NCBI GenBank assembly: GCA_003558065.1
Contig: PWMU01000187.1
Coordinates: 1 to 64,000 of the forward strand
DNA: 64,000 bases
Reading direction: 5' to 3'
DNA from: Opitutia bacterium
GTDB lineage: Bacteria > Verrucomicrobiota > Verrucomicrobiia > Opitutales > T3Sed10-336
The notes beneath the pieces are model-generated. The model saw nothing but the letters and a program-made list of their open reading frames with translations. It was not told the DNA's origin and searched no databases. Of this stretch, positions 1 to 64,000 are shown piece after piece. Each line of letters starts with the position of its first letter. Positions within the stretch are counted from its first letter, which is position 1. The translations under genes were made by a program, and so were the position numbers.

Positions 1-324
1 CCCCGCATGACAGGTATGAATGATCGCACCCCGAGCCAAACCGGCCCTGTCCGTGCGCCGGTTTTCGGTCGCAATACATTTGGCGAATGCTTCCGGATGG
101 CTCTTGATGTAATGACAGTAGGGCGAGTCATGAATCAAAAGACGGCGCGGTACGCGGAGTTTCGGGGATTCGCTAAGGAAAAAATTAAGGTCATAGATAC
201 AGATTCGGAGACCGGTCAGGCTGGCTACTTCGCCCAAAAAAGATTCCAGGAGCCTGGATTCGGCTCCCGGTTCCCGGGACGGACCGTTTGGGGTCCCGGG
301 ATCCCTTTTAGCAAAATCAGTCAT
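1..324 (-). CDS. PocR-domain regulator, N-terminal fragment (runs off left edge)
   Basis: An open frame of 108 codons starts at ATG 324 on the minus strand and leaves the window at base 1, so only the N-terminus is seen. It has the signature of a PocR-type ligand-sensing domain: Cys70 in SPYCHYIK, Cys83 followed by ATE, and the closing IIHTCHAG with Cys105. These spaced cysteines are typical of PocR sensor domains. In such proteins the domain usually precedes an AraC-type helix-turn-helix or a histidine kinase, but that part lies outside the window. The gene diverges from the LamG/PEP-CTERM gene at 434 across about 110 bp, so it may regulate that pair. The domain call rests on motif recognition; the effector type is unknown. 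Confidence 0.72.
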   Translation of the reverse strand, partial: MTDFAKRDPGTPNGPSREPGAESRLLESFLGEVASLTGLRICIYDLNFFLSESPKLRVPRRLLIHDSPYCHYIKSHPEAFAKCIATENRRTDRAGLARGAIIHTCHAG

Positions 325-433
325 AAAGAATGTCAGTAAATGCCATGGGAGTTGAACAGCAATTGCGCTAGGATTCAAGCCATTACCACCACTGCCGGAA
401 CACCGGTAACTGAACAATCCAATAGCAAAAACA

Positions 434-1300
434 ATGAAAGCCAGAACAATTCTCGGGATTTTTGCCTTCCTCGCCGGCTCGGGGTTAGTCGCATCCGGCC
501 AGAACCTCCTTCTTCAATGGAACTTCGACGAGGCGGCCGCCGGTTCCGACCCGACGACCGACCACGGCATCGAACCGAAAGTGGACGGCCGCTTCTTTCA
601 GGACGCGACCCGCACCTCGAACACACCGGCGGGGTACTCGACGGGCGCGCTCGATGTCACCGCCGGCCTGAACGCGAATGTCCTTGCCAACCACGGCCAT
701 CCCGACGTCGACTCGCTTGACGGAAAGCTGGACAACCTGGAAAGCTTCACCCTGACCACCTGGGTGAACATGCGGGGGGATCCGGCGGCAAACCAGCGTA
801 TTCTGCGCGGCGGGAGCAACGCGGGTTTCGGGATTCGAGTGGTGAATCCTCCCGAGGGAAACCTGTCCGCCGGCAACTTTGGCGTGACCATGGATTTGCT
901 TGGAGGCGGGGTGGCTCTTGACGGCTCAATCGACGCTGACGACCGATGGGTGTTTATGGCTTTGACCTTTGATTCCTCGCTCGACTCCGGTCAGGTCAGG
1001 CTGTTCACCGGCGATACCCTCTCGTCGATTTCCGAACTGGCGGCGGCGGATACGGGGGTAAGCGATACGGGAGAACTCGACGACAACTTTGCGGCCGGGC
1101 GACACCCGGGCGTAAGCAATCGTGGAGTGCCGGCGTTACTCGACGATGTTCGCATCTATTCAGGAGCTGCAGATGAAACGTTTATAGAGGACATTCGTTT
1201 GGCCAATATTCCCGAGCCGGGCACCATCGGTCTGCTGTTCGGGGCAGCGGCCGTGACGTTGGCTGTCGTCCGACGCCGGTCCCGACGGTCATTGCCATGA
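434..1300 (+). CDS. Secreted LamG-like protein with PEP-CTERM sorting signal
   Basis: The 288-residue protein begins with a signal peptide (about residues 1-22, hydrophobic stretch GIFAFLAGSGLVASG). The body resembles a LamG/concanavalin A-like jelly roll: LLLQWNFDE near the start, SFTLTTWVNMRG mid-way, DRWVFMALTFD, and LLDDVRIYSGA near the end. The C-terminus is a textbook PEP-CTERM tag: PEP at about 260-262, a hydrophobic segment and a final Arg cluster. It is therefore expected to be exported, recognised by an exosortase and released or anchored at the surface; no exosortase gene is in the window. Its stop overlaps the start of the next gene by 4 bp (ATGA), so the two are probably translationally coupled. 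No clear Shine-Dalgarno precedes ATG 434. Ligand unknown, though carbohydrate binding is common for this fold. Confidence 0.85.
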   Translation: MKARTILGIFAFLAGSGLVASGQNLLLQWNFDEAAAGSDPTTDHGIEPKVDGRFFQDATRTSNTPAGYSTGALDVTAGLNANVLANHGHPDVDSLDGKLDNLESFTLTTWVNMRGDPAANQRILRGGSNAGFGIRVVNPPEGNLSAGNFGVTMDLLGGGVALDGSIDADDRWVFMALTFDSSLDSGQVRLFTGDTLSSISELAAADTGVSDTGELDDNFAAGRHPGVSNRGVPALLDDVRIYSGAADETFIEDIRLANIPEPGTIGLLFGAAAVTLAVVRRRSRRSLP

Positions 1301-2640
1301 ATTCGATAGAGTCCAGATTCACCGAATCTCCGCGGCGGCTCTCGGTGCTCGATCACGCCGACGTGCTGGTTCTCGGGGGCGGATCGGGCGGGGTGGGAGC
1401 GGCCATTGCGGCGGCGCGCAACGGTGCCAGGACGATTCTCGTGGAGCGGTTCGGAGCCTTCGGGGGAACCTGGACCAGCGGGCTGTTGAGTTCGATCATG
1501 CCGTTTCCCTACGTCAAAGGATTGTTCCAGGAGATCCTCAACGAGGTTGCCGCTTCCGGGGGGTGGCGCCGCAGCGAGACCGAGGATCCCTATGCTCCCG
1601 GACCAAACGGCAGTCCCGGCGCCCCCGGTCATGGGGGTATTTACGATGCGGAAGTGATGAAACGTGTGCTTGACCGAATGGTGGTCGAGGCCGGCGTCAA
1701 ACCCTACTTTTTCCTCCAGGTTGCCGGTGCGTTCCGCGATGGCAATCGCATCGAGGCGATTATCGTCGAGTCAAAGGAAGGCCGGCATGTTCTGACTGCC
1801 GACTATTTTATCGATGCCAGTGGAGATGGTGACATAGCCCACCATGCCGGGGTGCCCACGGAATACGGACGGACCGAAGACGGACAGGTACAACCGATGA
1901 CCTTGATTTTCAAAATGGAAGGTGTTGATGACGCCCGGGCCGAAGCCCATTGTCGCAGCGATCCCCGTCTGGCCGAAACCTGGCAACGAGCGAAGCTCGC
2001 GGGCGACGTGACCATTCCCAGGGAAAACGTGCTGCTGAGCCGATCTCCAGTCCCCGGACAATGGGCGTTTAATACTACGCGCATTCACGGCAAAAACGGC
2101 ACCCGCGTCCGGGAAGTTACCGAAGCCATGATCGAAGGGCGGCGCCAGGCCTTCGAAGTTGCGGCTTTCATGAGAAGTTATGTCGACGGTTTCGAAAAGG
2201 CGCGGGTCAGCGAGACGGCCGGTCATATCGGGGTGCGTGAAAGCCGTCGCATTCTCGGCGATTACACCCTGACCTCGGACGACATAATCCACGCCGGTTC
2301 TTTTGACGACGCTATCGCACGGGGCAACTGGTATGTCGACATCCACAGCCCGACCGGGCAGGGAACCACGACGGTGGGACCGCCTGACGGAAAATTTTAT
2401 GAAATCCCGTTTCGCAGCTTGCGCCCACGGGGAGTGGACAACCTGTTGATCGCCTCGCGCTGCATCGACAGCACCCATGAAGCCCATGCCGCGGTCCGTA
2501 TCACTCCTCAGGTAGTAGCCATCGGCCAGGCCGCTGGGACGGCCGCCGCCCTGTGCCATGGTGCGGCGTTGTGCAATATTCGAGATCTGGATACAGCCCG
2601 CCTTCGAGAAACGCTTCGCTCCCAGGGAGCGTATGTTTAG
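1297..2640 (+). CDS. FAD-dependent oxidoreductase (FAD_oxidored family)
   Basis: This 447-residue protein has an N-terminal dinucleotide-binding fold with GGGSGGVG at residues 27-34 and a ribose-binding Glu at residue 50. A second FAD contact, DASGDGDI, lies near residue 173. The C-terminal block LLIASRCIDSTHEAHAAVR followed by GQAAGTAAAL is typical of PF12831-type FAD-dependent oxidoreductases, abundant in Planctomycetes and Verrucomicrobia and often sited in sugar-degradation loci. It starts inside the stop of the LamG gene. No signal peptide is visible, so it should be cytoplasmic although its partner is exported, which is an odd pairing. Substrate cannot be read from the sequence. Confidence 0.85.
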   Translation: MNSIESRFTESPRRLSVLDHADVLVLGGGSGGVGAAIAAARNGARTILVERFGAFGGTWTSGLLSSIMPFPYVKGLFQEILNEVAASGGWRRSETEDPYAPGPNGSPGAPGHGGIYDAEVMKRVLDRMVVEAGVKPYFFLQVAGAFRDGNRIEAIIVESKEGRHVLTADYFIDASGDGDIAHHAGVPTEYGRTEDGQVQPMTLIFKMEGVDDARAEAHCRSDPRLAETWQRAKLAGDVTIPRENVLLSRSPVPGQWAFNTTRIHGKNGTRVREVTEAMIEGRRQAFEVAAFMRSYVDGFEKARVSETAGHIGVRESRRILGDYTLTSDDIIHAGSFDDAIARGNWYVDIHSPTGQGTTTVGPPDGKFYEIPFRSLRPRGVDNLLIASRCIDSTHEAHAAVRITPQVVAIGQAAGTAAALCHGAALCNIRDLDTARLRETLRSQGAYV

Positions 2641-2665
2641 GTTCATGAAGCGAGCGGCCGGGAAG

Positions 2666-2681
2666 CCGGCTGAAAAGCCGG
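2666..2681. terminator. GC hairpin between convergent genes (weak terminator candidate)
   Basis: CCGGCT and AGCCGG form a perfect 6-bp stem around a GAAA tetraloop, in the 63-bp gap between the convergent FAD oxidoreductase and GH20 genes. There is no T-run on either side, so intrinsic termination is uncertain. Confidence 0.35.
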
Positions 2682-2703
2682 GCTGAGAAGGTGCTTTCGA
2701 AGC

Positions 2704-4599
2704 CTACTTGATCCAGCTCGGGGTTGCGGCGCGGGTATAGCGGTGATTGTCGAAAGGAAGGCCGCTGTCCGTTCCGATTCTGAGAAAAGTGCTTTCGAGT
2801 TCCGGCAGGCTTTCGCACCGGCCGGCCAGGTACTCTTGCAGTCGCTCGGTCGCGGATTCGAGTCGGAGCAGGAGTCCCCCGTAACGGCGTTCGATCCCTT
2901 CCAGACCGAAGGGTTTGTAGGTCTCCAGCCACATCCGGCGATGCGTTTTCCAAAGGTTTCGCACCCGTTCCACCATCTCGGGAAAATCGCTCTGCAGGAA
3001 GTTTTCCATCCGTTTCCTGTCCCCGGACGCATACGCCCGGCGCAGACTGTCACCCAGGATCGACTTGCGTTCGAGGACCCGTGCCAAAGCCGCGGGAAAA
3101 GCAAGACGAGCGGAGTGGCGATTTTTCCCGCCCGCCCGTTCGAGTTCTTCGGCCAGGTCGCGGAAGAACGAGGGAAAGCGATCGGTCTCCACCAAAGGAT
3201 CGAAGAGCGGAAGGAGAGGATCCTGCCACAGGAGGAGTTTTCCCAAGTTGCTGTGCGCCTCGACACCCTCCCTGTCGCGACCGGCCCGGTCAACGTCGGC
3301 GGCGCGAACCCAGGCGTGAAAATCGCTTCCGCACGAACCGTAAAAATGATGGGCCAGTCGTTCTCCGTCGACTTCCCCGCGCCATACGTGCTCGGCGAAT
3401 CGCTGGACCGCCGGCAGGATGGAAAACGGATCGCATTCCGCCCCGTCGTCACCCCAGGAAGTGAGAAACACTTCCCGGATATTCTTCAACCGAACGCCTT
3501 CCATGCAGGCGTCGATCTGCTCAAAAGCAAATGGAAGCGCCGCCCAGAGGCGGTTCCAGCTCCAGGTTCCCGCGGCGACCACCGGATCTTTTCCCATGGC
3601 CCGGTGACGGTCGATCCACTCTTGGTAGAAGGCGGAATCCGTGTGATAGTAATCCCAATACACAAAGTCGACGTTTTCCGGTGTTCGAGCGGTGGCATTC
3701 GCGGGGGTTTCGGCGTCCCAGTCGTAATAATCGTGCTCCGGCGAACCCAACCTGAAATACATGTCGCTCCAGATCAGGGGCCGCAACCCGCGGTCGCGAC
3801 ACATCCGTTCGACGCGTTGCAGGTGGTCCTGAATAATGTCAAACGGAGGCTTAGCGCCGAATTTCTTCCGGTAATTTCCGTTCCCGATACCGGCGGCTTC
3901 ATCCATTCCGAGGTGGATTCGCCCCGGGCCGAAGACCTCAATAATCGTATCAAGCATTTTCCCGATCAACCTGTAGGTTCGCTCATCGCCTGCAAGGAGC
4001 ACCCGTTCGGTGTCGCGGATATCCCAATACGCAGGCCACTGAAGTACCTGCTCGAGGTGGGCCAGGGTCTGGATGCAGGGAATCATTTCAATCCCCAGTG
4101 AGGCCGCGCAACGCTTGAGATCCCTCAATTCCTCAACCGTGTAGGCGCCGCGCATATAGCCAAAGAACGGTTCGTTCTCCAATGGGTAGGTATCCTCGGT
4201 GTACAGAAGAACCGTGTCGACGCCCATCAAGGCAAACCGGCAGAACAAGCTGCCGGCCGCCTCAGGGGTGAGGACGCCGTTGCGGGAAACATCCAGCATG
4301 ACGCCCGTAAGATCGAGGCGGGGGCTCTCTTCGCGGCCGCATTGTTCCCCGAATTTCTCACTTCCCCAAAGACAGCCCAGAGCCCGGAATGCGTCAACCG
4401 GCCGCCGGTAGACGATCCTGCCCTCCTCACGGCCGGGTTCGAGACGCCAGCCGGGCAGGTCGTCCGCACCGGCCTTCAGGAAGGAAAGTCTGATTCCGCC
4501 GTCTGGGTCAAAACGTGCCGGAAACTCGGCTTCGATTCGTTTCAGGCCCTGGAGCAATTCGGCGGGCGCGTCATTCTGGTTGACGCGGATAGTTTTCAT
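2704..4599 (-). CDS. Glycoside hydrolase family 20 (beta-N-acetylhexosaminidase-like)
   Basis: The 631-residue protein carries a GH20 catalytic domain. LTGVMLDVSRNGVLTPE at about residues 98-112 is the first barrel strand, and RIHLGMDEA has the paired acidic residues D233-E234 expected for substrate-assisted catalysis. GH20 enzymes remove terminal GlcNAc or GalNAc. The N-terminal ~95 residues resemble the small alpha/beta domain preceding the barrel; residues after about 430 form a helical extension. No signal peptide is evident, suggesting a cytoplasmic enzyme acting on imported oligosaccharides. Its start overlaps the stop of the BNR gene upstream by 4 bp, placing it last in a ROK - BNR - GH20 transcription unit. 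Exact sugar specificity is inference. Confidence 0.85.
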   Translation of the reverse strand: MKTIRVNQNDAPAELLQGLKRIEAEFPARFDPDGGIRLSFLKAGADDLPGWRLEPGREEGRIVYRRPVDAFRALGCLWGSEKFGEQCGREESPRLDLTGVMLDVSRNGVLTPEAAGSLFCRFALMGVDTVLLYTEDTYPLENEPFFGYMRGAYTVEELRDLKRCAASLGIEMIPCIQTLAHLEQVLQWPAYWDIRDTERVLLAGDERTYRLIGKMLDTIIEVFGPGRIHLGMDEAAGIGNGNYRKKFGAKPPFDIIQDHLQRVERMCRDRGLRPLIWSDMYFRLGSPEHDYYDWDAETPANATARTPENVDFVYWDYYHTDSAFYQEWIDRHRAMGKDPVVAAGTWSWNRLWAALPFAFEQIDACMEGVRLKNIREVFLTSWGDDGAECDPFSILPAVQRFAEHVWRGEVDGERLAHHFYGSCGSDFHAWVRAADVDRAGRDREGVEAHSNLGKLLLWQDPLLPLFDPLVETDRFPSFFRDLAEELERAGGKNRHSARLAFPAALARVLERKSILGDSLRRAYASGDRKRMENFLQSDFPEMVERVRNLWKTHRRMWLETYKPFGLEGIERRYGGLLLRLESATERLQEYLAGRCESLPELESTFLRIGTDSGLPFDNHRYTRAATPSWIK

Positions 4600-7184
4600 T
4601 TCTCGACTCCTTCGTGGAAATCGGCGGTTTCAGCCAGTTTCCAGGTTTTGCCCCCGTCGGGAGACGTCAGTACAGCCTGGTGATTCAGGAGACCGGGAGA
4701 GTCCTTCCTGTAATGCTCGTGAGTACTGTAGTAGTTATAGGCCAGATACAGCGCCCCTTTTCGATCTATGCTGAGCTTGTGATAATAAACGCTGTAGTCG
4801 GGAAGGGGAGGCACCACCAGCAGTTCCGGTTCTTCCCATGGCTCGCCGGGACGTTTGCGCTGGTGGGAGAGTGCGGCATAGAGGTGTCCGTCGTGATAAT
4901 CGTCGACTCCTTCGCGCCATTGTCGGCTCACCACGTGCAGGGTGTCGTCCGGGCCGCAGACCAGGCCCACGTAGGTCTGCGCACCGCGTTCGGGAGCGTC
5001 AGTGCCCACCTGAATGCGACCCGTTGAGAGGATCGGCTCGGGATCCGTCCAGCCGCCGTCGACGGACAAGGGTTCTTTCGAACGGGAATATTGAAACGCG
5101 CGTCCGTGCGCGCCGATGACCACGTGCAGGTAACCTTTCGAGTCGACCGTAATCGCCGGGGAATTATGGCTGTCGTTGGCCGGCGGCGCATAACCCAGTA
5201 AAAAGGGGTCGCTCAGTTCGTTGCTGTCGTGGTCATAAACCGCTACGTAGGTCGGGACACCGGGCACGTCGGTCTCCGGCGGCACAGCTTCCCCCCAGGC
5301 AATGAAGGTCCGGTTGCCGCGGGTCACGAGCGGACTGCCGCCTCCGGAATGGGCGGCCGGATTTAGAGCGTTGCCGGTCAATTTGATCGGATCGCCCGGA
5401 TCAAAACCTCCGTCGGCAGTCTTCCCGGGAAGATAAAGCAGCAGGTCGTTGAACCAGGCGAAACGGGCCGGGTGGTCCTCGGTGCGCTTGTAAAGCAGGA
5501 TCGGGGGAGGTCGCTCGTCCTCGTTGTGACCGGTGAACTGTACGATCTCGAAGGTCGCGTCGGCAATGTCTCCGATGGGATAGCCTTGGAACGCCTCGTC
5601 ACCTTCAGCAGCGTGCAGCAGGACCGCCTGACGGCGAGTGAATCCCGAATCCCCCTTTCGGGCCGCGGAGACGAGGGTGTAGCTGTCGTTGTCACTGTCA
5701 AATGCCACCTTGTTCGCCAGCCGGTAGCTGGCAAACCAGGAGTGATCAAAGTCCGGCACTGCCTTGCGAAGCGCCTGGGTAAAGTCGACGTGACGCCATC
5801 CATCATCTTCGAGAACCTCGACCCCGGTCGTGTGGTGGCGGTGAGTGCCGCGCTGGCGAATGTGGGGACGATTGTCGCGGTCGAAGTAGGGAACGTTTGG
5901 AATATAATCGGGAAAGTAGCCGAATTGCTCGTTTTCATGCCGGTAGGGCTCCTGGACCAGCGGCATTTCCAGGGGCCTGGCCACAGGTGAGGAACCGCCC
6001 GAAAGGTAAACCGTCGAAAAGGTGGAGAGGGCCGGGGCGTTTTTATTGGCGACGGTGACGCGGATGGCCAGCTTCTTCCCGGCGGGAAGCTCGCCTTCGA
6101 GCAAAAGGGCCAATTCGATTTCGGCCGTTTCTCCGGGCTCCAGCCGAAGCGGCTCTTCCGGCAGACCGCGAACTTCAACTCCGGCAGGGTTGCCGGCGCG
6201 TACTGCGAAGGCGGCGGGAACGGTTGTCCCGTTGCGTACCGTGAAGGGAACGGTGAGCTGTTCACGCGCTTCCAGAAAAAGCAGAACTCTATAGGGATAC
6301 AGCATCCACCTGTGATCATCCGCGTCAAAAAAAGCCTCCCGGTGCGGGGTCCAGTAGGTGACTTCCGGATACTGGCGCTCGGCGGAATCCCGTGGTTCGG
6401 TAACTCCCTCGATGCTGATGGAGGCGCGTTGTTGTTCCAGTATCAGCCCCCATGGCCGGGGTCGCCGTTCTCCGGAACCGGGAATCGTCCTGGAAACCTC
6501 CGGAGCTTCGTTGAGGTCAAAGGCGGCCCGTTCGGTTTCCCGGTCGTCGCGCAAACGAACCACCTGGTTGCTCCCGATCCCGCGAACCTCAATAGCAAAG
6601 TCCTGCTCCGGCGGGCGAAACCACACTTCACCCTCCGGTTCCGGAGCCATAAACGATACCAGGCTTTCGATCATATACAAAGGGGCGTTGGTCTCAATCC
6701 CCCAGACAATGTCGTGCCCCGGTTCGTGGCCGGTGCGGGCTTCGAGATCGAGTTTGTAGAGACCGGGTTGATCGATCTCGGCGCGCAGGACCGTGCGCTG
6801 GATCGGTCCGGGGCCGCCCCCGCGCCCGGCGTTTCCGTCGTCCGGAATCACAGCCTCGGCCACGAGCTCCCGGTCGGGAGCCAGCAGGCGCGCCACCAAA
6901 ACGTCCGCCCCGTGAAACCGGTTCAGGTCCTGCTTCTCGATAAGAATTTCCAGCTCACCCGGCTCGGGCTGCAGGTACACGCTGCCCCAGCCGCGAACCG
7001 CGAATGAGGTCGTTCGTTCTCCGGAATGGGTTGTTTCTGTTTCGGTCCCGTCCCTTTCTTCATCAGCGTAACAACTCATCAACATCAATCCGGAGGCCGC
7101 CAGCGCTGACGCCAGAAGGGCGCCGAATCGGGGGCGCTTCGCAGTGCCGGAGTTCAGGTTTTCGGATAATAAATTCACTAACAT
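4596..7184 (-). CDS. Putative lipoprotein with BNR-4/sialidase-like propeller
   Basis: I place the start at ATG 7184, giving 862 residues, because codons upstream of it run towards the ROK gene and are Arg-rich non-signal sequence. The N-terminus has a hydrophobic stretch ending LMLMSC (Cys38), a plausible lipobox; ordinary signal peptidase cleavage is an alternative. The middle has beta-rich regions resembling cell-adhesion modules. The C-terminal half contains BNR-like repeats such as YLHVVIGAHGRAF and SPDGGKTW near the end, the pattern of BNR-4 proteins and some polysaccharide lyases or sialidases. It is probably periplasmic or surface-exposed, binding or cutting a polysaccharide. It overlaps GH20 by 4 bp and follows the ROK gene by 43 bp. 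Catalysis is not demonstrable from motifs. Confidence 0.7.
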   Translation of the reverse strand: MLVNLLSENLNSGTAKRPRFGALLASALAASGLMLMSCYADEERDGTETETTHSGERTTSFAVRGWGSVYLQPEPGELEILIEKQDLNRFHGADVLVARLLAPDRELVAEAVIPDDGNAGRGGGPGPIQRTVLRAEIDQPGLYKLDLEARTGHEPGHDIVWGIETNAPLYMIESLVSFMAPEPEGEVWFRPPEQDFAIEVRGIGSNQVVRLRDDRETERAAFDLNEAPEVSRTIPGSGERRPRPWGLILEQQRASISIEGVTEPRDSAERQYPEVTYWTPHREAFFDADDHRWMLYPYRVLLFLEAREQLTVPFTVRNGTTVPAAFAVRAGNPAGVEVRGLPEEPLRLEPGETAEIELALLLEGELPAGKKLAIRVTVANKNAPALSTFSTVYLSGGSSPVARPLEMPLVQEPYRHENEQFGYFPDYIPNVPYFDRDNRPHIRQRGTHRHHTTGVEVLEDDGWRHVDFTQALRKAVPDFDHSWFASYRLANKVAFDSDNDSYTLVSAARKGDSGFTRRQAVLLHAAEGDEAFQGYPIGDIADATFEIVQFTGHNEDERPPPILLYKRTEDHPARFAWFNDLLLYLPGKTADGGFDPGDPIKLTGNALNPAAHSGGGSPLVTRGNRTFIAWGEAVPPETDVPGVPTYVAVYDHDSNELSDPFLLGYAPPANDSHNSPAITVDSKGYLHVVIGAHGRAFQYSRSKEPLSVDGGWTDPEPILSTGRIQVGTDAPERGAQTYVGLVCGPDDTLHVVSRQWREGVDDYHDGHLYAALSHQRKRPGEPWEEPELLVVPPLPDYSVYYHKLSIDRKGALYLAYNYYSTHEHYRKDSPGLLNHQAVLTSPDGGKTWKLAETADFHEGVEK

Positions 7185-7227
7185 GAATTTCTTATTGGAT
7201 CGTCTTCGTGTCAAATCTCTTGATTGT

Positions 7228-8286
7228 CTAATCCGCCTGCGGCTGGGTTTTTCCCGCAAGAAGACGCAGGAGGGCAGCTTTGGCGGCGAGATATCGCAGG
7301 CCGCGCGCGGTGTAAGCTGCTCCCTCGCTTACGCGGACGAGTGCGTCGAGGCACCGGCCGGCAACCTGCCGTTCCAGTCGCTCGGTCGCTTCCGGCCCTT
7401 CGATTCCCATAACACTGACATCGAGTTCCGTTGCCAGCCGGCGGACGAGGTTGACGATGATCTTCTCGGTTGCGCGGCCGTTTTCAATAATCGGGACGAG
7501 GCAGCCCCGCCGGCCGCAGTAACAGGGACTGCCGTTTCGAGCAACGGTGCGGTGGAGCAGGGCGCTTACGGTTCCATACCGTCCCAGAAGGATCCTGCCG
7601 TTTTGAAGGGAGGCAAGCCTGAGGGTGTTTCCGGAAAAATCCAGATAGGCCAGCCGGTGATCATTCTTCCTGGAAACGGCGAGCCCGGCCACCTTGCAGG
7701 AGACCTGGGTCCAGACCATGAACGAAGGAATTTCCCTGAGCACCGGCAGGATCTCGCCGGGCTGGCACGGCTCCCAGTCGGTGACTCCCTGTAGATCGAA
7801 GACGATCCCGTACTCGGGAGCAACGCTGCCCGCTGCGCCGAGTCCAGCGAGCAGCGGTTCGAGCTGTTCGTCGCGAGCGCGTTTGAAAAGCGCGGCAACC
7901 GCGTGACCAATGGCTCCCAGAACTCCCGACTGGTTCCTTGCTTCGTACGCAACGATTCTCTCGGCACGAACTTCACCGTTCAAAGCCAACAGCTCAGCGG
8001 TCAGCGAATTCGATTCCGTGCGCAGGAGAATGGCGCTGCCGCAGTCCGGCGCGATGCGCAGAAACGACACCGGGCGTTTGGAGCCGGCCACGGCAACCGG
8101 TTCCGAAAGCAAAAGTCCCCGACTGAGGAGAGCGCGTGTGTAATTGGTGATGGATGCAGGAGAGAACCCGGTGCATTCTCGCAACTGATTCCGGGAAAGA
8201 GGCCCCCGGACAAGAAGCTGTTGAAGGATCGGAGCGGCCGCCTCTTCGCGCTGGGAATTGAAATTTGCATCGGGATTTTGCGCCAT
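7228..8286 (-). CDS. ROK-family transcriptional regulator with degenerate kinase motifs
   Basis: The chosen start, ATG 8286, has GGAG eight bases upstream; an in-frame ATG at 8322 lacks a good site. The 352-residue protein opens with a winged helix-turn-helix (LSRNQLRECTGFSPASITN), then a ROK fold. The zinc motif CYCGRRGC is intact, but the preceding ExGH motif that supplies a zinc-binding His and contacts sugar in ROK proteins is missing (RYGTVSALLH stands there). It is therefore likely a regulator and not a kinase, possibly with altered ligand binding. It is first in a leftward cluster with the BNR protein and GH20, which it probably controls, and it diverges from the SnoaL-like gene at 8472. 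Confidence 0.8.
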   Translation of the reverse strand: MAQNPDANFNSQREEAAAPILQQLLVRGPLSRNQLRECTGFSPASITNYTRALLSRGLLLSEPVAVAGSKRPVSFLRIAPDCGSAILLRTESNSLTAELLALNGEVRAERIVAYEARNQSGVLGAIGHAVAALFKRARDEQLEPLLAGLGAAGSVAPEYGIVFDLQGVTDWEPCQPGEILPVLREIPSFMVWTQVSCKVAGLAVSRKNDHRLAYLDFSGNTLRLASLQNGRILLGRYGTVSALLHRTVARNGSPCYCGRRGCLVPIIENGRATEKIIVNLVRRLATELDVSVMGIEGPEATERLERQVAGRCLDALVRVSEGAAYTARGLRYLAAKAALLRLLAGKTQPQAD

Positions 8287-8471
8287 GGGCGATACTCCAT
8301 CACCGGAGTACCCGGCATGCAAGTCGCAGTCCGGGTGATCCTCGGATTGCGCAAAGTCGGGTGAAGCGGGGGGGCGGCGTGTTCCTCCTCAAGGCCTTCA
8401 GCATTGACAGCCATAGAGTTCAATCAAACGATCGGGCCATGATGAATAACCGGATCTTTGGTGGAGCAGTG

Positions 8472-8957
8472 ATGAGATCGACCAAAACGATTGCACCCGG
8501 GATGTCACAGGGGTTATTATTCAGGCTGTTGCTTCTGATGGTTTTCGCGGGATGGGCGACGGTCGAGGCTGGGCGGCATGGTGCAACAAGCGAAGAAGAG
8601 GCGGCCATCCGCGAGCTTACGGAACAGCTGTGGGCTTCGTTGGGAGAACATGATCTGGAAGCGTTTCAGGCGATCTGTTCCGAAGACTGGAACCTGTACA
8701 CGGCTCAGGGAGCGCGCTTTACTGCCGAACGGTTGTTTGAAGTACACGAAGCCAACATCCGCAATTTCGAGTTGGAAGCCGAGGAGTTCGAGGTTCGGAT
8801 CCACGGCGACCTGGCCTGGGCTACCTACCTGGCCACCATGAAAGGCGAACGCCAGGGCGAACCCTGGGGTGGTGAATTCCTCATGACCCACATTTACGAA
8901 CGGCGGGGCGACGGGTGGATCAGTAGTCACACCCACGAATCGCGCAAGCCGGATTAG
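8472..8957 (+). CDS. Exported SnoaL-like/DUF4440 (NTF2-fold) protein
   Basis: The start at ATG 8472 is preceded by GGAG five bases upstream; in-frame ATGs at 8439 and 8442 are weaker. The 161-residue product has a signal peptide (LLFRLLLLMVFAGW, cleavage around residue 32) followed by one NTF2-like domain: a helical segment EEEAAIRELTEQLW, then WNLYTAQG, and a terminal sheet ending WISSHTHES. This matches SnoaL-like or DUF4440 proteins, which bind small molecules or stabilise enzymes. It faces the epimerase gene tail-to-tail with 31 bp between. No function can be assigned beyond the fold and export. Confidence 0.75.
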   Translation: MRSTKTIAPGMSQGLLFRLLLLMVFAGWATVEAGRHGATSEEEAAIRELTEQLWASLGEHDLEAFQAICSEDWNLYTAQGARFTAERLFEVHEANIRNFELEAEEFEVRIHGDLAWATYLATMKGERQGEPWGGEFLMTHIYERRGDGWISSHTHESRKPD

Positions 8958-8988
8958 TCCATTTCGCGGTGGTGGCGGCGGGCCGTTC

Positions 8989-9915
8989 TCAATGAGGATC
9001 CTTGCTCTTGCGGTAGTGTTCGAGAGTGATTTCGAGGCCCCGTTCGAGCGCGTATTCGGGACGAAAACCGGCCTGAAAGAGTTTTTGCGGGTCCGCCTGG
9101 GAAAAGCGGACATCGCCCGGGCGGGGCGGAGCGAACTCGATTTCCGAGTCGGAATTGGCGGTTGCGATGATTCGCTTTGCGAGATCCCCGATGCTGAGGG
9201 TGTCGCCGTAGCCCACGTTGAAGGTTCCCGTGAGGCCGGGAGTCCGGGCGGCAAAATCCAGGGCGCCGACGATATCCTTGACGTAGATGAAATCGCGGGT
9301 CTGTCGGCCGTCGCCGAAGATCGTGAGGGTTTCCCCGCGGAGGGCGCGGGTGATGAAAATGGGCACGGCCGCCCCGTAGGCGCTGTTGGGGTCCTGGCGC
9401 GGACCGAAGACGTTGAAGAAGCGCAGGCTGGTTGTTTCCAGCTTTCCGGTACGGGCGAAGAGGTCGCAATAGTACTCGCCGTCGAGCTTGGTGATGGCGT
9501 AGGGACTTCTCGGGTCGGGCGGAAGATCCTCCGATTTGGGATTGGCGGGATGCTCGCCGTACACCGCCGCGGAGCTGGCAAAACAGAGCTTTTTGACCCC
9601 GGCGGCGGCTGATTCCTCCAGAACGTTGATCAGGCCGTGGACGTTGATGTCGACACAGGTGCCGATCTCGCTGAGCGATTCGGGCACACTGACGAGGGCT
9701 GCCAGGTGAAAAACGTAATCGACGCCTGCCACAGCCCGTCGGACTGCCTCGCGGTCGATCACGCTACCTTGGTGAAACTCCGCCTTCAATCCGTCCAAAT
9801 TCCGTTGATAGCCGCTTCGAAGATTGTCCAGCACCCGGACTTCCGCCCGGTCCTGAAAGTGTTCTACGACGTGACTGCCGATAAATCCGGCGCCTCCGGT
9901 GACGAGTATTTTCAT
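8989..9915 (-). CDS. NAD-dependent sugar-nucleotide epimerase (GalE/WbpP-like SDR)
   Basis: The 308-residue extended short-chain dehydrogenase has the NAD-binding GGAGFIGSH at residues 7-15, SSAAVYG (Ser near 114) and the catalytic pair Tyr139/Lys143 in SPYAITK. The block LRFFNVFGPRQDP resembles WbpP/Gne-type UDP-GlcNAc 4-epimerases more than plain GalE, but specificity needs comparison. It lies 171 bp downstream of the NahK-like gene on the same strand, separated by an inverted pair of REP-like repeats, and probably completes conversion between UDP-GlcNAc and UDP-GalNAc in the salvage cluster. Full length for the family. Confidence 0.85.
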   Translation of the reverse strand: MKILVTGGAGFIGSHVVEHFQDRAEVRVLDNLRSGYQRNLDGLKAEFHQGSVIDREAVRRAVAGVDYVFHLAALVSVPESLSEIGTCVDINVHGLINVLEESAAAGVKKLCFASSAAVYGEHPANPKSEDLPPDPRSPYAITKLDGEYYCDLFARTGKLETTSLRFFNVFGPRQDPNSAYGAAVPIFITRALRGETLTIFGDGRQTRDFIYVKDIVGALDFAARTPGLTGTFNVGYGDTLSIGDLAKRIIATANSDSEIEFAPPRPGDVRFSQADPQKLFQAGFRPEYALERGLEITLEHYRKSKDPH

Positions 9916-9961
9916 GGATCTGATTAGGTTCGGATGAGGAGAAATGGGAAGGGGGCGGGGA

Positions 9962-9987
9962 ATCGCGGGGTAAACCCGCTCCTACAG
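9962..9987 (+). repeat. REP-like palindromic repeat, copy 1
   Basis: This is the ATCGCGGGGTAAACCCGC type repeat followed by TCCTACAG. The core GCGGG-GTAAA-CCCGC forms a 5-bp hairpin. A second copy at 10033-10057 faces it, so the two make an inverted BIME-like pair in the epimerase/kinase gap. Confidence 0.65.
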
Positions 9988-10032
9988 TAAAAGGATGAAA
10001 GATCAAAACGGAACCGGGTTGATGCTGATCAT

Positions 10033-10057
10033 TGCGGGAGCGGGTTTATCCCGCGAG
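10033..10057 (-). repeat. REP-like palindromic repeat, copy 2 (inverted)
   Basis: Read on the minus strand it is CTCGCGGGATAAACCC followed by GCTCCCGCA, closely matching copy 1. The pair is separated by about 45 bp and lies between genes of the same strand, where REP pairs often affect mRNA ends. Confidence 0.65.
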
Positions 10058-10086
10058 CGGTCGTGGTCTCCAACCGCTGATATAAA

Positions 10087-11229
10087 TTACCTTTTTCCCG
10101 AAGACGACGAATCGACCGAGTCCACGATTTTGTCAAACGACGACTCCTGGTCTTCGAGCGAGCGAAGCAGAGCGAACTGGGTCCGGCAGCGGTCGAGGTT
10201 GTGGTCGTCGCGCGCGGTTTTGAAATAGACGTCGCCGGAAAGGAAGTCGGTGAGGAACCGCAGGCCGTTCTCGAAAGTCAGGAGTTTGCCGGCGGTAACC
10301 AGATGCGCCCGCTCGGTTTCGTTGAGGAAGGAGCCGGCGGAAGCAAGGAAGCCGCGGGCGAGGGCCTCGAACATTTCGGGGCGGGCGCGGACCTTTGACG
10401 GATCGCGCTCGTCCTCCGCGGCCGGGCTGGTGGCCGTACGGACCATGTCCCCGAAGTCGTACAGGGACAGACCGGGCATCACGGTGTCGAGATCGATGAC
10501 GCAAACCCCTTCGCCGGTGCTTTCATCCAGCATAACATTATTCAGCTTCGTATCGTTGTGCGTGATACGGGCGGGAATTTTGCCGGCGGCATGCAGGTCG
10601 ATAAGCGTGTTCGCCAATGGTTCGCGCGAAAAAGCGAACTCGAGCTCCGGGCCGGCCCGGGCGGCGCGGCCGCAGGCATCCGCATCGGCCGCGTCTTTCA
10701 AGGTCTTGAAGCGCCTGGGGGTGTTATGGAAATCCGGAATGGTTTCGTGCAGGTCGCCCGCCGGCAGATCCGCGAGCATTGCCTGGAAGATTCCGAAGGC
10801 ACGGGCGGCTTCCCGGGCCTGCTCGGTGGAGGTGATAACATCGTGGGTGGCCGCCTTTTCGACGAAAAAGTAGGTGCGCCAGTAGTCTCCGGCGTCGTCG
10901 ACCCAGTAAGGCCGGGCATCTGCGGCGGGGACCAGGTTCAGGGCGCGCCGGCTGACATCGCCCGGCGGTGCGGTTTCGGCAACTTTGCGGGCGGTGTGCC
11001 GGCAGACGCGCCGGACGTTTTCCATCAAACGGGCGGGATCTTTGAAAACGTTTGAATTGAGGCGCTGGTGGATGTAGCGAACCCGTGTTCCGGCCTGGTC
11101 GTACACCACCGCGAAAGTGTCGTTGATGTGGCCGGTTCCGTAGGGGCCGCCTTCGAGGAATTCGCCCCGAAGGTCGAATTGTCTTCCCGCTTCAATAAGC
11201 AGATCGTTTGTCCAGGTTCGCCGGTTCAT
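10087..11229 (-). CDS. Sugar kinase of the NahK/aminoglycoside phosphotransferase fold
   Basis: The 380-residue protein is an APH-fold kinase. RITHNDTKLNNVMLD holds the catalytic Asp226 and Asn231, and VCVIDLDTVMPG holds the metal-binding Asp247. GPYGTGHINDTF near residue 28 is the nucleotide-binding loop, and GLSLYDFGDMVRT is characteristic of N-acetylhexosamine 1-kinase (NahK) relatives. The expected reaction is ATP-dependent anomeric phosphorylation of GlcNAc or GalNAc. Its ATG overlaps the stop of the nucleotidyltransferase gene upstream by 4 bp, so kinase and uridylyltransferase are made together, matching consecutive steps to a UDP-sugar. Substrate is inferred from family and context. 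Confidence 0.82.
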   Translation of the reverse strand: MNRRTWTNDLLIEAGRQFDLRGEFLEGGPYGTGHINDTFAVVYDQAGTRVRYIHQRLNSNVFKDPARLMENVRRVCRHTARKVAETAPPGDVSRRALNLVPAADARPYWVDDAGDYWRTYFFVEKAATHDVITSTEQAREAARAFGIFQAMLADLPAGDLHETIPDFHNTPRRFKTLKDAADADACGRAARAGPELEFAFSREPLANTLIDLHAAGKIPARITHNDTKLNNVMLDESTGEGVCVIDLDTVMPGLSLYDFGDMVRTATSPAAEDERDPSKVRARPEMFEALARGFLASAGSFLNETERAHLVTAGKLLTFENGLRFLTDFLSGDVYFKTARDDHNLDRCRTQFALLRSLEDQESSFDKIVDSVDSSSSGKR

Positions 11230-12131
11230 GTCCAGAGCCTTTCCGGGTACTCGCCGCTTTCGATGAGTTCCCCAATCGTTGACAGGGCGCGTTGCTTATC
11301 TTCACGGTAGGTGACTCCGAACCATCGGCCCTCGTTGGGCAGCACTCGAAAGGTGGCCTTCTTTTCGCGGATGGCGCTCTCCACCGGGTCGGCGACGTAG
11401 AGCTCGCTTTTTTCCCCGGCGCCTGCCTGAAGAAAGGCTCGGAGGCGGGTTTCAAACTGTTCGAAGAGCGCGGGCTGAAACCCCCAGCAATTCATGGAGA
11501 CCAGCGTGTCCGGAGCGAGCGGCTCGGGGCCTTCCGGGGGTTCCGCCACGGGTTGCCCATCCCCGGCACGGATGTCGGTCATTTCTCGAATCCCCGCCAA
11601 GAACCCGTCGTCAGTCACATCGAGCACCCCGCGCGAGACACCGCCGTATTGGGAAAGCGTGTTTTCCAGTCGGTAGCCGACCAGGGCACAGGGTGTCGGA
11701 TGGGCGGATTGCGGAGATCCCTGAAAAAAATCGACGAGGGCTCGATACGCCGCCGCTCCGTAAAAGTCGTCGGCGTTGATGACGGCAAAAGGGCCGGCCA
11801 CCGTATGGCGGGCGGCCCAGATCGCGTGGGCGGTTCCCCACGGCTTGACGCGTCCTTCTGGCGGCCGGAAGTCATCCGGCAGGTCGGTCAGTTCCTGGTA
11901 GGCGTAGGCGACTTCGATCCGGTTTTCGAGCAAACGACCGACCTCCTCGTGAAACCGGTCGGCAAAATCCTTGCGGATTACGAACACGACCTTGGCGAAG
12001 CCGGCACGACAGGCGTCGAATACGGAGTAGTCGAGGACCGTCTCACCGTTCGGACCAATAGGATCCAGTTGTTTGAGACCGCCGTAGCGGCTTCCCATAC
12101 CCGCGGCCAGGATTACCAGTGAAGGATTCAT
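11226..12131 (-). CDS. Sugar-1-phosphate nucleotidyltransferase
   Basis: The 301-residue protein has the nucleotidyltransferase signature LAAGMGSRYGGLKQ at residues 8-21, a substrate Gly-Thr loop KPWGTAHAIW near residue 97, and NADDFYG with metal-binding aspartates near 118. It lacks the hexapeptide-repeat C-terminal domain of GlmU. Paired with the NahK-like kinase it would convert HexNAc-1-phosphate to the UDP-sugar; that role is inferred from the operon. It is the promoter-proximal gene of the leftward unit and shares a 64-bp divergent promoter region with the GntR/LacI-hybrid regulator. Confidence 0.82.
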   Translation of the reverse strand: MNPSLVILAAGMGSRYGGLKQLDPIGPNGETVLDYSVFDACRAGFAKVVFVIRKDFADRFHEEVGRLLENRIEVAYAYQELTDLPDDFRPPEGRVKPWGTAHAIWAARHTVAGPFAVINADDFYGAAAYRALVDFFQGSPQSAHPTPCALVGYRLENTLSQYGGVSRGVLDVTDDGFLAGIREMTDIRAGDGQPVAEPPEGPEPLAPDTLVSMNCWGFQPALFEQFETRLRAFLQAGAGEKSELYVADPVESAIREKKATFRVLPNEGRWFGVTYREDKQRALSTIGELIESGEYPERLWT

Positions 12132-12158
12132 GATGAAAGGATCGTAACACAGGAAAAA

Positions 12159-12170
12159 TGTTGCGCAACA
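12159..12170. promoter_or_regulatory. Palindrome TGTTGCGCAACA (operator candidate)
   Basis: A perfect 12-bp palindrome in the 64-bp gap between the divergent nucleotidyltransferase and regulator genes. Position and symmetry suit a binding site for the adjacent GntR/LacI-hybrid regulator acting on both promoters. Confidence 0.5.
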
Positions 12171-12181
12171 GAAAATTTCTG
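12169..12181. promoter_or_regulatory. Palindrome CAGAAAATTTCTG (second operator candidate)
   Basis: CAGAAA and TTTCTG are perfectly complementary around one central A. It adjoins the first palindrome, sharing CA, so the region can hold two dyads. It ends 15 bases before the GTG start of the regulator, where binding could repress its own gene. Confidence 0.4.
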
Positions 12182-12195
12182 TAATACAGTAACTC

Positions 12196-13281
12196 GTGAT
12201 CTCAAGCGTTCAGGTAAAGCCCGGAACCAGGGAACTGGAAACCTGGCTGCGGGCGGAATGGGGGAAAGGCGCCTGGGTGGAGGCGCCGCTGCCGACGACC
12301 CGCGAGCTGGGAGCGCGATTCGGGATGTCGCATACGACGGCATTCCGGATTTTGTGCCGGTTGGAGGTGGAGGGACTGTTCTTGAGGAACCGGGCGGGCC
12401 GGTTTTTTCATTCCGACGGCAAGGAACGGTTGGCACGCAGAGCGCCGATTGCCTGCCTGTTTCGGCGAATCGAGTCCTGGAGCCTGGTTTACCAAGGGAT
12501 TATGAACGGGATTGCCCAGGTCTGCGACGAAGCCCGGGCCGCGACTTTGCTCTGGCACGACGTGAAGCTGGTTCGTCACGAGAATCGGGCCTTTCCGCCG
12601 GTTTTTGCCGGACCCGACGAGCAGCGGCAAGTAATGGAAACCTTTCTCGACCGGTGCGGGGAATCCGTCGACAGCGTGATCCTGGATCACCTGTGGGACC
12701 CGGCCGCTGAAACGATGATTCGCAAACACGGGCTGCCGGTTGTCACCGTGTACCGTTCCTCACCTGGCGCGGCGGGGACGGGGCGGGTCGCCGCCGACTT
12801 TCGGGCGGGAGCGACCGCAGCCCTCGCGCATTTGCTGGGACGCGGTTACCAATCGCTTTATTGGGTAACGCCGTTCGAGGGTGATTCGGCGGTGCAGACG
12901 ATGAAAGCGGCCTTTCTGGAGGGCGCTGAATCGTTGGGGATACGGGATCGCGTTGGAGGCGTTCTCGACGGGAGCACCCCCGGGGCCCGGGAGAACCTGG
13001 CGGAAAAAATCGCCCGCGAGCGGCATCGCGTGGGACTTTTCTGTCCCGAAGACAATGTGAGTGTGCTGGTTCGGGACGCGCTCAGGCAACGGGGAATTTC
13101 CCTCCCGGGCCAGGCCGGCCTCCTGTCCGGGATGGGCACCGAAACCGCACTGGCCGCGGGTATTTCCTCGGTCCGGTACGACTTTGCGGAAATGGGCCGC
13201 GCGGCCGCGCGGCAGCTGACAACCCGGGCGACCGGATCCTGCCGCCTCGCACCGTCTCTTCAGGAGGGAACGACGACTTAG
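12196..13281 (+). CDS. GntR-type HTH regulator with LacI-type sugar-binding domain
   Basis: The protein has 361 residues from GTG 12196. The N-terminus is a winged helix of the GntR type (LPTTRELGARFGMSHTTAF, then GLFLRNRAG). From about residue 75 a periplasmic-binding-protein-like fold follows, with VYQGIMNGIAQVCDEA, DSVILDHLWDP and HLLGRGYQSLYWVTP, as in LacI-family effector domains. Such hybrids sense sugars and are common in Verrucomicrobia. It diverges from the NahK/nucleotidyltransferase unit, which it most likely controls through the palindromes at 12159-12181. Effector unknown; a HexNAc or its phosphate is a reasonable guess. Confidence 0.8.
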   Translation: MISSVQVKPGTRELETWLRAEWGKGAWVEAPLPTTRELGARFGMSHTTAFRILCRLEVEGLFLRNRAGRFFHSDGKERLARRAPIACLFRRIESWSLVYQGIMNGIAQVCDEARAATLLWHDVKLVRHENRAFPPVFAGPDEQRQVMETFLDRCGESVDSVILDHLWDPAAETMIRKHGLPVVTVYRSSPGAAGTGRVAADFRAGATAALAHLLGRGYQSLYWVTPFEGDSAVQTMKAAFLEGAESLGIRDRVGGVLDGSTPGARENLAEKIARERHRVGLFCPEDNVSVLVRDALRQRGISLPGQAGLLSGMGTETALAAGISSVRYDFAEMGRAAARQLTTRATGSCRLAPSLQEGTTT

Positions 13282-13517
13282 GAATGGATGGAGGCCCGCG
13301 GCAGGAGACTCTGAAACGGCGAAAGGCGCGGAATGACGCGGAGACGTTCTTCAACAAAACTCAGCCATCGAATCCGCCGGTGTTTCAGAAAAAAACCCCG
13401 CCGGTTGCCGTTGGTCGCTTCGCATCGCTTTTCGCGGCATCTCGCCCCTTTCGCTGTTCCAGCTGATTCGACTTTGAACCTTGAACCGCGAACCTCGAGC
13501 CGAGAATCTGAAGCCCG

Positions 13518-14315
13518 ATGGCCACCTACGTAATCGGAGATGTGCACGGGTGCTTCCGGACCCTGCGGGCCTTGTTGGAACGGATCGAATGGAATCCGCA
13601 CCGCGACCGCTTGATTTTCACAGGAGACCTGGTCAACGGACCGGACTCGCTCGCTGTTCTCCGCTGGGCGCGGGATCACAACGTGGAGACGGTGCTCGGC
13701 AATCACGACATTCACTTAATGGCCGTGGTTCACGGGATTCGAGGAATTCGCAAATCCGATTCCCTCGACGACCTGCTGGCCGCCCCCGATCGCGAGGAGT
13801 TGGTCGACTGGTTGCGCACCCGCCCGATGTTGATTCGACTCGAAACAGCCGCGGTGGTTCACGCCGGATTGCTCCCGCAGTGGACCCTGGAGAAAGCGCA
13901 AGAACTGGCCCGGGAACTGGAGACGGAGCTGGGCGGCGAGCGGGTCCCGGACGTCCTTCCCGGGCTTTTCGGCAACAAGCCGAAGACCTGGTCGGACACA
14001 CTGGCCGGAGACCAGCGGCTCCGGATTGTCGTCAATGCGATGACCCGCATGCGCGTGGTGAAAGCCGACGGACGGCTCGATATGAAGTTCAAAGGTTCGC
14101 CCCGGAAAGTCGTGGACGGGCAGCTGCCCTTGTTTGAAGTCCCTTCGGCTCGTTCGGCCGATGTGGAGCTCTTTTTCGGCCACTGGGCGGCGCTCGGTTA
14201 TTACGAGGGCAACGGCGTGGTGGGCCTCGATACCGGGTGCGTGTGGGGAAAAGCACTCACCGCCTTCCGCCTTGAGGACCGGGCCGTTTTCCAGGAAAAG
14301 TCCGAACGGGCGTGA
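13518..14315 (+). CDS. apaH: Symmetrical bis(5'-nucleosyl)-tetraphosphatase (ApaH-like)
   Basis: The 265-residue metallophosphoesterase has all expected metal motifs: GDVHGC at residues 7-12, GDLVNGPDS near 36, GNHDIHL near 60 and HAGLLPQW near 115. The later motif VVNAMTRMR and the GVVGLDTGCVWG block are characteristic of ApaH, which splits Ap4A into two ADP and limits dinucleotide build-up. Length fits ApaH. The 236 bp upstream holds no recognisable gene. Its TGA stop abuts the stop of the convergent rnr gene with no base between (TGATCA at 14313-14318). Confidence 0.88.
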   Translation: MATYVIGDVHGCFRTLRALLERIEWNPHRDRLIFTGDLVNGPDSLAVLRWARDHNVETVLGNHDIHLMAVVHGIRGIRKSDSLDDLLAAPDREELVDWLRTRPMLIRLETAAVVHAGLLPQWTLEKAQELARELETELGGERVPDVLPGLFGNKPKTWSDTLAGDQRLRIVVNAMTRMRVVKADGRLDMKFKGSPRKVVDGQLPLFEVPSARSADVELFFGHWAALGYYEGNGVVGLDTGCVWGKALTAFRLEDRAVFQEKSERA

Positions 14316-16592
14316 TCACCCCTTTTGCATCTCGGCGAGGCGGAAATCAATCTGCCGTTTGAACCGGTCTACCCGTTCGGTCACCACCTCGACGGTCTGG
14401 CCGATCTCGAACTTCTTCTTCGTCCGTTTCCCGGTCAATACCGTGCCGTCGCCGTTGATCAGGTAATGGTCGTCGCTCATCGTCGAAATATGTACCAGCC
14501 CGAAGGTCTGTGAAGCGACCAGTTCGACGAACATGCCGTGATTCTTGATATCCGTCACGGCGGCCTTGAAGCGGGTCTTTTCCTTTTTACGGAGTTCCCG
14601 CTCGAAGAATTCGAGTTGCTTGACCTTGTTGTGTTCGCGTTCGGCCTCGGTGCTGTTCTGTTCGGTGATGCTGAGGTGTTCGGCAATCCCTTCGAGGTCC
14701 GCCTGAGTGTACTTCCGGGTTTGGTGAAGCGGCTTGCGCTTCTGGTGGCGGCTCAGGAAGTTTTCAAAAATCCGGTGAACCACGAAGTCCGCATACCGCC
14801 GGATAGGGGAGGTGAAATGGGTGTAGTTCCGCTTGGCCAATCCATAGTGCCCTTTCGGCTCCGCCTGATATTTGGCTTGCTTCAGGCTGCGGAGAAACTG
14901 GATGCGATGAGTGTAGCCCTGCGGGTGTTCCTTGATCTTTTGCAACGCCTTGGTGACTTCCTTCTTGTTGGTAAGATCCCCGACGCGGATTCCGTTGGCA
15001 GCGAGGTATTCGCGGAACTCGTTGAGCTTGTCTTCCTCGGGCTTGTCGTGAACCCGGTAAATGGCGGGCACGGCATGATATTTCAGAATCTTCGCAATCG
15101 CTTCGTTGGCCAGCAGCATGTATTCTTCAATCAACTGGTGGCTCTCGTCGTACTCGATCAACTCGATACGGTCGGCGAACCCTTTCTCGTCAACAAAAAT
15201 TTTCACCTCGGGCATGTCGAGATCCAGGCTGCCGCCGCGCATGCGCTTTTGCCTGAGGCTGCTCGCAAGATCCCAGAGACTGCGGATGGAGGATTGGAGG
15301 CTCTTGAGTTCCTCCTCCGAGAGCGACTTCAGGGAACGGCCGGTCGAACCGGTCTGGTGACCGGGGGGGAGGGGAAGTTTACGGACCTTCTCCAGATCAT
15401 TCTCTTTCAGGAGCGTGTACGCTTGCCGGTACGTCAGGCGTTTGCGGCTGCGAATGACGCTGTTGGCGAATTCCACATGCTGGATTTTGCTTTTGGAAAG
15501 AGTGATGAGAACGCTCTTGGTCAGCCGGTCCTCGTCTTCTTTCAGGCTGCACAGACCATTGGACAGCTTGTGCGGAAGCATTGGCACGACGGTTCCTATC
15601 AGGTAAGTCGAGTTGCCCCGGCGCCTGGCTTCGACATCGAGCGCCGTCCCCGGAGAAACATAGGCGGCGACATCGGCAATATGAATACCGACCCTGTAGG
15701 TTCCCTGTGACACCTTTTCGATGGATAGGGCGTCGTCGAAATCCTTCGAATCATCGGGGTCGATGGTGAAAGTCGCCATTTGACGCAAATCGAGCCGTCC
15801 CTTGAGGTCCTTCTTGCCAACCGAATCGGGCAGGGCGGCAACCTCTTTTTCGAGCTCTTTCGGGAACTCCAGATCCAGATCGAACTTGCGGAAAATGGCC
15901 TTCAACTCCGCCGAAGGCTCATGGGTGCGCCCGAGGACTTCCACGAGGTCGCCCTCGGGATTGACGTGTCGCTGCTTCCACTCGATGAGCGTGGCCACCA
16001 CCTTGTCACCGACCCGGGGCGTCGGCTTCAGAGAAGTCTTCTCGGGGTCGGGAACGATGATGTCGTGGACCAGGCGGGGGTCGTCGGGGATGACGTAATA
16101 GAATAACTTGGCCTTCTGGAGGGTACCCGTAATCTTGGTTCGGGCCCTTTCGAGAATCCGGATCACCCGCCCGTAGGTCTCCTTTTTCTCCTGCTTGCCA
16201 CCACTTTTTGCCTGGGAGCTTCGTCGGCGGCTCGGCGCATCCATCAGGCGTACCAGAACCCGGTCGCGGTGCATGGCAACCCAGGTGTCTTCGGCGCTGA
16301 TCGTGACAGGCGATTCGTCTTTCCTGCCCAGGTGCGGGTCGCGCACGACAATCGCGCTGCCGCTCTGCCGGAAAATAATGGTACCGCTTACCAGGTTGGC
16401 GTCCTGCGGAATGCAGAGACGATTCTTCTTGATCCGCGCGATGTACCCTTTCCTCAAGAGAGTGTCGATCTCCTTATCCAGATCGTTTTCCTCCTTCTTG
16501 TTCAATTTGAGCGCCTCGGCGAGTTCGTTTCGACGGGTGGGCACATAGTCTGCCCGACGCATATGCTGGAGGATTTTATCTCTTAAGAGCAT
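14316..16592 (-). CDS. rnr: Ribonuclease R
   Basis: At 758 residues this is a full-length RNase II-superfamily 3'-5' exonuclease. An N-terminal helix-turn-helix (about 1-60) and cold-shock domains (60-250) precede the RNB catalytic domain, where TIDPDDSKDFDDALS supplies the aspartate cluster D278, D284, D286 and D287. HFTSPIRRYADFVVHR lies in the second half, and an S1 domain ends the protein (FEIGQTVEVVTERVDRFKRQ). RNase R degrades structured RNA and takes part in rRNA and tmRNA-linked quality control. It is transcribed alone, leftwards, and diverges from glgA. Confidence 0.93.
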   Translation of the reverse strand: MLLRDKILQHMRRADYVPTRRNELAEALKLNKKEENDLDKEIDTLLRKGYIARIKKNRLCIPQDANLVSGTIIFRQSGSAIVVRDPHLGRKDESPVTISAEDTWVAMHRDRVLVRLMDAPSRRRSSQAKSGGKQEKKETYGRVIRILERARTKITGTLQKAKLFYYVIPDDPRLVHDIIVPDPEKTSLKPTPRVGDKVVATLIEWKQRHVNPEGDLVEVLGRTHEPSAELKAIFRKFDLDLEFPKELEKEVAALPDSVGKKDLKGRLDLRQMATFTIDPDDSKDFDDALSIEKVSQGTYRVGIHIADVAAYVSPGTALDVEARRRGNSTYLIGTVVPMLPHKLSNGLCSLKEDEDRLTKSVLITLSKSKIQHVEFANSVIRSRKRLTYRQAYTLLKENDLEKVRKLPLPPGHQTGSTGRSLKSLSEEELKSLQSSIRSLWDLASSLRQKRMRGGSLDLDMPEVKIFVDEKGFADRIELIEYDESHQLIEEYMLLANEAIAKILKYHAVPAIYRVHDKPEEDKLNEFREYLAANGIRVGDLTNKKEVTKALQKIKEHPQGYTHRIQFLRSLKQAKYQAEPKGHYGLAKRNYTHFTSPIRRYADFVVHRIFENFLSRHQKRKPLHQTRKYTQADLEGIAEHLSITEQNSTEAEREHNKVKQLEFFERELRKKEKTRFKAAVTDIKNHGMFVELVASQTFGLVHISTMSDDHYLINGDGTVLTGKRTKKKFEIGQTVEVVTERVDRFKRQIDFRLAEMQKG

Positions 16593-16836
16593 GCAACGTG
16601 CATAATTTCGTTAATTCAGGAGTTCAAGCCTTCATGTTCTCCGGACCGCAATCGGCCCGCATGGAATCAAAGTCCCGGCCAATCTCCTGACGGAGGTGAA
16701 GGGACGACATCCAGGCGCATCAGCAGCGGGGCCCTGGAAAGCGGGATCCTAGGTAGCGATCGGGAACCCGTAAAAGTTTTCGCCGCGCAAGGTTTTTCGT
16801 TGGCCACCTTCAGCCGGTACTGTTAATCGGGTGGTT

Positions 16837-18282
16837 ATGAGAATTGTTCATGCCACGGGCGAACTTTTCCCCTATATAAAAACCGGGGGCCTTGCGGATG
16901 TTGTGGGCGCCGTTACGAACGCTCTGGCGGGGTACGGTCACGAAGTGGCGGCCTTTCTTCCGGGGTACCGGCCCGTCCTGGAACACCCGGAACTGGCCGG
17001 TGCGGAGAAGGTTTTCTCTTTCGGTGTCGATATGGGAAGCGATTTTCTGAAAGGGGAGATCCGCTCCGTTAAGCTCAGCAAGAATCTCACAGTCTACCTG
17101 GTCTGTCGCGATGAGTATTTTGACCGCCGATACCCGTACGGTCCCCCTGACCGCGATTACGAGGACAACGCCGAACGGTTCATCTTCTTTTCCAAGGCGG
17201 TGGTCGAGGTCCTGGTGCGAACGGGTTTCAAACCGGATATCGTCCACTGCCATGACTGGCAGACGGCCCTGATCCCACTCATGCTGAGAATAGAGGAACG
17301 TCGGCGGGCCGTCGCTATCGCCGGAAAGACCGTTTTCACGATTCACAATCTCGCCTTCCAGGGAATCTACCCTCACAAGGTCTTCGAGTTGACCAATCTG
17401 CCCGTCGAGCTTTTGAACATCGACGGGTTGGAATTCTACGGCCAGGTGAATCTGCTCAAGGGCGGAATACTTTTTTCAGATCAGCTGACCACGGTAAGCC
17501 CCACTTATGCCCGCGAGATTCTCACGCCCGAATTCGGATGCGGGCTTGAGGGACTGCTTTCCATGCGCTCCGACGAACTGGTCAGCGTCCTCAATGGAAT
17601 CGATCAGGACGTTTGGGATCCACAAACGGATTCGCATCTTCCGGCAAACTACAGCAACTCCGACCTCAAGGGAAAAGAGACCTGCCGGCGTGCGCTCCTG
17701 CGGGAATGCGGGTTTGACGAGCGTTTCACGGGACCGGTTTTCGCAATGATTTGCCGCTTCACGGAGCAGAAGGGCATGGGTGTTCTGCTTGAAGCGGGAG
17801 ATTTCTTCGCCGGCGGAGAATCCCTCCTCATTCTGCTCGGAAGCGGCCAGGAGTACTACGAAAGAAAGTTTACGGAGTTCGCCACGCGAAACTCAAAGTC
17901 CGTGTACCTCGGGCTGAAGCACGATGAAGGCATGAGTCATCTGATCGAGGCCGGTAGCGATTTCTTCCTGATGCCTTCCATTTTCGAACCCTGCGGCTTG
18001 AACCAGATGTACAGCCAGCGGTATGGAACCGTCCCCGTCGTGAGCCGGGTGGGCGGATTGGCGGATACCGTGATCGATATCGACGAATCTCCGGGAAAGG
18101 GTACCGGCATTCATTTCTCCCCGGGTGACTCCGGGGAGTTGCGCAAGGCTATGAAACGGGCCACGGCTCTTTTTGCCGACAAAAAACGGCTGGGGGGGAT
18201 CCGTCAAAGGGGTATGAAAACGGATTTCGGCTGGAAAACGGCAGCCCGCGCCTACGAAAGCCTTTACAGGGAAATTATTTAG
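16837..18282 (+). CDS. glgA: Glycogen synthase (ADP-glucose type)
   Basis: The GT5 enzyme has 481 residues from ATG 16837. The first residues MRIVHATGELFPYIKTGG match the usual start, with the ADP-glucose contact Lys15 in KTGGLADV; an in-frame GTG at 16831 adds two residues. Other anchors are DIVHCHDWQTAL, VFTIHNLAFQG, and SIFEPCGLNQMYSQRYG with the catalytic Glu. It elongates alpha-1,4-glucan from ADP-glucose. malQ lies 21 kb away, consistent with glycogen metabolism, but no glgB or glgC is in the window. The 244 bp before it hold no gene I recognise. Confidence 0.93.
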   Translation: MRIVHATGELFPYIKTGGLADVVGAVTNALAGYGHEVAAFLPGYRPVLEHPELAGAEKVFSFGVDMGSDFLKGEIRSVKLSKNLTVYLVCRDEYFDRRYPYGPPDRDYEDNAERFIFFSKAVVEVLVRTGFKPDIVHCHDWQTALIPLMLRIEERRRAVAIAGKTVFTIHNLAFQGIYPHKVFELTNLPVELLNIDGLEFYGQVNLLKGGILFSDQLTTVSPTYAREILTPEFGCGLEGLLSMRSDELVSVLNGIDQDVWDPQTDSHLPANYSNSDLKGKETCRRALLRECGFDERFTGPVFAMICRFTEQKGMGVLLEAGDFFAGGESLLILLGSGQEYYERKFTEFATRNSKSVYLGLKHDEGMSHLIEAGSDFFLMPSIFEPCGLNQMYSQRYGTVPVVSRVGGLADTVIDIDESPGKGTGIHFSPGDSGELRKAMKRATALFADKKRLGGIRQRGMKTDFGWKTAARAYESLYREII

Positions 18283-18365
18283 CAACCCCGGAATCTTTAC
18301 CATTTCGCCTTAGATAGTCAATTAATCGATTGACGGCCCGCGGATTCCGGGTAAAACTTATAGGC

Positions 18366-19085
18366 ATGTTGCTGCAGACGGAAGAGTTGAACCGGCTGAA
18401 TCGCGATCTGGATAGCCGGAGTGCTGTGGATCGCGTACGCTGGGCTTCGGAACGGTATGGGAAGGGATTGGTCGCAAGTACCAGTTTCGGAATCCAGTCG
18501 GCGGTGATGCTCCACCTGATGACGCGGGTCGTTCCTGATATCCCGATTGTATTTGTCGATACGGGCTACCTGTTTCCCGAGACCTACCGGTTTGCCCGGG
18601 ACCTGGAACAGCGGCTGAATCTGAACCTGAAGAAGTACCATCCCTTGCGGAGCGCGGGCGAGCAAGAGGCGCTTTACGGTCGTCTCTGGGAACAGGGGGC
18701 CGAGGGATTGGAGAAGTACAACTTCATCAATAAGGTCGAACCGATGAACCGGGCGCTCACCGAACTGGGTGCGGAAGCCTGGATGGCCGGCCTGCGCCGC
18801 TCCCAGGCAAGCACGCGCAAACACCTGAAAGTAATTCAGATACAGAATAGACTAATCAAGATCCACCCCATTATCGACTGGTCGGATCGCGATATCCACC
18901 AGTACCTGAAGAAACATGGCCTTCCTTATCACCCGCTGTGGGAAAAAAACTATGTTTCCGTCGGCGACTGGCACTCAAGCGCACCCCTGACCGCGGACAC
19001 GAAGCCGGAAGAAACCCGTTTCAACGGGATCAAGCGCGAGTGTGGGTTACACGAGTTGTCCGGCAAGATCGATTTCCAGATCTGA
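18366..19085 (+). CDS. cysH: Phosphoadenylyl-sulfate reductase
   Basis: From ATG 18366 the protein has 239 residues; a TTG at 18330 is a less likely start. The P-loop-like ASTSFGIQS lies at 37-45, [14 protein letters not shown] at about 63-76, and the C-terminal KRECGLHE carries the catalytic Cys226. The paired cysteines that bind the Fe4S4 cluster in APS reductases are absent ([12 protein letters not shown] at that region), so it should be the thioredoxin-dependent PAPS-reducing type. It stands alone; no other cys genes are nearby. An imperfect dyad TCAATTAATCGATTGA lies at 18318-18333, possibly regulatory. Confidence 0.9.
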
Positions 19086-19218
19086 CCGGGAGGGGGTCCC
19101 GGGGTCCATCGAGCCGGGTTGACCCCAAGCCCTGGCCCCCGACCCGCCCGGACCTTCCAGTCATCGCAAAAGCGAACCAACGCCGGGCGCCGTCCTCGTT
19201 CCGGTCGGATCGCTGCGG

Positions 19219-19245
19219 ATCGCGGGGTAAACCCGCTCCTGCGGG
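19219..19245 (+). repeat. REP-like palindromic repeat, copy 3
   Basis: ATCGCGGGGTAAACCCGC followed by TCCTGCGGG, nearly identical to copy 1 at 9962. It sits in the 250-bp gap between the convergent cysH and dehydrogenase genes, which otherwise shows no coding sequence. Confidence 0.65.
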
Positions 19246-19335
19246 GGCTGGGGGAAACGGTGTACGTTCGATCCGGGGGTTCGTTTTCGTTGCATTCCGG
19301 GATTGGCGGCCCGTTTCGGACGGGCGGTCATTGCT

Positions 19336-20682
19336 TCAGTCGGCCGGTGAAGGCCCCGTTTCGTCGGCTTTCTGCGATAAGTCGGGCAGATCCACCACCC
19401 GGCGTTCGTCCATTGCCCGGTCGGCCGTGTAACAGAGGAGATGGCCGTAGATGGAATCCTCCAGATCGGTGCACGAAATGGAGCGCGGTTCCCCGCGAAG
19501 CGTGTGGACGAAGTCCGCCACCAGACGCATGTCTCCGCCGCCGTGACCGCCGAAGGCGCCGTGCATGTCGCCGGAAAGGTTCAGATCGACCTCTTCTTCG
19601 GTATATTCCTTTCCCGGCGAGGGATCGATTTTGCGCACCAAAAATTTGCTCTCTTCCAGGCATCCGCGAATCTCTCCGGTGGTTCCGATGATATGAATGG
19701 AACGCGAACCCTTCGACGAGCCGCCCACCATGTTGTGAGTGGCGGTGGCACCGTCTGCGAAGTCGATTGCAACCGATTGGTGGTCGACCACGTCATTATC
19801 ATGGTGATACACGCAGCGCCCGTAGGGGTTGTCTTCCCGCATCAGCTCTTCGACCTTTTGTTCCAGCGTCGGATTCTCAATAGACTGAAGATCGTGCCAG
19901 ACATAAAACGACCAGCGGTCCGGATGATCGATGTAATGCTTCCGGGCGGAATAAAGGCAATTCGATTCGACCTCCGCCGGACAGTCGACCAGGCAGCGGT
20001 TGCCGGCTCCTTCCGGTGCCATTTCGGGGCGAAACTGCATCCGGCTCCCGAAACTGCCGACCGTTTTCGGAACGGTGTCGCCCTTCATCCAGGCGATCAG
20101 GTCGAGGTCATGACAGCACTTGCTCAGTAACATGGAGGTGTGGCAACGCTTCGTGCTCCCGTGCTTTCCTCGAACGAAGCTGACCGCCATGTGGTGATAG
20201 GAGACATGCTCGGTCGTCTGAATGTTGATTATCTTTCCCACCGCCCCTTCTTCAAGCTTCTTGCGGATGCCTACGTAGAACGGGGCGTAGCGCAACACGT
20301 GACAGACCATGACCCTGCGCCGGTGCTTGCGGGTCGCTTCGACAAGCTTCCACATTTCATCCGCATCGGGCGCCAGCGGCTTTTCCAGAAGTATATCGTA
20401 GCCCGCGGCTAGCAGCGGAAGGGTGGTGGGCACGTGCTGGTGGTCCATTGTGCCGTTGATTATGGCATCCGCCAACTTCGGATGTTCCGCCAACTCCCGG
20501 GCCGAATCAAAGCACTGCTCCGGTTTGAGACCGAACAGGTCGACGGCTTTCCGTCTGGGCACCTCGGCCGGATCGGCCACGCCCACTATCTTGAGTTCCT
20601 CCGGGTGTTCCCTGGCGTACGAAGCGTACGTCAATGCACGGTGTCCGGCTCCGACGATAATTGCTGTAATGGGTGAGTTCAT
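19336..20682 (-). CDS. Gfo/Idh/MocA family oxidoreductase (cysteine-rich subtype)
   Basis: The 448-residue protein starts with a Rossmann fold (AIIVGAGHRALTYA, residues 7-20) and has EKPLAPD near residue 99, the hallmark Lys of this family. The second half is a GFO-IDH-MocA C-terminal fold. It contains the cysteine-bearing segments LLSKCCHDLDL and NRCLVDCPAEVESNCLYS, a feature of a subgroup seen in carbohydrate loci; whether they bind metal is unknown. It probably oxidises or reduces a sugar with NAD(P). Its start overlaps the stop of the second dehydrogenase by 4 bp, so it is last in a three-gene overlapping operon with the AGE epimerase. Confidence 0.85.
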   Translation of the reverse strand: MNSPITAIIVGAGHRALTYASYAREHPEELKIVGVADPAEVPRRKAVDLFGLKPEQCFDSARELAEHPKLADAIINGTMDHQHVPTTLPLLAAGYDILLEKPLAPDADEMWKLVEATRKHRRRVMVCHVLRYAPFYVGIRKKLEEGAVGKIINIQTTEHVSYHHMAVSFVRGKHGSTKRCHTSMLLSKCCHDLDLIAWMKGDTVPKTVGSFGSRMQFRPEMAPEGAGNRCLVDCPAEVESNCLYSARKHYIDHPDRWSFYVWHDLQSIENPTLEQKVEELMREDNPYGRCVYHHDNDVVDHQSVAIDFADGATATHNMVGGSSKGSRSIHIIGTTGEIRGCLEESKFLVRKIDPSPGKEYTEEEVDLNLSGDMHGAFGGHGGGDMRLVADFVHTLRGEPRSISCTDLEDSIYGHLLCYTADRAMDERRVVDLPDLSQKADETGPSPAD

Positions 20683-21770
20683 CTGCGTATTTCCCTTTCC
20701 TGGTGCAAATCAATCGCGCGATTCTCGGCCGCGCTGCGGTGAACCGCCACCGCGATGCGCGTCGCCGCAAGTCCGTCTTCACCGCACGGGTACCGGCCTT
20801 CCAGTTCGTCCAGGGACCCCCCTTTCGCCAGGAACTCGAGATTGTCGGCAAAATCGAGAATGCTTTCGATCCCGTACCCGGTGTAACGGTCGCCGCCGGA
20901 TTTACTCTTCGTTTTCATAATAAAGTGATTGTTGTAGGTGCGCATACCTTCGCCGGTCAGACAGGATTCGGTGCCCCGGTCCTGTGAATCGACCGAGTAA
21001 CATCCCTCGGTCCCGACAAGCCGCACTCCCTGGTTGACCACCGCTTCGAATCCGTCGGGAAGGATCCAGGCCGTGTCAAAGGTGATGCTGGCTCCGCGAC
21101 TGAATTCCACTTTACTCTGGATGGCATCGTATGTCTCGATTCCCATACTGGTAAGTTTTTGTTTCCACCCGGTGGCACTTACCCGGATCGCCTCGTCCCG
21201 GATCATCCAACGGACCAGATCGTAAAAGTGGATCCCGAGAAACCAGGCGGGAGAAGACTCCGCGGCCCAACCGGGAAACCAGCGACTCGGAACTTCGATA
21301 CGATCCTCCATATGCACGTAGCCGTACAGGATCTCGCCGAGGTCGCCGGAATGAATTCTTTCCGCCAGGTGCCGATGGTCGGCGTCATAGCGCTTGTGGA
21401 AGTCCACCTGCAGCAGACGGCCGTGTTTGTGAGCGGCCGCCTCGATCTCGCGACAGCCTTCTTCGGTCACGTCGAGCGGCTTCTCCACCAGCACGTGCTT
21501 GCCCGCTACGAGCGCCGCGAGGGCCACCTCCCGGTGAAGATGATCCGGGGTGGCGATCGACACCGCATCGAGTTCCTCCTCATCCAGCATATCGCGATAA
21601 TCGGTATAACCCTTCACGCCGAAATACGCTTCCCGCTCCGCCAGTAGCTTCTCGTTGAGGTCCGCCAGCGCGACCAACTCAGCCCGGCCCTCGGCCGCTC
21701 TTTGGTTGAATGCGGCCAGGTGATTGAATCCGAAGGTTCCGCCTCCGACAACGCCGATCCTGACAGTCAT
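20679..21770 (-). CDS. Gfo/Idh/MocA family oxidoreductase
   Basis: The 363-residue protein has the NAD(P)-binding motif GVVGGGTFGFNHL at residues 6-18 and VEKPLDVTEEG near 94-104, with the family Lys. GIHFYDLVRWM near residue 178 provides the conserved His and Asp of the active-site region. It overlaps its neighbours by 4 bp at both ends. Two paralogous dehydrogenases with an epimerase suggest a multi-step conversion of an unusual sugar, perhaps oxidation and reduction around an epimerisation, but no substrate can be named. Confidence 0.85.
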   Translation of the reverse strand: MTVRIGVVGGGTFGFNHLAAFNQRAAEGRAELVALADLNEKLLAEREAYFGVKGYTDYRDMLDEEELDAVSIATPDHLHREVALAALVAGKHVLVEKPLDVTEEGCREIEAAAHKHGRLLQVDFHKRYDADHRHLAERIHSGDLGEILYGYVHMEDRIEVPSRWFPGWAAESSPAWFLGIHFYDLVRWMIRDEAIRVSATGWKQKLTSMGIETYDAIQSKVEFSRGASITFDTAWILPDGFEAVVNQGVRLVGTEGCYSVDSQDRGTESCLTGEGMRTYNNHFIMKTKSKSGGDRYTGYGIESILDFADNLEFLAKGGSLDELEGRYPCGEDGLAATRIAVAVHRSAAENRAIDLHQEREIRR

Positions 21771-23002
21771 GGATTTGCTTGCGCGTCTGAGTTAACCTCC
21801 TTGAGGACTTCCGCCGAAAGGATCAGGGCTCGCGGCAGATGAAAGGGATCTTTTACCGGCAGAGCGACCGTTTCTTCAAGTGGTTTTCCCTCGCGGCCCA
21901 GTCTCTGGGTCCACTCGCCGTGTTCCGGCACGGGATAATGCGAGAAACTGTACTCGTGTACCTTGCGGTACCACTCGAGGCACCACTTTTCACCGGAACA
22001 TCGATAGGCCAATAGCAGGGCGTAAAGCGCCTCTGTGTGCGGCCACCAGAGTTTGACCTCGGCATGATTCCAGCCGACCTGGTTCCTTCCATCGGCATCG
22101 ACAGCCAGGAAAAGGCCGCCGTATTCCGCGTCCCAACCGAGCTCGAGGTGCCGGCGAATCAAGGCAACCGCCCTTTGAATCAGTTCCTTATCGCCTCGAT
22201 CGCGGGCGATGTGAATCTGAAACCACATGTCCTCAATCACATGCCCCGGAACCACCGCCGAGCCTTCCGGGGGCGGGTACTCGGAGCCGTCTTCCGCGAT
22301 GCGTTCCAGAATCAGGTCGCGGTCGGGTCGATAAAAGCGGCTGAAGATTTCCTCCTGAAGAGCCACGGCTTTCTCGCGATAGCGGTTGTTGTCGAGGCAC
22401 TCCCCGAGTTCCCATAAAACCTGGGAAAAAATCATCGGCAGCCCCTGGACGCGGGCGCCTTTGGGGATCGGGTAGGGGAAGTGGGGAATCCGGTCGTGCG
22501 GTTGTTCCAGGCGTAAAAGCACCGAATCGGCGGTCTTCCGGGCCAACTCCAATGGCTCTTCGTCCCCGCCGGCCAATGCCAGCTCGGTCAGGCCGTAGAT
22601 CGCGAAACCGTCCGCATAAATGCTTTCATAACCCCGTTCAACCGCGCCCTCACCGGACAGGAGCAGGACCCATCCTTGCTCTCGCTCATCCCATCCGTGA
22701 TCGGCTGTGAAACGAAAGATCGACCGGGCGATGTCGAGCCATTCCTGCCGGTGCTCGAGGCTGTTGTAAAGCTTGCTGAAAACCCATACGGCCCGCCACT
22801 GGCTCCAGAGCCATTTGTCGCGGTTGATCACCGACCCGTCGTCCCGGATGCACGTATTGATCCCGCCGGCCGGATCGATGGCGTGCCTGGTCCAGAAGGG
22901 GATGACCGAACCGGCAAGGTGAGAGCGAAGAAAGGTCTCGAGCTCCGGCAGCGACGGTGGAAGGCCGGCAGGAATGGGTTTGCTGGATCGGTTTTCAGTC
23001 AT
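21767..23002 (-). CDS. AGE family epimerase/isomerase
   Basis: This 411-residue protein has the (alpha/alpha)6-barrel signature of N-acylglucosamine 2-epimerases and related isomerases: WLWSQWRAVWVFSKLYN near residue 83, FTADHGWDE, PGHVIEDMWFQIHIA with a candidate catalytic His, and WPHTEALYALLLAY. Known members interconvert GlcNAc/ManNAc, mannose/fructose or cellobiose/glucosylmannose. It is the first gene of the leftward three-gene operon. Upstream (23003-23249) is a palindrome-rich intergenic region shared with the divergent hydrolase. Confidence 0.83.
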   Translation of the reverse strand: MTENRSSKPIPAGLPPSLPELETFLRSHLAGSVIPFWTRHAIDPAGGINTCIRDDGSVINRDKWLWSQWRAVWVFSKLYNSLEHRQEWLDIARSIFRFTADHGWDEREQGWVLLLSGEGAVERGYESIYADGFAIYGLTELALAGGDEEPLELARKTADSVLLRLEQPHDRIPHFPYPIPKGARVQGLPMIFSQVLWELGECLDNNRYREKAVALQEEIFSRFYRPDRDLILERIAEDGSEYPPPEGSAVVPGHVIEDMWFQIHIARDRGDKELIQRAVALIRRHLELGWDAEYGGLFLAVDADGRNQVGWNHAEVKLWWPHTEALYALLLAYRCSGEKWCLEWYRKVHEYSFSHYPVPEHGEWTQRLGREGKPLEETVALPVKDPFHLPRALILSAEVLKEVNSDAQANP

Positions 23003-23045
23003 GGCTGGTTTTTATTCCTGAAACAAACAGGCCGCCTTGGCAAGA

Positions 23046-23072
23046 ACAGGTCGTTGACGCAGTACAACCTGT
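23046..23072. repeat. Inverted repeat ACAGGT/ACCTGT upstream of AGE operon
   Basis: ACAGGT at 23046-23051 and ACCTGT at 23067-23072 are complementary; with one mismatch the stem extends to GT/AC. It lies in the 247-bp divergent gap and may be an operator or an RNA hairpin. Confidence 0.3.
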
Positions 23073-23090
23073 CGGGGCGGGCATTGAATT

Positions 23091-23111
23091 GGCAGGGATG
23101 ACATCCCTGCC
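23091..23111. repeat. Perfect 21-bp palindrome
   Basis: GGCAGGGATG and its exact complement CATCCCTGCC flank a single A. It lies between the divergent AGE epimerase and EEP hydrolase genes. It may be a second interspersed repeat family or a regulator site; only one exact copy was noticed here. Confidence 0.5.
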
Positions 23112-23249
23112 GGTATTATTTCCAGACTATTCGTTGATCCTCCGCTTGAAATCGGTTCCCGGATCAGGCAGTAAGAGGTGGACTGACTGAAACAGCATCC
23201 GCGGAGTCCGGAATTTTCGGGACCCGTTTTTTCCTGAATACCAACTACG

Positions 23250-24041
23250 ATGAGCGACCTTAATGTAATGACCTTCAACCTGAGGGGATGTGTGTTTAAC
23301 GACGGGGACAACGTCTGGAGCAATCGTGCGTTGCTGGCAACGACAGTGGTCCGCGAGTGGGAACCCGATATTCTCGGACTGCAGGAAGCACAGGAGGGAA
23401 ATCTGGATACATTTTCAGAAGCCCTTTCGGGCTATGAGAGAAAAGACGGGCTTCGTTACAACAACCGGGATCCGTTTGCCTGGAACGCGGTGTACTGGAA
23501 GAACGACAGGCTCAAATTGCTACGGAGCGGAGGGTTCTGGCTCAGTCAGACACCCGAGGAGTTCTCCGGAGATTGGGGGACCGACTGTATTCGCAGCGCC
23601 CATTGGCTCGAATTCGAGACGATTCCGGGCGCGGAGCGGGTTTTTTATCTGAACACGCATCTCGATCATATCAGCAGCGAAGCCCGAATCGAAGGCGCCC
23701 GGTTGATTGCGGGTCGGTTGCGGGAGCTTGCCGGAAAAGAAACCCCGGCCATTATTACCGGTGACTTCAACTGCGGCCCCGACTCACCGGCGTATCTAGT
23801 TTTCAAGGAACAGGGATTCAGGGATACTCATCTGGAGGCTGGAAACAGTGAGAATGACGAAGACGCCTCCACCTTTCACGGCTTTACCGGAAAGCCGAGT
23901 CACGGGAAGGGGCGTATCGACTGGATCTTGATCCGCGGCGGCCTGAAAACGCGGAACTGCGAGATTATTCACCAGGCGAAGCCGCCGGTATATCCCAGCG
24001 ACCATTTCCCGGTTGCGGCCAAACTACGGGTGGAAGGCTGA
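23250..24041 (+). CDS. Endonuclease/exonuclease/phosphatase family hydrolase
   Basis: The 263-residue protein shows the EEP-fold catalytic motifs: MTFNLRG (Asn10), ILGLQEAQEG (Glu46), HLDHISSEAR, TGDFNCGPDSP and the C-terminal PSDHFPVAA with the final Asp-His. All metal and catalytic residues are in place. There is no signal peptide. Members cut phosphodiester bonds in nucleic acids, lipids or inositol phosphates; the short compact form here is typical of bacterial relatives of unknown substrate. It is transcribed alone and converges on the beta-CASP nuclease gene. Confidence 0.83.
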   Translation: MSDLNVMTFNLRGCVFNDGDNVWSNRALLATTVVREWEPDILGLQEAQEGNLDTFSEALSGYERKDGLRYNNRDPFAWNAVYWKNDRLKLLRSGGFWLSQTPEEFSGDWGTDCIRSAHWLEFETIPGAERVFYLNTHLDHISSEARIEGARLIAGRLRELAGKETPAIITGDFNCGPDSPAYLVFKEQGFRDTHLEAGNSENDEDASTFHGFTGKPSHGKGRIDWILIRGGLKTRNCEIIHQAKPPVYPSDHFPVAAKLRVEG

Positions 24042-24066
24042 CCGGATCTGCCGCAGGGAATTCGGC

Positions 24067-25428
24067 TCAGACCTCGTACTGCTTCCCGGGGACGGGGTCG
24101 ACGACACGGATTTTTGGGGCAACCTTATTAAAAGTTTCGCTGAACCAGTCGCGTGCGGGAGGATCGCCATGGGTGAGGACGACCGTTTTCGGTTCGGCGG
24201 CAACGGTAAAGTCGATCAGTTCGTCCCGGTCGGCGTGACCGCTGAGTTCGAAGCGTTCGATACGGGCCTTCATGGGCGAAGTGTAATCGAGAGCCTCGAA
24301 CTCGAATTCGCTGGCGTCCGGATCTTCGAGCATCTTTCCGCCGGGGGTGTCGGGATCGCAATAGCCGACGTAACAGATCGAATTCCGTTCGTGGCCCAGC
24401 AGGCATGAGGCCACCTGGTAAGAGGGCGTGTTTTCGACCAGCATCCCGCTGCTGACCACGTAAATGGCGTTTTGGTTGAGGTCGCGGCCGGGTTTCAATT
24501 TGCGCGGAAGGGGCTTGACCTTGAGCTCCTGAAGGACCTTTCGGCGAAACTTGACGAGATTGGTCCGCTTTGAAATCTGATCGAAATAATCCGCCAGATC
24601 CAAACCCAGGCCGGAGCAGAAAACAGGAGATTCCGCGAGGTCTCCGTCCTTTCGGGCGTCGCGCAGGATGGTGAGGATTTCCTGCATGCGTCCCAGTGCA
24701 AAAACCGGAATCAGACAGGAACCGCCGCCCTGCAGGGTGTCATTGATCGTTTCGAGGAGGCGCTTCACCTCGCTTTCCCGCGTTTTCTCCGGCGTCCGCT
24801 CTGTGGCTCCCCGGGTGGTTTCCAGCACGATCGTATCAAAATGATGCGGGGGAAAGTGGGCGCCCTGCAGAATGCGTTGGGGGTCAAAGAGGACGTCGCC
24901 GGAAAAAAAGATTCGCTGTTGCTGGTGGGCGATCCGGACTCCCGCGGCGCCCGCGACGTGGCCCGACGAGAAAATAGTGATTTCAAGTGTTTCCCCGTCC
25001 TTTTCGAGCTTTTCCGGACGGTCGAAGCGGAGGGCGCGAAACTGCCGGCCGACACCGTCGATTTCCTCGTGTGTGAAGAGCGGGTATTCCTCGATTCCCA
25101 GGTCGCTGCGCTGGCGCTTCATCACGTTGCAGGAATTGTGTAGCATGCGTTCGGCCAGCGCCTGGCTGGGCAAGCTCATCAGGACCTCGGTCTCGGGGCG
25201 GTTCTTGAGTACCACGGGCAGTGACCCCAGGTGATCCAGGTGGCAATGGCTCAGCACCACGAAATCGAGTTTTGCGTCTTTGATCGCGGCAAAGTCCGGA
25301 ACGGCGTCATAGCCGACCTGCTTGGGATGAAGCCCGGCATCGACAAGAAACTTGAACGCGCCCAACTCGCAATAGAGGGAATTGGCGCCGACGCCGCCGT
25401 CCCGGTTAAGATCCGTTAATTTCATCAC
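24067..25428 (-). CDS. MBL-fold beta-CASP ribonuclease (CPSF73-like)
   Basis: The 453-residue protein has the metallo-beta-lactamase zinc motif HCHLDHLG (His61, His63, Asp65, His66) and FFSGDVLFDP. LETTRGATERTPE begins an inserted beta-CASP domain, and ELSGHADRDELIDF with VVLTHGDPPARDWF are the C-terminal RNA-specificity (RMMBL) motifs. This architecture belongs to mRNA 3'-end/exonuclease-type RNases of the CPSF73 group, distinct from RNase J. It lies 6 bp downstream of thiS, so it is probably co-transcribed with the thi genes, an unexplained association. Confidence 0.87.
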   Translation of the reverse strand: MMKLTDLNRDGGVGANSLYCELGAFKFLVDAGLHPKQVGYDAVPDFAAIKDAKLDFVVLSHCHLDHLGSLPVVLKNRPETEVLMSLPSQALAERMLHNSCNVMKRQRSDLGIEEYPLFTHEEIDGVGRQFRALRFDRPEKLEKDGETLEITIFSSGHVAGAAGVRIAHQQQRIFFSGDVLFDPQRILQGAHFPPHHFDTIVLETTRGATERTPEKTRESEVKRLLETINDTLQGGGSCLIPVFALGRMQEILTILRDARKDGDLAESPVFCSGLGLDLADYFDQISKRTNLVKFRRKVLQELKVKPLPRKLKPGRDLNQNAIYVVSSGMLVENTPSYQVASCLLGHERNSICYVGYCDPDTPGGKMLEDPDASEFEFEALDYTSPMKARIERFELSGHADRDELIDFTVAAEPKTVVLTHGDPPARDWFSETFNKVAPKIRVVDPVPGKQYEV

Positions 25429-25434
25429 TTATCT

Positions 25435-25653
25435 TCAACCCCCGGCCGTGATCCGGACGATCTCGAGCCGGTCGCCGTCCTCAAGAAAGGTTTCGCCGGT
25501 TTCGGACGGCGCCAGGGCCTCGAGGTTTTTCTCGACGACAACCCTGCCGGGTTCGAAGTCGATCTCCTTCAGGAAGTCCGCCACGGACTTGCCGGCTGGA
25601 AGACTGAACGGTTTCCCGTTGGCGGTGATGTGAATCGTGTTGGCGGTTTTCAT
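25435..25653 (-). CDS. thiS: Thiamine biosynthesis sulfur carrier protein ThiS
   Basis: A 72-residue ubiquitin-fold protein that ends in the Gly-Gly tail (VRITAGG) needed for thiocarboxylation by ThiF. NGKPFSLPAGKSVADFL and GETFLEDGDRLEIV match ThiS. It overlaps thiH by 4 bp, so the two are coupled. It delivers sulfur to ThiG for the thiazole ring of thiamine. No thiF is in the window. Confidence 0.9.
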   Translation of the reverse strand: MKTANTIHITANGKPFSLPAGKSVADFLKEIDFEPGRVVVEKNLEALAPSETGETFLEDGDRLEIVRITAGG

Positions 25654-26822
25654 TTTGAAACGGTGGGTTCCGCAGCCGGGGAAACGAGGGATTGATCGAA
25701 ATCTTTCCAGACCGGTTCGTAGCCCCGGGCGCGAATGGCGGCGGCGAATTCAGCCGGCGAGCGCTCATCAGAGATCTCGAACTGTTCGCCCTCCTGTTCG
25801 CGGGTCTGTTTCCACTCGTTCTGGTTGTAACTGCTGTAGCCTCCCGGCTCGGTACTCGAGCCGGCAGACATGGTGGTGATCCCGAGATTGATCAGGCCGT
25901 CCCGCAGGTAGGGAGGTTCCCGGGTCGAAAGAACGATTCCCGCGTGGGGCAGGAGCATACGAAGGGCGCAGACAGCCTGGACAAACTCGCGATCACTCAT
26001 AACGTACCTGGGTTGAAACTCACCGGGCGCCGGGCGGAGACGCGGCAGGCTGACGGTGATTTGCGCGTGCCAGCAGTTGCGGGTGAGGTGCAGGGCGTGC
26101 GCGGCCAGCGCGATGACCTCCCATCGCCAGTCGTACAACCCAAGGAGCGCGCCGATGCCGAGCCGCCGGAAACGCGCGCCATAGGCCCGCTCCGGCGTTT
26201 CCATCCGCCAGTGAAAGCGATTCTTGGGACCGGCGGTGTGCATTTCCTTGTAGGTCTCCTCGTGGTAGGTCTCCTGATACACCACCAGGCCTTCGCAGCC
26301 GGCCTCGACCAGCGGAACATAGCCCTCCGTGTTCAGGGGACCGAGCTCCAGGGCGACGCTCGGCATCACTGGGAGAATGCGGCGGATCACCTCCTCGACG
26401 TATCCATTCGAAACGTACTTGGGATGTTCGCCGGCGACCAGGAGGATCGACCGGAAGCCCTGACCGGCGAGCGCTTCGCTTTCGGTGACCGCCTGATCGA
26501 CGGGCAGCGTGATCCGGGGGATATCGACATGACGTGAAAACCCGCAGTACTTGCAGATATTGACACACTCGTTGGACAGGTAGAGCGGGGCAAAAAGACG
26601 GATGGTTTTTCCGAAATGTTTCCGAGTAATTCGCTGGGAATGCCTCGAAAGCGTCTCCAGATGCCGGGTGGCCGCCGGGGACACCAGGGGCGCGAACTCG
26701 GCCAGGTTCCGGGCGTATCCGCGCTGCAGGACCGGGAGGAGAGTCTTCTCCGTCGTATCCAGTGATTGCCGGTGCAGCGCATCGAGCGGCAGTGTGGGAA
26801 ATATTTCGCTAAAACTGGCCAT
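25650..26822 (-). CDS. thiH: 2-iminoacetate synthase (radical SAM) ThiH
   Basis: The 390-residue protein has the radical-SAM cluster motif NECVNICKYCGF with Cys86, Cys90 and Cys93, then YQETYHEETYKEMH and FRRLGIGALLGLYDWR, both typical of ThiH. It cleaves tyrosine to dehydroglycine (2-iminoacetate) plus p-cresol, supplying the glycine-derived part of the thiazole. Its presence instead of glycine oxidase ThiO indicates a route that can run without oxygen. It lies 57 bp downstream of thiG. Confidence 0.92.
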   Translation of the reverse strand: MASFSEIFPTLPLDALHRQSLDTTEKTLLPVLQRGYARNLAEFAPLVSPAATRHLETLSRHSQRITRKHFGKTIRLFAPLYLSNECVNICKYCGFSRHVDIPRITLPVDQAVTESEALAGQGFRSILLVAGEHPKYVSNGYVEEVIRRILPVMPSVALELGPLNTEGYVPLVEAGCEGLVVYQETYHEETYKEMHTAGPKNRFHWRMETPERAYGARFRRLGIGALLGLYDWRWEVIALAAHALHLTRNCWHAQITVSLPRLRPAPGEFQPRYVMSDREFVQAVCALRMLLPHAGIVLSTREPPYLRDGLINLGITTMSAGSSTEPGGYSSYNQNEWKQTREQEGEQFEISDERSPAEFAAAIRARGYEPVWKDFDQSLVSPAAEPTVSK

Positions 26823-26879
26823 AACCTCAACCCAATGAAACCCGCGCCCGGGCCGGTGTCAAACAGGGGTTGCCGTAAC

Positions 26880-27674
26880 TCAATCGAGAAACGCGGTCAG
26901 CGGGCTGGTCGCCTGCGCGGTGCGGTTCACCGGACTCTGTCCGAGTTCGAACGCGCAGCGACCCGCCCGGACGGCGGAGGCAAAGGCCCGGCTCATTGCG
27001 GGAGGGTCGGAGGCTACGGCGATCGCGGTATTGACGAGGACGGCGTCGGCGCCCATCTCCATGGCCTCGGCCGCCTGCGAAGGAAGTCCGAGACCGGCGT
27101 CGACCACCACGGGGACCCGGGCCTGTTCGATGATGATTTCGATCTGGGCGCGCGTCTCGATCCCGCGATTGCTCCCGATCGGGGAGCCGAGGGGCATGAC
27201 GGTGGCGACTCCGACGTCCTGCAATCGCTGGGCGAGAACCGGGTCGGCATTGATGTAGGGAAGGACCGTGAATCCCTCCCTGACCAGTTGTTCCGCGGCC
27301 TTGAGTGTTTCGACCGGGTCCGGGAGCAGATAATTCGGGTCAGGATGGATCTCCAGTTTCACCCACTCGGGAAGCCCGGCAGCCCGGGCGAGGCGGGCGA
27401 TACGGACGGCCTCCTCGGCATTCATGGCCCCGGCGGTGTTCGGCATGACCAGGTAGCGGTCCGATTCCAGGAAGTCCAGGATATTGGCAAACGGGTCGTT
27501 TTCCCCGGTGAGATTGGCGCGTTTGAGCGCGACTGTGACCAATTCCGTGCCGGAAGCGGCGAGGGTGTCCCTCATCACTTGGTTGCTGGAGAACTTGCCT
27601 GTGCCCACCAGCAAGCGGGATTGAAAAGTACGACCGGCAATGGTCAACGGCTGGATCGAAGGATTATCCGACAT
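26880..27674 (-). CDS. thiG: Thiazole synthase ThiG
   Basis: The 264-residue TIM-barrel enzyme has [11 protein letters not shown] at residues 21-31, [12 protein letters not shown] at 79-90 and [10 protein letters not shown] with the Schiff-base Lys106. It joins deoxyxylulose phosphate, 2-iminoacetate and ThiS thiocarboxylate into thiazole phosphate. It leads the thiG-thiH-thiS unit. Only 69 bp separate it from the carbonic anhydrase gene, and no TPP-riboswitch motif is visible there. Confidence 0.93.
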
Positions 27675-27743
27675 AACGGGCCAGTATAATCACTAATCCC
27701 CGGCGGGCTCCAATGTTTTTTTCGTTTCGGCCGAACTGCGCCG

Positions 27744-28373
27744 TTATTGGGTCGCGGACGGGGCGTCGAAAAAGTCCACACCCCCGGATTCGAGCGAATA
27801 TTCGGCTCCCACGACGAGAAGCTTCTCATTCCGGATCATTTGCTCGAGAATCGCTGATCCGTGGCGCAAATGATCGGCGGAGGCCCTAATATTGGCCCGG
27901 ACCGCGTGCTGCATCAGGGCGGCCGGGTCCTCGCGCAGGTTCGATTCCAGCAGGGTTTCCACGGCGGGACGGATCCGGGTCACGATGGATCTCAAGTTCG
28001 GCGACCGCCCTTCGCTGGGTCGTTGCAGCTCGTCGAGCGTGGCCTGGACCGCCCCGCATTTTGAGTGTCCCATGACCACCACCAGGCGCGTGCCGAATTG
28101 CTCGACCGCAAACTCGACACTGCCGACCTGGGAGGGGGCGACGATATTGCCGGCCACACGGATCACGAACAGATCGCCCAGACCCTGGTCGAAGATCAGC
28201 TCAGCCGGCGCCCGGGAATCGGAACGTCCGAGAATGACGGCAAAGGGCTCCTGGCCGACCACCAGTTGCTTCCGGCGGGTTTGACTGGTAATGCCGCTTC
28301 GCTCCAAACCCTCCGTCGAGAATCGACGGTTCCCTTCCCGAAGACGCTCGAGAGCTTCAAGTCCTGTCATCAT
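27744..28373 (-). CDS. Beta-carbonic anhydrase homologue with a substituted zinc ligand
   Basis: The 209-residue protein follows the beta-carbonic anhydrase pattern closely (FDQGLGDLFVIRVAGNIV; VVVMGHSKCGAVQ with His103 and Cys106). The first zinc ligand, Cys in the usual CSDSR, is Arg50 here (ILGRSDSRAP; codon CGT, one base from TGT). Asp52 and Arg54 of the catalytic dyad remain. Without that Cys the classical Cys2-His zinc site is incomplete, so CO2 hydration cannot be assumed. No frameshift or stop disturbs the frame. It lies 69 bp upstream of thiG on the same strand. Confidence 0.85.
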   Translation of the reverse strand: MMTGLEALERLREGNRRFSTEGLERSGITSQTRRKQLVVGQEPFAVILGRSDSRAPAELIFDQGLGDLFVIRVAGNIVAPSQVGSVEFAVEQFGTRLVVVMGHSKCGAVQATLDELQRPSEGRSPNLRSIVTRIRPAVETLLESNLREDPAALMQHAVRANIRASADHLRHGSAILEQMIRNEKLLVVGAEYSLESGGVDFFDAPSATQ

Positions 28374-28427
28374 TGTTCGTTCCTTGTTTCTGAGGCGACA
28401 CTCAATCCTAATGTTCCAGGATCAGGG

Positions 28428-29777
28428 TCAATCCGAATAGAACAGCCCGACCGCTTCCTGGTTGTAGTCGGTGTAGGTCCGGTAGTCGCCGCGGAGCCAG
28501 ACAACCGCCCAGACGTCTTCGCCCGCGGCGACCATGGGTCGCAGGTTGTCCTGAGGGGAGTTTTTCGTGACCGGGGTCCACTGCCAGGTTTGGCCGCGGT
28601 CGGAAGTGACGCCTTTGAAGATTTCGTAGCGCTGTTCGCCGTTCACCCGGATGGGTTCTCCGGTCGCCGGATCGACGTCGGCGGAGATGAAGACGATGTC
28701 GGGGTTTTTCGGGTGCAGCGCGATCAGCCCCGTATAATGGTCTTCCCGCGGGTAGAGGCGGGTTCCCGCGTAGGCAATTTCATAATCGCTCCAACTCTCG
28801 CCGTCCCAGCGGGCGTAGCGGTACCTGTGGTCCATGCCGCCTTCGCCGGGAGCGATCCGGTCCTTGGTCACCGAATAAGCGATGTAGGGATGGCCGCGGC
28901 TGTCCAGCTCGATGTCGCTCGTCCAGGCAACATTGTCCTCATCCCCGTGAAAGACTTTTGAGAAAGCCTCCGCCTGCGGCGCCTCCTCCCTGAAAATGTC
29001 CTCATCCACAACGCTGCCGTCGCTCCGGCGGGCTTTCCCTCCCCGGATGAAGCCGTGGTAAATGCTGTTGGCGAAGTTTCGCGGGTGGTGTTCGGTGGTG
29101 ATGAAATGGATCTCGTCTTTTCCGTTTCCCGTGTAGCGCGGGTAGGGCCGCTGACCGCTCCCGCCACCGTCGATCAGACGGCCCCCGTAGCGCCAACCGG
29201 CGGCGGCGTCGTCCGAAACGATAAAATTCGGGTCCCATTCCCGCGTCCGCGTAAAGTTGTAGATACGCCCGTTTTCGCCCTCTTCGGAAAGCCTGTAGAG
29301 ATTAGAGTAGGTGGTCCGGGCCCCGTTGTCGAATTGCTGTTCCGGCTCCCAATCGGAAAAGTTTCCGGGTTCCCGCGTGATGCGCCAGCGGGTGTAGGGG
29401 CCGTTGTGCTGGGAATAAACCGCAAGGATCCGTCCGTCCGGCAGGATCATCAGCCCGGGAACGGCGTGATCGTTCGCCTGCAGGCGTTCGTGCAGGACAA
29501 CCACCTCCGTTTTCCCGCTGTCGATCTCGTAGCGGGTCACGGTGATGTCGCCCTCCGAACCGACCCCGGCCAGCAAAAGGTGTCCGCGGTCGATCAGAAC
29601 CCGTTCGTCCTGAAACCAGCACCAGCCGGTGTCCGGGTTCAAAAGGATCGGTTGATCAGCGTCAGTCTCGTTTTTCATATATCCGGTGAGTGGCGTTGCG
29701 AAAGCCGCGGAAAGCGAAAGTACCGCCAGGGCTTTTCGGAGTCTGGCTTTCAGTGAGTGTGGTGGCGGGTTGGTCAT
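28428..29777 (-). CDS. Secreted BNR-4 repeat protein
   Basis: The start is placed at ATG 29777, where GAGGG lies eight bases upstream and a signal peptide follows (LRKALAVLSLSAAFATPLTG), giving 449 residues. WCWFQDERVLIDRG near residue 50 and repeated propeller strands (HAVPGLMILPDGRILAVYS, HPYIAYSVTKDR, ITSDRG-like VTSDRGQTWQW) match the BNR-4 family, related to several polysaccharide-lyase and sialidase-like propellers. It is likely exported and acts on or binds a polysaccharide. Catalytic residues cannot be assigned. It diverges from the RNase Z-like gene and is 54 bp upstream of the carbonic anhydrase homologue. Confidence 0.77.
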   Translation of the reverse strand: MTNPPPHSLKARLRKALAVLSLSAAFATPLTGYMKNETDADQPILLNPDTGWCWFQDERVLIDRGHLLLAGVGSEGDITVTRYEIDSGKTEVVVLHERLQANDHAVPGLMILPDGRILAVYSQHNGPYTRWRITREPGNFSDWEPEQQFDNGARTTYSNLYRLSEEGENGRIYNFTRTREWDPNFIVSDDAAAGWRYGGRLIDGGGSGQRPYPRYTGNGKDEIHFITTEHHPRNFANSIYHGFIRGGKARRSDGSVVDEDIFREEAPQAEAFSKVFHGDEDNVAWTSDIELDSRGHPYIAYSVTKDRIAPGEGGMDHRYRYARWDGESWSDYEIAYAGTRLYPREDHYTGLIALHPKNPDIVFISADVDPATGEPIRVNGEQRYEIFKGVTSDRGQTWQWTPVTKNSPQDNLRPMVAAGEDVWAVVWLRGDYRTYTDYNQEAVGLFYSD

Positions 29778-29921
29778 CGTTGCTGCCCTCAAATGATCGA
29801 TTGGTGGGATTCGGGTTTCCTGTGAGAAAAAGGAAACCAAGTGCCTGCCGGAGGCAATGGAAATATGCAGCCGGGAGATTCCGGATTGAGTTCGGCACGG
29901 GAAGGCTGTTATGAAAGAGAA

Positions 29922-30719
29922 ATGAAGCTGACCTTTCTGGGAACGTGTTCCGGCACCGAGCCGGTGCCGGGAAGGCATCATTCGTCGATTGCGCTGGAGC
30001 ACAACGGGGGCGTCTACTGGATTGACGCCGGCGAGAGTTGCGGCTACACGGCCCATCTTGCGGGGATCAACCTGTTGGCGACGCGCGCGATCTTTATCAC
30101 GCACGGTCATCTAGATCATATCGGCGGACTGCCGCACCTTGTCTGGGCCATCCACAAGCTGGACGGCCTGTATGGGCAGGTGGAAGGCAGTGAGCGTCCG
30201 GAGCTGTCCATTCCCGTGCGCGTTCCCGACCTCTCGATCTGGGAGGGAGTCAGCAAACTCCTGGGGGCCGGTTTGCCGGGTCACAGGCGCTTCCATTTCG
30301 CGGCAGGCGAATACGGGGACGGATCCGTATACGAGGAAGACGGCCTTTCCGTGCGGGCGCGGCACAACCGTCACCTCGGGGACCCGTCGCCCGGGGAACC
30401 GTGGCGCTCCTTCTCTTTCCGGGTTGAGGGCGGCGGAAAGGCGATCGTTTTTTCCGGTGACTTGGGCCACGTAAGCGAAATCAAACCGCTGTTACGGGAA
30501 CCCGGCGGCACGGATCTGTTCCTTATGGAAACGGGACACCACAAGGTGGAGGAAGTGGCGACCTGGGTGACGGAAAACGAGGTGAAGCTCGGTAAGCTCG
30601 GATTCACCCACCATGGGCGGGCGATCCTTGCCGATGCCGGGGGCGAACTCAGGAAGGCCCGGGCAATCCTGGGCGACCGGGTTTTCATCGCGGAGGACGG
30701 AATGACCCTGGAAGTCTAA
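29922..30719 (+). CDS. MBL-fold hydrolase, ribonuclease Z-like
   Basis: From ATG 29922 (AGAGA just upstream) the protein has 265 residues. MKLTFLGTCSGTEPVPGRHHSS is the typical start of RNase Z/ElaC-like proteins, and FITHGHLDHIGGLPHL is the zinc motif. FSGDLGHVSE and LFLMETGHH supply further ligands, and LGFTHHGRAIL replaces the usual HxS end. It lacks a clear flexible arm, so it may be a stand-alone phosphodiesterase and not the tRNA 3'-processing enzyme. Transcribed alone. Confidence 0.78.
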   Translation: MKLTFLGTCSGTEPVPGRHHSSIALEHNGGVYWIDAGESCGYTAHLAGINLLATRAIFITHGHLDHIGGLPHLVWAIHKLDGLYGQVEGSERPELSIPVRVPDLSIWEGVSKLLGAGLPGHRRFHFAAGEYGDGSVYEEDGLSVRARHNRHLGDPSPGEPWRSFSFRVEGGGKAIVFSGDLGHVSEIKPLLREPGGTDLFLMETGHHKVEEVATWVTENEVKLGKLGFTHHGRAILADAGGELRKARAILGDRVFIAEDGMTLEV

Positions 30720-31243
30720 CAGCGGGATTCCGATTCGCGCTTGAAGTCTTCCGTGCCGCTGCTCCGGTCCCTCCGCTACCACTCCAATCAGTCCCTCGAA
30801 TCGAAAAGCTTCAACCGGATAAAAGGGGCTTCCGCGGAGGGGAAAACACCTCTCCGGAGGGAACCGGCCCCACGCGCCCGCCGCCTGAACCCGCGCTGCC
30901 GGCCGGGGACGGGCTCACCTTCACTCCGCCGGACCACTCCGGAAGGTCCTAATGAAGACGGCAGGGAAACCCCGATTCAGGGTGCAGCCAAAGGAGATGA
31001 AAGGCGATTGATGAAAATGTTTAAGATATTGCTTATTAATTGTTTAACCGATAAGGAATCTTTGGCGGGCGGCACGCCGTTGCAAACAGTACGCATTAAT
31101 AAATGAAATCGCTCCGCCTAATGGGTTGCATTTTCCCCGCTTTCCCTGTAAACGTAGGGAAGAAAAATCGAGGTAACTGTCTCTTAGGGTAAATAAAGGA
31201 ACCGAAAGGGACGAATCGGGTCAAAGCCCAAAGCTGTTTTTTT
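30720..31243. other. 524-bp intergenic region before the ECF sigma gene
   Basis: The first ~290 bp are GC-rich without convincing coding character. From about 31011 the composition turns AT-rich. ATG 31011 opens a 31-codon frame (to 31106) preceded by AAGGAG at 30991, which overlaps a 4-codon frame in TGATG fashion; I cannot support it as a gene. TTCCCT (31142) and AGGGAA (31156) form a small hairpin. An ECF-type promoter candidate lies at 31198-31222. Confidence 0.4.
31198..31222 (+). promoter_or_regulatory. ECF-type promoter candidate (GGAACC-N16-GTC)
   Basis: GGAACC at 31198-31203 and GTCAAA starting at 31220 are spaced 16 bases, the layout of promoters read by RpoE-like sigma factors. 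It lies just ahead of the ECF sigma gene, suggesting autoregulation. The implied 5' leader would be very short. Confidence 0.35.
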
Positions 31244-31846
31244 ATGACATCTAAAGCCGAAGAAGTAGCAGCCGACAAACTTCTGGTGGCACGCTTCAAA
31301 AAAGGAGACCAGGCCGCCTTTGACGAAATGGTACTTCGCTACTGGGACCGGATCTTCGTGATGGTCAAGCAATTGCTCGGCAACTCGGAAGATGCCGAGG
31401 AAGTGACCCAGGACGCCTTTGTGCGTGCTCACCGGGGGCTGGAGAATTTCCGCGGGGATTCCGCCTTTTCCACCTGGCTCTACCAGATCGCAACCAATCT
31501 GGCCCGTAATAAGTACTGGTACTGGTGGCGCCGGAAGCGGGACAAAAGCATTTCCTTTGACCAGCCGCTCACAGGCGAGAGCGACATTACGCTGGCCGAT
31601 GTATTTCCGGCCGAGGTGCAGACGCCCAAGGAAGAGACCATTACCCGGGAATTCGTGGACCGCATCGGCGAATGTATGCAAATGCTTAATACGCGTCACC
31701 GGGAAGTGCTTGTTTTGCGGAATGTCCAGAACCTTTCCTATGAGGAGATCGCGGCGATACTGAATATCAGTGTCGGTACGGTGAAAAGCCGGATCGCGCG
31801 TGCACGGAGCGGACTCAGAGAAAAGATGGGCAGAGAATTTGTATGA
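31244..31846 (+). CDS. ECF RNA polymerase sigma factor
   Basis: The 200-residue protein has sigma-70 region 2 (about 15-85: AFDEMVLRYWDRIFVMV, then DAEEVTQDAFVRAHRGL, and FSTWLYQIATNLARN) and region 4 (about 138-190: TRHREVLVLRNVQNLSYEEI with the helix-turn-helix SVGTVKSRIARAR). Regions 1.1 and 3 are absent, so it is an ECF sigma of the RpoE/SigW kind. It overlaps the next gene by 4 bp; that gene is its likely anti-sigma factor. A GGAACC-N16-GTC site upstream suggests it activates itself. Confidence 0.9.
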   Translation: MTSKAEEVAADKLLVARFKKGDQAAFDEMVLRYWDRIFVMVKQLLGNSEDAEEVTQDAFVRAHRGLENFRGDSAFSTWLYQIATNLARNKYWYWWRRKRDKSISFDQPLTGESDITLADVFPAEVQTPKEETITREFVDRIGECMQMLNTRHREVLVLRNVQNLSYEEIAAILNISVGTVKSRIARARSGLREKMGREFV

Positions 31847-32478
31847 TGAGTAATAAAGAGTTTCTTGAGCTACTAAACCTGTATATTGACGGAGAAATTT
31901 CTCCCGAAGACCGCGAACGTGTTGAGCGGGAAATCGCCACGAACGAAAGTCGGCGAGCGGTCTACAACGAATACCTTCGATTACAGGACGCCACCGAGAA
32001 ACTCTTTAAGCATTTTCACAGCAGTCTGACCGATTCGGTCGACCTGAAGAAGTACTACATCCTCTCCCGAAGTTCCGATCAGCGTTACGTGCTGGGTTCG
32101 CTCTACAGTGTGGCGGCTGTGTTCGTGGCCTGTTTGAGTATCTTTGCAGCCACCCGTATCCTCTCGGATGCCCCGGGAATGGAACGGGCGGAAGGGGAGG
32201 AAAGCACCGAGGCGCGGACGGCAAACGAGGTGGAACTCGTCCGGAACCCGGGGTCAACCCGGGAAGCGCGGTACTTCTGGCGCGTTTCCGGACCGAGCGA
32301 TCTTCCTCCAAGCAGTCATTTTCAGTCGGTGTTCTCGGGTGATGCCGAGTTGTCGGCGGCTTTCACCTTCCACGAAGAAAGGGGAGGCTTCGACGCAGGC
32401 GGAATGCGGGTCTACCAGAGCGGCAATTCATTTGAATCGCCACCGTCGGATCAGGCGGCCTTCCAGTTTCAACGCTGA
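31843..32478 (+). CDS. Putative membrane anti-sigma factor
   Basis: The 211-residue protein starts within the sigma gene's stop (ATGA). Its N-terminal 75 residues are helical and charged (LLNLYIDGEISPEDRERVE resembles the anti-sigma N-terminus), but the zinc motif HxxxCxxC is absent. One transmembrane segment follows (about 85-107, LYSVAAVFVACLSIFAA), then an extracytoplasmic tail of about 100 residues with no recognised domain. Gene order and topology support an anti-sigma role holding the ECF factor at the membrane. The function is inferred from context. Confidence 0.7.
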   Translation: MMSNKEFLELLNLYIDGEISPEDRERVEREIATNESRRAVYNEYLRLQDATEKLFKHFHSSLTDSVDLKKYYILSRSSDQRYVLGSLYSVAAVFVACLSIFAATRILSDAPGMERAEGEESTEARTANEVELVRNPGSTREARYFWRVSGPSDLPPSSHFQSVFSGDAELSAAFTFHEERGGFDAGGMRVYQSGNSFESPPSDQAAFQFQR

Positions 32479-32516
32479 AGCTGCCGGGAGAGGCGAAGTT
32501 CCCCCGGAAAGCGCGC

Positions 32517-33134
32517 TCAGTTAAATGCTTTTCTGATCAGTTCCTCGGTGGAGGCATCGGTGCCCAGTGCCTCGGAAGCCCGGCGCAGCGCCTTGCCGGC
32601 ATCCGCGGGTTTGTACCCGAGAGAAATCAGAGCCATCATTGCGTCGTGATAGGAGGCCGGACCGGGACCTTCATTTGCCGGTCCATCGGCTGAGCCTGAA
32701 GTCCCCCGGGCCACGGGAGCCGCTGCCCCCGCACCCACCTTGTCCCGCAGTTCAATTACGAGGCGTTCGGCGGTCTTTTTGCCGATGCCGGGGCATTTGG
32801 CCAGTAACGTGACATCTCCGGCGGCTATGGCGCTGCGGATGGACTGCAGCGACAGTTTGCTCATGATCGACAGCGCGACCCGGGGACCGACGCCGGAAAC
32901 CTTCTCGACCAGCAGGCGGAAAAAGTCCCGGTCTTCCGCCGCCCAGAACCCGTAGAGTGCCTGCGAGTCTTCGCGGTAGGCCGCGTAGGTGTGGAGCTTG
33001 ACCGTCTGGCCCACCCGTGGCAGCTTCTCGGCCGTGGTGACGGGGATGTGCACCTCGTAACCGAGGCCGTGGCATTCAATCACGGCCATAAGAGGCGTGG
33101 CGGCAACGAGTCGTCCTTCCAGTGACACAATCAT
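32517..33134 (-). CDS. ruvA: Holliday junction branch migration protein RuvA
   Basis: From ATG 33134 the protein has 205 residues. MIVSLEGRL is the conserved start of the OB-fold domain, LYGFWAAEDRDFFRLLVEKVSGVGPR bridges to the helix-hairpin-helix region, and LAKCPGIGKKTAERLVIELRDK is the second HhH. The C-terminal ~50 residues (MMALISLGYKPADAGKALRR) bind RuvB. RuvA tetramers bind four-way junctions and recruit RuvB. Its ATG overlaps the dapB stop, making it last in dapA-dapB-ruvA. It converges with the anti-sigma gene, 38 bp apart. Confidence 0.95.
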   Translation of the reverse strand: MIVSLEGRLVAATPLMAVIECHGLGYEVHIPVTTAEKLPRVGQTVKLHTYAAYREDSQALYGFWAAEDRDFFRLLVEKVSGVGPRVALSIMSKLSLQSIRSAIAAGDVTLLAKCPGIGKKTAERLVIELRDKVGAGAAAPVARGTSGSADGPANEGPGPASYHDAMMALISLGYKPADAGKALRRASEALGTDASTEELIRKAFN

Positions 33135-33871
33135 CGCTGATGCCTGAGCTTCAGGACGTCCCGCATGTCGTAGAGTCCCGGGGGTTGATCGATGACCCAT
33201 TGGGCGGCCCGGATCGCGCCCAGTGCGAAGACGGAACGGTCGGAGGCCCGATGGGTCAATTCCAGGCGCTCGCCGTCCCCGGCGAAGAAAACGGTGTGGT
33301 CGCCGATAACATCACCCCCGCGCAGCGCATGGACGCCGATTTCCTGGCCGGGACGTTCACCGGTCAAGCCGTGGCGTCCGTGGCGCACGTGTTCTTCGGA
33401 AAGATCAAGGGCTTCGCGCAACACGTGGACGAGTCCCTCGGCCGTTCCGCTTGGAGCGTCCTTCTTGTGCCGGTGGTGCATTTCGAGAACCTCGGGGTTG
33501 TAGCCGGGGCCGAGGATCCGGGCGGCGTGATCCGTCAGGTAATACAAAAGATTCACGCCGATCGAGTAGTTGCCGGCCCAGACGGCCGGAATGGGGGCGA
33601 GGGTTTCGCGAATGGCCTCTTTTTCATGCGTCGTGTGTCCGGTTGTGCCAATGACAAGAGGCTTGCCGGCCGCGGCCGCCGCGCGGGCTAGGGGCAGGGT
33701 GGCATCGTGGAAACTGAAATCGATGGCCACGTCGCACTGATCGATCCCGGGCTTCAGCTTGTCGCCGACGTCGAGGGCGGCCGTCACCTGGTGGCCGCTG
33801 GCCTCCGCGGCGCGCTGGATGGCCTGTCCCATGCGCCCCCTGGCGCCATTGAGAAGGATTTTCAAAGTCAT
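33131..33871 (-). CDS. dapB: 4-hydroxy-tetrahydrodipicolinate reductase
   Basis: The 246-residue enzyme has the nucleotide-binding GARGRMGQ at residues 9-16, VIGTTGH with the substrate loop, and the diagnostic HHRHKKDAPSGTA block with the catalytic His and Lys. It reduces hydroxy-tetrahydrodipicolinate in lysine and meso-diaminopimelate synthesis. It overlaps dapA upstream and ruvA downstream by 4 bp each. Confidence 0.95.
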   Translation of the reverse strand: MTLKILLNGARGRMGQAIQRAAEASGHQVTAALDVGDKLKPGIDQCDVAIDFSFHDATLPLARAAAAAGKPLVIGTTGHTTHEKEAIRETLAPIPAVWAGNYSIGVNLLYYLTDHAARILGPGYNPEVLEMHHRHKKDAPSGTAEGLVHVLREALDLSEEHVRHGRHGLTGERPGQEIGVHALRGGDVIGDHTVFFAGDGERLELTHRASDRSVFALGAIRAAQWVIDQPPGLYDMRDVLKLRHQR

Positions 33872-34764
33872 TTACCGTCTTTCTCCAAAGCTTCCAGCGT
33901 TTTCCAGAGGACCTCACGATGCCGGTCCTCAAGCGGAGTCAGCGGCAGGCGGACCTCTTCCGAAGAAATGACGCCAGCCCGCATCAGGGCGGCTTTGACC
34001 GGCACGGGATTGCTCTCGATAAACAGATTCATGAACAGCGGGGTGTAGCGTTGGTGAATCGCGCGGGCCGTCGCATAGTCATTGTCCAAAGCCGCTTTCG
34101 CCATAACTGCGAGGTCGGCCACCACGAGGTTTGAGGCCACACTGATGGCTCCCCTGGCCCCCAGAGACATGAAGGGGAGGGTGAGGGCGTCGTCGCCGCT
34201 CAATATGACCAGGTCGTCCCCCAGCGAATCCCTGAGCCGGTCCACGCGGCCGCAGGCCCCTCCGGCCTCCTTGATATGGTTGACATGCGGGTAGCGTTTC
34301 CGCAGGCGGACAACCGTTTCCACGCCGATCTCGACGCCGCACCGCGACGGAATGGAATACAGGACGATCGGTTTGTCGGTCGATTCGGCGATCTCACAGA
34401 AATGCCGGTAGATGCCTTCCTGTGTCGGTCTATTGTAATAGGGGGCCACGTGAAGAAACCCGTCCACGTTCGTTTCTCCGGCCAGTGCGGTGAGGTGGAG
34501 AGCCTCCGAGGTTGAATTCGAACCGGCGCCGGCTATGACAGGGACTCGTCCCCGGGCTGTTTCCACAACACAGCGGATCACTTCGATCTGCTCGTCGAAA
34601 CTCAGGGTCGAAGATTCCCCGGTTGTCCCGACCACGGCGAGGCCGTTGATGCCGTTGCTGATCTGAAATTCGGTGAACCTTGCAAGGTCCTCCAGGGCGG
34701 GCTTGCCGTTGGCGAAAGGGGTGATCATCGCGGTAATCATCCCCGTAAATTGTGTTGAGTTCAT
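33868..34764 (-). CDS. dapA: 4-hydroxy-tetrahydrodipicolinate synthase
   Basis: The 298-residue TIM-barrel aldolase has GLAVVGTTGESSTLS near residues 41-54, the catalytic Tyr136 in VLYSIPSRCG and the Schiff-base Lys165 in HIKEAGG. It condenses pyruvate with aspartate semialdehyde. It is the first gene of dapA-dapB-ruvA; the 118-bp AT-rich gap to the divergent pilus ATPase gene must carry both promoters. Confidence 0.95.
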   Translation of the reverse strand: MNSTQFTGMITAMITPFANGKPALEDLARFTEFQISNGINGLAVVGTTGESSTLSFDEQIEVIRCVVETARGRVPVIAGAGSNSTSEALHLTALAGETNVDGFLHVAPYYNRPTQEGIYRHFCEIAESTDKPIVLYSIPSRCGVEIGVETVVRLRKRYPHVNHIKEAGGACGRVDRLRDSLGDDLVILSGDDALTLPFMSLGARGAISVASNLVVADLAVMAKAALDNDYATARAIHQRYTPLFMNLFIESNPVPVKAALMRAGVISSEEVRLPLTPLEDRHREVLWKTLEALEKDGK

Positions 34765-34882
34765 AAAATGAATTTCTTAGCTTGAAATACTTGAATAGAT
34801 AGGAATTGCTATTAGCTGAGAAGACGGGCTTAGTAAATACCGTCACTGAATTACTTTTTTTTTAGAGCATTAAAACACCCGT

Positions 34883-35980
34883 ATGGGCAATCAAATCTTT
34901 AACGATCTCCTCAGGCTTGCCGCGGACAACGGGGCGAGCGACGTTCACGTGAAGTCCGGAAAACCGGCACTGCTGCGCATAGAAGGCAAGCTGCAGGAGG
35001 TGGAAATGGACCGGATCACCGAAGATCAGGCGCTTGATTTTCTCGACACGATTCTGGCCGAATCGTTCAAGGCGCGCTGGGAGGAGGAAGGGCAGATTGA
35101 TTTCGGTCACACGGTCGAAGGGATCGGCCGGTTCCGCGTGGCCGCTTTCCGGCAGCGCGGGACAGTGACGATCGTTTTCCGGTACGTTAAGAATGAGATT
35201 CCCACGTTTGAGTCGCTCAACCTGGAAGCCCCGGTACTGACCAGGCTCTGCAAGGCCCGCGACGGCATCATCATTGTCAGCGGCGCCACCGGATCCGGAA
35301 AAAGTTCCACCCTGGCGGCGATGCTGAACTGGATGAACGGGCATGTGCAGAAGCACATCATTACCCTCGAGGATCCGATGGAGTACAATTTCCCCGACAA
35401 GGAGTGCGTCTTCAACCAGCGTGAGATCGGGATCGACGCGGTGTCGTATTCGCTCGGGCTGATGTCCTCGCTCAGACAGGACCCCGATGCGATTCTCATC
35501 GGGGAAATGCGCGACAAGAACACCTTTGAAACCGCCCTGGCCGCGGCGGAGACCGGGCACCTCGTCATGACGACGCTGCACTCGATCAATGTTCACCAGG
35601 CGGTGATTCGGCTGTTTGAATTCTTCCCCCCCGATCAACAGGAGCAGATGCGCCGCCAGGTTGCCTCGTCGATCCGCGCGATCATCTGTCAGCGCCTGGT
35701 GCCGGCCCTGGAAGGCGGCGGCCGCATCCCGGCAGTGGAGATTCTTGTCGGTGATTCCGTTTCGCGAAATGTTATTCAGGAAGGGAATTTTGAAAAATTG
35801 AACTCCATCATGGATGGGGGCGGAGAATCCGGTTCGCACTCGTTCAACAAGGACCTATTCCGGCTGATCAAAGCGGGCAAGATCAGCAAGTCCGACGGCC
35901 TGGCTTTTTCGCCGAATCCGAAAGCCCTCGAAATGAACCTCAAGGGGATTTTCCAGAGCGAAGGAGGCATCATCGGGTGA
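34883..35980 (+). CDS. PilT/PilU-family type IV pilus retraction ATPase
   Basis: The 365-residue protein has an N-terminal PAS-like domain (LLRLAADNGASDVHVKSGKP) and a secretion-ATPase core: Walker A GATGSGKSS (134-142), Asp box LEDPMEYNF, Walker B LRQDPDAILIGEMRD and His box GHLVMTTLHSINVHQA. GATGSGKS, CQRLVP and the long C-terminus ending KGIFQSEGG are closer to PilU than to PilT. Such hexameric motors depolymerise pilin for twitching. Its stop overlaps the GTG start of lepA by 4 bp. pilC lies about 10 kb away. Confidence 0.88.
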   Translation: MGNQIFNDLLRLAADNGASDVHVKSGKPALLRIEGKLQEVEMDRITEDQALDFLDTILAESFKARWEEEGQIDFGHTVEGIGRFRVAAFRQRGTVTIVFRYVKNEIPTFESLNLEAPVLTRLCKARDGIIIVSGATGSGKSSTLAAMLNWMNGHVQKHIITLEDPMEYNFPDKECVFNQREIGIDAVSYSLGLMSSLRQDPDAILIGEMRDKNTFETALAAAETGHLVMTTLHSINVHQAVIRLFEFFPPDQQEQMRRQVASSIRAIICQRLVPALEGGGRIPAVEILVGDSVSRNVIQEGNFEKLNSIMDGGGESGSHSFNKDLFRLIKAGKISKSDGLAFSPNPKALEMNLKGIFQSEGGIIG

Positions 35981-37773
35981 AGCTTGGGAATATTAGAAAT
36001 TTCTGCATTATTGCCCACGTCGACCACGGAAAGACCACGCTTTCGGACCGTTTGCTGGAGCAGACCCGCACCGTCGATCAACGGTTGATGAAGGAGCAGC
36101 TTCTGGATTCGATGGACCTCGAGCGGGAGCGCGGCATCACGATCAAGAGCCACCCGGTTTCGATGATCTACCGCGCTAAGAGCGGCGAGGACTACCGGTT
36201 CAACCTGATCGATACGCCCGGACACGTCGATTTCTCTTACGAGGTCTCGCGCAGTCTTGCCGCCTGCGAAGGGGCTTTGTTGCTGATCGACGCCGCCCAG
36301 GGGATCGAAGCCCAGACAGTGGCCAACGCTCATCTTGCGTTCTCCCAGGGCCTTGCCGTTATTCCGGTGATCAATAAAATCGACCTGCCGAGCGCGGATC
36401 TCGATACGGTCACGCGACAACTGGAGGATATTCTCGCCATCCCAACGGAGGAAGCGATATTGGCCAGCGGCAAGACGGGAGCCGGCGTGGAGGAGATTCT
36501 CGAAGCGGTTGTCGACCGGGTCCCGCCGCCCCGGTGGGCGGATTATGAACAATCCCGGTCCCTGATCTTTGACAGCATCTACGACACCTACCAGGGGGTG
36601 ATTTGTTATGTCCGCGTCTTTTCGGGGTCCATCAAAGCGGGGACCCAGATGCTGCTCATGAGCGACGAGATTCGCACCGAGATCAAGGAGGTGGGGATTT
36701 TTTCACCACACCGGGTAAAAGCCGACGAGATTCAGGCCGGGAATGTCGGTTACATCGTGACCAGCATCAAATCGGTGGCCGAGATCAAGCTGGGCGACAC
36801 CATCACGGATTCGGTCAAGCCCGCCAAGGACATGCTTCCCGGTTACAAGGAAGTCCGGCCGATGGTTTTCAGCGGTATCTACCCCCTGGACAGCGGCGAC
36901 TACGAGAAACTGAAGGCCAGTCTCGGCAGGCTCCGCCTCAACGATGCCGCCTTTGTGTACCAGCCGGAAAGCTCCCTGGCGCTGGGTTTCGGTTTTCGGT
37001 GCGGGTTCCTGGGCCTCCTGCATATGGAAATCATTCAGGAACGGGTCCGGCGCGAATACGGGATCGACATCATTCTGACCTATCCGAGTGTGGTGTACGA
37101 AGTGATAACCAGCGACGGCCAGAAACGGGAAGTGGACAATCCGGTCAATCTTCCCGACCCGTCCTTTATCGAGGAAATCCGGGAGCCGACCATCCGGGCC
37201 ACCATTCTCACGCCGACCGACGGCGTGGGAGAAGTTCTCGCCCTGATCATGGAGAAACGGGGGATATGCGAGAAGACCGAGACCCTTGACGAGAGCCGTC
37301 TCATGCTGACTTGCGTCCTTCCTCTCAACGAAATCCTCGTCGACTTTTACGACCGCCTCAAAAGCATCACTCACGGTTACGGCTCACTCGACTACGAGAT
37401 CGCCGATTACCGCGCCGGCAACCTGATCAAACTGGACATTCTGGTCAACGGGGATCCCGTCGACGCGTTTTCAAGCATCGTGCACCGGGATAAGGCGGAA
37501 ACCAAGGGAAGAGCGCTTTGCGAAAAACTTGCCGAGATCATTCCTCCCCAGATGTTCAAGATTCCCATCCAGGCGGCGATCGGCGGTCACGTCATTGCCC
37601 GGGAAACAGTCCGCGCGCTCCGCAAGGACGTTACTGCCAAATGCTACGGCGGCGACATTACCCGGAAACGCAAACTGCTGGAAAAGCAGAAGGAAGGCAA
37701 GAAGCGGATGAAGCAGGTTGGAAGCGTATCCATTCCTCAAGACGCTTTTATCCAGGTGCTCAAGAGCAAGTAA
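35977..37773 (+). CDS. lepA: Elongation factor 4 (LepA)
   Basis: The 598-residue translational GTPase has G1 AHVDHGKTTL, the switch region RERGITIKSH, G3 DTPGHVDFSYE and G4 NKIDLP. The LepA-specific C-terminal domain is present (VNGDPVDAFSSIVHRDKA and AKCYGGDITRKRKLLEKQKE). It uses GTG 35977 inside the stop of the pilus ATPase gene, and the start MKLGNIRNFCIIAHVD fits the family. EF4 acts on stalled or mis-translocated ribosomes. It is followed 22 bp later by lepB, the classic lepA-lepB order. Confidence 0.96.
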   Translation: MKLGNIRNFCIIAHVDHGKTTLSDRLLEQTRTVDQRLMKEQLLDSMDLERERGITIKSHPVSMIYRAKSGEDYRFNLIDTPGHVDFSYEVSRSLAACEGALLLIDAAQGIEAQTVANAHLAFSQGLAVIPVINKIDLPSADLDTVTRQLEDILAIPTEEAILASGKTGAGVEEILEAVVDRVPPPRWADYEQSRSLIFDSIYDTYQGVICYVRVFSGSIKAGTQMLLMSDEIRTEIKEVGIFSPHRVKADEIQAGNVGYIVTSIKSVAEIKLGDTITDSVKPAKDMLPGYKEVRPMVFSGIYPLDSGDYEKLKASLGRLRLNDAAFVYQPESSLALGFGFRCGFLGLLHMEIIQERVRREYGIDIILTYPSVVYEVITSDGQKREVDNPVNLPDPSFIEEIREPTIRATILTPTDGVGEVLALIMEKRGICEKTETLDESRLMLTCVLPLNEILVDFYDRLKSITHGYGSLDYEIADYRAGNLIKLDILVNGDPVDAFSSIVHRDKAETKGRALCEKLAEIIPPQMFKIPIQAAIGGHVIARETVRALRKDVTAKCYGGDITRKRKLLEKQKEGKKRMKQVGSVSIPQDAFIQVLKSK

Positions 37774-37795
37774 GTAATCCCGTCGACCTGAATAC

Positions 37796-39076
37796 GTGTT
37801 TCCATTTTTCAAAAACAAGCAAGACAAGAAACTGCGCCGGGACGCGGAAAACTGGCTGCGTCTCGCCGAAAAAGTCTATCATTACCGGCGGGATCTCCTT
37901 TCCGGGCACGAGCTCAATACGCTTAACCAGGCAACAGTGGAACTGCGTGAGACGCTGAAACAGGAAAAGGGGGACAACAACAAGATTAAGCTGGCGGTGG
38001 ACCGGCTGGAGGATGTTATCCGGCGCGTCGGCGGGAGCTATTATCCGAAATCGGCATGGGTTGAAAACATCGAGGTCCTTTTGGTGGCGGCGATACTGGC
38101 GATCGGTATCCGGACTTATTTTGTCCAACCGTTTAAAATCCCCACCAATTCAATGAAGCCGACCTACTATGGCATGACCGCTGAGATTTTCACCGATCCG
38201 GAAGAGGAACCGGGTGCGTTGCGGGGGAGCTTGCGGAAGCTGGCTTTCGGCGCCAGCCGGGTACAGGTTGATGCCGAGGCGAGCGGTACCGCCGAGCTTC
38301 CGCTTCGGGTGGATGGCCAGGGGCGTTTTCAATTTGATTTCAATGAAGTGCCGGACCGCAACTGGCTTATTTTCCCGGCGGTGAGCAAGGAATATTCGGT
38401 CATCGTCGGCGGCCGAACTCACACCTTCCGGGTGCCGCCGGACTTTCAGGTGGACGAAATTTACCGGGAGGTGTTTTTTCCCGAATTCGACAGTTTGGGC
38501 GAGGCGGTCCAGAGCAGGCTGCAAAACGGCAGATACCGGGAGATGGGAAACAACCTGGTCAGCATTGAAACCCAACGCGAAGCGGCAGCCGGGGAGCGTC
38601 TTCTGGCATTTGACATCCTTACGGGCGATCAGCTTTTCGTCGACAGGATGTCCTATCATTTCGTTCGTCCCAGCGTCGGTGACAGCTTTGTTTTCCGCAC
38701 AGGCGATATTCCCGGGCTGGGGGGCGGTTCCGGCGGAAATGATTCCTATTACATCAAACGGATGGTTGGAGGAGCCGGCGACCGTCTCGAAATTCGGGAA
38801 CCGGTCCTTTACCGGAATGAAGCGCCGATGGACAGCCGGCCCATTTTTGAAAGGATCCATGGGCGGGAAGGCAAATACGAAGGCTATGTTCCATTGGGAC
38901 TTCTTGAACCGGGCTCCGAAGTCGAGGTACCCGATGGGAAGTATTTCGCTTTGGGTGATAATTCCGGAAACAGTCTCGACAGCCGGAATTTCGGATTCGT
39001 GCCCGAGCACGCGATTGTGGGCCGTCCAATTTTGATATATTATCCGTTTACCTCGCGCTGGGGCCGGGCGCAGTAA
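37796..39076 (+). CDS. lepB: Signal peptidase I with large insertion
   Basis: From GTG 37796 the protein has 426 residues, much longer than the E. coli-type enzyme's core. A charged cytoplasmic N-terminus of ~90 residues precedes one membrane segment (about 93-107). The catalytic Ser119 lies in KIPTNSMKPT and the general-base Lys321 in YYIKRMVGGAGD; box E GDNSGNSLDSR follows. About 150 residues (roughly 127-275) are inserted between the Ser and the GDQLFVDRMSYHF strand. It removes signal peptides at the outer face of the inner membrane. Follows lepA. Confidence 0.93.
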   Translation: MFPFFKNKQDKKLRRDAENWLRLAEKVYHYRRDLLSGHELNTLNQATVELRETLKQEKGDNNKIKLAVDRLEDVIRRVGGSYYPKSAWVENIEVLLVAAILAIGIRTYFVQPFKIPTNSMKPTYYGMTAEIFTDPEEEPGALRGSLRKLAFGASRVQVDAEASGTAELPLRVDGQGRFQFDFNEVPDRNWLIFPAVSKEYSVIVGGRTHTFRVPPDFQVDEIYREVFFPEFDSLGEAVQSRLQNGRYREMGNNLVSIETQREAAAGERLLAFDILTGDQLFVDRMSYHFVRPSVGDSFVFRTGDIPGLGGGSGGNDSYYIKRMVGGAGDRLEIREPVLYRNEAPMDSRPIFERIHGREGKYEGYVPLGLLEPGSEVEVPDGKYFALGDNSGNSLDSRNFGFVPEHAIVGRPILIYYPFTSRWGRAQ

Positions 39077-39100
39077 CTCTTTCCCGCGAAACGGGGTGAA

Positions 39101-39129
39101 TTTCGCACAATATATATTATGTCTAATAT
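39101..39129 (+). promoter_or_regulatory. AT-rich promoter candidate before malQ
   Basis: An unusually AT-rich stretch in the 92-bp lepB-malQ gap. TAATAT at 39124-39129 could be a -10 box, with only a poor -35 (TTTCGC at 39101) 17 bases upstream. Weak evidence; it suggests malQ may be transcribed separately. Confidence 0.25.
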
Positions 39130-39168
39130 TCTAACGCGGGCTGCTCGCAGACCTCGGCCTTTACGCAA

Positions 39169-40731
39169 ATGACCGATCCCCATAAAACACCTCTGCGCCC
39201 CCCTCTCTACAACTGGTTGGATCAACGATCGGCGGGAGTGCTGTTGCACCCGACCTCCCTGGCCGGAGACTTTGGTATCGGAACCTTTGGGCAGGAAGCT
39301 TTTATTTTTGTCGATTTTCTCGTGGAAACCGGAATGCGGCACTGGCAGGTCTGTCCCCTTGGCCCCACCGGCTACGGAGATTCTCCCTACCAGTGTTTTT
39401 CGGCGTTTGCCGGGAATCCCTATCTGATCGACCTTTACGATTTGAGCGAGCGCGGGCTTATCCCGCCGGACACATTGGGACCGCTTCTTTTCCTCCCCTG
39501 GGACCGGACCGACTACGGAGCGATCTACGAGGTCAAGTGGCCAATTCTGTTCCGCGCCTGTCGCGAATTTCGAAAACTCCCTGAAGACGAGCACCCCTAT
39601 GGCGCTCTTTCGGAATTCAAGGAGAACCAGGCCTGGTGGTTGGACGATTACGCCTGTTTCCACGCTCTCAAACAGCACCACGGAGGCGGACCGTGGCATG
39701 AATGGCCGGCCGAACACCGTGACTATTCAAAGGCCGGCAAAAAAGCCCTGAAAGACCCCAAGCTCAGGGAGCGCATCGAGGATCACCGGATACTCCAGTA
39801 CTTTTTCTTTGGCCAGTGGAAAAAGCTCAAGCGCTACGCCAACAACCGCGGCGTTCATATCGTGGGCGATGTTCCGATCTTCGCCTCCCAGGACAGCGCG
39901 GATGTCTGGGCCCATCCTGAATGGTTTCGTGTGGATCGAACGTCGGGTCTCCCGCTGGAGGTCGCCGGAGTCCCGCCCGATTATTTTTCGGACGAAGGGC
40001 AGCTTTGGGGAAACCCTCTTTACGATTGGAAAGCGCTGAAGAACTCGGGTTACCGATGGTGGCTGGAACGTCTGCAGGTCAATTTCGAGCTTTACGACGT
40101 TGTTCGGCTCGATCATTTCCGGGGATTTCACGACTACTGGGCGATCCCTTCCGGCACCCGGGACGCCCGTTCAGGGAAATGGAAGAAGGGTCCGGGAATC
40201 GATTTCTTCAACACGGTACATCGTACCTTTCCCGCCGCCCGAATGATTGCCGAAGATCTCGGCGACCTGACCGAGGGGGTTCACCGGCTCCGCGATAGCA
40301 CCGGCCTCCCCGGAATGAGTGTCCTCCAGTTTGCATTCGGCGGTGATTCGGACAACACCCACCTGCCGCATAACCATGACAAGAACTCGGTAATCTATCC
40401 GGGGACCCACGACAACAACACCGCATTGGGCTGGTACCACACGTGCGACGAGAAAACCCGGGACCATCTTCGGCGTTACCTTCGTGTCAGTGGCGACGAA
40501 GTCAGCTGGGATCTGATCCGCGCCGCCTACGGGAGTCCGGCCCGTCTCGCGATCATTCCTTTCCAGGATCTCATGAGCCTCGGGGAAACCGCCCGCATGA
40601 ACATTCCCGGTTCCGCGGACGGTAATTGGCAATGGCGCTTCCCGCACCGGAGCCTGGAGGAACTGCGGGAACGGAGCGGTGGTTACCTTAATGAATTGGC
40701 CGATCTTTACGGACGCAGCCCGGAACGGTAG
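39169..40731 (+). CDS. malQ: 4-alpha-glucanotransferase (amylomaltase)
   Basis: The 520-residue GH77 enzyme opens with SAGVLLHPTSLAGDFGIG (21-38) and CPLGPTGYGDSPYQ. The catalytic nucleophile is Asp315 in RLDHFRGF, the acid/base Glu lies in IAEDLG near 363, and PGTHDNNTALGW holds the third acidic residue. It disproportionates maltooligosaccharides and takes part in glycogen breakdown, fitting glgA in the same window. Transcribed rightwards, converging on carB with 18 bp between. Confidence 0.94.
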   Translation: MTDPHKTPLRPPLYNWLDQRSAGVLLHPTSLAGDFGIGTFGQEAFIFVDFLVETGMRHWQVCPLGPTGYGDSPYQCFSAFAGNPYLIDLYDLSERGLIPPDTLGPLLFLPWDRTDYGAIYEVKWPILFRACREFRKLPEDEHPYGALSEFKENQAWWLDDYACFHALKQHHGGGPWHEWPAEHRDYSKAGKKALKDPKLRERIEDHRILQYFFFGQWKKLKRYANNRGVHIVGDVPIFASQDSADVWAHPEWFRVDRTSGLPLEVAGVPPDYFSDEGQLWGNPLYDWKALKNSGYRWWLERLQVNFELYDVVRLDHFRGFHDYWAIPSGTRDARSGKWKKGPGIDFFNTVHRTFPAARMIAEDLGDLTEGVHRLRDSTGLPGMSVLQFAFGGDSDNTHLPHNHDKNSVIYPGTHDNNTALGWYHTCDEKTRDHLRRYLRVSGDEVSWDLIRAAYGSPARLAIIPFQDLMSLGETARMNIPGSADGNWQWRFPHRSLEELRERSGGYLNELADLYGRSPER

Positions 40732-40749
40732 CGTCCTGTGCTTTGGGCA

Positions 40750-43700
40750 TCAGGAAGCGTCCACTTCCTCCACGTCCTTGTAATAGCTTTGGAGCGGGCG
40801 CACTCCGACCCGTTTCTGGCGAACTGCGCGAATGCCGTTAAGCGCCGCGTAGGCACCTGTAATGGTAGTCATGATACACACATTGTGGGCCACGGCGACC
40901 GAACGGATCCGGTTCTCGTCCTGGAGCGGAATCATGCCCGAAGGCGTATTGATAATCATATCGATCTCGTTGTTCTTCAGCATATCGACCACGTTGGGGC
41001 GGCCTTCACTGTATTTGAACAGGCGGTTTACCTCGATACCATGGCCCTGCAGGTACTGTGCGGTTCCGCCGGTGGAATAAATGAGAAAACCGAGATCGCG
41101 AAGTCCCCGGGCGAGATCCACGGCTTTTTCTTTGTCGCTGTCCTTGACGCTCAGGAACACGTTGCCGGATTCCGGGAGTGCGGGCTTCGCGGCCATTTGG
41201 GTCTTCGCAAAGGCAATGCCCAGGTCTTCATCGAGTCCCATCACCTCCCCTGTGCTGCGCATTTCAGGGCTGAGCGCCACCGAGGCACCGGGGAAACGAA
41301 CGAATGGAAAAACGGATTCTTTCACGCACCAATGGCGGGGAATGAGCTCTTCGGTAAAGCCCAGGTCCTTCAATTTCGAACCGGCCATCACCCTCGCCGC
41401 CAATTTCGCCATGGGCACGCCAATGGCTTTGCTTACGAACGGAATGGTTCTCGAGGCGCGGGGATTGACCTCCAGCACATAGAGCTCGTCGTCCTTAATG
41501 GCGAACTGGATGTTCATCAGGCCGACCACGTTCAGTTCTTTAGCCAGCGCGTGCGTGGACTCGCGGACACGGTTGAGCATCGACTCGTCCAGGGTATGCG
41601 GGGGAAGAACCATGGCTGCGTCGCCGCTGTGGACGCCGGCAAATTCGATGTGTTCCAGCATCCCTCCCACCACCGATGTTTCGCCGTCGGCAACACAGTC
41701 GACATCGAGTTCGATGGCGTCTTCCAGAAACTGGTCAATCAGAAGCGGTTTGTCCGGCGACGCCTCGACCGCCTCCCGGACGACCGATCTCAGTTCGTCC
41801 ATGGAATAAACAATGAACATCCCCCTGCCTCCGAGCACGAAGGATGGGCGGAGCAGAACCGGAAATCCGATCTCTTCCGCCCACTTGAAGGCTTCCTCGG
41901 CATCCATCGCAATGGCATTCCGGGGTTGTTTCAGGTCGATCTTCTTCAACACCTCGATGAACTGCTCACGGTCCTCGGCCAGGTCGATCGACTCGGGCGT
42001 GGTACCGATGATCCTCACGCCGTGTTTCTTGAGATCGGTTGCCAGGTTGAGCGGCGTCTGGCCCCCGAACTGCACAATAACGCCCATGCACTTCTCCTGG
42101 TTGTAGACTTCGAGGACATCGTCCAGGGTGAGCGGCTCAAAATAGAGGCGGTCGGAAGTGTCGTAGTCGGTCGAGACGGTTTCGGGATTGGAATTGACCA
42201 TAACGGTCTCGTAGCCGTCCTCGCGGAGGGCGAATGAGGCGTGCACGCAGCAATAATCGAATTCAATCCCCTGCCCGATCCTGTTGGGCCCGCCGCCAAG
42301 AATCATGATTTTCTTCCGATCCGAGGGAATGATTTCGTTCTCGTCGCCGTAAGAGGAGTAGTAATAGGGCGTGAACGCTTCAAACTCCGCCGCACAGGTG
42401 TCCACGAGGCGAAATGTTGTTCGGATATCGAGTTCCTTGCGGCGTTTTCGAACCGCTTCCAGCTCCGCTCCCACCAGGCTCGCTATTTGCCGGTCGGTAA
42501 ACCCGAACTGTTTTGCCCGCCGGAACAGCTCTCCTCCCAGAGAGTCGAGGCTTTCCTGCTTCAGCAACTCTTCCATCTTGTAGATCTCGAAGAGCTGCAT
42601 CAGGAACCAGATATCTATCTTCGTCAGATCCTGGACATCGTCAGGGGAAAGCCCGGCTTTGAAGGCGTAACGAATGTAGAAGATCCGTTCGGCGTTGGGC
42701 CTGATCAATCGGCCCCGGATCGTGTCCATGTCCGGCACGTCGTCGCCGCCGTACTTCCCTCCTCCGCCGAAGCCGCGGGCGCCGATTTCCAGGGAGCGCA
42801 GGGCTTTCTGCATGGACTCGCGGAAGGTGCGTCCGATCGCCATGGCTTCCCCCACGGACTTCATCGAGGAAGTCAGCGTCGTGTCGGCGCCGGCGAACTT
42901 TTCAAAAGTAAACCGCGGAATCTTGGTCACCACGTAATCGATCGTGGGCTCGAAGGAGGCGGGGGTTTCCCTCGTAATATCGTTCCTGAGCTCATCCAGA
43001 GTGTACCCTACCGCGAGCTTGGCCGCAATCTTGGCAATGGGGAAACCGGTCGCTTTCGAGGCAAGGGCGGAACTCCTGGACACGCGGGGATTCATCTCGA
43101 TGACGACCATGCGCCCGGTCTCCGGATCGACGGCAAACTGGATATTACTCCCGCCGGTCTCAACGCCGATCTCCCGGATAACGGCAAAGGAGGCGTCGCG
43201 CATCAACTGGTACTCTTTGTCCGTCAGCGTGAGGGCGGGCGCCACCGTGATGGAATCGCCGGTATGCACGCCCATCGGATCGAAGTTCTCGATCGAACAA
43301 ATGACCACGCACTGGTCCTTGTGATCGCGCATAACCTCCATCTCAAACTCCTTCCAGCCGAGCAGACATTCTTCGATGAGAACCTCGTGCACCGGAGAGA
43401 TGTCCAGTCCGTGAGCGACGACCTCCTCGAACTCCTCCCGGTTGTAGGCGATGCCGCCGCCGGCGCCGCCGAGGGTGTAGCTTGGACGGATAATGAACGG
43501 AAAACCCCCGAGTTCCTTCGTTGCCTCGAGCGCCTCCTGCATGCTCCTGACTCGGGCGGAATGAGCCACATCGAGGCCGATTTTCACCATGGCCTCCTTA
43601 AAGAGCTCCCGGTCTTCGCCCTTCATGATCGCCTCGACCCGGGCGCCGATCAATTCGACATTGTACTTCTCGAGCACGCCGTCTTTGTCGAGGTCGAGCG

Positions 43701-43995
43701 AAAGATTGAGGGCGGTTTGCCCGCCCAGGGTCGGCAGGAGGGCTTCCGGACGTTCCGCCTCGATGATCTTTTCGAGCATTTCCACCGTCAACGGCTCGAT
43801 ATAGGTCACATCGGCGAAATCCGGATCGGTCATTATGGTGGCCGGATTGCTGTTCACCAGGATGACCTTGTACCCCTCTTCTCTCAGGGCTTTACAGGCC
43901 TGGGTCCCGCTGTAGTCAAATTCACAGGCTTGCCCGATGACGATCGGACCGGACCCGACGATAAGAATGCTCTTGATATCAGTACGTTTCGGCAT
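40750..43995 (-). CDS. carB: Carbamoyl-phosphate synthase large subunit
   Basis: I use ATG 43995 ([20 protein letters not shown]), the canonical start, giving 1,081 residues; ATG 44016 and TTG 44043 are in-frame alternatives. Two homologous ATP-grasp halves are complete: [17 protein letters not shown], then [14 protein letters not shown] and later [13 protein letters not shown]. The C-terminal MGS-like allosteric domain includes [16 protein letters not shown]. The enzyme makes carbamoyl phosphate for arginine and pyrimidines with the CarA glutaminase, which is not adjacent. The leader upstream holds a long inverted repeat (44092-44170). Confidence 0.96.
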
Positions 43996-44091
43996 GGATT
44001 TGGATCTCGGAACCATTTGTGGAGAAGAACGGCTGCGGGGCAAGCGTGAAAAGGAACCGCCCTCCCTGAAACGATGTCAACAGCCCGGAAA

Positions 44092-44170
44092 CCCTAGATG
44101 CCGAACCGGTACAGCGCGGCCGTCCCCGCCTGCCGGGGTCGCGGGATCCGAAAATCCGGCATCTTTAGGG
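44092..44170. repeat. Long inverted repeat in the carB leader
   Basis: CCCTAGATGCCG (44092-44103) pairs with CGGCATCTTTAGGG (44157-44170), with a small bulge. Inside lies CCCCG-CCTGC-CGGGG, a perfect short hairpin, so a multi-branched RNA fold is possible. It lies between the NtrC-like gene and carB, both on the minus strand. It could end the former's transcript or regulate carB. Confidence 0.45.
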
Positions 44171-44209
44171 CAAGATACGAGGGGGACGGAAATCCGGACC
44201 GATCGACGC

Positions 44210-45496
44210 CTATTCCAACCCCACCAGCTCGGAAACTCTTGAGGGATCGCACCCAAGAATTTCAGCCGCCTTTTCATCGTCGCCTCCACAAGCGGTCAGA
44301 ACGGTGCGGATATAATGCTTTTCCCTTGGAGCCAGGTACTCTTCCAACGTCGGCCAGTCCTGAAAAGGCCGGACACGGAGCGGAAGCTGGTCGATTTCGA
44401 TAATCCGGTTTTCCGAGGTCGATACGACATTGGAGACGACCTGATCCAATTCGGTCAGGTTTCCCGGCCACCCGTAAGTTGTCAGCGCCTCACTCGCTTC
44501 CTCGGAAAGCTCGATCTGCCTGGCGTCGAAACGCGACGACTTCACCCGGGCTATCCGCGCTTTGAGGATATCGGGAATATCGGCGACGTGTTCCCGCAGC
44601 GGCGGCAGATTCACCGGCAACGTAGCGATCCGGTAGAACAGCTCGTCATTGAAGTCGCCTTCATCCACCTTCTCTTCCAGGTCGATTCTCGAGGAGCAGA
44701 TCAGCCGAAACCGGTTGATGTTGTTCTTGAGGATTCCCACAAGAATCTCCTGGAGTTCGTCGGACAGGACTTCGATATGCTCGAGCAACAGTGTTCCGCC
44801 GGTGGCCTCGCTGATCCACCGCCCCCCCTGGTTGTCACCGCCGAACAGGTTTTCCCTGAAAGCTTCCACATCGGCCGCGGCGCAATCCGCCGAAACCAAT
44901 GATACTTCTTTTCCGTTGCGGCCCCGGTGGAGAATCTCCGCGACGGCTTTTTTCCCGGTACCCGGCTCTCCCTGAAGAAGAACGGGCGTCTGGGAGCCCG
45001 CGAGCTTGGAAATTTGCCGGCGGAGCCGTACGATCTTGTCGCCGCCCCCCGGGAGAATTTCCTCGATTGCGGAATGGGCTGCGCCAGTCGCGGCCGGAGC
45101 CGGATCTCCGGAGGGCCGGGCGGCGCCCTGCACCTTCTTGTAGTCGATGGCGCGGTCGAGCGTCTGAAGAAGCTCGTCGACCTTGAACGGCTTTTTTATG
45201 TAATCAAACGCTCCGTACTTCAGGGCCTTGATGGCGGTATCCGTGCTCGCGTAACCGGTCATCATGATCACCACGCACTGGGGATCGTAAGCCTTCAACT
45301 GCTCCAGAAGCGTAATCCCGTCCATCGGCTGCATCGAAATATCGGCCAGCACCACGTCGTAGGAATCGGACTTGTACAGTGACATGGCCTTCTCGCCATC
45401 CTGTGCGAAAACGGGCTGATGACCGGTCGGCTGAATGACCGCCTCCAGCATCTCGTGGATCGAAGACAGGTCATCTACAATGAGTATGGAAGCCAT
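44210..45496 (-). CDS. NtrC-like response regulator with degenerate AAA+ domain
   Basis: The 428-residue protein has a complete receiver domain: Asp8/Asp9 acidic pocket, phosphoacceptor Asp52 in VVLADISMQPMDG, Thr80 and Lys101. An AAA+ sigma-54 activator-like domain (about 150-325) follows. Its Walker A reads GEPGTGKKAV, the GAFTGA loop that contacts sigma-54 is missing (LFGGDNQGGRW there), and Walker B is GGTLLLEHIE, lacking the usual DE. The Fis-like C-terminus is short (ACGGDDEKAAEILGCDPSR). Sigma-54 activation therefore looks unlikely. It follows pilC by 77 bp, suggesting a pilus-linked role; no kinase is adjacent. Confidence 0.83.
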   Translation of the reverse strand: MASILIVDDLSSIHEMLEAVIQPTGHQPVFAQDGEKAMSLYKSDSYDVVLADISMQPMDGITLLEQLKAYDPQCVVIMMTGYASTDTAIKALKYGAFDYIKKPFKVDELLQTLDRAIDYKKVQGAARPSGDPAPAATGAAHSAIEEILPGGGDKIVRLRRQISKLAGSQTPVLLQGEPGTGKKAVAEILHRGRNGKEVSLVSADCAAADVEAFRENLFGGDNQGGRWISEATGGTLLLEHIEVLSDELQEILVGILKNNINRFRLICSSRIDLEEKVDEGDFNDELFYRIATLPVNLPPLREHVADIPDILKARIARVKSSRFDARQIELSEEASEALTTYGWPGNLTELDQVVSNVVSTSENRIIEIDQLPLRVRPFQDWPTLEEYLAPREKHYIRTVLTACGGDDEKAAEILGCDPSRVSELVGLE

Positions 45497-45573
45497 AAGG
45501 AAAGGAACTGACTAATGGATGAAAGCCAATTAAGCCGCTTGTTCCTTCTTTAATGCCCTGGAACGCGTCAAGG

Positions 45574-46749
45574 TCAACCCCCCACAACATTCGAGAGTTC
45601 AAAAATGGGCAGGAACATGGCCATAACGATACCGCCGACGATTATCCCGATGATCACGATCATAATCGGCTCAAGAAGGGAGGTGAGGCCCGAGACGGTG
45701 GCATCCACCTCGGTATCGTAAAAATCGGCGACTTTCAGCATCATCCCGTCGACATTGCCCGTCTGCTCCCCGGCGCGAACCATGTGTTTCATCATCGGGG
45801 GAAAATACGGATCCTCGCGCAACACGTCCGAAACCTGGCCGCCCTGGCTGATGTTCTTGCTGATCTCTTTACAGGCCGCCTCCACGTACGTGTTGTCGCT
45901 GGCGGAGGCGACGATCTCGAGAGACCTGAGGATCGGAACCCCGCTCCTGGAAAGAATGGCATAGGTCCGGCAGAACCTGGACAGCGATATTTTCTGCCTC
46001 AACCGGCCGACAATCGGCATTTTCATCAGTAACTGGTCGCGGATACGCCGGCCGCGCTCGGTTGCGAAGAATTTCTTGGCGATGTAGCCCACCGCACCGC
46101 CCGCGAGGATGATGAAAACGATATTGCTTTTGAGGAAGTTGCTGAAATCAATCAGCATCTGGGTGGGTGCGGGCAGTTGTTCCCCGAAGTCCTCAAACAT
46201 CTCGGCAAAGACCGGGATCACGAAGATCAGGAGCACATTGACCAGGATAATAGCCAACCCGATGACAGCGATCGGGTAGGTCATGGCGGACTTGACCTTC
46301 TTGGTCAAAGCCAGGGTGGCCTCGAAATATTCGGCAACCTTCATGAGAATCGGGGCCAGCGCGCCGCTGGCCTCCCCGGCCTCGACCATGGAGACAAACA
46401 GGTTGTTGAACGCCCGCGGGTACTTGCGCGCGGCATCCGAAAGCGGATTCCCGGAAGCGACTTCGTTACGCACGTCGCGGATGATGATCCGAAACACCGG
46501 ATCCTCGGTCTGCTCCATGAGCGCTTCCAGCGAACTCACCATAGGCAGGCCGGCTTCGAGCATGGAGCCGAGCTGCTGTGTGAAGACGGTCAACTCCCCC
46601 AGTTTGAGCTTGTAGTGCTTCGATTTCTTCTCGTAACTACGCTGTTTCGCGAGCCTCTGAGACTCGGCAAAGCTCGTTCTCCGCTTGGGGGCTCCGGAGG
46701 ACGCGGCGGCACCCGGTCTGCTTGAAGATGTTGACGATATGAAGGCCAT
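45574..46749 (-). CDS. pilC: Type IV pilus inner-membrane platform protein PilC (T2SS F family)
   Basis: ATG 46749 gives 391 residues; longer frames would run across the tRNA gene and are rejected. The N-terminus is Ser/Arg-rich. Two T2SSF domains follow, with LGELTVFTQQLGSMLEAGLP in the first and ISLSRFCRTYAILSRSGVP in the second. Three membrane segments are visible (YPIAVIGLAIILVNVLLIF; NIVFIILAGGAVGYIA; IMIVIIGIIVGGIVMAMFLP). PilC anchors the assembly and retraction ATPases at the inner membrane. It precedes the NtrC-like gene. Confidence 0.92.
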   Translation of the reverse strand: MAFISSTSSSRPGAAASSGAPKRRTSFAESQRLAKQRSYEKKSKHYKLKLGELTVFTQQLGSMLEAGLPMVSSLEALMEQTEDPVFRIIIRDVRNEVASGNPLSDAARKYPRAFNNLFVSMVEAGEASGALAPILMKVAEYFEATLALTKKVKSAMTYPIAVIGLAIILVNVLLIFVIPVFAEMFEDFGEQLPAPTQMLIDFSNFLKSNIVFIILAGGAVGYIAKKFFATERGRRIRDQLLMKMPIVGRLRQKISLSRFCRTYAILSRSGVPILRSLEIVASASDNTYVEAACKEISKNISQGGQVSDVLREDPYFPPMMKHMVRAGEQTGNVDGMMLKVADFYDTEVDATVSGLTSLLEPIMIVIIGIIVGGIVMAMFLPIFELSNVVGG

Positions 46750-46889
46750 AAACAGTCGAACTATAGGCGTGGTCCGGAGGGGTCGGCAACTGTAATAAGC
46801 GATAATAAAGAGTAAAAAAAAATTTGAACTTTCCCATGACGTTGTTCCATTGTGAGTAAGTGAGTCGCCATCGGCGGCCATTGTGCACT

Positions 46890-46960
46890 GCGGGTATAGT
46901 TTAGTGGTAAAACTCCAGCCTTCCAAGCTGGCTACGTCGGTTCGATTCCGTCTACCCGCA
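46890..46960 (+). tRNA. tRNA-Gly (anticodon UCC)
   Basis: A 71-nt cloverleaf: acceptor stem GCGGGTA/TACCCGC with discriminator A, D-arm TAGTTTAGTGGTAAAACT, anticodon stem CCAGC/GCTGG with loop CTTCCAA (anticodon TCC) and T-loop TTCGATT. The T-stem GTCGG/CCGTC has a T-T mismatch at its second pair. CCA is not encoded. It diverges from pilC and precedes rsmE. Confidence 0.93.
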
Positions 46961-47061
46961 CCCTTCAGAGGTCCGGGGGCTCTTTCCGTGCCGCCAGGAA
47001 TGCACGGGCTCCCCGGTGCACGGCCGGAAAAGCCGGTAATTCGAACTCTTCCGCACAACCG

Positions 47062-47778
47062 GTGAATCTGATACTATTCAGTCCGGAGGAAACAAAATCC
47101 CCTCTCCCGCATCAGGATGCCCGCGCCAGGCACATCGCGAACCATCTTCGAAGATCGGATCACGAGTCCTTTGACGCCGGCCTGATTGACGGTCCCCGCG
47201 GGAAAGGCTGGATCGTGAAGCGGCTTCCCGAAGCGCTGGTCCTCGAATTCGACTGGGAGAGCACGGTCTCGGAACTGTTTCCGGTGAGCCTGCTCATCGG
47301 GATGCCGCGGCCCCAGACAGCTCGCCGCATCCTTCGGGAAGCCGCCGCCCTCGGGGTTCGGGAACTTCATTTCTTCAGTGCGGAGAAAGGCGTGGATTCC
47401 TACGGGACCAGCCGGCTCTGGAACACCGGAGAATACCACCGTCACCTGGTCAATGGCGCCGAACAGGCGTTCTCCACACGATTGCCGGCGGTCCGCCTGC
47501 ATACCGGACTCGCCACTTGCCTCGGCGCCGTTCCCGATGCCGCCGACCGGATCGCCCTCGACCTTTACGAAGCCGAGGACGCGCTCTCCCGTAATTCACT
47601 GAGCGGGAACGACGCCCTCCTCGCCGTGGGATCGGAGCGGGGATGGTCCGGTGCGGAGCGCGATTGCCTCCGCGTGGCGGGTTTCAGGCTGGCGAGCCTC
47701 GGAAACCGGGTTCTCCGCTCCGATACCGCCTGTGTCAGCGGAATCACTCTGATCCTCGCCAAACTCGGCCACCTGTAA
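47062..47778 (+). CDS. rsmE: 16S rRNA (uracil1498-N3)-methyltransferase
   Basis: From GTG 47062 the protein has 238 residues. An N-terminal PUA-like domain (about 1-70) is followed by a SPOUT methyltransferase knot: ARRILREAAALGVRELHFF, ALLAVGSERGWSGAE (SAM loop) and the terminal LGNRVLRSDTACVSGI are diagnostic of RsmE. The N-terminal domain is less conserved than usual, and the substrate call follows family assignment. It methylates U1498 in the small subunit. birA follows by 12 bp, so rsmE-birA probably form one transcript. Confidence 0.86.
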   Translation: MNLILFSPEETKSPLPHQDARARHIANHLRRSDHESFDAGLIDGPRGKGWIVKRLPEALVLEFDWESTVSELFPVSLLIGMPRPQTARRILREAAALGVRELHFFSAEKGVDSYGTSRLWNTGEYHRHLVNGAEQAFSTRLPAVRLHTGLATCLGAVPDAADRIALDLYEAEDALSRNSLSGNDALLAVGSERGWSGAERDCLRVAGFRLASLGNRVLRSDTACVSGITLILAKLGHL

Positions 47779-47790
47779 CCCGGCCAGCGA

Positions 47791-48807
47791 ATGACTTCTC
47801 CGGAATCCCTCATACTGGGGCGGCTTCTCGAAGCAAAGGACCGCTTTGTGACCGGCAATGAGCTTGCGCAATTGCTTGGGGTCTCCCGGGTGACGGTCTG
47901 GAAACATATGAAGAAACTGCGCCGGGACGGTTTTTCCTTCGAAGCGGTCCGCAAGCGGGGCTACCGGATCCGGGAAACGCCGGGATGCGTCTCGCTTCCC
48001 TACCTTCACTGCCTTCTTCCCGAAGTGTCGAAAGATCGGTTGATCTTTCTGGAGAGGACCGGAAGCACCAACAGCGACGCCGAGCGGCTTCTCGGTGAAG
48101 GAAGGACCGCCCCGTTTGTGGTCCTGACCCGCCTGCAGACCCAGGGCCGGGGAAGACTCGGGAGATCCTGGCACAGCGGGGATCCGGGCAATCTCTACGC
48201 CAGCTTCGCTTTCCGGCCCCAGGTTCCTCCCGAGCGCATGCAACTTTTCACGCTGTGGATGGGAGTCTCGCTCTGTCGCTGTATCGAGCAGGAAACCGGC
48301 GTCACGCCCGGCGTCAAATGGCCCAACGACATCTGGTACGGAGACCGGAAGATGGGCGGTATTCTGACCGAGGCCAAAGTCAACGCCGACCGGATTCTGG
48401 AGCTGGTTCTGGGGCTCGGCTTGAATATCAACAGCGACCCGTCGTCGTGGCCGGACCCGCTGTCCCGGGGAGCCACCTCGCTCCGCCTGGCCGGAAACGG
48501 GACCCTCGATATCAACGCCTTAAGCGCGGCCGTGATCGGGCGGCTCCTGGAGGCCTACCAAGCCTTTCTCGAGGACGCCTACCGGCCGACCCTTGCCGAA
48601 CTCTGGGAAACCTACGATATTCTTCGCAACCGTGAGGTAGCCGGACAGCGGGGAAACGAAGTCCTTTCAGGTCGCGCCCGCGGCATCGACGGATCCGGGC
48701 ACCTTCTGGTGGAATGCGGAAACGGGGGTGTCGTTCGCCTGAACGCGGGGGATGTCACGCTGCGGGGCGCGGGGTCTCCCGACGAGCCCCGAGCCGCATC
48801 GCCGTAA
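47791..48807 (+). CDS. birA: Biotin-[acetyl-CoA-carboxylase] ligase / biotin repressor BirA
   Basis: The 338-residue protein has an N-terminal winged HTH (FVTGNELAQLLGVSRVTVWKH, residues 19-39), so it is a bifunctional (repressor-type) BirA. The ligase domain has ERTGSTNSDAERLL near 88, the biotin loop GRGRLGRSW at 119-127, VKWPNDIWYGDRKMGGIL and a small SH3-like C-terminal domain. It makes biotinyl-AMP, attaches biotin to the BCCP subunit, and may repress biotin genes. Confidence 0.92.
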   Translation: MTSPESLILGRLLEAKDRFVTGNELAQLLGVSRVTVWKHMKKLRRDGFSFEAVRKRGYRIRETPGCVSLPYLHCLLPEVSKDRLIFLERTGSTNSDAERLLGEGRTAPFVVLTRLQTQGRGRLGRSWHSGDPGNLYASFAFRPQVPPERMQLFTLWMGVSLCRCIEQETGVTPGVKWPNDIWYGDRKMGGILTEAKVNADRILELVLGLGLNINSDPSSWPDPLSRGATSLRLAGNGTLDINALSAAVIGRLLEAYQAFLEDAYRPTLAELWETYDILRNREVAGQRGNEVLSGRARGIDGSGHLLVECGNGGVVRLNAGDVTLRGAGSPDEPRAASP

Positions 48808-48900
48808 ACAGCCCCCCGGCCTGCTTACCCGCAAACGACTCACCCCCTTCACCGGTTTTTTATGGCAATGCTTCCCCTGCCTTTTATATCCTGCCCGCGG

Positions 48901-49713
48901 ATGAATGTTCTCTGTATCGACATTGGAAACACACACACCCATTTCGGGCTGATCGAGCCGGATGGCGGCGGCATCACGCCCGGAAAAATTCTCACCCGGG
49001 ACATCGCCAGGCACGGGACGGCGCTGCATCGGGAGATTGAGGCGTCTCTGAGATCGGGGCCGGAGGTGAGCGGAATCGCCTTTTGTTCGGTGGTGCCGAA
49101 GGCGGAGGAACGCATTCGGGGTTTTATTTCATCCCTGGGCGGGAGAACCCCGGTGTTTCAGTTGACCCGTGACACCCTGCCCGCTTTCGTTCGGCTCCAT
49201 TACCCGAATCCCGGCGAGATCGGGCAGGACCGCCTGGCCAACGTGGTTGCCGCTTTCCGGTATTTCCGGCTGCCGTGCATCGTGATTGACCTGGGAACGG
49301 CGGTCACATTCGATGTCCTTTCGGATCGAAACGGCTATGAAGGCGGCATCATCGCCCCGGGGGTTGGAGCAATGACCGAATACCTGCACCGCCAGACGGC
49401 GCTTCTTCCGAGGCTCGACGAGGAGTTCCACATTGAGGGTGCCATCGGCAAATCCACAAGCCAGGCCATGAAAATCGGCTGCTTTATCGGGTTTGGCGGG
49501 ATGCTGGAGGCCCTTCTGCAGGCGGTCCGGGAGGATCTGGCGGAAGCGGGCGAAGCGGAGCCCACGGTGGTCCTGACAGGGGGAACTTCGGAATCTCTTT
49601 TTCCCGCCGGGCTGAAATCAGGGAACAAACCGGGCACTCACGGGGTTATCAGAGTACCGGACCTGACGCTCAAAGGACTGGCATCCGCTTTTCTCGAGCG
49701 GATTTCCGCGTGA
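48901..49713 (+). CDS. coaX: Type III pantothenate kinase
   Basis: ATG 48901 gives 270 residues (an ATG at 48862 would add 13 atypical residues). MNVLCIDIGNTHTHFGL is the acidic phosphate-binding start with Asp7; GEIGQDRLANVVAAF and IVIDLGTAVTFDVLS are the other CoaX motifs. It phosphorylates pantothenate in the first step of coenzyme A synthesis. It follows birA in the common birA-coaX order. Confidence 0.93.
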   Translation: MNVLCIDIGNTHTHFGLIEPDGGGITPGKILTRDIARHGTALHREIEASLRSGPEVSGIAFCSVVPKAEERIRGFISSLGGRTPVFQLTRDTLPAFVRLHYPNPGEIGQDRLANVVAAFRYFRLPCIVIDLGTAVTFDVLSDRNGYEGGIIAPGVGAMTEYLHRQTALLPRLDEEFHIEGAIGKSTSQAMKIGCFIGFGGMLEALLQAVREDLAEAGEAEPTVVLTGGTSESLFPAGLKSGNKPGTHGVIRVPDLTLKGLASAFLERISA

Positions 49714-49761
49714 AACGATGTTGCTTATAACCTGTCATTAAAATTAACTATACCTTTCAGC

Positions 49762-50847
49762 ATGGCGGCAAATAACGAACCATCCATCAGCGTCGACAAT
49801 CTGGTAAAGAAGTACGCGGGTGTCACGGCAGTCAACGAGGTCTCCTTCACCGTGGCAAAAGGCGAGATTATCGGCTTCCTCGGCCCCAACGGCGCCGGGA
49901 AGAGCACGACCATGCGTATCCTCACCGGATTCATTCCCGCCACCTCGGGGACGGTGCATATCTGCGGAATCGACGTCGCCCGTCACCCGGAAAAGATCAA
50001 ACGCCACATCGGGTACATGCCCGAGAACAATCCCCTCCCCGACGACATGCGGGTTCTGGAGTACCTCAAGCTCCGCGGCCGCCTCAAGGGCGTTTCGCGC
50101 CGGAAACTCCGTTCCCGCCTCGATGAGGTGCTCGAGGTCTGCGATCTCAAGCGGGCCTCCCGCCGCATCATCGGCACGCTTTCCAAGGGTTACCGGCAGC
50201 GGGTGGGGATTGCCGACAGCATCCTGGCCGAACCGGAAGTCATCATCATGGACGAACCGACCATCGGTCTGGATCCCCACCAGATTGTGATGATCCGGGA
50301 TCTTATCGCCGGCCTGCGCGGCAAAATGAGCATTCTCATCTCCAGCCATATTCTGCCCGAGATTGAAATGACCTGCGACCGGGTCGTCATCATCAACGGC
50401 GGTCGTGTCGTTGCCGCCAATACCCCCCGGAACCTCCGGCGGGAATTCATACCTGAAAAAACCTACGTGGCTGAACTCCAGGGATCCCGGGACGGCCTTT
50501 TTTCCGCGCTCGATCGCGCAGGCCTCGATCTTTCGATCGAATCGATCAGCGACGGCGAAAACAACGGGTTTTTCACCGCCACCTTTTCCACGAAAAACGA
50601 AGAAGAAGTCGGCGAGAGCCTTGCCGAGGCTCTGCTGGCGGGCCGCAGGTACAGGCTGCGCTCTCTCAAGAGATGCGAACCCACTCTGGAAGAGGTTTTT
50701 ATGGCGGCTACGCGACGGAGCTGGGACGTGCTGATGCCCGACCCGAAACCGAAGCCAAAGAAAGACCGGGACCCTGACAACGGCGGTGGCGCCCCGTCGT
50801 CTTCCCCGGAACGCGACTCCTCTCCCACTCCGACGCCATCCACCTGA
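49762..50847 (+). CDS. ABC transporter ATP-binding protein (GldA-like)
   Basis: The 361-residue ATPase has Walker A GPNGAGKST (41-49), a Q-loop region GYMPENNPLPDD, signature LSKGYRQRVG (140-149) and Walker B EVIIMDEPTIGL (159-170). A C-terminal extension of about 55 residues is Pro/Asp-rich and looks disordered. With the permease and the GldG-like protein it forms a transporter of the type linked to gliding or envelope functions; its cargo is unknown. It leads a five-gene rightward locus. Confidence 0.88.
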   Translation: MAANNEPSISVDNLVKKYAGVTAVNEVSFTVAKGEIIGFLGPNGAGKSTTMRILTGFIPATSGTVHICGIDVARHPEKIKRHIGYMPENNPLPDDMRVLEYLKLRGRLKGVSRRKLRSRLDEVLEVCDLKRASRRIIGTLSKGYRQRVGIADSILAEPEVIIMDEPTIGLDPHQIVMIRDLIAGLRGKMSILISSHILPEIEMTCDRVVIINGGRVVAANTPRNLRREFIPEKTYVAELQGSRDGLFSALDRAGLDLSIESISDGENNGFFTATFSTKNEEEVGESLAEALLAGRRYRLRSLKRCEPTLEEVFMAATRRSWDVLMPDPKPKPKKDRDPDNGGGAPSSSPERDSSPTPTPST

Positions 50848-50887
50848 ACGCCGCTTTTCACTCGGACTTTCCGGATTCATCTCAATC

Positions 50888-51649
50888 ATGCGACACTTCG
50901 GCACTCTCCTAAGACACGAAATCAGGATCCTCTGCTACGCCCCGGCGACCTACATTGCCGCTTTCCTGTTCCTCATCGTCATGGGATCCCTGTTCCAGTG
51001 GGTTATCGAGACTTACAACCAGGGAACCCAGGAAACCATCCCCTGGGTGGTTTTCTTCCAGCTTTTCTGGCTGCCCGTCTTTTTCATGGTCCCGCTTCTG
51101 ACGATGAAGAGTTTTTCCGAGGAAAAGCGGCTCGGCACCCTCGAGAATCTGATGACCACCCCCGCCGGCACAGCGGAGATTGTTCTCGCCAAGTTTTTCT
51201 CGGCCTATCTGCTCTATCTCCTTTTGTGGGGCATCACTATCGGGTTTAACTTCATCCTCTTCCATTTCGCCCAGGATCCGCGTCTCATCGAAACGGGCCC
51301 CCTTCTCGGCGGATTCATTTTCTCCGCGCTCAGCGGCCTGCTTTTCATCGCCACGGGCATTTTCGCGAGCACAGTGACCCGCAGTCAGCTGGTCGCGGGG
51401 ATTCTCACGTTTTCCCTTCTTTTCGGGATGATTATCGGAAGCCGCTATCTCTCGGAACTCAAACAGTTGGAAACCGCCTACTCGGTGACGCTCCGCAACT
51501 GGATCGACACGCTGCAGATATTTCAGCATGCGGAAGACCTCAGTCGCGGAGTGGTCGATACGCGCGCGATTTTCTTTTATATTTTTGGAGCCACGCTGAT
51601 GCTCACCTTCAGCACGCTGGTGATTCGAAGCAAGATTTGGAGAGGTTGA
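50888..51649 (+). CDS. ABC-2 type permease (GldF-like)
   Basis: From ATG 50888 the protein has 253 residues and six hydrophobic segments, for example TYIAAFLFLIVMGSLFQW and LLWGITIGFNFILF. KSFSEEKRLGTLENLMTTP is the cytoplasmic motif of the ABC-2/GldF permease family. It pairs with the ATPase upstream, 40 bp away, and the GldG-like protein downstream. No earlier in-frame start has a better ribosome site. Confidence 0.87.
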   Translation: MRHFGTLLRHEIRILCYAPATYIAAFLFLIVMGSLFQWVIETYNQGTQETIPWVVFFQLFWLPVFFMVPLLTMKSFSEEKRLGTLENLMTTPAGTAEIVLAKFFSAYLLYLLLWGITIGFNFILFHFAQDPRLIETGPLLGGFIFSALSGLLFIATGIFASTVTRSQLVAGILTFSLLFGMIIGSRYLSELKQLETAYSVTLRNWIDTLQIFQHAEDLSRGVVDTRAIFFYIFGATLMLTFSTLVIRSKIWRG

Positions 51650-51652
51650 TTG

Positions 51653-53131
51653 ATGAAAGAGAAAAAGGATTTCACCTATTATCGCTGGATCAACGCCCTT
51701 AACACCGCCCTGCAGGGCGTGCTGGCGCTCCTCCTTTTCGCCGGCGGCATGCACCTGGCATCAAAGTATTTCTGGCGCACGGACCTGACCGAGAACCACC
51801 GGTATTCGCTCTCCGCGGAAACGCTCTCTTATCTCGAGAATCTCGAGACACCGGTCAAAGTGATTGTGACCCTGTCGTCGGAAGGGGTGACGGACGAACT
51901 GGATCCCGTCTACCAGGATGTCCGCGCCCTGCTTCGGGAGTACGAGTATGCGGTGCGAAACAATTCGAAAGCCAGCTTCGACGTCGAGTTCGTCAACATC
52001 TTTCAACAACGCAAGCAAGCACAGCTCATCGCGCAGGAATACGGTGTTGAGCAGGAGAACCTCATCATCTTCGCCACCGAAGACAAGCAGCGCATCGTGT
52101 TCCCGAACGAGCTTTATCAAACCAGGGACCGCAAGCGGAAAAATTTCCGGGGTGAGCAGGTCTTTACTTCAGCGGTGCTCGACATTTCCCGCGAAGAACA
52201 AAACACGATCTATTTCATTACCGGACACGGAGAGATGCGCTTTGACGACACCGACCCCAACCGGGGCCTTTCCCAGCTCGGCGACGCGCTCAAGCAACGA
52301 AACTTCGTCCTCCGCAACCTGGACCTTACGGAAGTGGACCAAGTGCCCGAGGACGCCGACCTCCTCATGCTCCTGTCCCCCCGCTCGGCGCTGCTGTCCC
52401 GGGAAGAAGAGCTCCTTCGCCGCTACCTTTCAAACGAGGCGGGAAAGCTGATTGCGATGATCGACCCGGGCAGGCGGCACGGATTGGGAGAATTGTTTTA
52501 CGAATGGGGCATCCTCCTGGACGACGTCGTGATCCTCGATACCGGCCCCGACTCGCTGGCCGGAGGGGGCGACCTCGTCCTGCACCGCTACGGCGACCAT
52601 CCCATCACCCGCAGCCTGTACGAAAACAGACTGCGCCTGATCACGGGCTTGAGCCGTTCCGCCCGGCCGGACCCCGGCCGGGCGCTGGACGACTCCCTGT
52701 CGGTCAAGCCGCTGGTCTTCACTTCCGACACCAGCTGGGGCGAACGCTCTTACAGGCAGGACAAGAACTTCGTGTACGATCCCGAATCGGACCTGGAAGG
52801 CCCTCTCAGTATCGCGACCGTTTCCGAGCGTCAGATCCCGTCTCAACTCGGCATCAACATCCCCGGCGGCCGTGTGGTCGTATTCGGGACCTCCGACCTG
52901 ATTTCCAACAATCGGATCAACTCCCTTGGCAACCTGACGCTTTTTCTCAACTCGATCAACTGGATGATCGACCACGACGGCATGACCAACATCCCCCCCC
53001 GCCCCATCGACGATCTTCAGCTTGTCTTGACTCGCGAAAACATCAATCATCTGCGATTGACCCTTCTCGGTATCCTTCCCGGCATTGTCGCTTTGTCCGG
53101 GATCATTATTTACTGGGTACGAAGAAAGTAA
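51653..53131 (+). CDS. GldG-like ABC transporter auxiliary protein
   Basis: ATG 51653 has GGAGAGG seven bases upstream. The 492-residue protein has a membrane segment near residues 14-32 and another at the C-terminus (LTLLGILPGIVALSGIIIYW). The large periplasmic part matches the GldG/ABC-type auxiliary domain (TDLTENHRYSLSAETLSYLE, then ITGHGEMRFDDTDPNRG and DLLMLLSPRSALLSREE). It starts 3 bp after the permease stop. In Bacteroidetes GldG is needed for gliding; in other phyla its role is unclear. Confidence 0.87.
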   Translation: MKEKKDFTYYRWINALNTALQGVLALLLFAGGMHLASKYFWRTDLTENHRYSLSAETLSYLENLETPVKVIVTLSSEGVTDELDPVYQDVRALLREYEYAVRNNSKASFDVEFVNIFQQRKQAQLIAQEYGVEQENLIIFATEDKQRIVFPNELYQTRDRKRKNFRGEQVFTSAVLDISREEQNTIYFITGHGEMRFDDTDPNRGLSQLGDALKQRNFVLRNLDLTEVDQVPEDADLLMLLSPRSALLSREEELLRRYLSNEAGKLIAMIDPGRRHGLGELFYEWGILLDDVVILDTGPDSLAGGGDLVLHRYGDHPITRSLYENRLRLITGLSRSARPDPGRALDDSLSVKPLVFTSDTSWGERSYRQDKNFVYDPESDLEGPLSIATVSERQIPSQLGINIPGGRVVVFGTSDLISNNRINSLGNLTLFLNSINWMIDHDGMTNIPPRPIDDLQLVLTRENINHLRLTLLGILPGIVALSGIIIYWVRRK

Positions 53132-53141
53132 CCGGTCTCCC

Positions 53142-55079
53142 ATGCGCACCAAAATCACAGTCGGTCTCCTGATTCTCAACGCGGCGCTGTTCTCCTATAT
53201 CTTCTACTTTGAAGGCAGGATTTTCGGTCCCGAGGACATCACCGAACGTTCAAGGAAGGTTTTTCACTCGGAGGTCGCCGATATCGATTACCTGAAGATC
53301 GAAGGCAGGAACCTGGGCGCCACCCATATCCTCGAGCGTCGGCGCGATCAATGGAGGCTTACATCCCCGGTGGACTGGCCGGCCAACACGCACGCGGTCA
53401 GCAGAATCATCAATCAGATCCAGTATCTGGAACGGGAAACCAGTTTTATGATCTCGGAGCTGGAGCGTACCGAACTGACCCTTGCCGACTACGGACTGGA
53501 CGAGCCCGGGATGACGCTGATATTCGGCCAGGGAGACAACCGTCACGAACTCCAGTTCGGAGCCGCCACTGAAATCGGCAACCGCCTCTACATCCTGGAT
53601 CCGTCGTCCGAACGTGTCCACGTCGTCCGGCGGGACATCGTCACCGCCCTCGGAACCCCGCTCGACGAGCTTCGAAGCGATTCGATTTTTGACATTCCCC
53701 TCTTCGAGGTCCGCAGTCTCACTCTGCAGCTGAACACCCCCCGCAGCGTGAAAATGCGCGTCGTCCGCTCCGGCGATTCCTGGGCGTTCGAAACCCCGAT
53801 CCAGGTTCCGGCGAACGAACGGGCTGTGGAAGCGACCGTCAACAACCTGGCGGGACTCACCGTGCGACGTTTCGAAGGGGAGATCTCAGACGGGCTTGAC
53901 GCCTACGGCCTTGAGAAACCTGCCATGAGGATCACCCTCGACGGCAACAGGCGCAACCAGTCCCTGCTGATCGGAAGCGAAGTATCCGATCCTCCGGGGC
54001 CCCGTGAATACTACGCCAAGATTCCCCGGCGAACTTCTGCTTCGCCGACGGTCTTCACGGTGGATGCGGACAAGGTGGATGACTTGAGGAACGCCCAGGA
54101 TAACCTTCGCGACCGGGATTTCCTTACATTCCATCCGGAGGACCTTTCTTCCATCAGCATCGGGGTTCATGATCGGGACCCCGTCTCTCTCCAACGGCTG
54201 GAAACCGGTCAATGGCAGCTTGTCTCCCGCCAGCCCGATCAGTCGATCCGCCTTCTCCGCGCCGACAGCGCGGTGGTCGACCGTCTCATCGAACGCCTCG
54301 GAAACCTGCGGGCCCGGTCGTTTGAAAGCAATGCGCCTTCCGCTGCGGACAAAGAGGAGTTTGGCCTGACCGAGCCCCAGCGCAAGGTCACTCTGAGCGG
54401 TGCACGGGACATCACCCTGCTTCTCGGCTACTTTTCCAGGACCCGCGCCAACGAGATCTATGCCAAGATAGAAGGGGCTGATTTTGTCTACACCGTCGAC
54501 AGCTCGATCCTCGACGCCCTTCCGGTCATTTCGCGGTATTACCGTGATCGCCTGCTGATGAGCCGCCCCGACGGCGCGAAGATCACTTCCGTCTCCCTTT
54601 ACGGTCTGGATACGGACAGAGAGATTTTCCGCCTGGAGCTCCCGTCGAGCGATGCGACCTGGGACGAGCTCCTCGAAGAAGAAGATGAAGCCGTCAGGGA
54701 CGCGGTCCAGGCGCTTCTTCCGGAATTGCGCCAGTTGCGGGTGGAAAACTACATCCTCGACGAGTTTCCTCCGATGCTCAACATGGGCCGCGAAACCCGC
54801 TCGTGGATCTACGTGGTCGAAACCACCTATTCCTTGACCGGCGGCGAAGATGACCAGGTTACGTACTTTGAACTCTACCTCACTGATCGAATGGGAGGGC
54901 AGAACATGCTTGTCGGGTCGCCCGAACTGAATGTCGTTTTCTCGGCAAGGCAGGAGTTTGTTGACGCCGTCTCCAGGCTTATCGACAAGAGCGAGGAGGT
55001 TTCCGCTCCGGATCCCGATCCGGAAGCCGACCCGGCCGCGGAAACACCGGAGAGTCCCGAAGAAGCTTCGAGCTCCTGA
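53142..55079 (+). CDS. DUF4340 domain protein
   Basis: From ATG 53142 the protein has 645 residues. A single membrane anchor (residues 6-22) precedes a repetitive periplasmic region of DUF4340 units, seen as recurring YGLEKPAMRITL-like and FGLTEPQRKVTL-like segments ending in LGS/LGY strands (near 110, 255 and 410). The C-terminal tail is Glu/Pro/Ser-rich. DUF4340 proteins typically sit beside GldG-type transporters and probably form part of the envelope complex. It is 10 bp after the GldG-like gene. Confidence 0.82.
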   Translation: MRTKITVGLLILNAALFSYIFYFEGRIFGPEDITERSRKVFHSEVADIDYLKIEGRNLGATHILERRRDQWRLTSPVDWPANTHAVSRIINQIQYLERETSFMISELERTELTLADYGLDEPGMTLIFGQGDNRHELQFGAATEIGNRLYILDPSSERVHVVRRDIVTALGTPLDELRSDSIFDIPLFEVRSLTLQLNTPRSVKMRVVRSGDSWAFETPIQVPANERAVEATVNNLAGLTVRRFEGEISDGLDAYGLEKPAMRITLDGNRRNQSLLIGSEVSDPPGPREYYAKIPRRTSASPTVFTVDADKVDDLRNAQDNLRDRDFLTFHPEDLSSISIGVHDRDPVSLQRLETGQWQLVSRQPDQSIRLLRADSAVVDRLIERLGNLRARSFESNAPSAADKEEFGLTEPQRKVTLSGARDITLLLGYFSRTRANEIYAKIEGADFVYTVDSSILDALPVISRYYRDRLLMSRPDGAKITSVSLYGLDTDREIFRLELPSSDATWDELLEEEDEAVRDAVQALLPELRQLRVENYILDEFPPMLNMGRETRSWIYVVETTYSLTGGEDDQVTYFELYLTDRMGGQNMLVGSPELNVVFSARQEFVDAVSRLIDKSEEVSAPDPDPEADPAAETPESPEEASSS

Positions 55080-55136
55080 AGGGAAACGGAAGCTGCCACG
55101 CTTCACGCGGTCCGCGGACCTCCGCTGTAAAGATAG

Positions 55137-57869
55137 ATGCAAGATCCAGCTCCCACCCCAGCCCGTCCCGCCGGCCGCCGATCGCGAAAGCTTCGTGCCG
55201 GGTTCATCCTGGGAACCAATATACTGCTTCTCCTGCTCCTGTCCGCCCAGGGGATTCTCTGCTGGCAAAAGACGGTGCCCGTGCCGGATTTCCTCCTGGA
55301 AAAAGTCCATCAACTGCTTCTTGCGGAGGGACTGCGTGCGGACGCGGGTCAGGTCCGGCTCCGCGCCCCCAACCGCCTCATCCTCCACTCGCCCCGGATC
55401 GAATCCCGGAGTCATCCCGGCCTCTTACTGGAAGCCGATCTGGTGGAGGTCGAATTTTCTTTTCTCGCCTTTTTCATCCGCGATTTCAGTCCCCGCGCGC
55501 TCGCCGTCGACAACGGCCGCTTCGCCTGCCCGCCGGAATTGAGAAAATCGGGCGGGAGCGATCTCCTGGTGCGCGACCTGTATCTGCGCGCCTCCAGCCG
55601 GGAGAGCGGATGGGATATTCAGCAACTGCTTTTGCGCACGGGTGATCTCTCCGCAAGCCTGGCCGGCCCGACACCGGAACCCCCCGATGAACCACCGCCG
55701 GAAGTGGAAGAACTCACCTGGAACGAAATCCTGGTTCTTGCCGCTGACGAATTCGGATTGGTCAAAGAGGATTACCTCGATGGACTTGAGGAGGGGTTTC
55801 TCCGCGTGGGGCTCGGTCATGGCGGTTCCGGAACGGCCACGGCGGAAGTCGGGCTTTCCGGCGCCAGCTACCGGCATGATGTTTCGGGCCTGGAGATCCG
55901 TCATCCCGAGGCCCGCGGCCGTTTCATACTGGATGGAGACGGCTCTCAGCGGCCGGGATGGGCCGAGTTCAAGGCGTCTTCGGTTCGCTACAGGGACAAG
56001 GGGGAGATCAGAAATGTGGCCGCGGCATTGGCGCTCCCCGGGACCTTGCGTTCCGGGGAGATCCTGCCGACGGAAGTTCAGGTCGTCGCCCGCTCGGCAA
56101 CTGCATTTGACGAACATGCTGATGACCTTTATCTGGCCGGACGGCGGGTGGGCCCGCACTCCGTCGACCTTTCGTTCTTTGGTCGCTACCAGGGGGATCC
56201 CCTCGACGGGCGGGCCGAATTCGACTGGAGAAGCGGCGCGGGCCTCATCGCCGCGCGCGCCGACCTCAATCCCACCCCCGTGCTCCGGCACCCGTTGGTT
56301 CGTGAAACAGGGCTCAATTATGAAGTGATTTTCAAGGAGGCTCCCGAGTTCGAGGGAACTCTCGAGTTCGGACCGGATTGGGAGCCCGTGATCGCCGACC
56401 TGGAACTCAGGGCCGGTGCATGCCGGATCGACGGAGTGGAGATGGACGCCGCCCGGGCCATTGCCCGTTGGCTGCCGGAAAAGGAGTTCGACGTGCCGGT
56501 CCTGGTGCTCGCAGGGGCTGACTTCCGCTCGTCGGGTTCCTACCGGACCGATCTGCAAACCCGGGATTACCGGCTGCTGTTCAGCGGCACGCTTCGCCCC
56601 GCACACATCGCGCCCTGGTTTGAAAACTGGTGGTCGGTGCTTTGGGAGGAATTCGATTTCGCCGGCCCGCCCCCCGCGTCCGACGTCGACATTCAGGGAA
56701 ACTGGCAGCGGCCGGAGAACCTCCGCCTCACCGGAAGGACGCAAGCCGAGGACCTGCGTTTTCGAGGCGTCGAACTCGAGGGAATGAGGGCGCATTACAC
56801 CGCCGCTCCGAAAGAGGCTCACGTCCTTCATGGAGTTCTCGACCGCCCGGAAGGCGCGGTCGGAGGCTCGTTTCTGTATCGCAACAACGAGGACGACTGG
56901 AGCGTTGAATTCGACATCGACAGCAACGTGGACGCCGGGGTCGCCCGGGATCTGCTCGGCGACGAGGCCGGCGGAATTCTGAAAGAGTTCTCATTCGAGT
57001 CCCCTCCCCGCATTCAGGCGCGCGGGCGGCTTTTTGAAGGGGGCCTTCGCCCGGAAACCCGCCTCGAGGTCGCCGCGCAATCGGAAAGCCCGCTGACCTT
57101 TTCCCGAATCCCCCTCGACCACCTGGATATCGAAGGCATCCTGAATGGTTCGGATTTGGACCTGTCCTTTCGCTCGATCGGTTTTTCCGGCGGAATTGTC
57201 GACGGGGCCGTGCTGGTTGCCCTCGGCGGCGGCGGCCCGATTCCTCTCTCGATCAATCTTTCGGTCAAGGACACCCGCTTTGGCAAGGGACTCGAAGAGC
57301 TCGCCGAGGCGGGGGTTCTCGGTGAAGTCGACGCGGACGCCCGAAAGGAACTCGGAAATCTCGGGGGAAAGGTCGACCTGGAGGTCCGCGCGGACGGCCG
57401 GCTCGGAGACCCCTTGTCCTTCGAAGGCGAAGGAAAGGTTCACGTCCGGGAGGCCGAACTCGGACGCGTTCGGCTTCTCGGGATGCTCTCGAGACTTCTG
57501 GAGCGCACTCCCCTGCGGTTTACCTCGCTTCAATTGAACGAGGCCCAATCGAGCTTTCAGTTGGCGAACGAGCACCTCCGTTTTCCCGACCTCCAGCTGA
57601 CCGGGCCGAATGTCGGGCTGGAGGCGAATGGCGAATACTCCTTCGAATCTCAAGCTCTCGATTTCAAGGTGAACCTCTTCCTGCTCCGGGAAAGCCCAAT
57701 ACCCCTTATCTCGGAAGTAGTTGGCCGAATTTTGGCTCCCTTCGGACACGTTCTCGAGTTGTCCTTGAGCGGCACCCTCGACGACCCCAGGTGGCGGCTT
57801 CCGCTCGACCCGAGAAGTTCGCCCGGCGACGCTCCCCATGCCGCACCGCGCCAGCCGGGCCGACGTTAG
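55137..57869 (+). CDS. AsmA-like envelope protein
   Basis: The 910-residue protein has an N-terminal membrane segment (about 21-42, AGFILGTNILLLLLLSAQG) and a very long beta-rich periplasmic body. The C-terminus (about 760-890: GEGKVHVREAELGRVRLLG, LTGPNVGLEANGEYSFES) matches the AsmA-like C-terminal region. Such bridge-like proteins may carry lipids between membranes. It is 57 bp after the DUF4340 gene, so the transporter locus may extend to it. Confidence 0.75.
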   Translation: MQDPAPTPARPAGRRSRKLRAGFILGTNILLLLLLSAQGILCWQKTVPVPDFLLEKVHQLLLAEGLRADAGQVRLRAPNRLILHSPRIESRSHPGLLLEADLVEVEFSFLAFFIRDFSPRALAVDNGRFACPPELRKSGGSDLLVRDLYLRASSRESGWDIQQLLLRTGDLSASLAGPTPEPPDEPPPEVEELTWNEILVLAADEFGLVKEDYLDGLEEGFLRVGLGHGGSGTATAEVGLSGASYRHDVSGLEIRHPEARGRFILDGDGSQRPGWAEFKASSVRYRDKGEIRNVAAALALPGTLRSGEILPTEVQVVARSATAFDEHADDLYLAGRRVGPHSVDLSFFGRYQGDPLDGRAEFDWRSGAGLIAARADLNPTPVLRHPLVRETGLNYEVIFKEAPEFEGTLEFGPDWEPVIADLELRAGACRIDGVEMDAARAIARWLPEKEFDVPVLVLAGADFRSSGSYRTDLQTRDYRLLFSGTLRPAHIAPWFENWWSVLWEEFDFAGPPPASDVDIQGNWQRPENLRLTGRTQAEDLRFRGVELEGMRAHYTAAPKEAHVLHGVLDRPEGAVGGSFLYRNNEDDWSVEFDIDSNVDAGVARDLLGDEAGGILKEFSFESPPRIQARGRLFEGGLRPETRLEVAAQSESPLTFSRIPLDHLDIEGILNGSDLDLSFRSIGFSGGIVDGAVLVALGGGGPIPLSINLSVKDTRFGKGLEELAEAGVLGEVDADARKELGNLGGKVDLEVRADGRLGDPLSFEGEGKVHVREAELGRVRLLGMLSRLLERTPLRFTSLQLNEAQSSFQLANEHLRFPDLQLTGPNVGLEANGEYSFESQALDFKVNLFLLRESPIPLISEVVGRILAPFGHVLELSLSGTLDDPRWRLPLDPRSSPGDAPHAAPRQPGRR

Positions 57870-57924
57870 CAGGTTGTCACGGGAGGATTTGACCTATCCT
57901 GTCATTTGAATCTAGCTTGAGAGC

Positions 57925-58803
57925 ATGGAGTTCAGAAAATTAGGCAGAAGCGGGTGGGAAATCAGCGCCGTTGGACTCGGGGCCATGCCGCTTTCCCTGA
58001 AGGAGAATCGTCCGGATGAGAAACAAGCCATCGGTGTGATTCGCGGCGCGATCGAGGCCGGCGTCAACCTGATCGATACCGCCGATGCGTATTGCCGCGA
58101 CGACGGCGAAGCCGGTCACAACGAACGTCTGATCGGCAAAGCCCTGAACGAACTCCCGGGCAACGAAAAAGAACGCATCGTTGTAGCGACCAAGGGCGGG
58201 CACGTTCGGCCCGAAGGACGATGGGAGACCGACGGCCGTCCGGAACATTTGCGTGAGGTCTGCGAGGCCTCCCTCAAGAATCTCGGTCTCGAAGCGATTC
58301 CGCTTTACCAGTTTCACCGCCCCGATCCGGAAGTGCCCATGGCCGACAGCCTGGGTGAACTGAAGAAGCTTAAGGACGAGGGCAAAATTCTCAATGTGGG
58401 CATCAGCAATGTAACCATGTCGGAAATCGAGAACGCGGAAAAGGTGGTTGAGATTATCAGCGTCCAGAATCGATTCTCGCCGAATCACCGAAGTCCTGAA
58501 ACCGACGGAACCTTTGCCATCTGCCTGGCACGAAACATTGCGTTTCTCGCCTGGAGCCCGCTCAATGGAATGGAGGAAGCGAAAAAGCTCGGCGAAGCCG
58601 TTCCCGATGTTCAGGAGATCGCCGCCAACCACGGGGTGAGCGCCCAGGCACTCACTCTCGCCTGGTTGCTCGGCAAGGGCCCCAACATCATTCCGATTCC
58701 CGGCGCAAGCCGGGTGGAAAGCATCCGCGACTCGGTCAAAGCAACCGGTGTCAGGCTCTCACTTGAAGAAATCGTACGATTGGATACCTGCTGGAAACAA
58801 TGA
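57925..58803 (+). CDS. Aldo/keto reductase
   Basis: The 292-residue TIM-barrel enzyme has the catalytic tetrad Asp51, Tyr56, Lys90 and His131 (DTADAYC; VVATKGGH; YQFHRPDP). The NADPH-binding C-terminus has IPIPGASRVESIRDS. Substrate unknown. It follows the AsmA-like gene by 55 bp; TTGACC at 57889 may be a -35 element of its own promoter. A hairpin follows its stop. Confidence 0.87.
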   Translation: MEFRKLGRSGWEISAVGLGAMPLSLKENRPDEKQAIGVIRGAIEAGVNLIDTADAYCRDDGEAGHNERLIGKALNELPGNEKERIVVATKGGHVRPEGRWETDGRPEHLREVCEASLKNLGLEAIPLYQFHRPDPEVPMADSLGELKKLKDEGKILNVGISNVTMSEIENAEKVVEIISVQNRFSPNHRSPETDGTFAICLARNIAFLAWSPLNGMEEAKKLGEAVPDVQEIAANHGVSAQALTLAWLLGKGPNIIPIPGASRVESIRDSVKATGVRLSLEEIVRLDTCWKQ

Positions 58804-58814
58804 GTGGCGCACAC

Positions 58815-58839
58815 GGTCTCCCGGAATAAACCGGAGACC
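58815..58839. terminator. Intercistronic hairpin (terminator candidate)
   Basis: GGTCTCCCGG (58815-58824) pairs with CCGGAGACC (58831-58839) around AATAAA, with one bulged C. It lies between the aldo/keto reductase and baeRF genes. No T-run follows, so it may process or stabilise mRNA instead of ending it. Confidence 0.4.
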
Positions 58840-58870
58840 ATGAACGACTGCAACAGAAAGGAATAAATTA

Positions 58871-60043
58871 ATGAAGATTGTCCTTAAGAATGAAATAGAT
58901 CACTTTTTGAAGAACTTCGAAGGCCCCTGTATCTCGGTTTACATGCCCACCTACCGCTCGGGTGCGGAAACCCTGCAAAACCCGGTCAAACTGAAAAACC
59001 TGTTGAAGGATGCGGAAAAACAACTCGCCGATTTCGATTTGAACGAAGAAGCCCGGCATAAACTTCTCAAGCCGGCTCGCAACCTGATCGACGACTACGA
59101 TTTCTGGCAGCACCAGTACGACGGCCTCGCGCTGTTTATCTCCAAGGGTGATTTCCGCCATTACCACCTGCCCTACCGGGTCAACGAACTGGTGGTCGTG
59201 GCCAACGATTACCATTTGAAGCCTCTCATGCCCTTGTACACACGCGACGACCAGTTCTTCCTGCTTTCCCTCGACCAGCAGGATGTAAGCTTGTATGAAG
59301 GAAATAGATATAGCATTCGCAGGAAACCCGTACCGGAACTTCCCGAAAGTCTCGCGGACGCCCTGCAATACGACGATTTTGAGCGCTTGCTGAACTTTCA
59401 CGTGGCCGGTCCCGGCGGTGGTGCAAAACAGCACAGCGCGGTCTTCCACGGGCAGGGAGGCGAGAAGGATCAACGTCGCGATCAGCTGCTCCGTTTCTTT
59501 CGGACCATCAACAAAGCGCTCCACGATTATCTGCGTGAGGAGAAACGGCCCCTGGTCCTTTCCGGAGTCGATTACTACTTCCCGATCTACCAAGAGGCGA
59601 ACTCCTATCCTCACCTGCTCAAGAAAGGAATCAAGCGCATGTCGGACAAGATAACCGACAAGGAGCTTCACGCCAAAGCGTGGGAAATAGTCGCGCCGCA
59701 CTTTCGCGAGGCCCAGAACCGGGCGGCTGAACACTACAGGAAACTTGCCATGGGGAACAACGGTTCCGAATCCAGGAAAACAGCGGATCAGTTCGAAGAC
59801 GTGATTCCGGCGGCGTTCCAGGGAAGAGTGGACACCTTGTTCGTCCTGAGGGACCATCAGCAATGGGGCGCTTTTGACCAGAAGACACTGGAGATTGAAA
59901 CGGACGCACGCAATCGCACCGATCGGAAGGACCTCCTCGACTTTGCCGCCCTGCACACCCTGCAGCACGACGGCCATGTTTTCCTGGTCTCCGGAGAGCA
60001 GATGCCGGAAGAATCCCCCCTGGCGGCGATCCTTCGGTATTGA
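58871..60043 (+). CDS. Bacterial archaeo-eukaryotic release factor family 7 (baeRF7)-like protein
   Basis: The 390-residue cytoplasmic protein starts at ATG 58871 with a strong AAGGA nine bases upstream. Its opening GPCISVYMPTYRSGAETLQNP, then VKLKNLLKDAEKQL, followed by DGLALFISKGDFRHYHLP, is the pattern of baeRF family 7, relatives of archaeal/eukaryotic eRF1 middle and C-terminal domains. FDQKTLEIETDARNRTDRKD and DLLDFAALHTLQHDG near the end agree. baeRFs are predicted to act in ribosome rescue or peptidyl-tRNA release; function is unproven. It converges with an Smr protein 65 bp away. Confidence 0.72.
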   Translation: MKIVLKNEIDHFLKNFEGPCISVYMPTYRSGAETLQNPVKLKNLLKDAEKQLADFDLNEEARHKLLKPARNLIDDYDFWQHQYDGLALFISKGDFRHYHLPYRVNELVVVANDYHLKPLMPLYTRDDQFFLLSLDQQDVSLYEGNRYSIRRKPVPELPESLADALQYDDFERLLNFHVAGPGGGAKQHSAVFHGQGGEKDQRRDQLLRFFRTINKALHDYLREEKRPLVLSGVDYYFPIYQEANSYPHLLKKGIKRMSDKITDKELHAKAWEIVAPHFREAQNRAAEHYRKLAMGNNGSESRKTADQFEDVIPAAFQGRVDTLFVLRDHQQWGAFDQKTLEIETDARNRTDRKDLLDFAALHTLQHDGHVFLVSGEQMPEESPLAAILRY

Positions 60044-60108
60044 GGATTACTTCCCTGCCCAAAGCATAGACGACAGTGCCGCGCCGGCCGCTCCGGTGGC
60101 GGCACCTT

Positions 60109-60408
60109 CTATTTGGGCGCGAGCTCAACCCGAGTCGCTCCCCATCCGCCGGAAGCCTCATCGGCCAGATTGAATCCGCGGACATAGGGAAGCTTGCGCA
60201 GCAACGCATGAACGGTCTCGCGCAGGGTACCGCTTCCTTTGCCATGGATGACCCTGACGGTAAGAATGCCGCGCTCGCGGCACTCCTCGAGGTAATGCGG
60301 CACCAGATCCTTGACCTCCCGCGGACGAAAGGTATGCAGGTCCAGCTCGTCGGTAATGGGAATCTCGACGGGCTCATCCCCCATCAACTTGTCGTTGTCT
60401 TCGCTCAT
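60109..60408 (-). CDS. Smr domain protein
   Basis: The 99-residue protein is essentially one Smr domain: LDLHTFRPREVKDLV (Asp23-Leu24-His25), VRVIHGKGSGTLRETV at about 51-66 and the closing WGATRVELAPK. Smr domains are nucleases that act on DNA or, in SmrB and MutS2, on mRNA or ribosomes at collisions. No MutS or other domain is attached. It is transcribed leftwards, tail-to-tail with the baeRF7 gene. Confidence 0.87.
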   Translation of the reverse strand: MSEDNDKLMGDEPVEIPITDELDLHTFRPREVKDLVPHYLEECRERGILTVRVIHGKGSGTLRETVHALLRKLPYVRGFNLADEASGGWGATRVELAPK

Positions 60409-60588
60409 TGTCTACTGAAACCCGATTTCAACCCAAAACACTCCGGGCTTCAACCCAACAGTTTGAAACCCATTCCGGTCGGAATCGCGATCGGTTAAGG
60501 TGGTGAATCGAAGTGGCTTGGGCTTTCAGCCTGAGGCAACACGTGGGAAGCGTGTTCACTCCTTTTGCTTAACCGAGTAGCATTCATT
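60409..60588. repeat. Repeat-rich non-coding gap
   Basis: No gene is seen. AACACG (60538) and CGTGTT (60551) form a 6-bp hairpin around TGGGAAG; GGGCT-TTC-AGCCT lies just before it; and short ACCC-containing direct repeats occur at 60420-60470. The stretch resembles degenerate interspersed repeats. Confidence 0.35.
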
Positions 60589-61350
60589 CTAGTCGTCATC
60601 GAAACGCCCCTTTTTCAGGAACTGTTTGGTCGACTCGATCACCTCGCTGCGTCGCATAATGAAAGTGTGTCCGGAGGAAACTTTCCGAAAGTCGCTCATT
60701 CCCTCAAGCCTGGTGCTTTCAACCGTCACCGTACCGTCACTGTCGCCGGAAAGCCAGAACCAGGCAAGCGGATTCCACCAGGACCGCGTTCCGGCGAGTA
60801 CACCCACCTCGAATTGGGCCGGTGGAAGGCGGGCCGGGACATCGTCCTCACCGGTACCCAACTCCTGGCCCGCATCACCGAAATACCATCGGTACGGCGC
60901 CAGCCCCTTGAGCCGGTCGGGCAACTCGCTCCCGTGATTCGGCGGCGCCAGCATGACTACCCGCCCGATCCTCGCGGTCCCGTATTCAGCCGCGTAATAC
61001 CGAACCAAAATGCCGCCCAGCGAATGGGTGACGAAATGAATGCGATCGGGATTCTGTTTTTCCAAAATTTCATCGACCAGAGGCTTCACGAAATCCTCGG
61101 TCAATTCTTCCACCGACTTCTTGCGCGAAGGGTAGCCGCGGTTGACCGTCATAAAGCCGGCGTCCTGGAGTTCACGTTCCATTTTGCGCATCGATGACGA
61201 AGAGCGGGCCAGCCCGTGCAACAGCACGACCACCTCCCGGCTTTCCGCCGCATTGTCTGCGGCGCCGTCCAATGTTTTGGACTTATCCGGGCCGCGGCAT
61301 GCGGAGCCGAGCAACATCAAGGGAATCATAACGGCCAGCATCTTCTTCAT
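60589..61350 (-). CDS. Lipase/esterase-like alpha/beta hydrolase, probable lipoprotein
   Basis: ATG 61350 gives 253 residues with a signal peptide ending LLGSAC (Cys18), a passable lipobox. VVVLLHGLARSS (oxyanion region) and HFVTHSLGGILVRYY with the nucleophile Ser110 define the hydrolase; LAPPNHGSELPD follows, as in lipases and PGAP1-like esterases. The catalytic His is likely in SSGHTFIMR near the end. It should act in the periplasm or outer membrane on a lipid or ester. Diverges from mrp across ~278 bp containing a hairpin. Confidence 0.82.
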   Translation of the reverse strand: MKKMLAVMIPLMLLGSACRGPDKSKTLDGAADNAAESREVVVLLHGLARSSSSMRKMERELQDAGFMTVNRGYPSRKKSVEELTEDFVKPLVDEILEKQNPDRIHFVTHSLGGILVRYYAAEYGTARIGRVVMLAPPNHGSELPDRLKGLAPYRWYFGDAGQELGTGEDDVPARLPPAQFEVGVLAGTRSWWNPLAWFWLSGDSDGTVTVESTRLEGMSDFRKVSSGHTFIMRRSEVIESTKQFLKKGRFDDD

Positions 61351-61461
61351 CAATTTCGTCCGGCCACATCTAGCAGGATTTTTCCTTACCTGGCAACCGC
61401 CGCCGTTTCCGTAATTGTCAGTTGCCCCGGTTTTCCGCAACCAATTCCGGCGGATGATTGA

Positions 61462-61478
61462 GGCGGGGATTTCCCGCC
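61462..61478. repeat. Hairpin in the esterase/mrp divergent gap
   Basis: GGCGGG-GATTT-CCCGCC forms a perfect 6-bp stem in the ~278-bp region between the divergent esterase and mrp genes. No other gene or site is clear there. Confidence 0.4.
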
Positions 61479-61628
61479 ATCGGGGGCGGGAGCCCTGCGG
61501 TCGCCGTTGGAGCGCCTTGATCATAAGGTTGACGTGCACCGGCTTTGCCCGAACATTACCCCTTTGGCCTGCCTCGCCGAATAGCGGCGGCGGCAACCGA
61601 CAACTTAGAACCGATTATTGAAGTATCC

Positions 61629-62693
61629 GTGTCCATAGAAGCCATCCAGCAAGCTCTCAAGCAAGTTAAGTACCCGGGGTTCAGTCGGGATATCGTGTCC
61701 TTTGGACTCATCCGCGGTCTGGATTTCAAGGACGGAAAGGCCAGCATCCAACTGGCGATCACCACTTCGGATCCGAAGGTCCCGTCGCAGATCAAGGGAG
61801 ATATCGAGCAAACAGTCGGCGGAGTTGGGGGCGTGGCCGAGGTCGACGTCGAGGTGGCGGTTTCCCAACCGAAAGCCCAGGCGGCCGGCCCCGCCGGGTC
61901 TCCCATGAGCGGACAGACGCCCATAAAAGGGGTGAAGCGCGCCATTGCCGTTGCCAGCGGCAAGGGCGGGGTCGGCAAGTCCACCTTCGCCGTCAATCTG
62001 GCCTGCGCTTTGGGGCAACGCCTCGGCCGGAAGGGGCTCAATAACGCGGTCGGCATCATGGACTGCGATATTTACGGGCCGAGTGTCCCCCTGATGATCG
62101 GCCTCCGCGGGCAACCGGAGATCGAAGACAACAACATCATTCCCCTGGAGAATTTCGGCATCAAGGTGATGTCCATGGGATTCCTGGTCGGCGACGACAG
62201 CCCGGTCGTGTGGCGCGGGCCCATGATCATGAAGACGATCCAGCAATTCGCCCAGAACGTGAACTGGGGGGACCTGGAAATCCTGGTCGTCGACCTCCCT
62301 CCCGGAACCGGCGACGCCCACCTTTCGCTGGTACAGACCATTCCCCTGGACGGGGCCGTCATCGTCACGACGCCACAACCGGCTTCGGTCAACGTGACAC
62401 GGAAGGGGGCGCGCATGTTCGATAAAGTCAACGTCCCTCTCCTTGGGGTGGCCGAAAACATGAGCTATTACCGGGATCCCGCCACCGGCGATCATGTGGC
62501 ACTTTTCGGCGAAGGGGGAGGCCGGCAGGCCGCCGAGGATTTGGAGACCGCTTTTCTTGGACAAGTCCCGCTCAACCCGGCGATTCGCCAGGGTGGCGAC
62601 AGCGGCATCCCCGTGGTAATCAGCGATCCGGATGGGGTTGAAGCACGGGTTTTCTTCGAGATCGCCGACAAGATACTGGAATCCCTTGGTTGA
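61629..62693 (+). CDS. Mrp/NBP35 family Fe-S carrier ATPase lacking the CxxC motif
   Basis: The start GTG 61629 gives 354 residues, beginning MSIEAIQQALKQVKYPGFSR, the usual MIP18-like domain (1-80). The P-loop AVASGKGGVGKST lies at 107-119; MDCDIYGPSVPLMIG and VDLPPGTGDAHLSL are standard Mrp motifs. In ENMSYYRDPATGDHVALFG the CPxCG usually found is replaced, so both cluster-bridging cysteines are missing, as in some other lineages. Its Fe-S carrier role is thus uncertain. A consensus-like promoter overlaps its stop. Confidence 0.87.
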   Translation: MSIEAIQQALKQVKYPGFSRDIVSFGLIRGLDFKDGKASIQLAITTSDPKVPSQIKGDIEQTVGGVGGVAEVDVEVAVSQPKAQAAGPAGSPMSGQTPIKGVKRAIAVASGKGGVGKSTFAVNLACALGQRLGRKGLNNAVGIMDCDIYGPSVPLMIGLRGQPEIEDNNIIPLENFGIKVMSMGFLVGDDSPVVWRGPMIMKTIQQFAQNVNWGDLEILVVDLPPGTGDAHLSLVQTIPLDGAVIVTTPQPASVNVTRKGARMFDKVNVPLLGVAENMSYYRDPATGDHVALFGEGGGRQAAEDLETAFLGQVPLNPAIRQGGDSGIPVVISDPDGVEARVFFEIADKILESLG

Positions 62694-62717
62694 CATTCTT
62701 CAAGAAAATATTATCTT
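62690..62717 (+). promoter_or_regulatory. Sigma-70 promoter candidate TTGACA-N16-TATCTT
   Basis: A perfect -35 TTGACA (62690-62695) overlaps the mrp stop. TATCTT (62712-62717) is a reasonable -10 at 16-base spacing. TTCTT-C-AAGAA lies in the spacer as a small dyad. It would start RNA near 62724, about 215 bases before the next clear gene. Confidence 0.5.
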
Positions 62718-62723
62718 ACTAGT

Positions 62724-62868
62724 AAATTGCGCATGCTGGCTTTCACCATCTCTTTCCCTTTCCGCAAGATTCTCAACGTAGTGGAGATGCGTAATTTTGT
62801 GGGCGTTATTGCACAGGGCGTTGCCGCAGGGATTCAGGGTCGCCCCTATAACGGGGCCTGCCATTTTT
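62724..62868 (+). ncRNA. Possible small RNA or attenuated leader
   Basis: The stretch runs from the predicted start of the TTGACA promoter to a terminator-like hairpin followed by five T. It contains a weak frame (62733-62912) that I do not recognise as protein. It could be a ~145-nt small RNA or a 5' leader whose hairpin controls the small gene at 62942. No known RNA family is recognised. Confidence 0.28.
62826..62868 (+). terminator. Hairpin plus T5, terminator or attenuator candidate
   Basis: GCAGG (62826-62830) pairs with CCTGC (62857-62861), enclosing CCCC-TATAAC-style pairing with GGGG (62843-62856). The stem is followed at once by CATTTTT. It lies upstream of the small gene on the same strand. 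Confidence 0.35.
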
Positions 62869-62941
62869 CGCGGAAACCCGCCCGCCAGCTAATCAAGGTC
62901 CGTTTCTACTGATGAAGGGCAGCAGCAAAAGAAGCCGAGCC

Positions 62942-63163
62942 ATGTCAACACCTGACAGTTTTGTGACCCAGTCGAACCTGTACCAAGAGTTTCTAGCGGA
63001 GCGCGACGAGATCCTGAAACACAAGTGGCTTGAATCGGAAAAAGCCGGGCATGACATCGGCTTTGAGCGTGCCCTGCTCGATTGGATCCGCAAGTACCGC
63101 AACCACTGGCGGGAAAACAGGCGCGCGCGGAGCAAAGGAAACGACTCCGGGAGCGGCAACTGA
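62942..63163 (+). CDS. Small conserved protein of unknown function
   Basis: The ATG at 62942 gives 73 residues (MSTPDSFVTQSNLYQEFLAE onwards); an ATG at 62912, overlapping the end of a weak upstream frame, would add ten basic residues. The central WLESEKAGHDIGFERALLDW is highly structured-looking and helical, followed by a very basic tail (RENRRARSKG). I recall similar short proteins in this phylum but no function. It has no membrane segment or Cys. The basic tail suggests nucleic-acid or ribosome contact, which is a guess. Confidence 0.72.
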   Translation: MSTPDSFVTQSNLYQEFLAERDEILKHKWLESEKAGHDIGFERALLDWIRKYRNHWRENRRARSKGNDSGSGN

Positions 63164-63207
63164 GGAATCCCCGGAGGGAAACTCCACCGCCGAGGTCAAT
63201 TTCTCCA

Positions 63208-63233
63208 CTGTAGAGGCGGGTCTACCCCGTGAT
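63208..63233 (-). repeat. REP-like palindromic repeat, copy 4 (diverged)
   Basis: Read on the minus strand: ATCACGGGGTAGACCCGC followed by CTCTACAG, matching copy 1 except for a few changes. It lies between the convergent small gene and rpmG. Confidence 0.55.
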
Positions 63234-63319
63234 CGTTCACCCGTACAGACGCGGGGTTCCTGTCCTTTGCAGCTTGAGCAAAGGAAGCCCTCCCGAAAAC
63301 AGAAAACGGGGGATGCGTC

Positions 63320-63490
63320 TTACGACTTGATCTCGCGGTGGACCGTGCGGCGTTTCAGGGCGGGATTGTATTTCTTCTTTTCCACCCGGTCCGGCTGGGT
63401 CCGCTTGTTGCGGGATGTCATGTAACGCGACGGGGACTTGTCCTCTTTTCGCGCTTCCGTACACTCGATAATTACTGTTTCTCTCGGCAT
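63320..63490 (-). CDS. rpmG: 50S ribosomal protein L33
   Basis: A 56-residue protein starting at ATG 63490. RYMTSRNKRTQPDRVEKKKY and the C-terminal HREIKS match L33; the region before reads MPRETVIIECTEARKED. Only one cysteine (Cys10) is present, so it is the zinc-free (C-minus) form. It is short but unmistakable by the TSRNKR motif and basic end. Transcribed leftwards, upstream of the region leading into the small gene; the DAC-domain gene lies 93 bp behind it on the same strand. Confidence 0.92.
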   Translation of the reverse strand: MPRETVIIECTEARKEDKSPSRYMTSRNKRTQPDRVEKKKYNPALKRRTVHREIKS

Positions 63491-63583
63491 GGCTGATAGT
63501 TCCTGCTGGTGATAATCGGGAAACCGTCAACACCATCCGGATTCGAGACCTCTGTCAACCGGGAAATCCCGCCGCGTTCACGG

Positions 63584-64000
63584 CTAGTACCCGCCGCTGC
63601 CGGACTTTTCGATCAGGGGAACCATCACGCCGCTCCGAAACAGGGTGACCTGGCCGGTACTGGAAGACACGACGATCGAAATGCACTGGGTGGCGAGGGA
63701 AATGGCCGAGGCGGCGGCGTGGCGGGCCCCGAGGCCGCTGGGCAGCGAGTGGTAATAGTCGGGGGCGTGCACCAGGGAACCGGAGGAAACCACGACTCCG
63801 TCTCCGCGAATAATGAACGCCCCGTCGAGCGAGGAAAACTCCTTGATGGTCTCGTCCATAAAGGGGTTCATGATGTTGCGGTCCTCTTCCTTGTACCCGT
63901 AGAAGGGATTCATAACCAGGGGTTTGGTCATTTTCTCCACCTTGTTCGTGTCACCGACGATGAACAGGGAGCCCACCGGCTTCCCTTCCCTGCCTTCGAC
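63584..64000 (-). CDS. DAC (DisA_N-like, diadenylate cyclase) domain protein, C-terminal part
   Basis: The frame enters from the right edge and ends at 63584, giving the last 138 residues; GTG 63976 is internal, because in-frame coding (VEGREGKPVG) continues to base 64000. GSLFIVGDT, then DGAFIIRGDGVVVSSG with the metal-binding Asp of the DGA motif, and GLGARHAAASAIS follow the DAC fold. The second catalytic motif, usually RHR, reads RHA here. The remaining IVVSSSTGQVTLFRSG and a Ser/Gly tail close the domain. It may make c-di-AMP, but the changed motif leaves that open. Confidence 0.8.
   Translation of the reverse strand, partial: VEGREGKPVGSLFIVGDTNKVEKMTKPLVMNPFYGYKEEDRNIMNPFMDETIKEFSSLDGAFIIRGDGVVVSSGSLVHAPDYYHSLPSGLGARHAAASAISLATQCISIVVSSSTGQVTLFRSGVMVPLIEKSGSGGY

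Follow-up and report, generated by a model that had tools for sequence, protein, structure and literature searches.

A pilC-linked NtrC-type response regulator family in Opitutales with an intact receiver and degenerate sigma-54 machinery

What does an NtrC-type response regulator (RR) encoded beside a type IV pilus gene do when the parts that engage sigma-54 RNA polymerase have decayed? The window analyzed here is a 64,000-nucleotide stretch of DNA from an Opitutia bacterium (contig PWMU01000187.1, positions 1 to 64,000), and we confirmed in it the open reading frame of a 428-aa NtrC-type RR belonging to the order Opitutales (Verrucomicrobiota). A first-pass annotation of the DNA had described a phosphorylation-switched protein with eroded sigma-54 machinery that might serve pili or motility as a scaffold or DNA-binding protein. 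Coordinates of the gene, its parts, and its neighbors are listed in Table 1.

Table 1. Features of the RR gene and its immediate neighbors in the window, with the evidence for each.
Feature	Coordinates	Strand	Evidence
Whole RR gene: receiver, pseudo-AAA, truncated Fis; 428 aa	44210..45496	-	ATG start; 90 orthologues
Receiver domain, residues 1-118, intact D8/D9, D52, T80, K102	45143..45496	-	Pfam match; orthologue alignment
Asp52 codon, putative phospho-acceptor	45341..45343	-	Asp in 89/89 orthologues having a residue there
Degenerate AAA core, residues 148-300	44597..45055	-	Sigma54_activ_2 and Sigma54_activat matches; fold model
Walker A GEPGTGKK, residues 176-183, GxxGxGK retained	44948..44971	-	Orthologue alignment
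Deleted L1/GAFTGA loop site, LFGGDNQGGRW, residues 217-227	44816..44848	-	Absent in 90/90
Former Walker B GGTLLLEH, residues 233-240, without Asp-Glu pair	44777..44800	-	Asp-Glu in 0/90
Former arginine-finger segment FNDELFYR, residues 282-289, first Arg gone	44630..44653	-	Orthologue alignment
Former sensor II WPGNLTEL, residues 343-350, Arg gone	44447..44470	-	Arg in 1/90
Fis-like C-terminal stub, residues 377-428, with degenerate or shortened recognition helix	44213..44368	-	HTH_8 below cut-off; C-termini compared
pilC (type IV pilus platform protein), immediately upstream of RR	45574..46749	-	77-bp gap, same strand, no terminator-like site
carB (carbamoyl-phosphate synthase large chain), conserved downstream neighbor, probably functionally unrelated	40750..44043	-	Neighborhood comparison

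The receiver matches the Pfam family Response_reg (9e-28, residues 4–113), and its signature residues (acid pair, phospho-Asp, Thr/Ser, and Lys) are all in place. Among 90 orthologues, Asp52 is found in all 89 that have a residue there and Lys102 in every one, while position 80 is Thr in 81 and Ser in 9; Asp52 is accordingly conserved as a predicted phosphorylation site of the whole family. The first-pass annotation was right to call the receiver intact and to name Asp52 and Thr80; the conserved lysine is residue 102, not 101. The same genome also encodes a paralogue, present among the relatives only here (L007:1075–2385, reverse strand, contig C5). It is 57% identical to the window RR, has a dead receiver (D52R, D8N, K102I), and does not adjoin pilC.

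The central region has matches to degenerate sigma-54 interaction domains (PF14532 and PF00158, both above cut-off) and to AAA_lid_14, indicating an AAA fold of sigma-54 interaction domain ancestry; PF00158 scores 78 bits, vs. 242 in a canonical relative (L097). The L1 loop with its GAFTGA motif, previously noted as lost, has been deleted outright rather than mutated, and no orthologue has it. Walker B reads GGTLLLEH vs. GGTLFLDE in NtrC proteins, and its Asp-Glu pair is missing family-wide. Losses that it did not list are those of the first arginine finger (FNDELFYR vs. canonical FREDLYYR; present in 0/90), the sensor-II Arg (WPGNLTEL vs. canonical WPGNVREL), and the recognition helix. Its reading of Walker A as eroded overstates the damage in the window RR, where the GxxGxGK core is kept and only the last residue of GEPGTGKK departs from the usual Glu. 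Across the orthologues the Lys position is occupied by Lys in 69 and swapped in 21 (His in 13, Arg in 8). Overall, the motif losses imply that ATPase activity would be gone from the RR family.

The conservation of these losses across 90 orthologues strongly supports the earlier view that the protein is not a sigma-54 activator. Besides rpoN, the genome itself (4.13 Mb, 97% complete) encodes five or more canonical enhancer-binding proteins, so that the sigma-54 machinery missing from the RR protein has not been lost organism-wide. The presence of these genes would also suit an activator that uses substitute residues, and expression of some sigma-54 genes reportedly rises with a GAFTGA-less, HTH-mutant Caulobacter NtrC (PMC12421884). 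We nevertheless find such an activator very hard to credit here, given that the L1 loop, Walker B pair, first arginine finger, and (with one exception) sensor-II Arg are gone throughout the orthologues, and that no −24/−12 sigma-54 site was found near pilC. Among its checks the annotation had proposed looking for rpoN and sigma-54 promoters; the search found the first in the genome and none of the second near pilC.

The predicted structure of the window RR (pLDDT 88.6) had NtrX as its top Foldseek match, with NtrC1, LuxO, NtrC4, and VpsR also among the best; the full-length rmsd of these matches is large because the domain arrangement differs. The AAA domains of FleQ and PspF were matched as well (TM 0.73–0.79 of target). 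No NCBIfam model reached its cut-off among the matches listed, the NtrX model NF051870 scoring 203.8 bits vs. a cut-off of 600. In domain order, fold (Foldseek and phmmer matches), and intact receiver, the RR resembles NtrC1/NtrC4-type enhancer-binding proteins, from which it differs in the four missing AAA elements and the short recognition helix.

Loss of sigma-54 contact need not mean loss of DNA binding, as there are documented NtrC-family proteins without GAFTGA that work at promoters of the sigma-70 type (PMC3162934, PMC12421884, PMC10274813). With NtrC of Rhodobacter capsulatus or Caulobacter, TyrR, and VpsR as precedents, the RR could be a DNA-binding regulator of this sigma-70 type that has lost nothing but sigma-54 contact, possibly a repressor of pilC or of further pilus genes; the rank of NtrX among the Foldseek matches and a short third C-terminal helix kept in the window model (residues 418–426) point the same way. 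NtrX and the GAFTGA-less NtrC of Rhodobacter and Caulobacter do, like the RR, combine a receiver with an AAA domain lacking GAFTGA, but they keep a working helix-turn-helix and act on transcription. The C-terminus of the RR family looks different. HTH_8 scores 18.2 bits in the window RR, below the 22-bit cut-off, over profile positions 3–31 of 42, and 18–25 bits in the family, whose matches end at positions 31–35, vs. 36.7 bits in canonical L097. The typical C-terminus is LGVDVSKLG*, whereas canonical Fis domains run on through the recognition helix (LGISRRTLHRKL...), and the Fis domain is wholly missing from two lineages (L021/L022, 376–377 aa; L210–L213, 374 aa), representing two separate losses on the tree. 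A working Fis helix-turn-helix is not apparent in the RR family sequences, DNA recognition has most probably been lost, and we rate a sigma-70-type regulator as rather unlikely. Between the scaffold and the DNA-binding protein first proposed, a scaffold or other protein–protein role is favored.

Three longer members (L208, L209, and L222; 525–528 aa) have an extra, coiled-coil-like tail, which in the AlphaFold2 model of L208 is a single 78-residue helix (446–523). FrzS of Myxococcus is laid out as a receiver plus coil, and these L208-type members resemble it. The helical tail or coil of the family may dimerize.

Orthologues of the RR occur in 81 of 373 Opitutales genomes, and in a phylum-wide sample of 388 genomes all 29 matches fall within the same order. 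A pattern-based scan of species genomes gave relatives with identities falling from 48% to 35%, the last being a canonical protein; viral contigs contained no relatives. The 90 distinct orthologues and the one paralogue form a single clade against 51 canonical proteins (SH-aLRT 100). Mean pairwise identity among the 62 closest orthologues is 0.80 for the receiver, 0.59 for the AAA core, and 0.54 for the tail, compared with 0.40, 0.57, and 0.32 in canonical NtrC proteins; as the canonical set is phylogenetically broader, the fair comparison is the ratio inside each set. By that measure the receiver is far more conserved than the AAA core, the reverse of the canonical situation. The near-invariant, most constrained receiver supports the earlier suggestion of a phosphorylation-switched protein. 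Purifying selection is seen on the AAA part as well (dN/dS 0.02–0.26 in 14 pairs, one pair being saturated, vs. 0.00–0.09 in 15 pairs for the receiver), so the gene is functional and no pseudogene, and because the pattern recurs in 90 orthologues, the degeneration is not due to chance. Pseudogenization or erosion in a single genome is ruled out on both grounds. The 59% conservation of the AAA core says that this domain still does something.

The link to pilC, reported from this one locus, holds across the family: pilC is immediately upstream on the same strand in 87 of the 88 orthologues with readable upstream sequence (median gap 78 nt), and in the lone exception (L055, genome G004) pilC sits on another contig. 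Among the 373 genomes, the RR and the adjacent-type pilC occur together in 75, the RR alone in 6, and that pilC alone in 55. The Fisher value for these counts takes no account of relatedness, and we do not read it as a probability. In three of the six RR-alone genomes pilC is in place but interrupted or below the score cut-off, in one it is masked by N, and in two the gene lies at a contig edge. Conversely, six genomes of RR-bearing families lack both the RR and the adjacent-type pilC, four of them retaining a second-type PilC (38–41% identical); because neighboring genes can go in one deletion, this co-loss is weaker than it appears. PilC does not need the RR, since it is found without it in sister families. 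Two genomes (G020 and G015) have just the RR-adjacent-type pilC plus a remote GspF-like one (22–25% identical). In an f14 genome with pilC and no RR match (G212), a broken RR gene is still in place (L232:1764–2516, forward strand). A break near the start of the receiver interrupts this gene, which also lacks the lid and the latter half of the AAA part.

Scans for sigma-70 promoters and terminators gave chance-level results. Throughout the order, PilC of the RR-adjacent type lacks the usual N-terminal domain of ~65 residues and has a short basic stretch instead (SQxLAKQKxxEKKAKxYKL), with or without the RR. We asked whether this truncation complements the RR and rejected the idea, since it is common to sister lineages that lack the RR and so is unspecific. 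Elsewhere in the window, a PilT-type ATPase gene precedes lepA and lepB (34883–35980, forward strand), ~10 kb from pilC, and genes for an ABC transporter ATPase, a permease, and a GldG-like protein, named by inspection only, lie in a row at 49762–53131 (forward strand).

The gene behind pilC takes other forms in sister lineages. In six f21 genomes (L236, L249, L253, L254, L257, and L258) it encodes a protein of 173–186 aa in which the receiver is joined directly to a Fis stub, with no AAA domain between them. The stub of L236 is 44% identical over 45 residues to window residues 373–417, and HTH_8 scores 19.9 bits in L258. In a receiver tree of 124 columns, with an outgroup lacking single-domain or RegA-type receivers, these proteins nest inside the RR family, apart from canonical receivers (100/98); the hhalign comparison of the AAA-less forms spans the receiver only. 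It looks as though the AAA domain is dispensable in f21 and the receiver is the essential piece, and the emphasis that the first-pass annotation placed on the AAA part was probably off. A receiver-only gene of 130 aa follows pilC in one further genome (G046), as a less certain case.

No histidine kinase is encoded beside the RR gene. Kinases do occur directly behind pilC in other genomes: a soluble HATPase_c protein, next to which no response regulator was found, in four f22-g51 genomes (G088, G147, G184, and G191; L238:1642–2529, forward strand, without a HisKA match in L238; also L264, L270, and L271), and a 253-aa HisKA protein in another (G009; L136:2698–3459, forward strand). Neither has a good homologue in RR-bearing genomes, so that neither is supported as the cognate kinase. 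Many other sister genomes have no signaling gene after pilC. Two-component signaling is a recurring theme behind the RR-adjacent-type pilC, the receiver being the constant element wherever the RR family occurs.

With the sigma-54 and ATPase parts lost, the receiver intact and under the strongest constraint, and pilC consistently adjacent, we consider the RR to be probably a non-transcriptional, phosphorylation-switched partner of the PilC-based pilus. This Opitutales-specific family would have arisen from an NtrC-type enhancer-binding protein, losing the ability to contact sigma-54, to hydrolyze ATP, and, in all likelihood, to recognize DNA. It would have kept a receiver open to phosphorylation, a body with an inert AAA fold, and a helical tail perhaps still able to dimerize. 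A histidine kinase not linked to the RR gene would phosphorylate Asp52, and the altered receiver or dimer state would, by protein contact, affect the assembly, motor exchange, or localization of the type IV pilus apparatus based on the neighboring PilC. Counting against this reading are the conservation of the AAA core, the occurrence of PilC without the RR in sister families, and the absence of a kinase gene beside the RR. That the PilC-based machinery is the direct target, with the RR touching either PilC or the motor at the base of the pilus, is a tentative conjecture; details of PilC's own role remain unknown (PMC11656802).

The same receiver could instead switch pilus motility through different partners, be it polarity proteins, a second-messenger enzyme, or a kinase for which it serves as phosphate sink, with the pilC linkage reflecting co-expression only. 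PilG/PilH, PdeR, and FrzS affect pili by such non-PilC routes (PMC11656802, PMC1974792), and a receiver that is the most conserved part would fit. We regard this as unlikely because the RR tracks one PilC and not other pilus loci such as the pilB-pilT-pilB-pilC locus near rpoN in the same genome (L184, contig C31).

Known systems share parts of the layout of a PilC-linked, non-transcriptional switch. FlgR of Helicobacter is likewise an NtrC-type protein without a C-terminal DNA-binding domain and tied to a motility organelle (PMC9696931), but it activates sigma-54 polymerase, for which the RR family lacks the needed parts. FrzS is a receiver protein that does not bind DNA and that type IV pilus motility requires; its receiver, unlike that of the RR, has no phospho-Asp (PMC1974792). 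FrzS also has no AAA domain. PilG/PilH and PdeR feed phosphorylation signals into type IV pili (PMC11656802), but their outputs are chemosensory or through c-di-GMP, and they do not derive from enhancer-binding proteins. In the open-licence papers searched, we found no description of the RR family, nor of any protein tied to PilC in which the receiver is intact and the abilities to contact sigma-54 and to recognize DNA are both gone.

It is possible, at somewhat less than even chances, that Opitutales turned a transcription activator into a dedicated PilC phosphorylation switch, placing two-component signaling directly at the pilus base. The parts would have been shed in stages, the ATPase, sigma-54 loop, and recognition helix going first; lineages would then have dropped either the entire Fis domain or the entire AAA domain, or acquired a coiled coil. 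Automatic annotation would label these genes sigma-54-dependent transcription regulators, which their sequences argue against. The family amounts to a natural experiment in which an AAA+ activator has been dismantled and its switch domain kept, with several stages preserved in living lineages. Two-component input to pilus motors is known mainly via second messengers, chemosensory proteins, and transcription, and a PilC-linked receiver offers a testable direct route.
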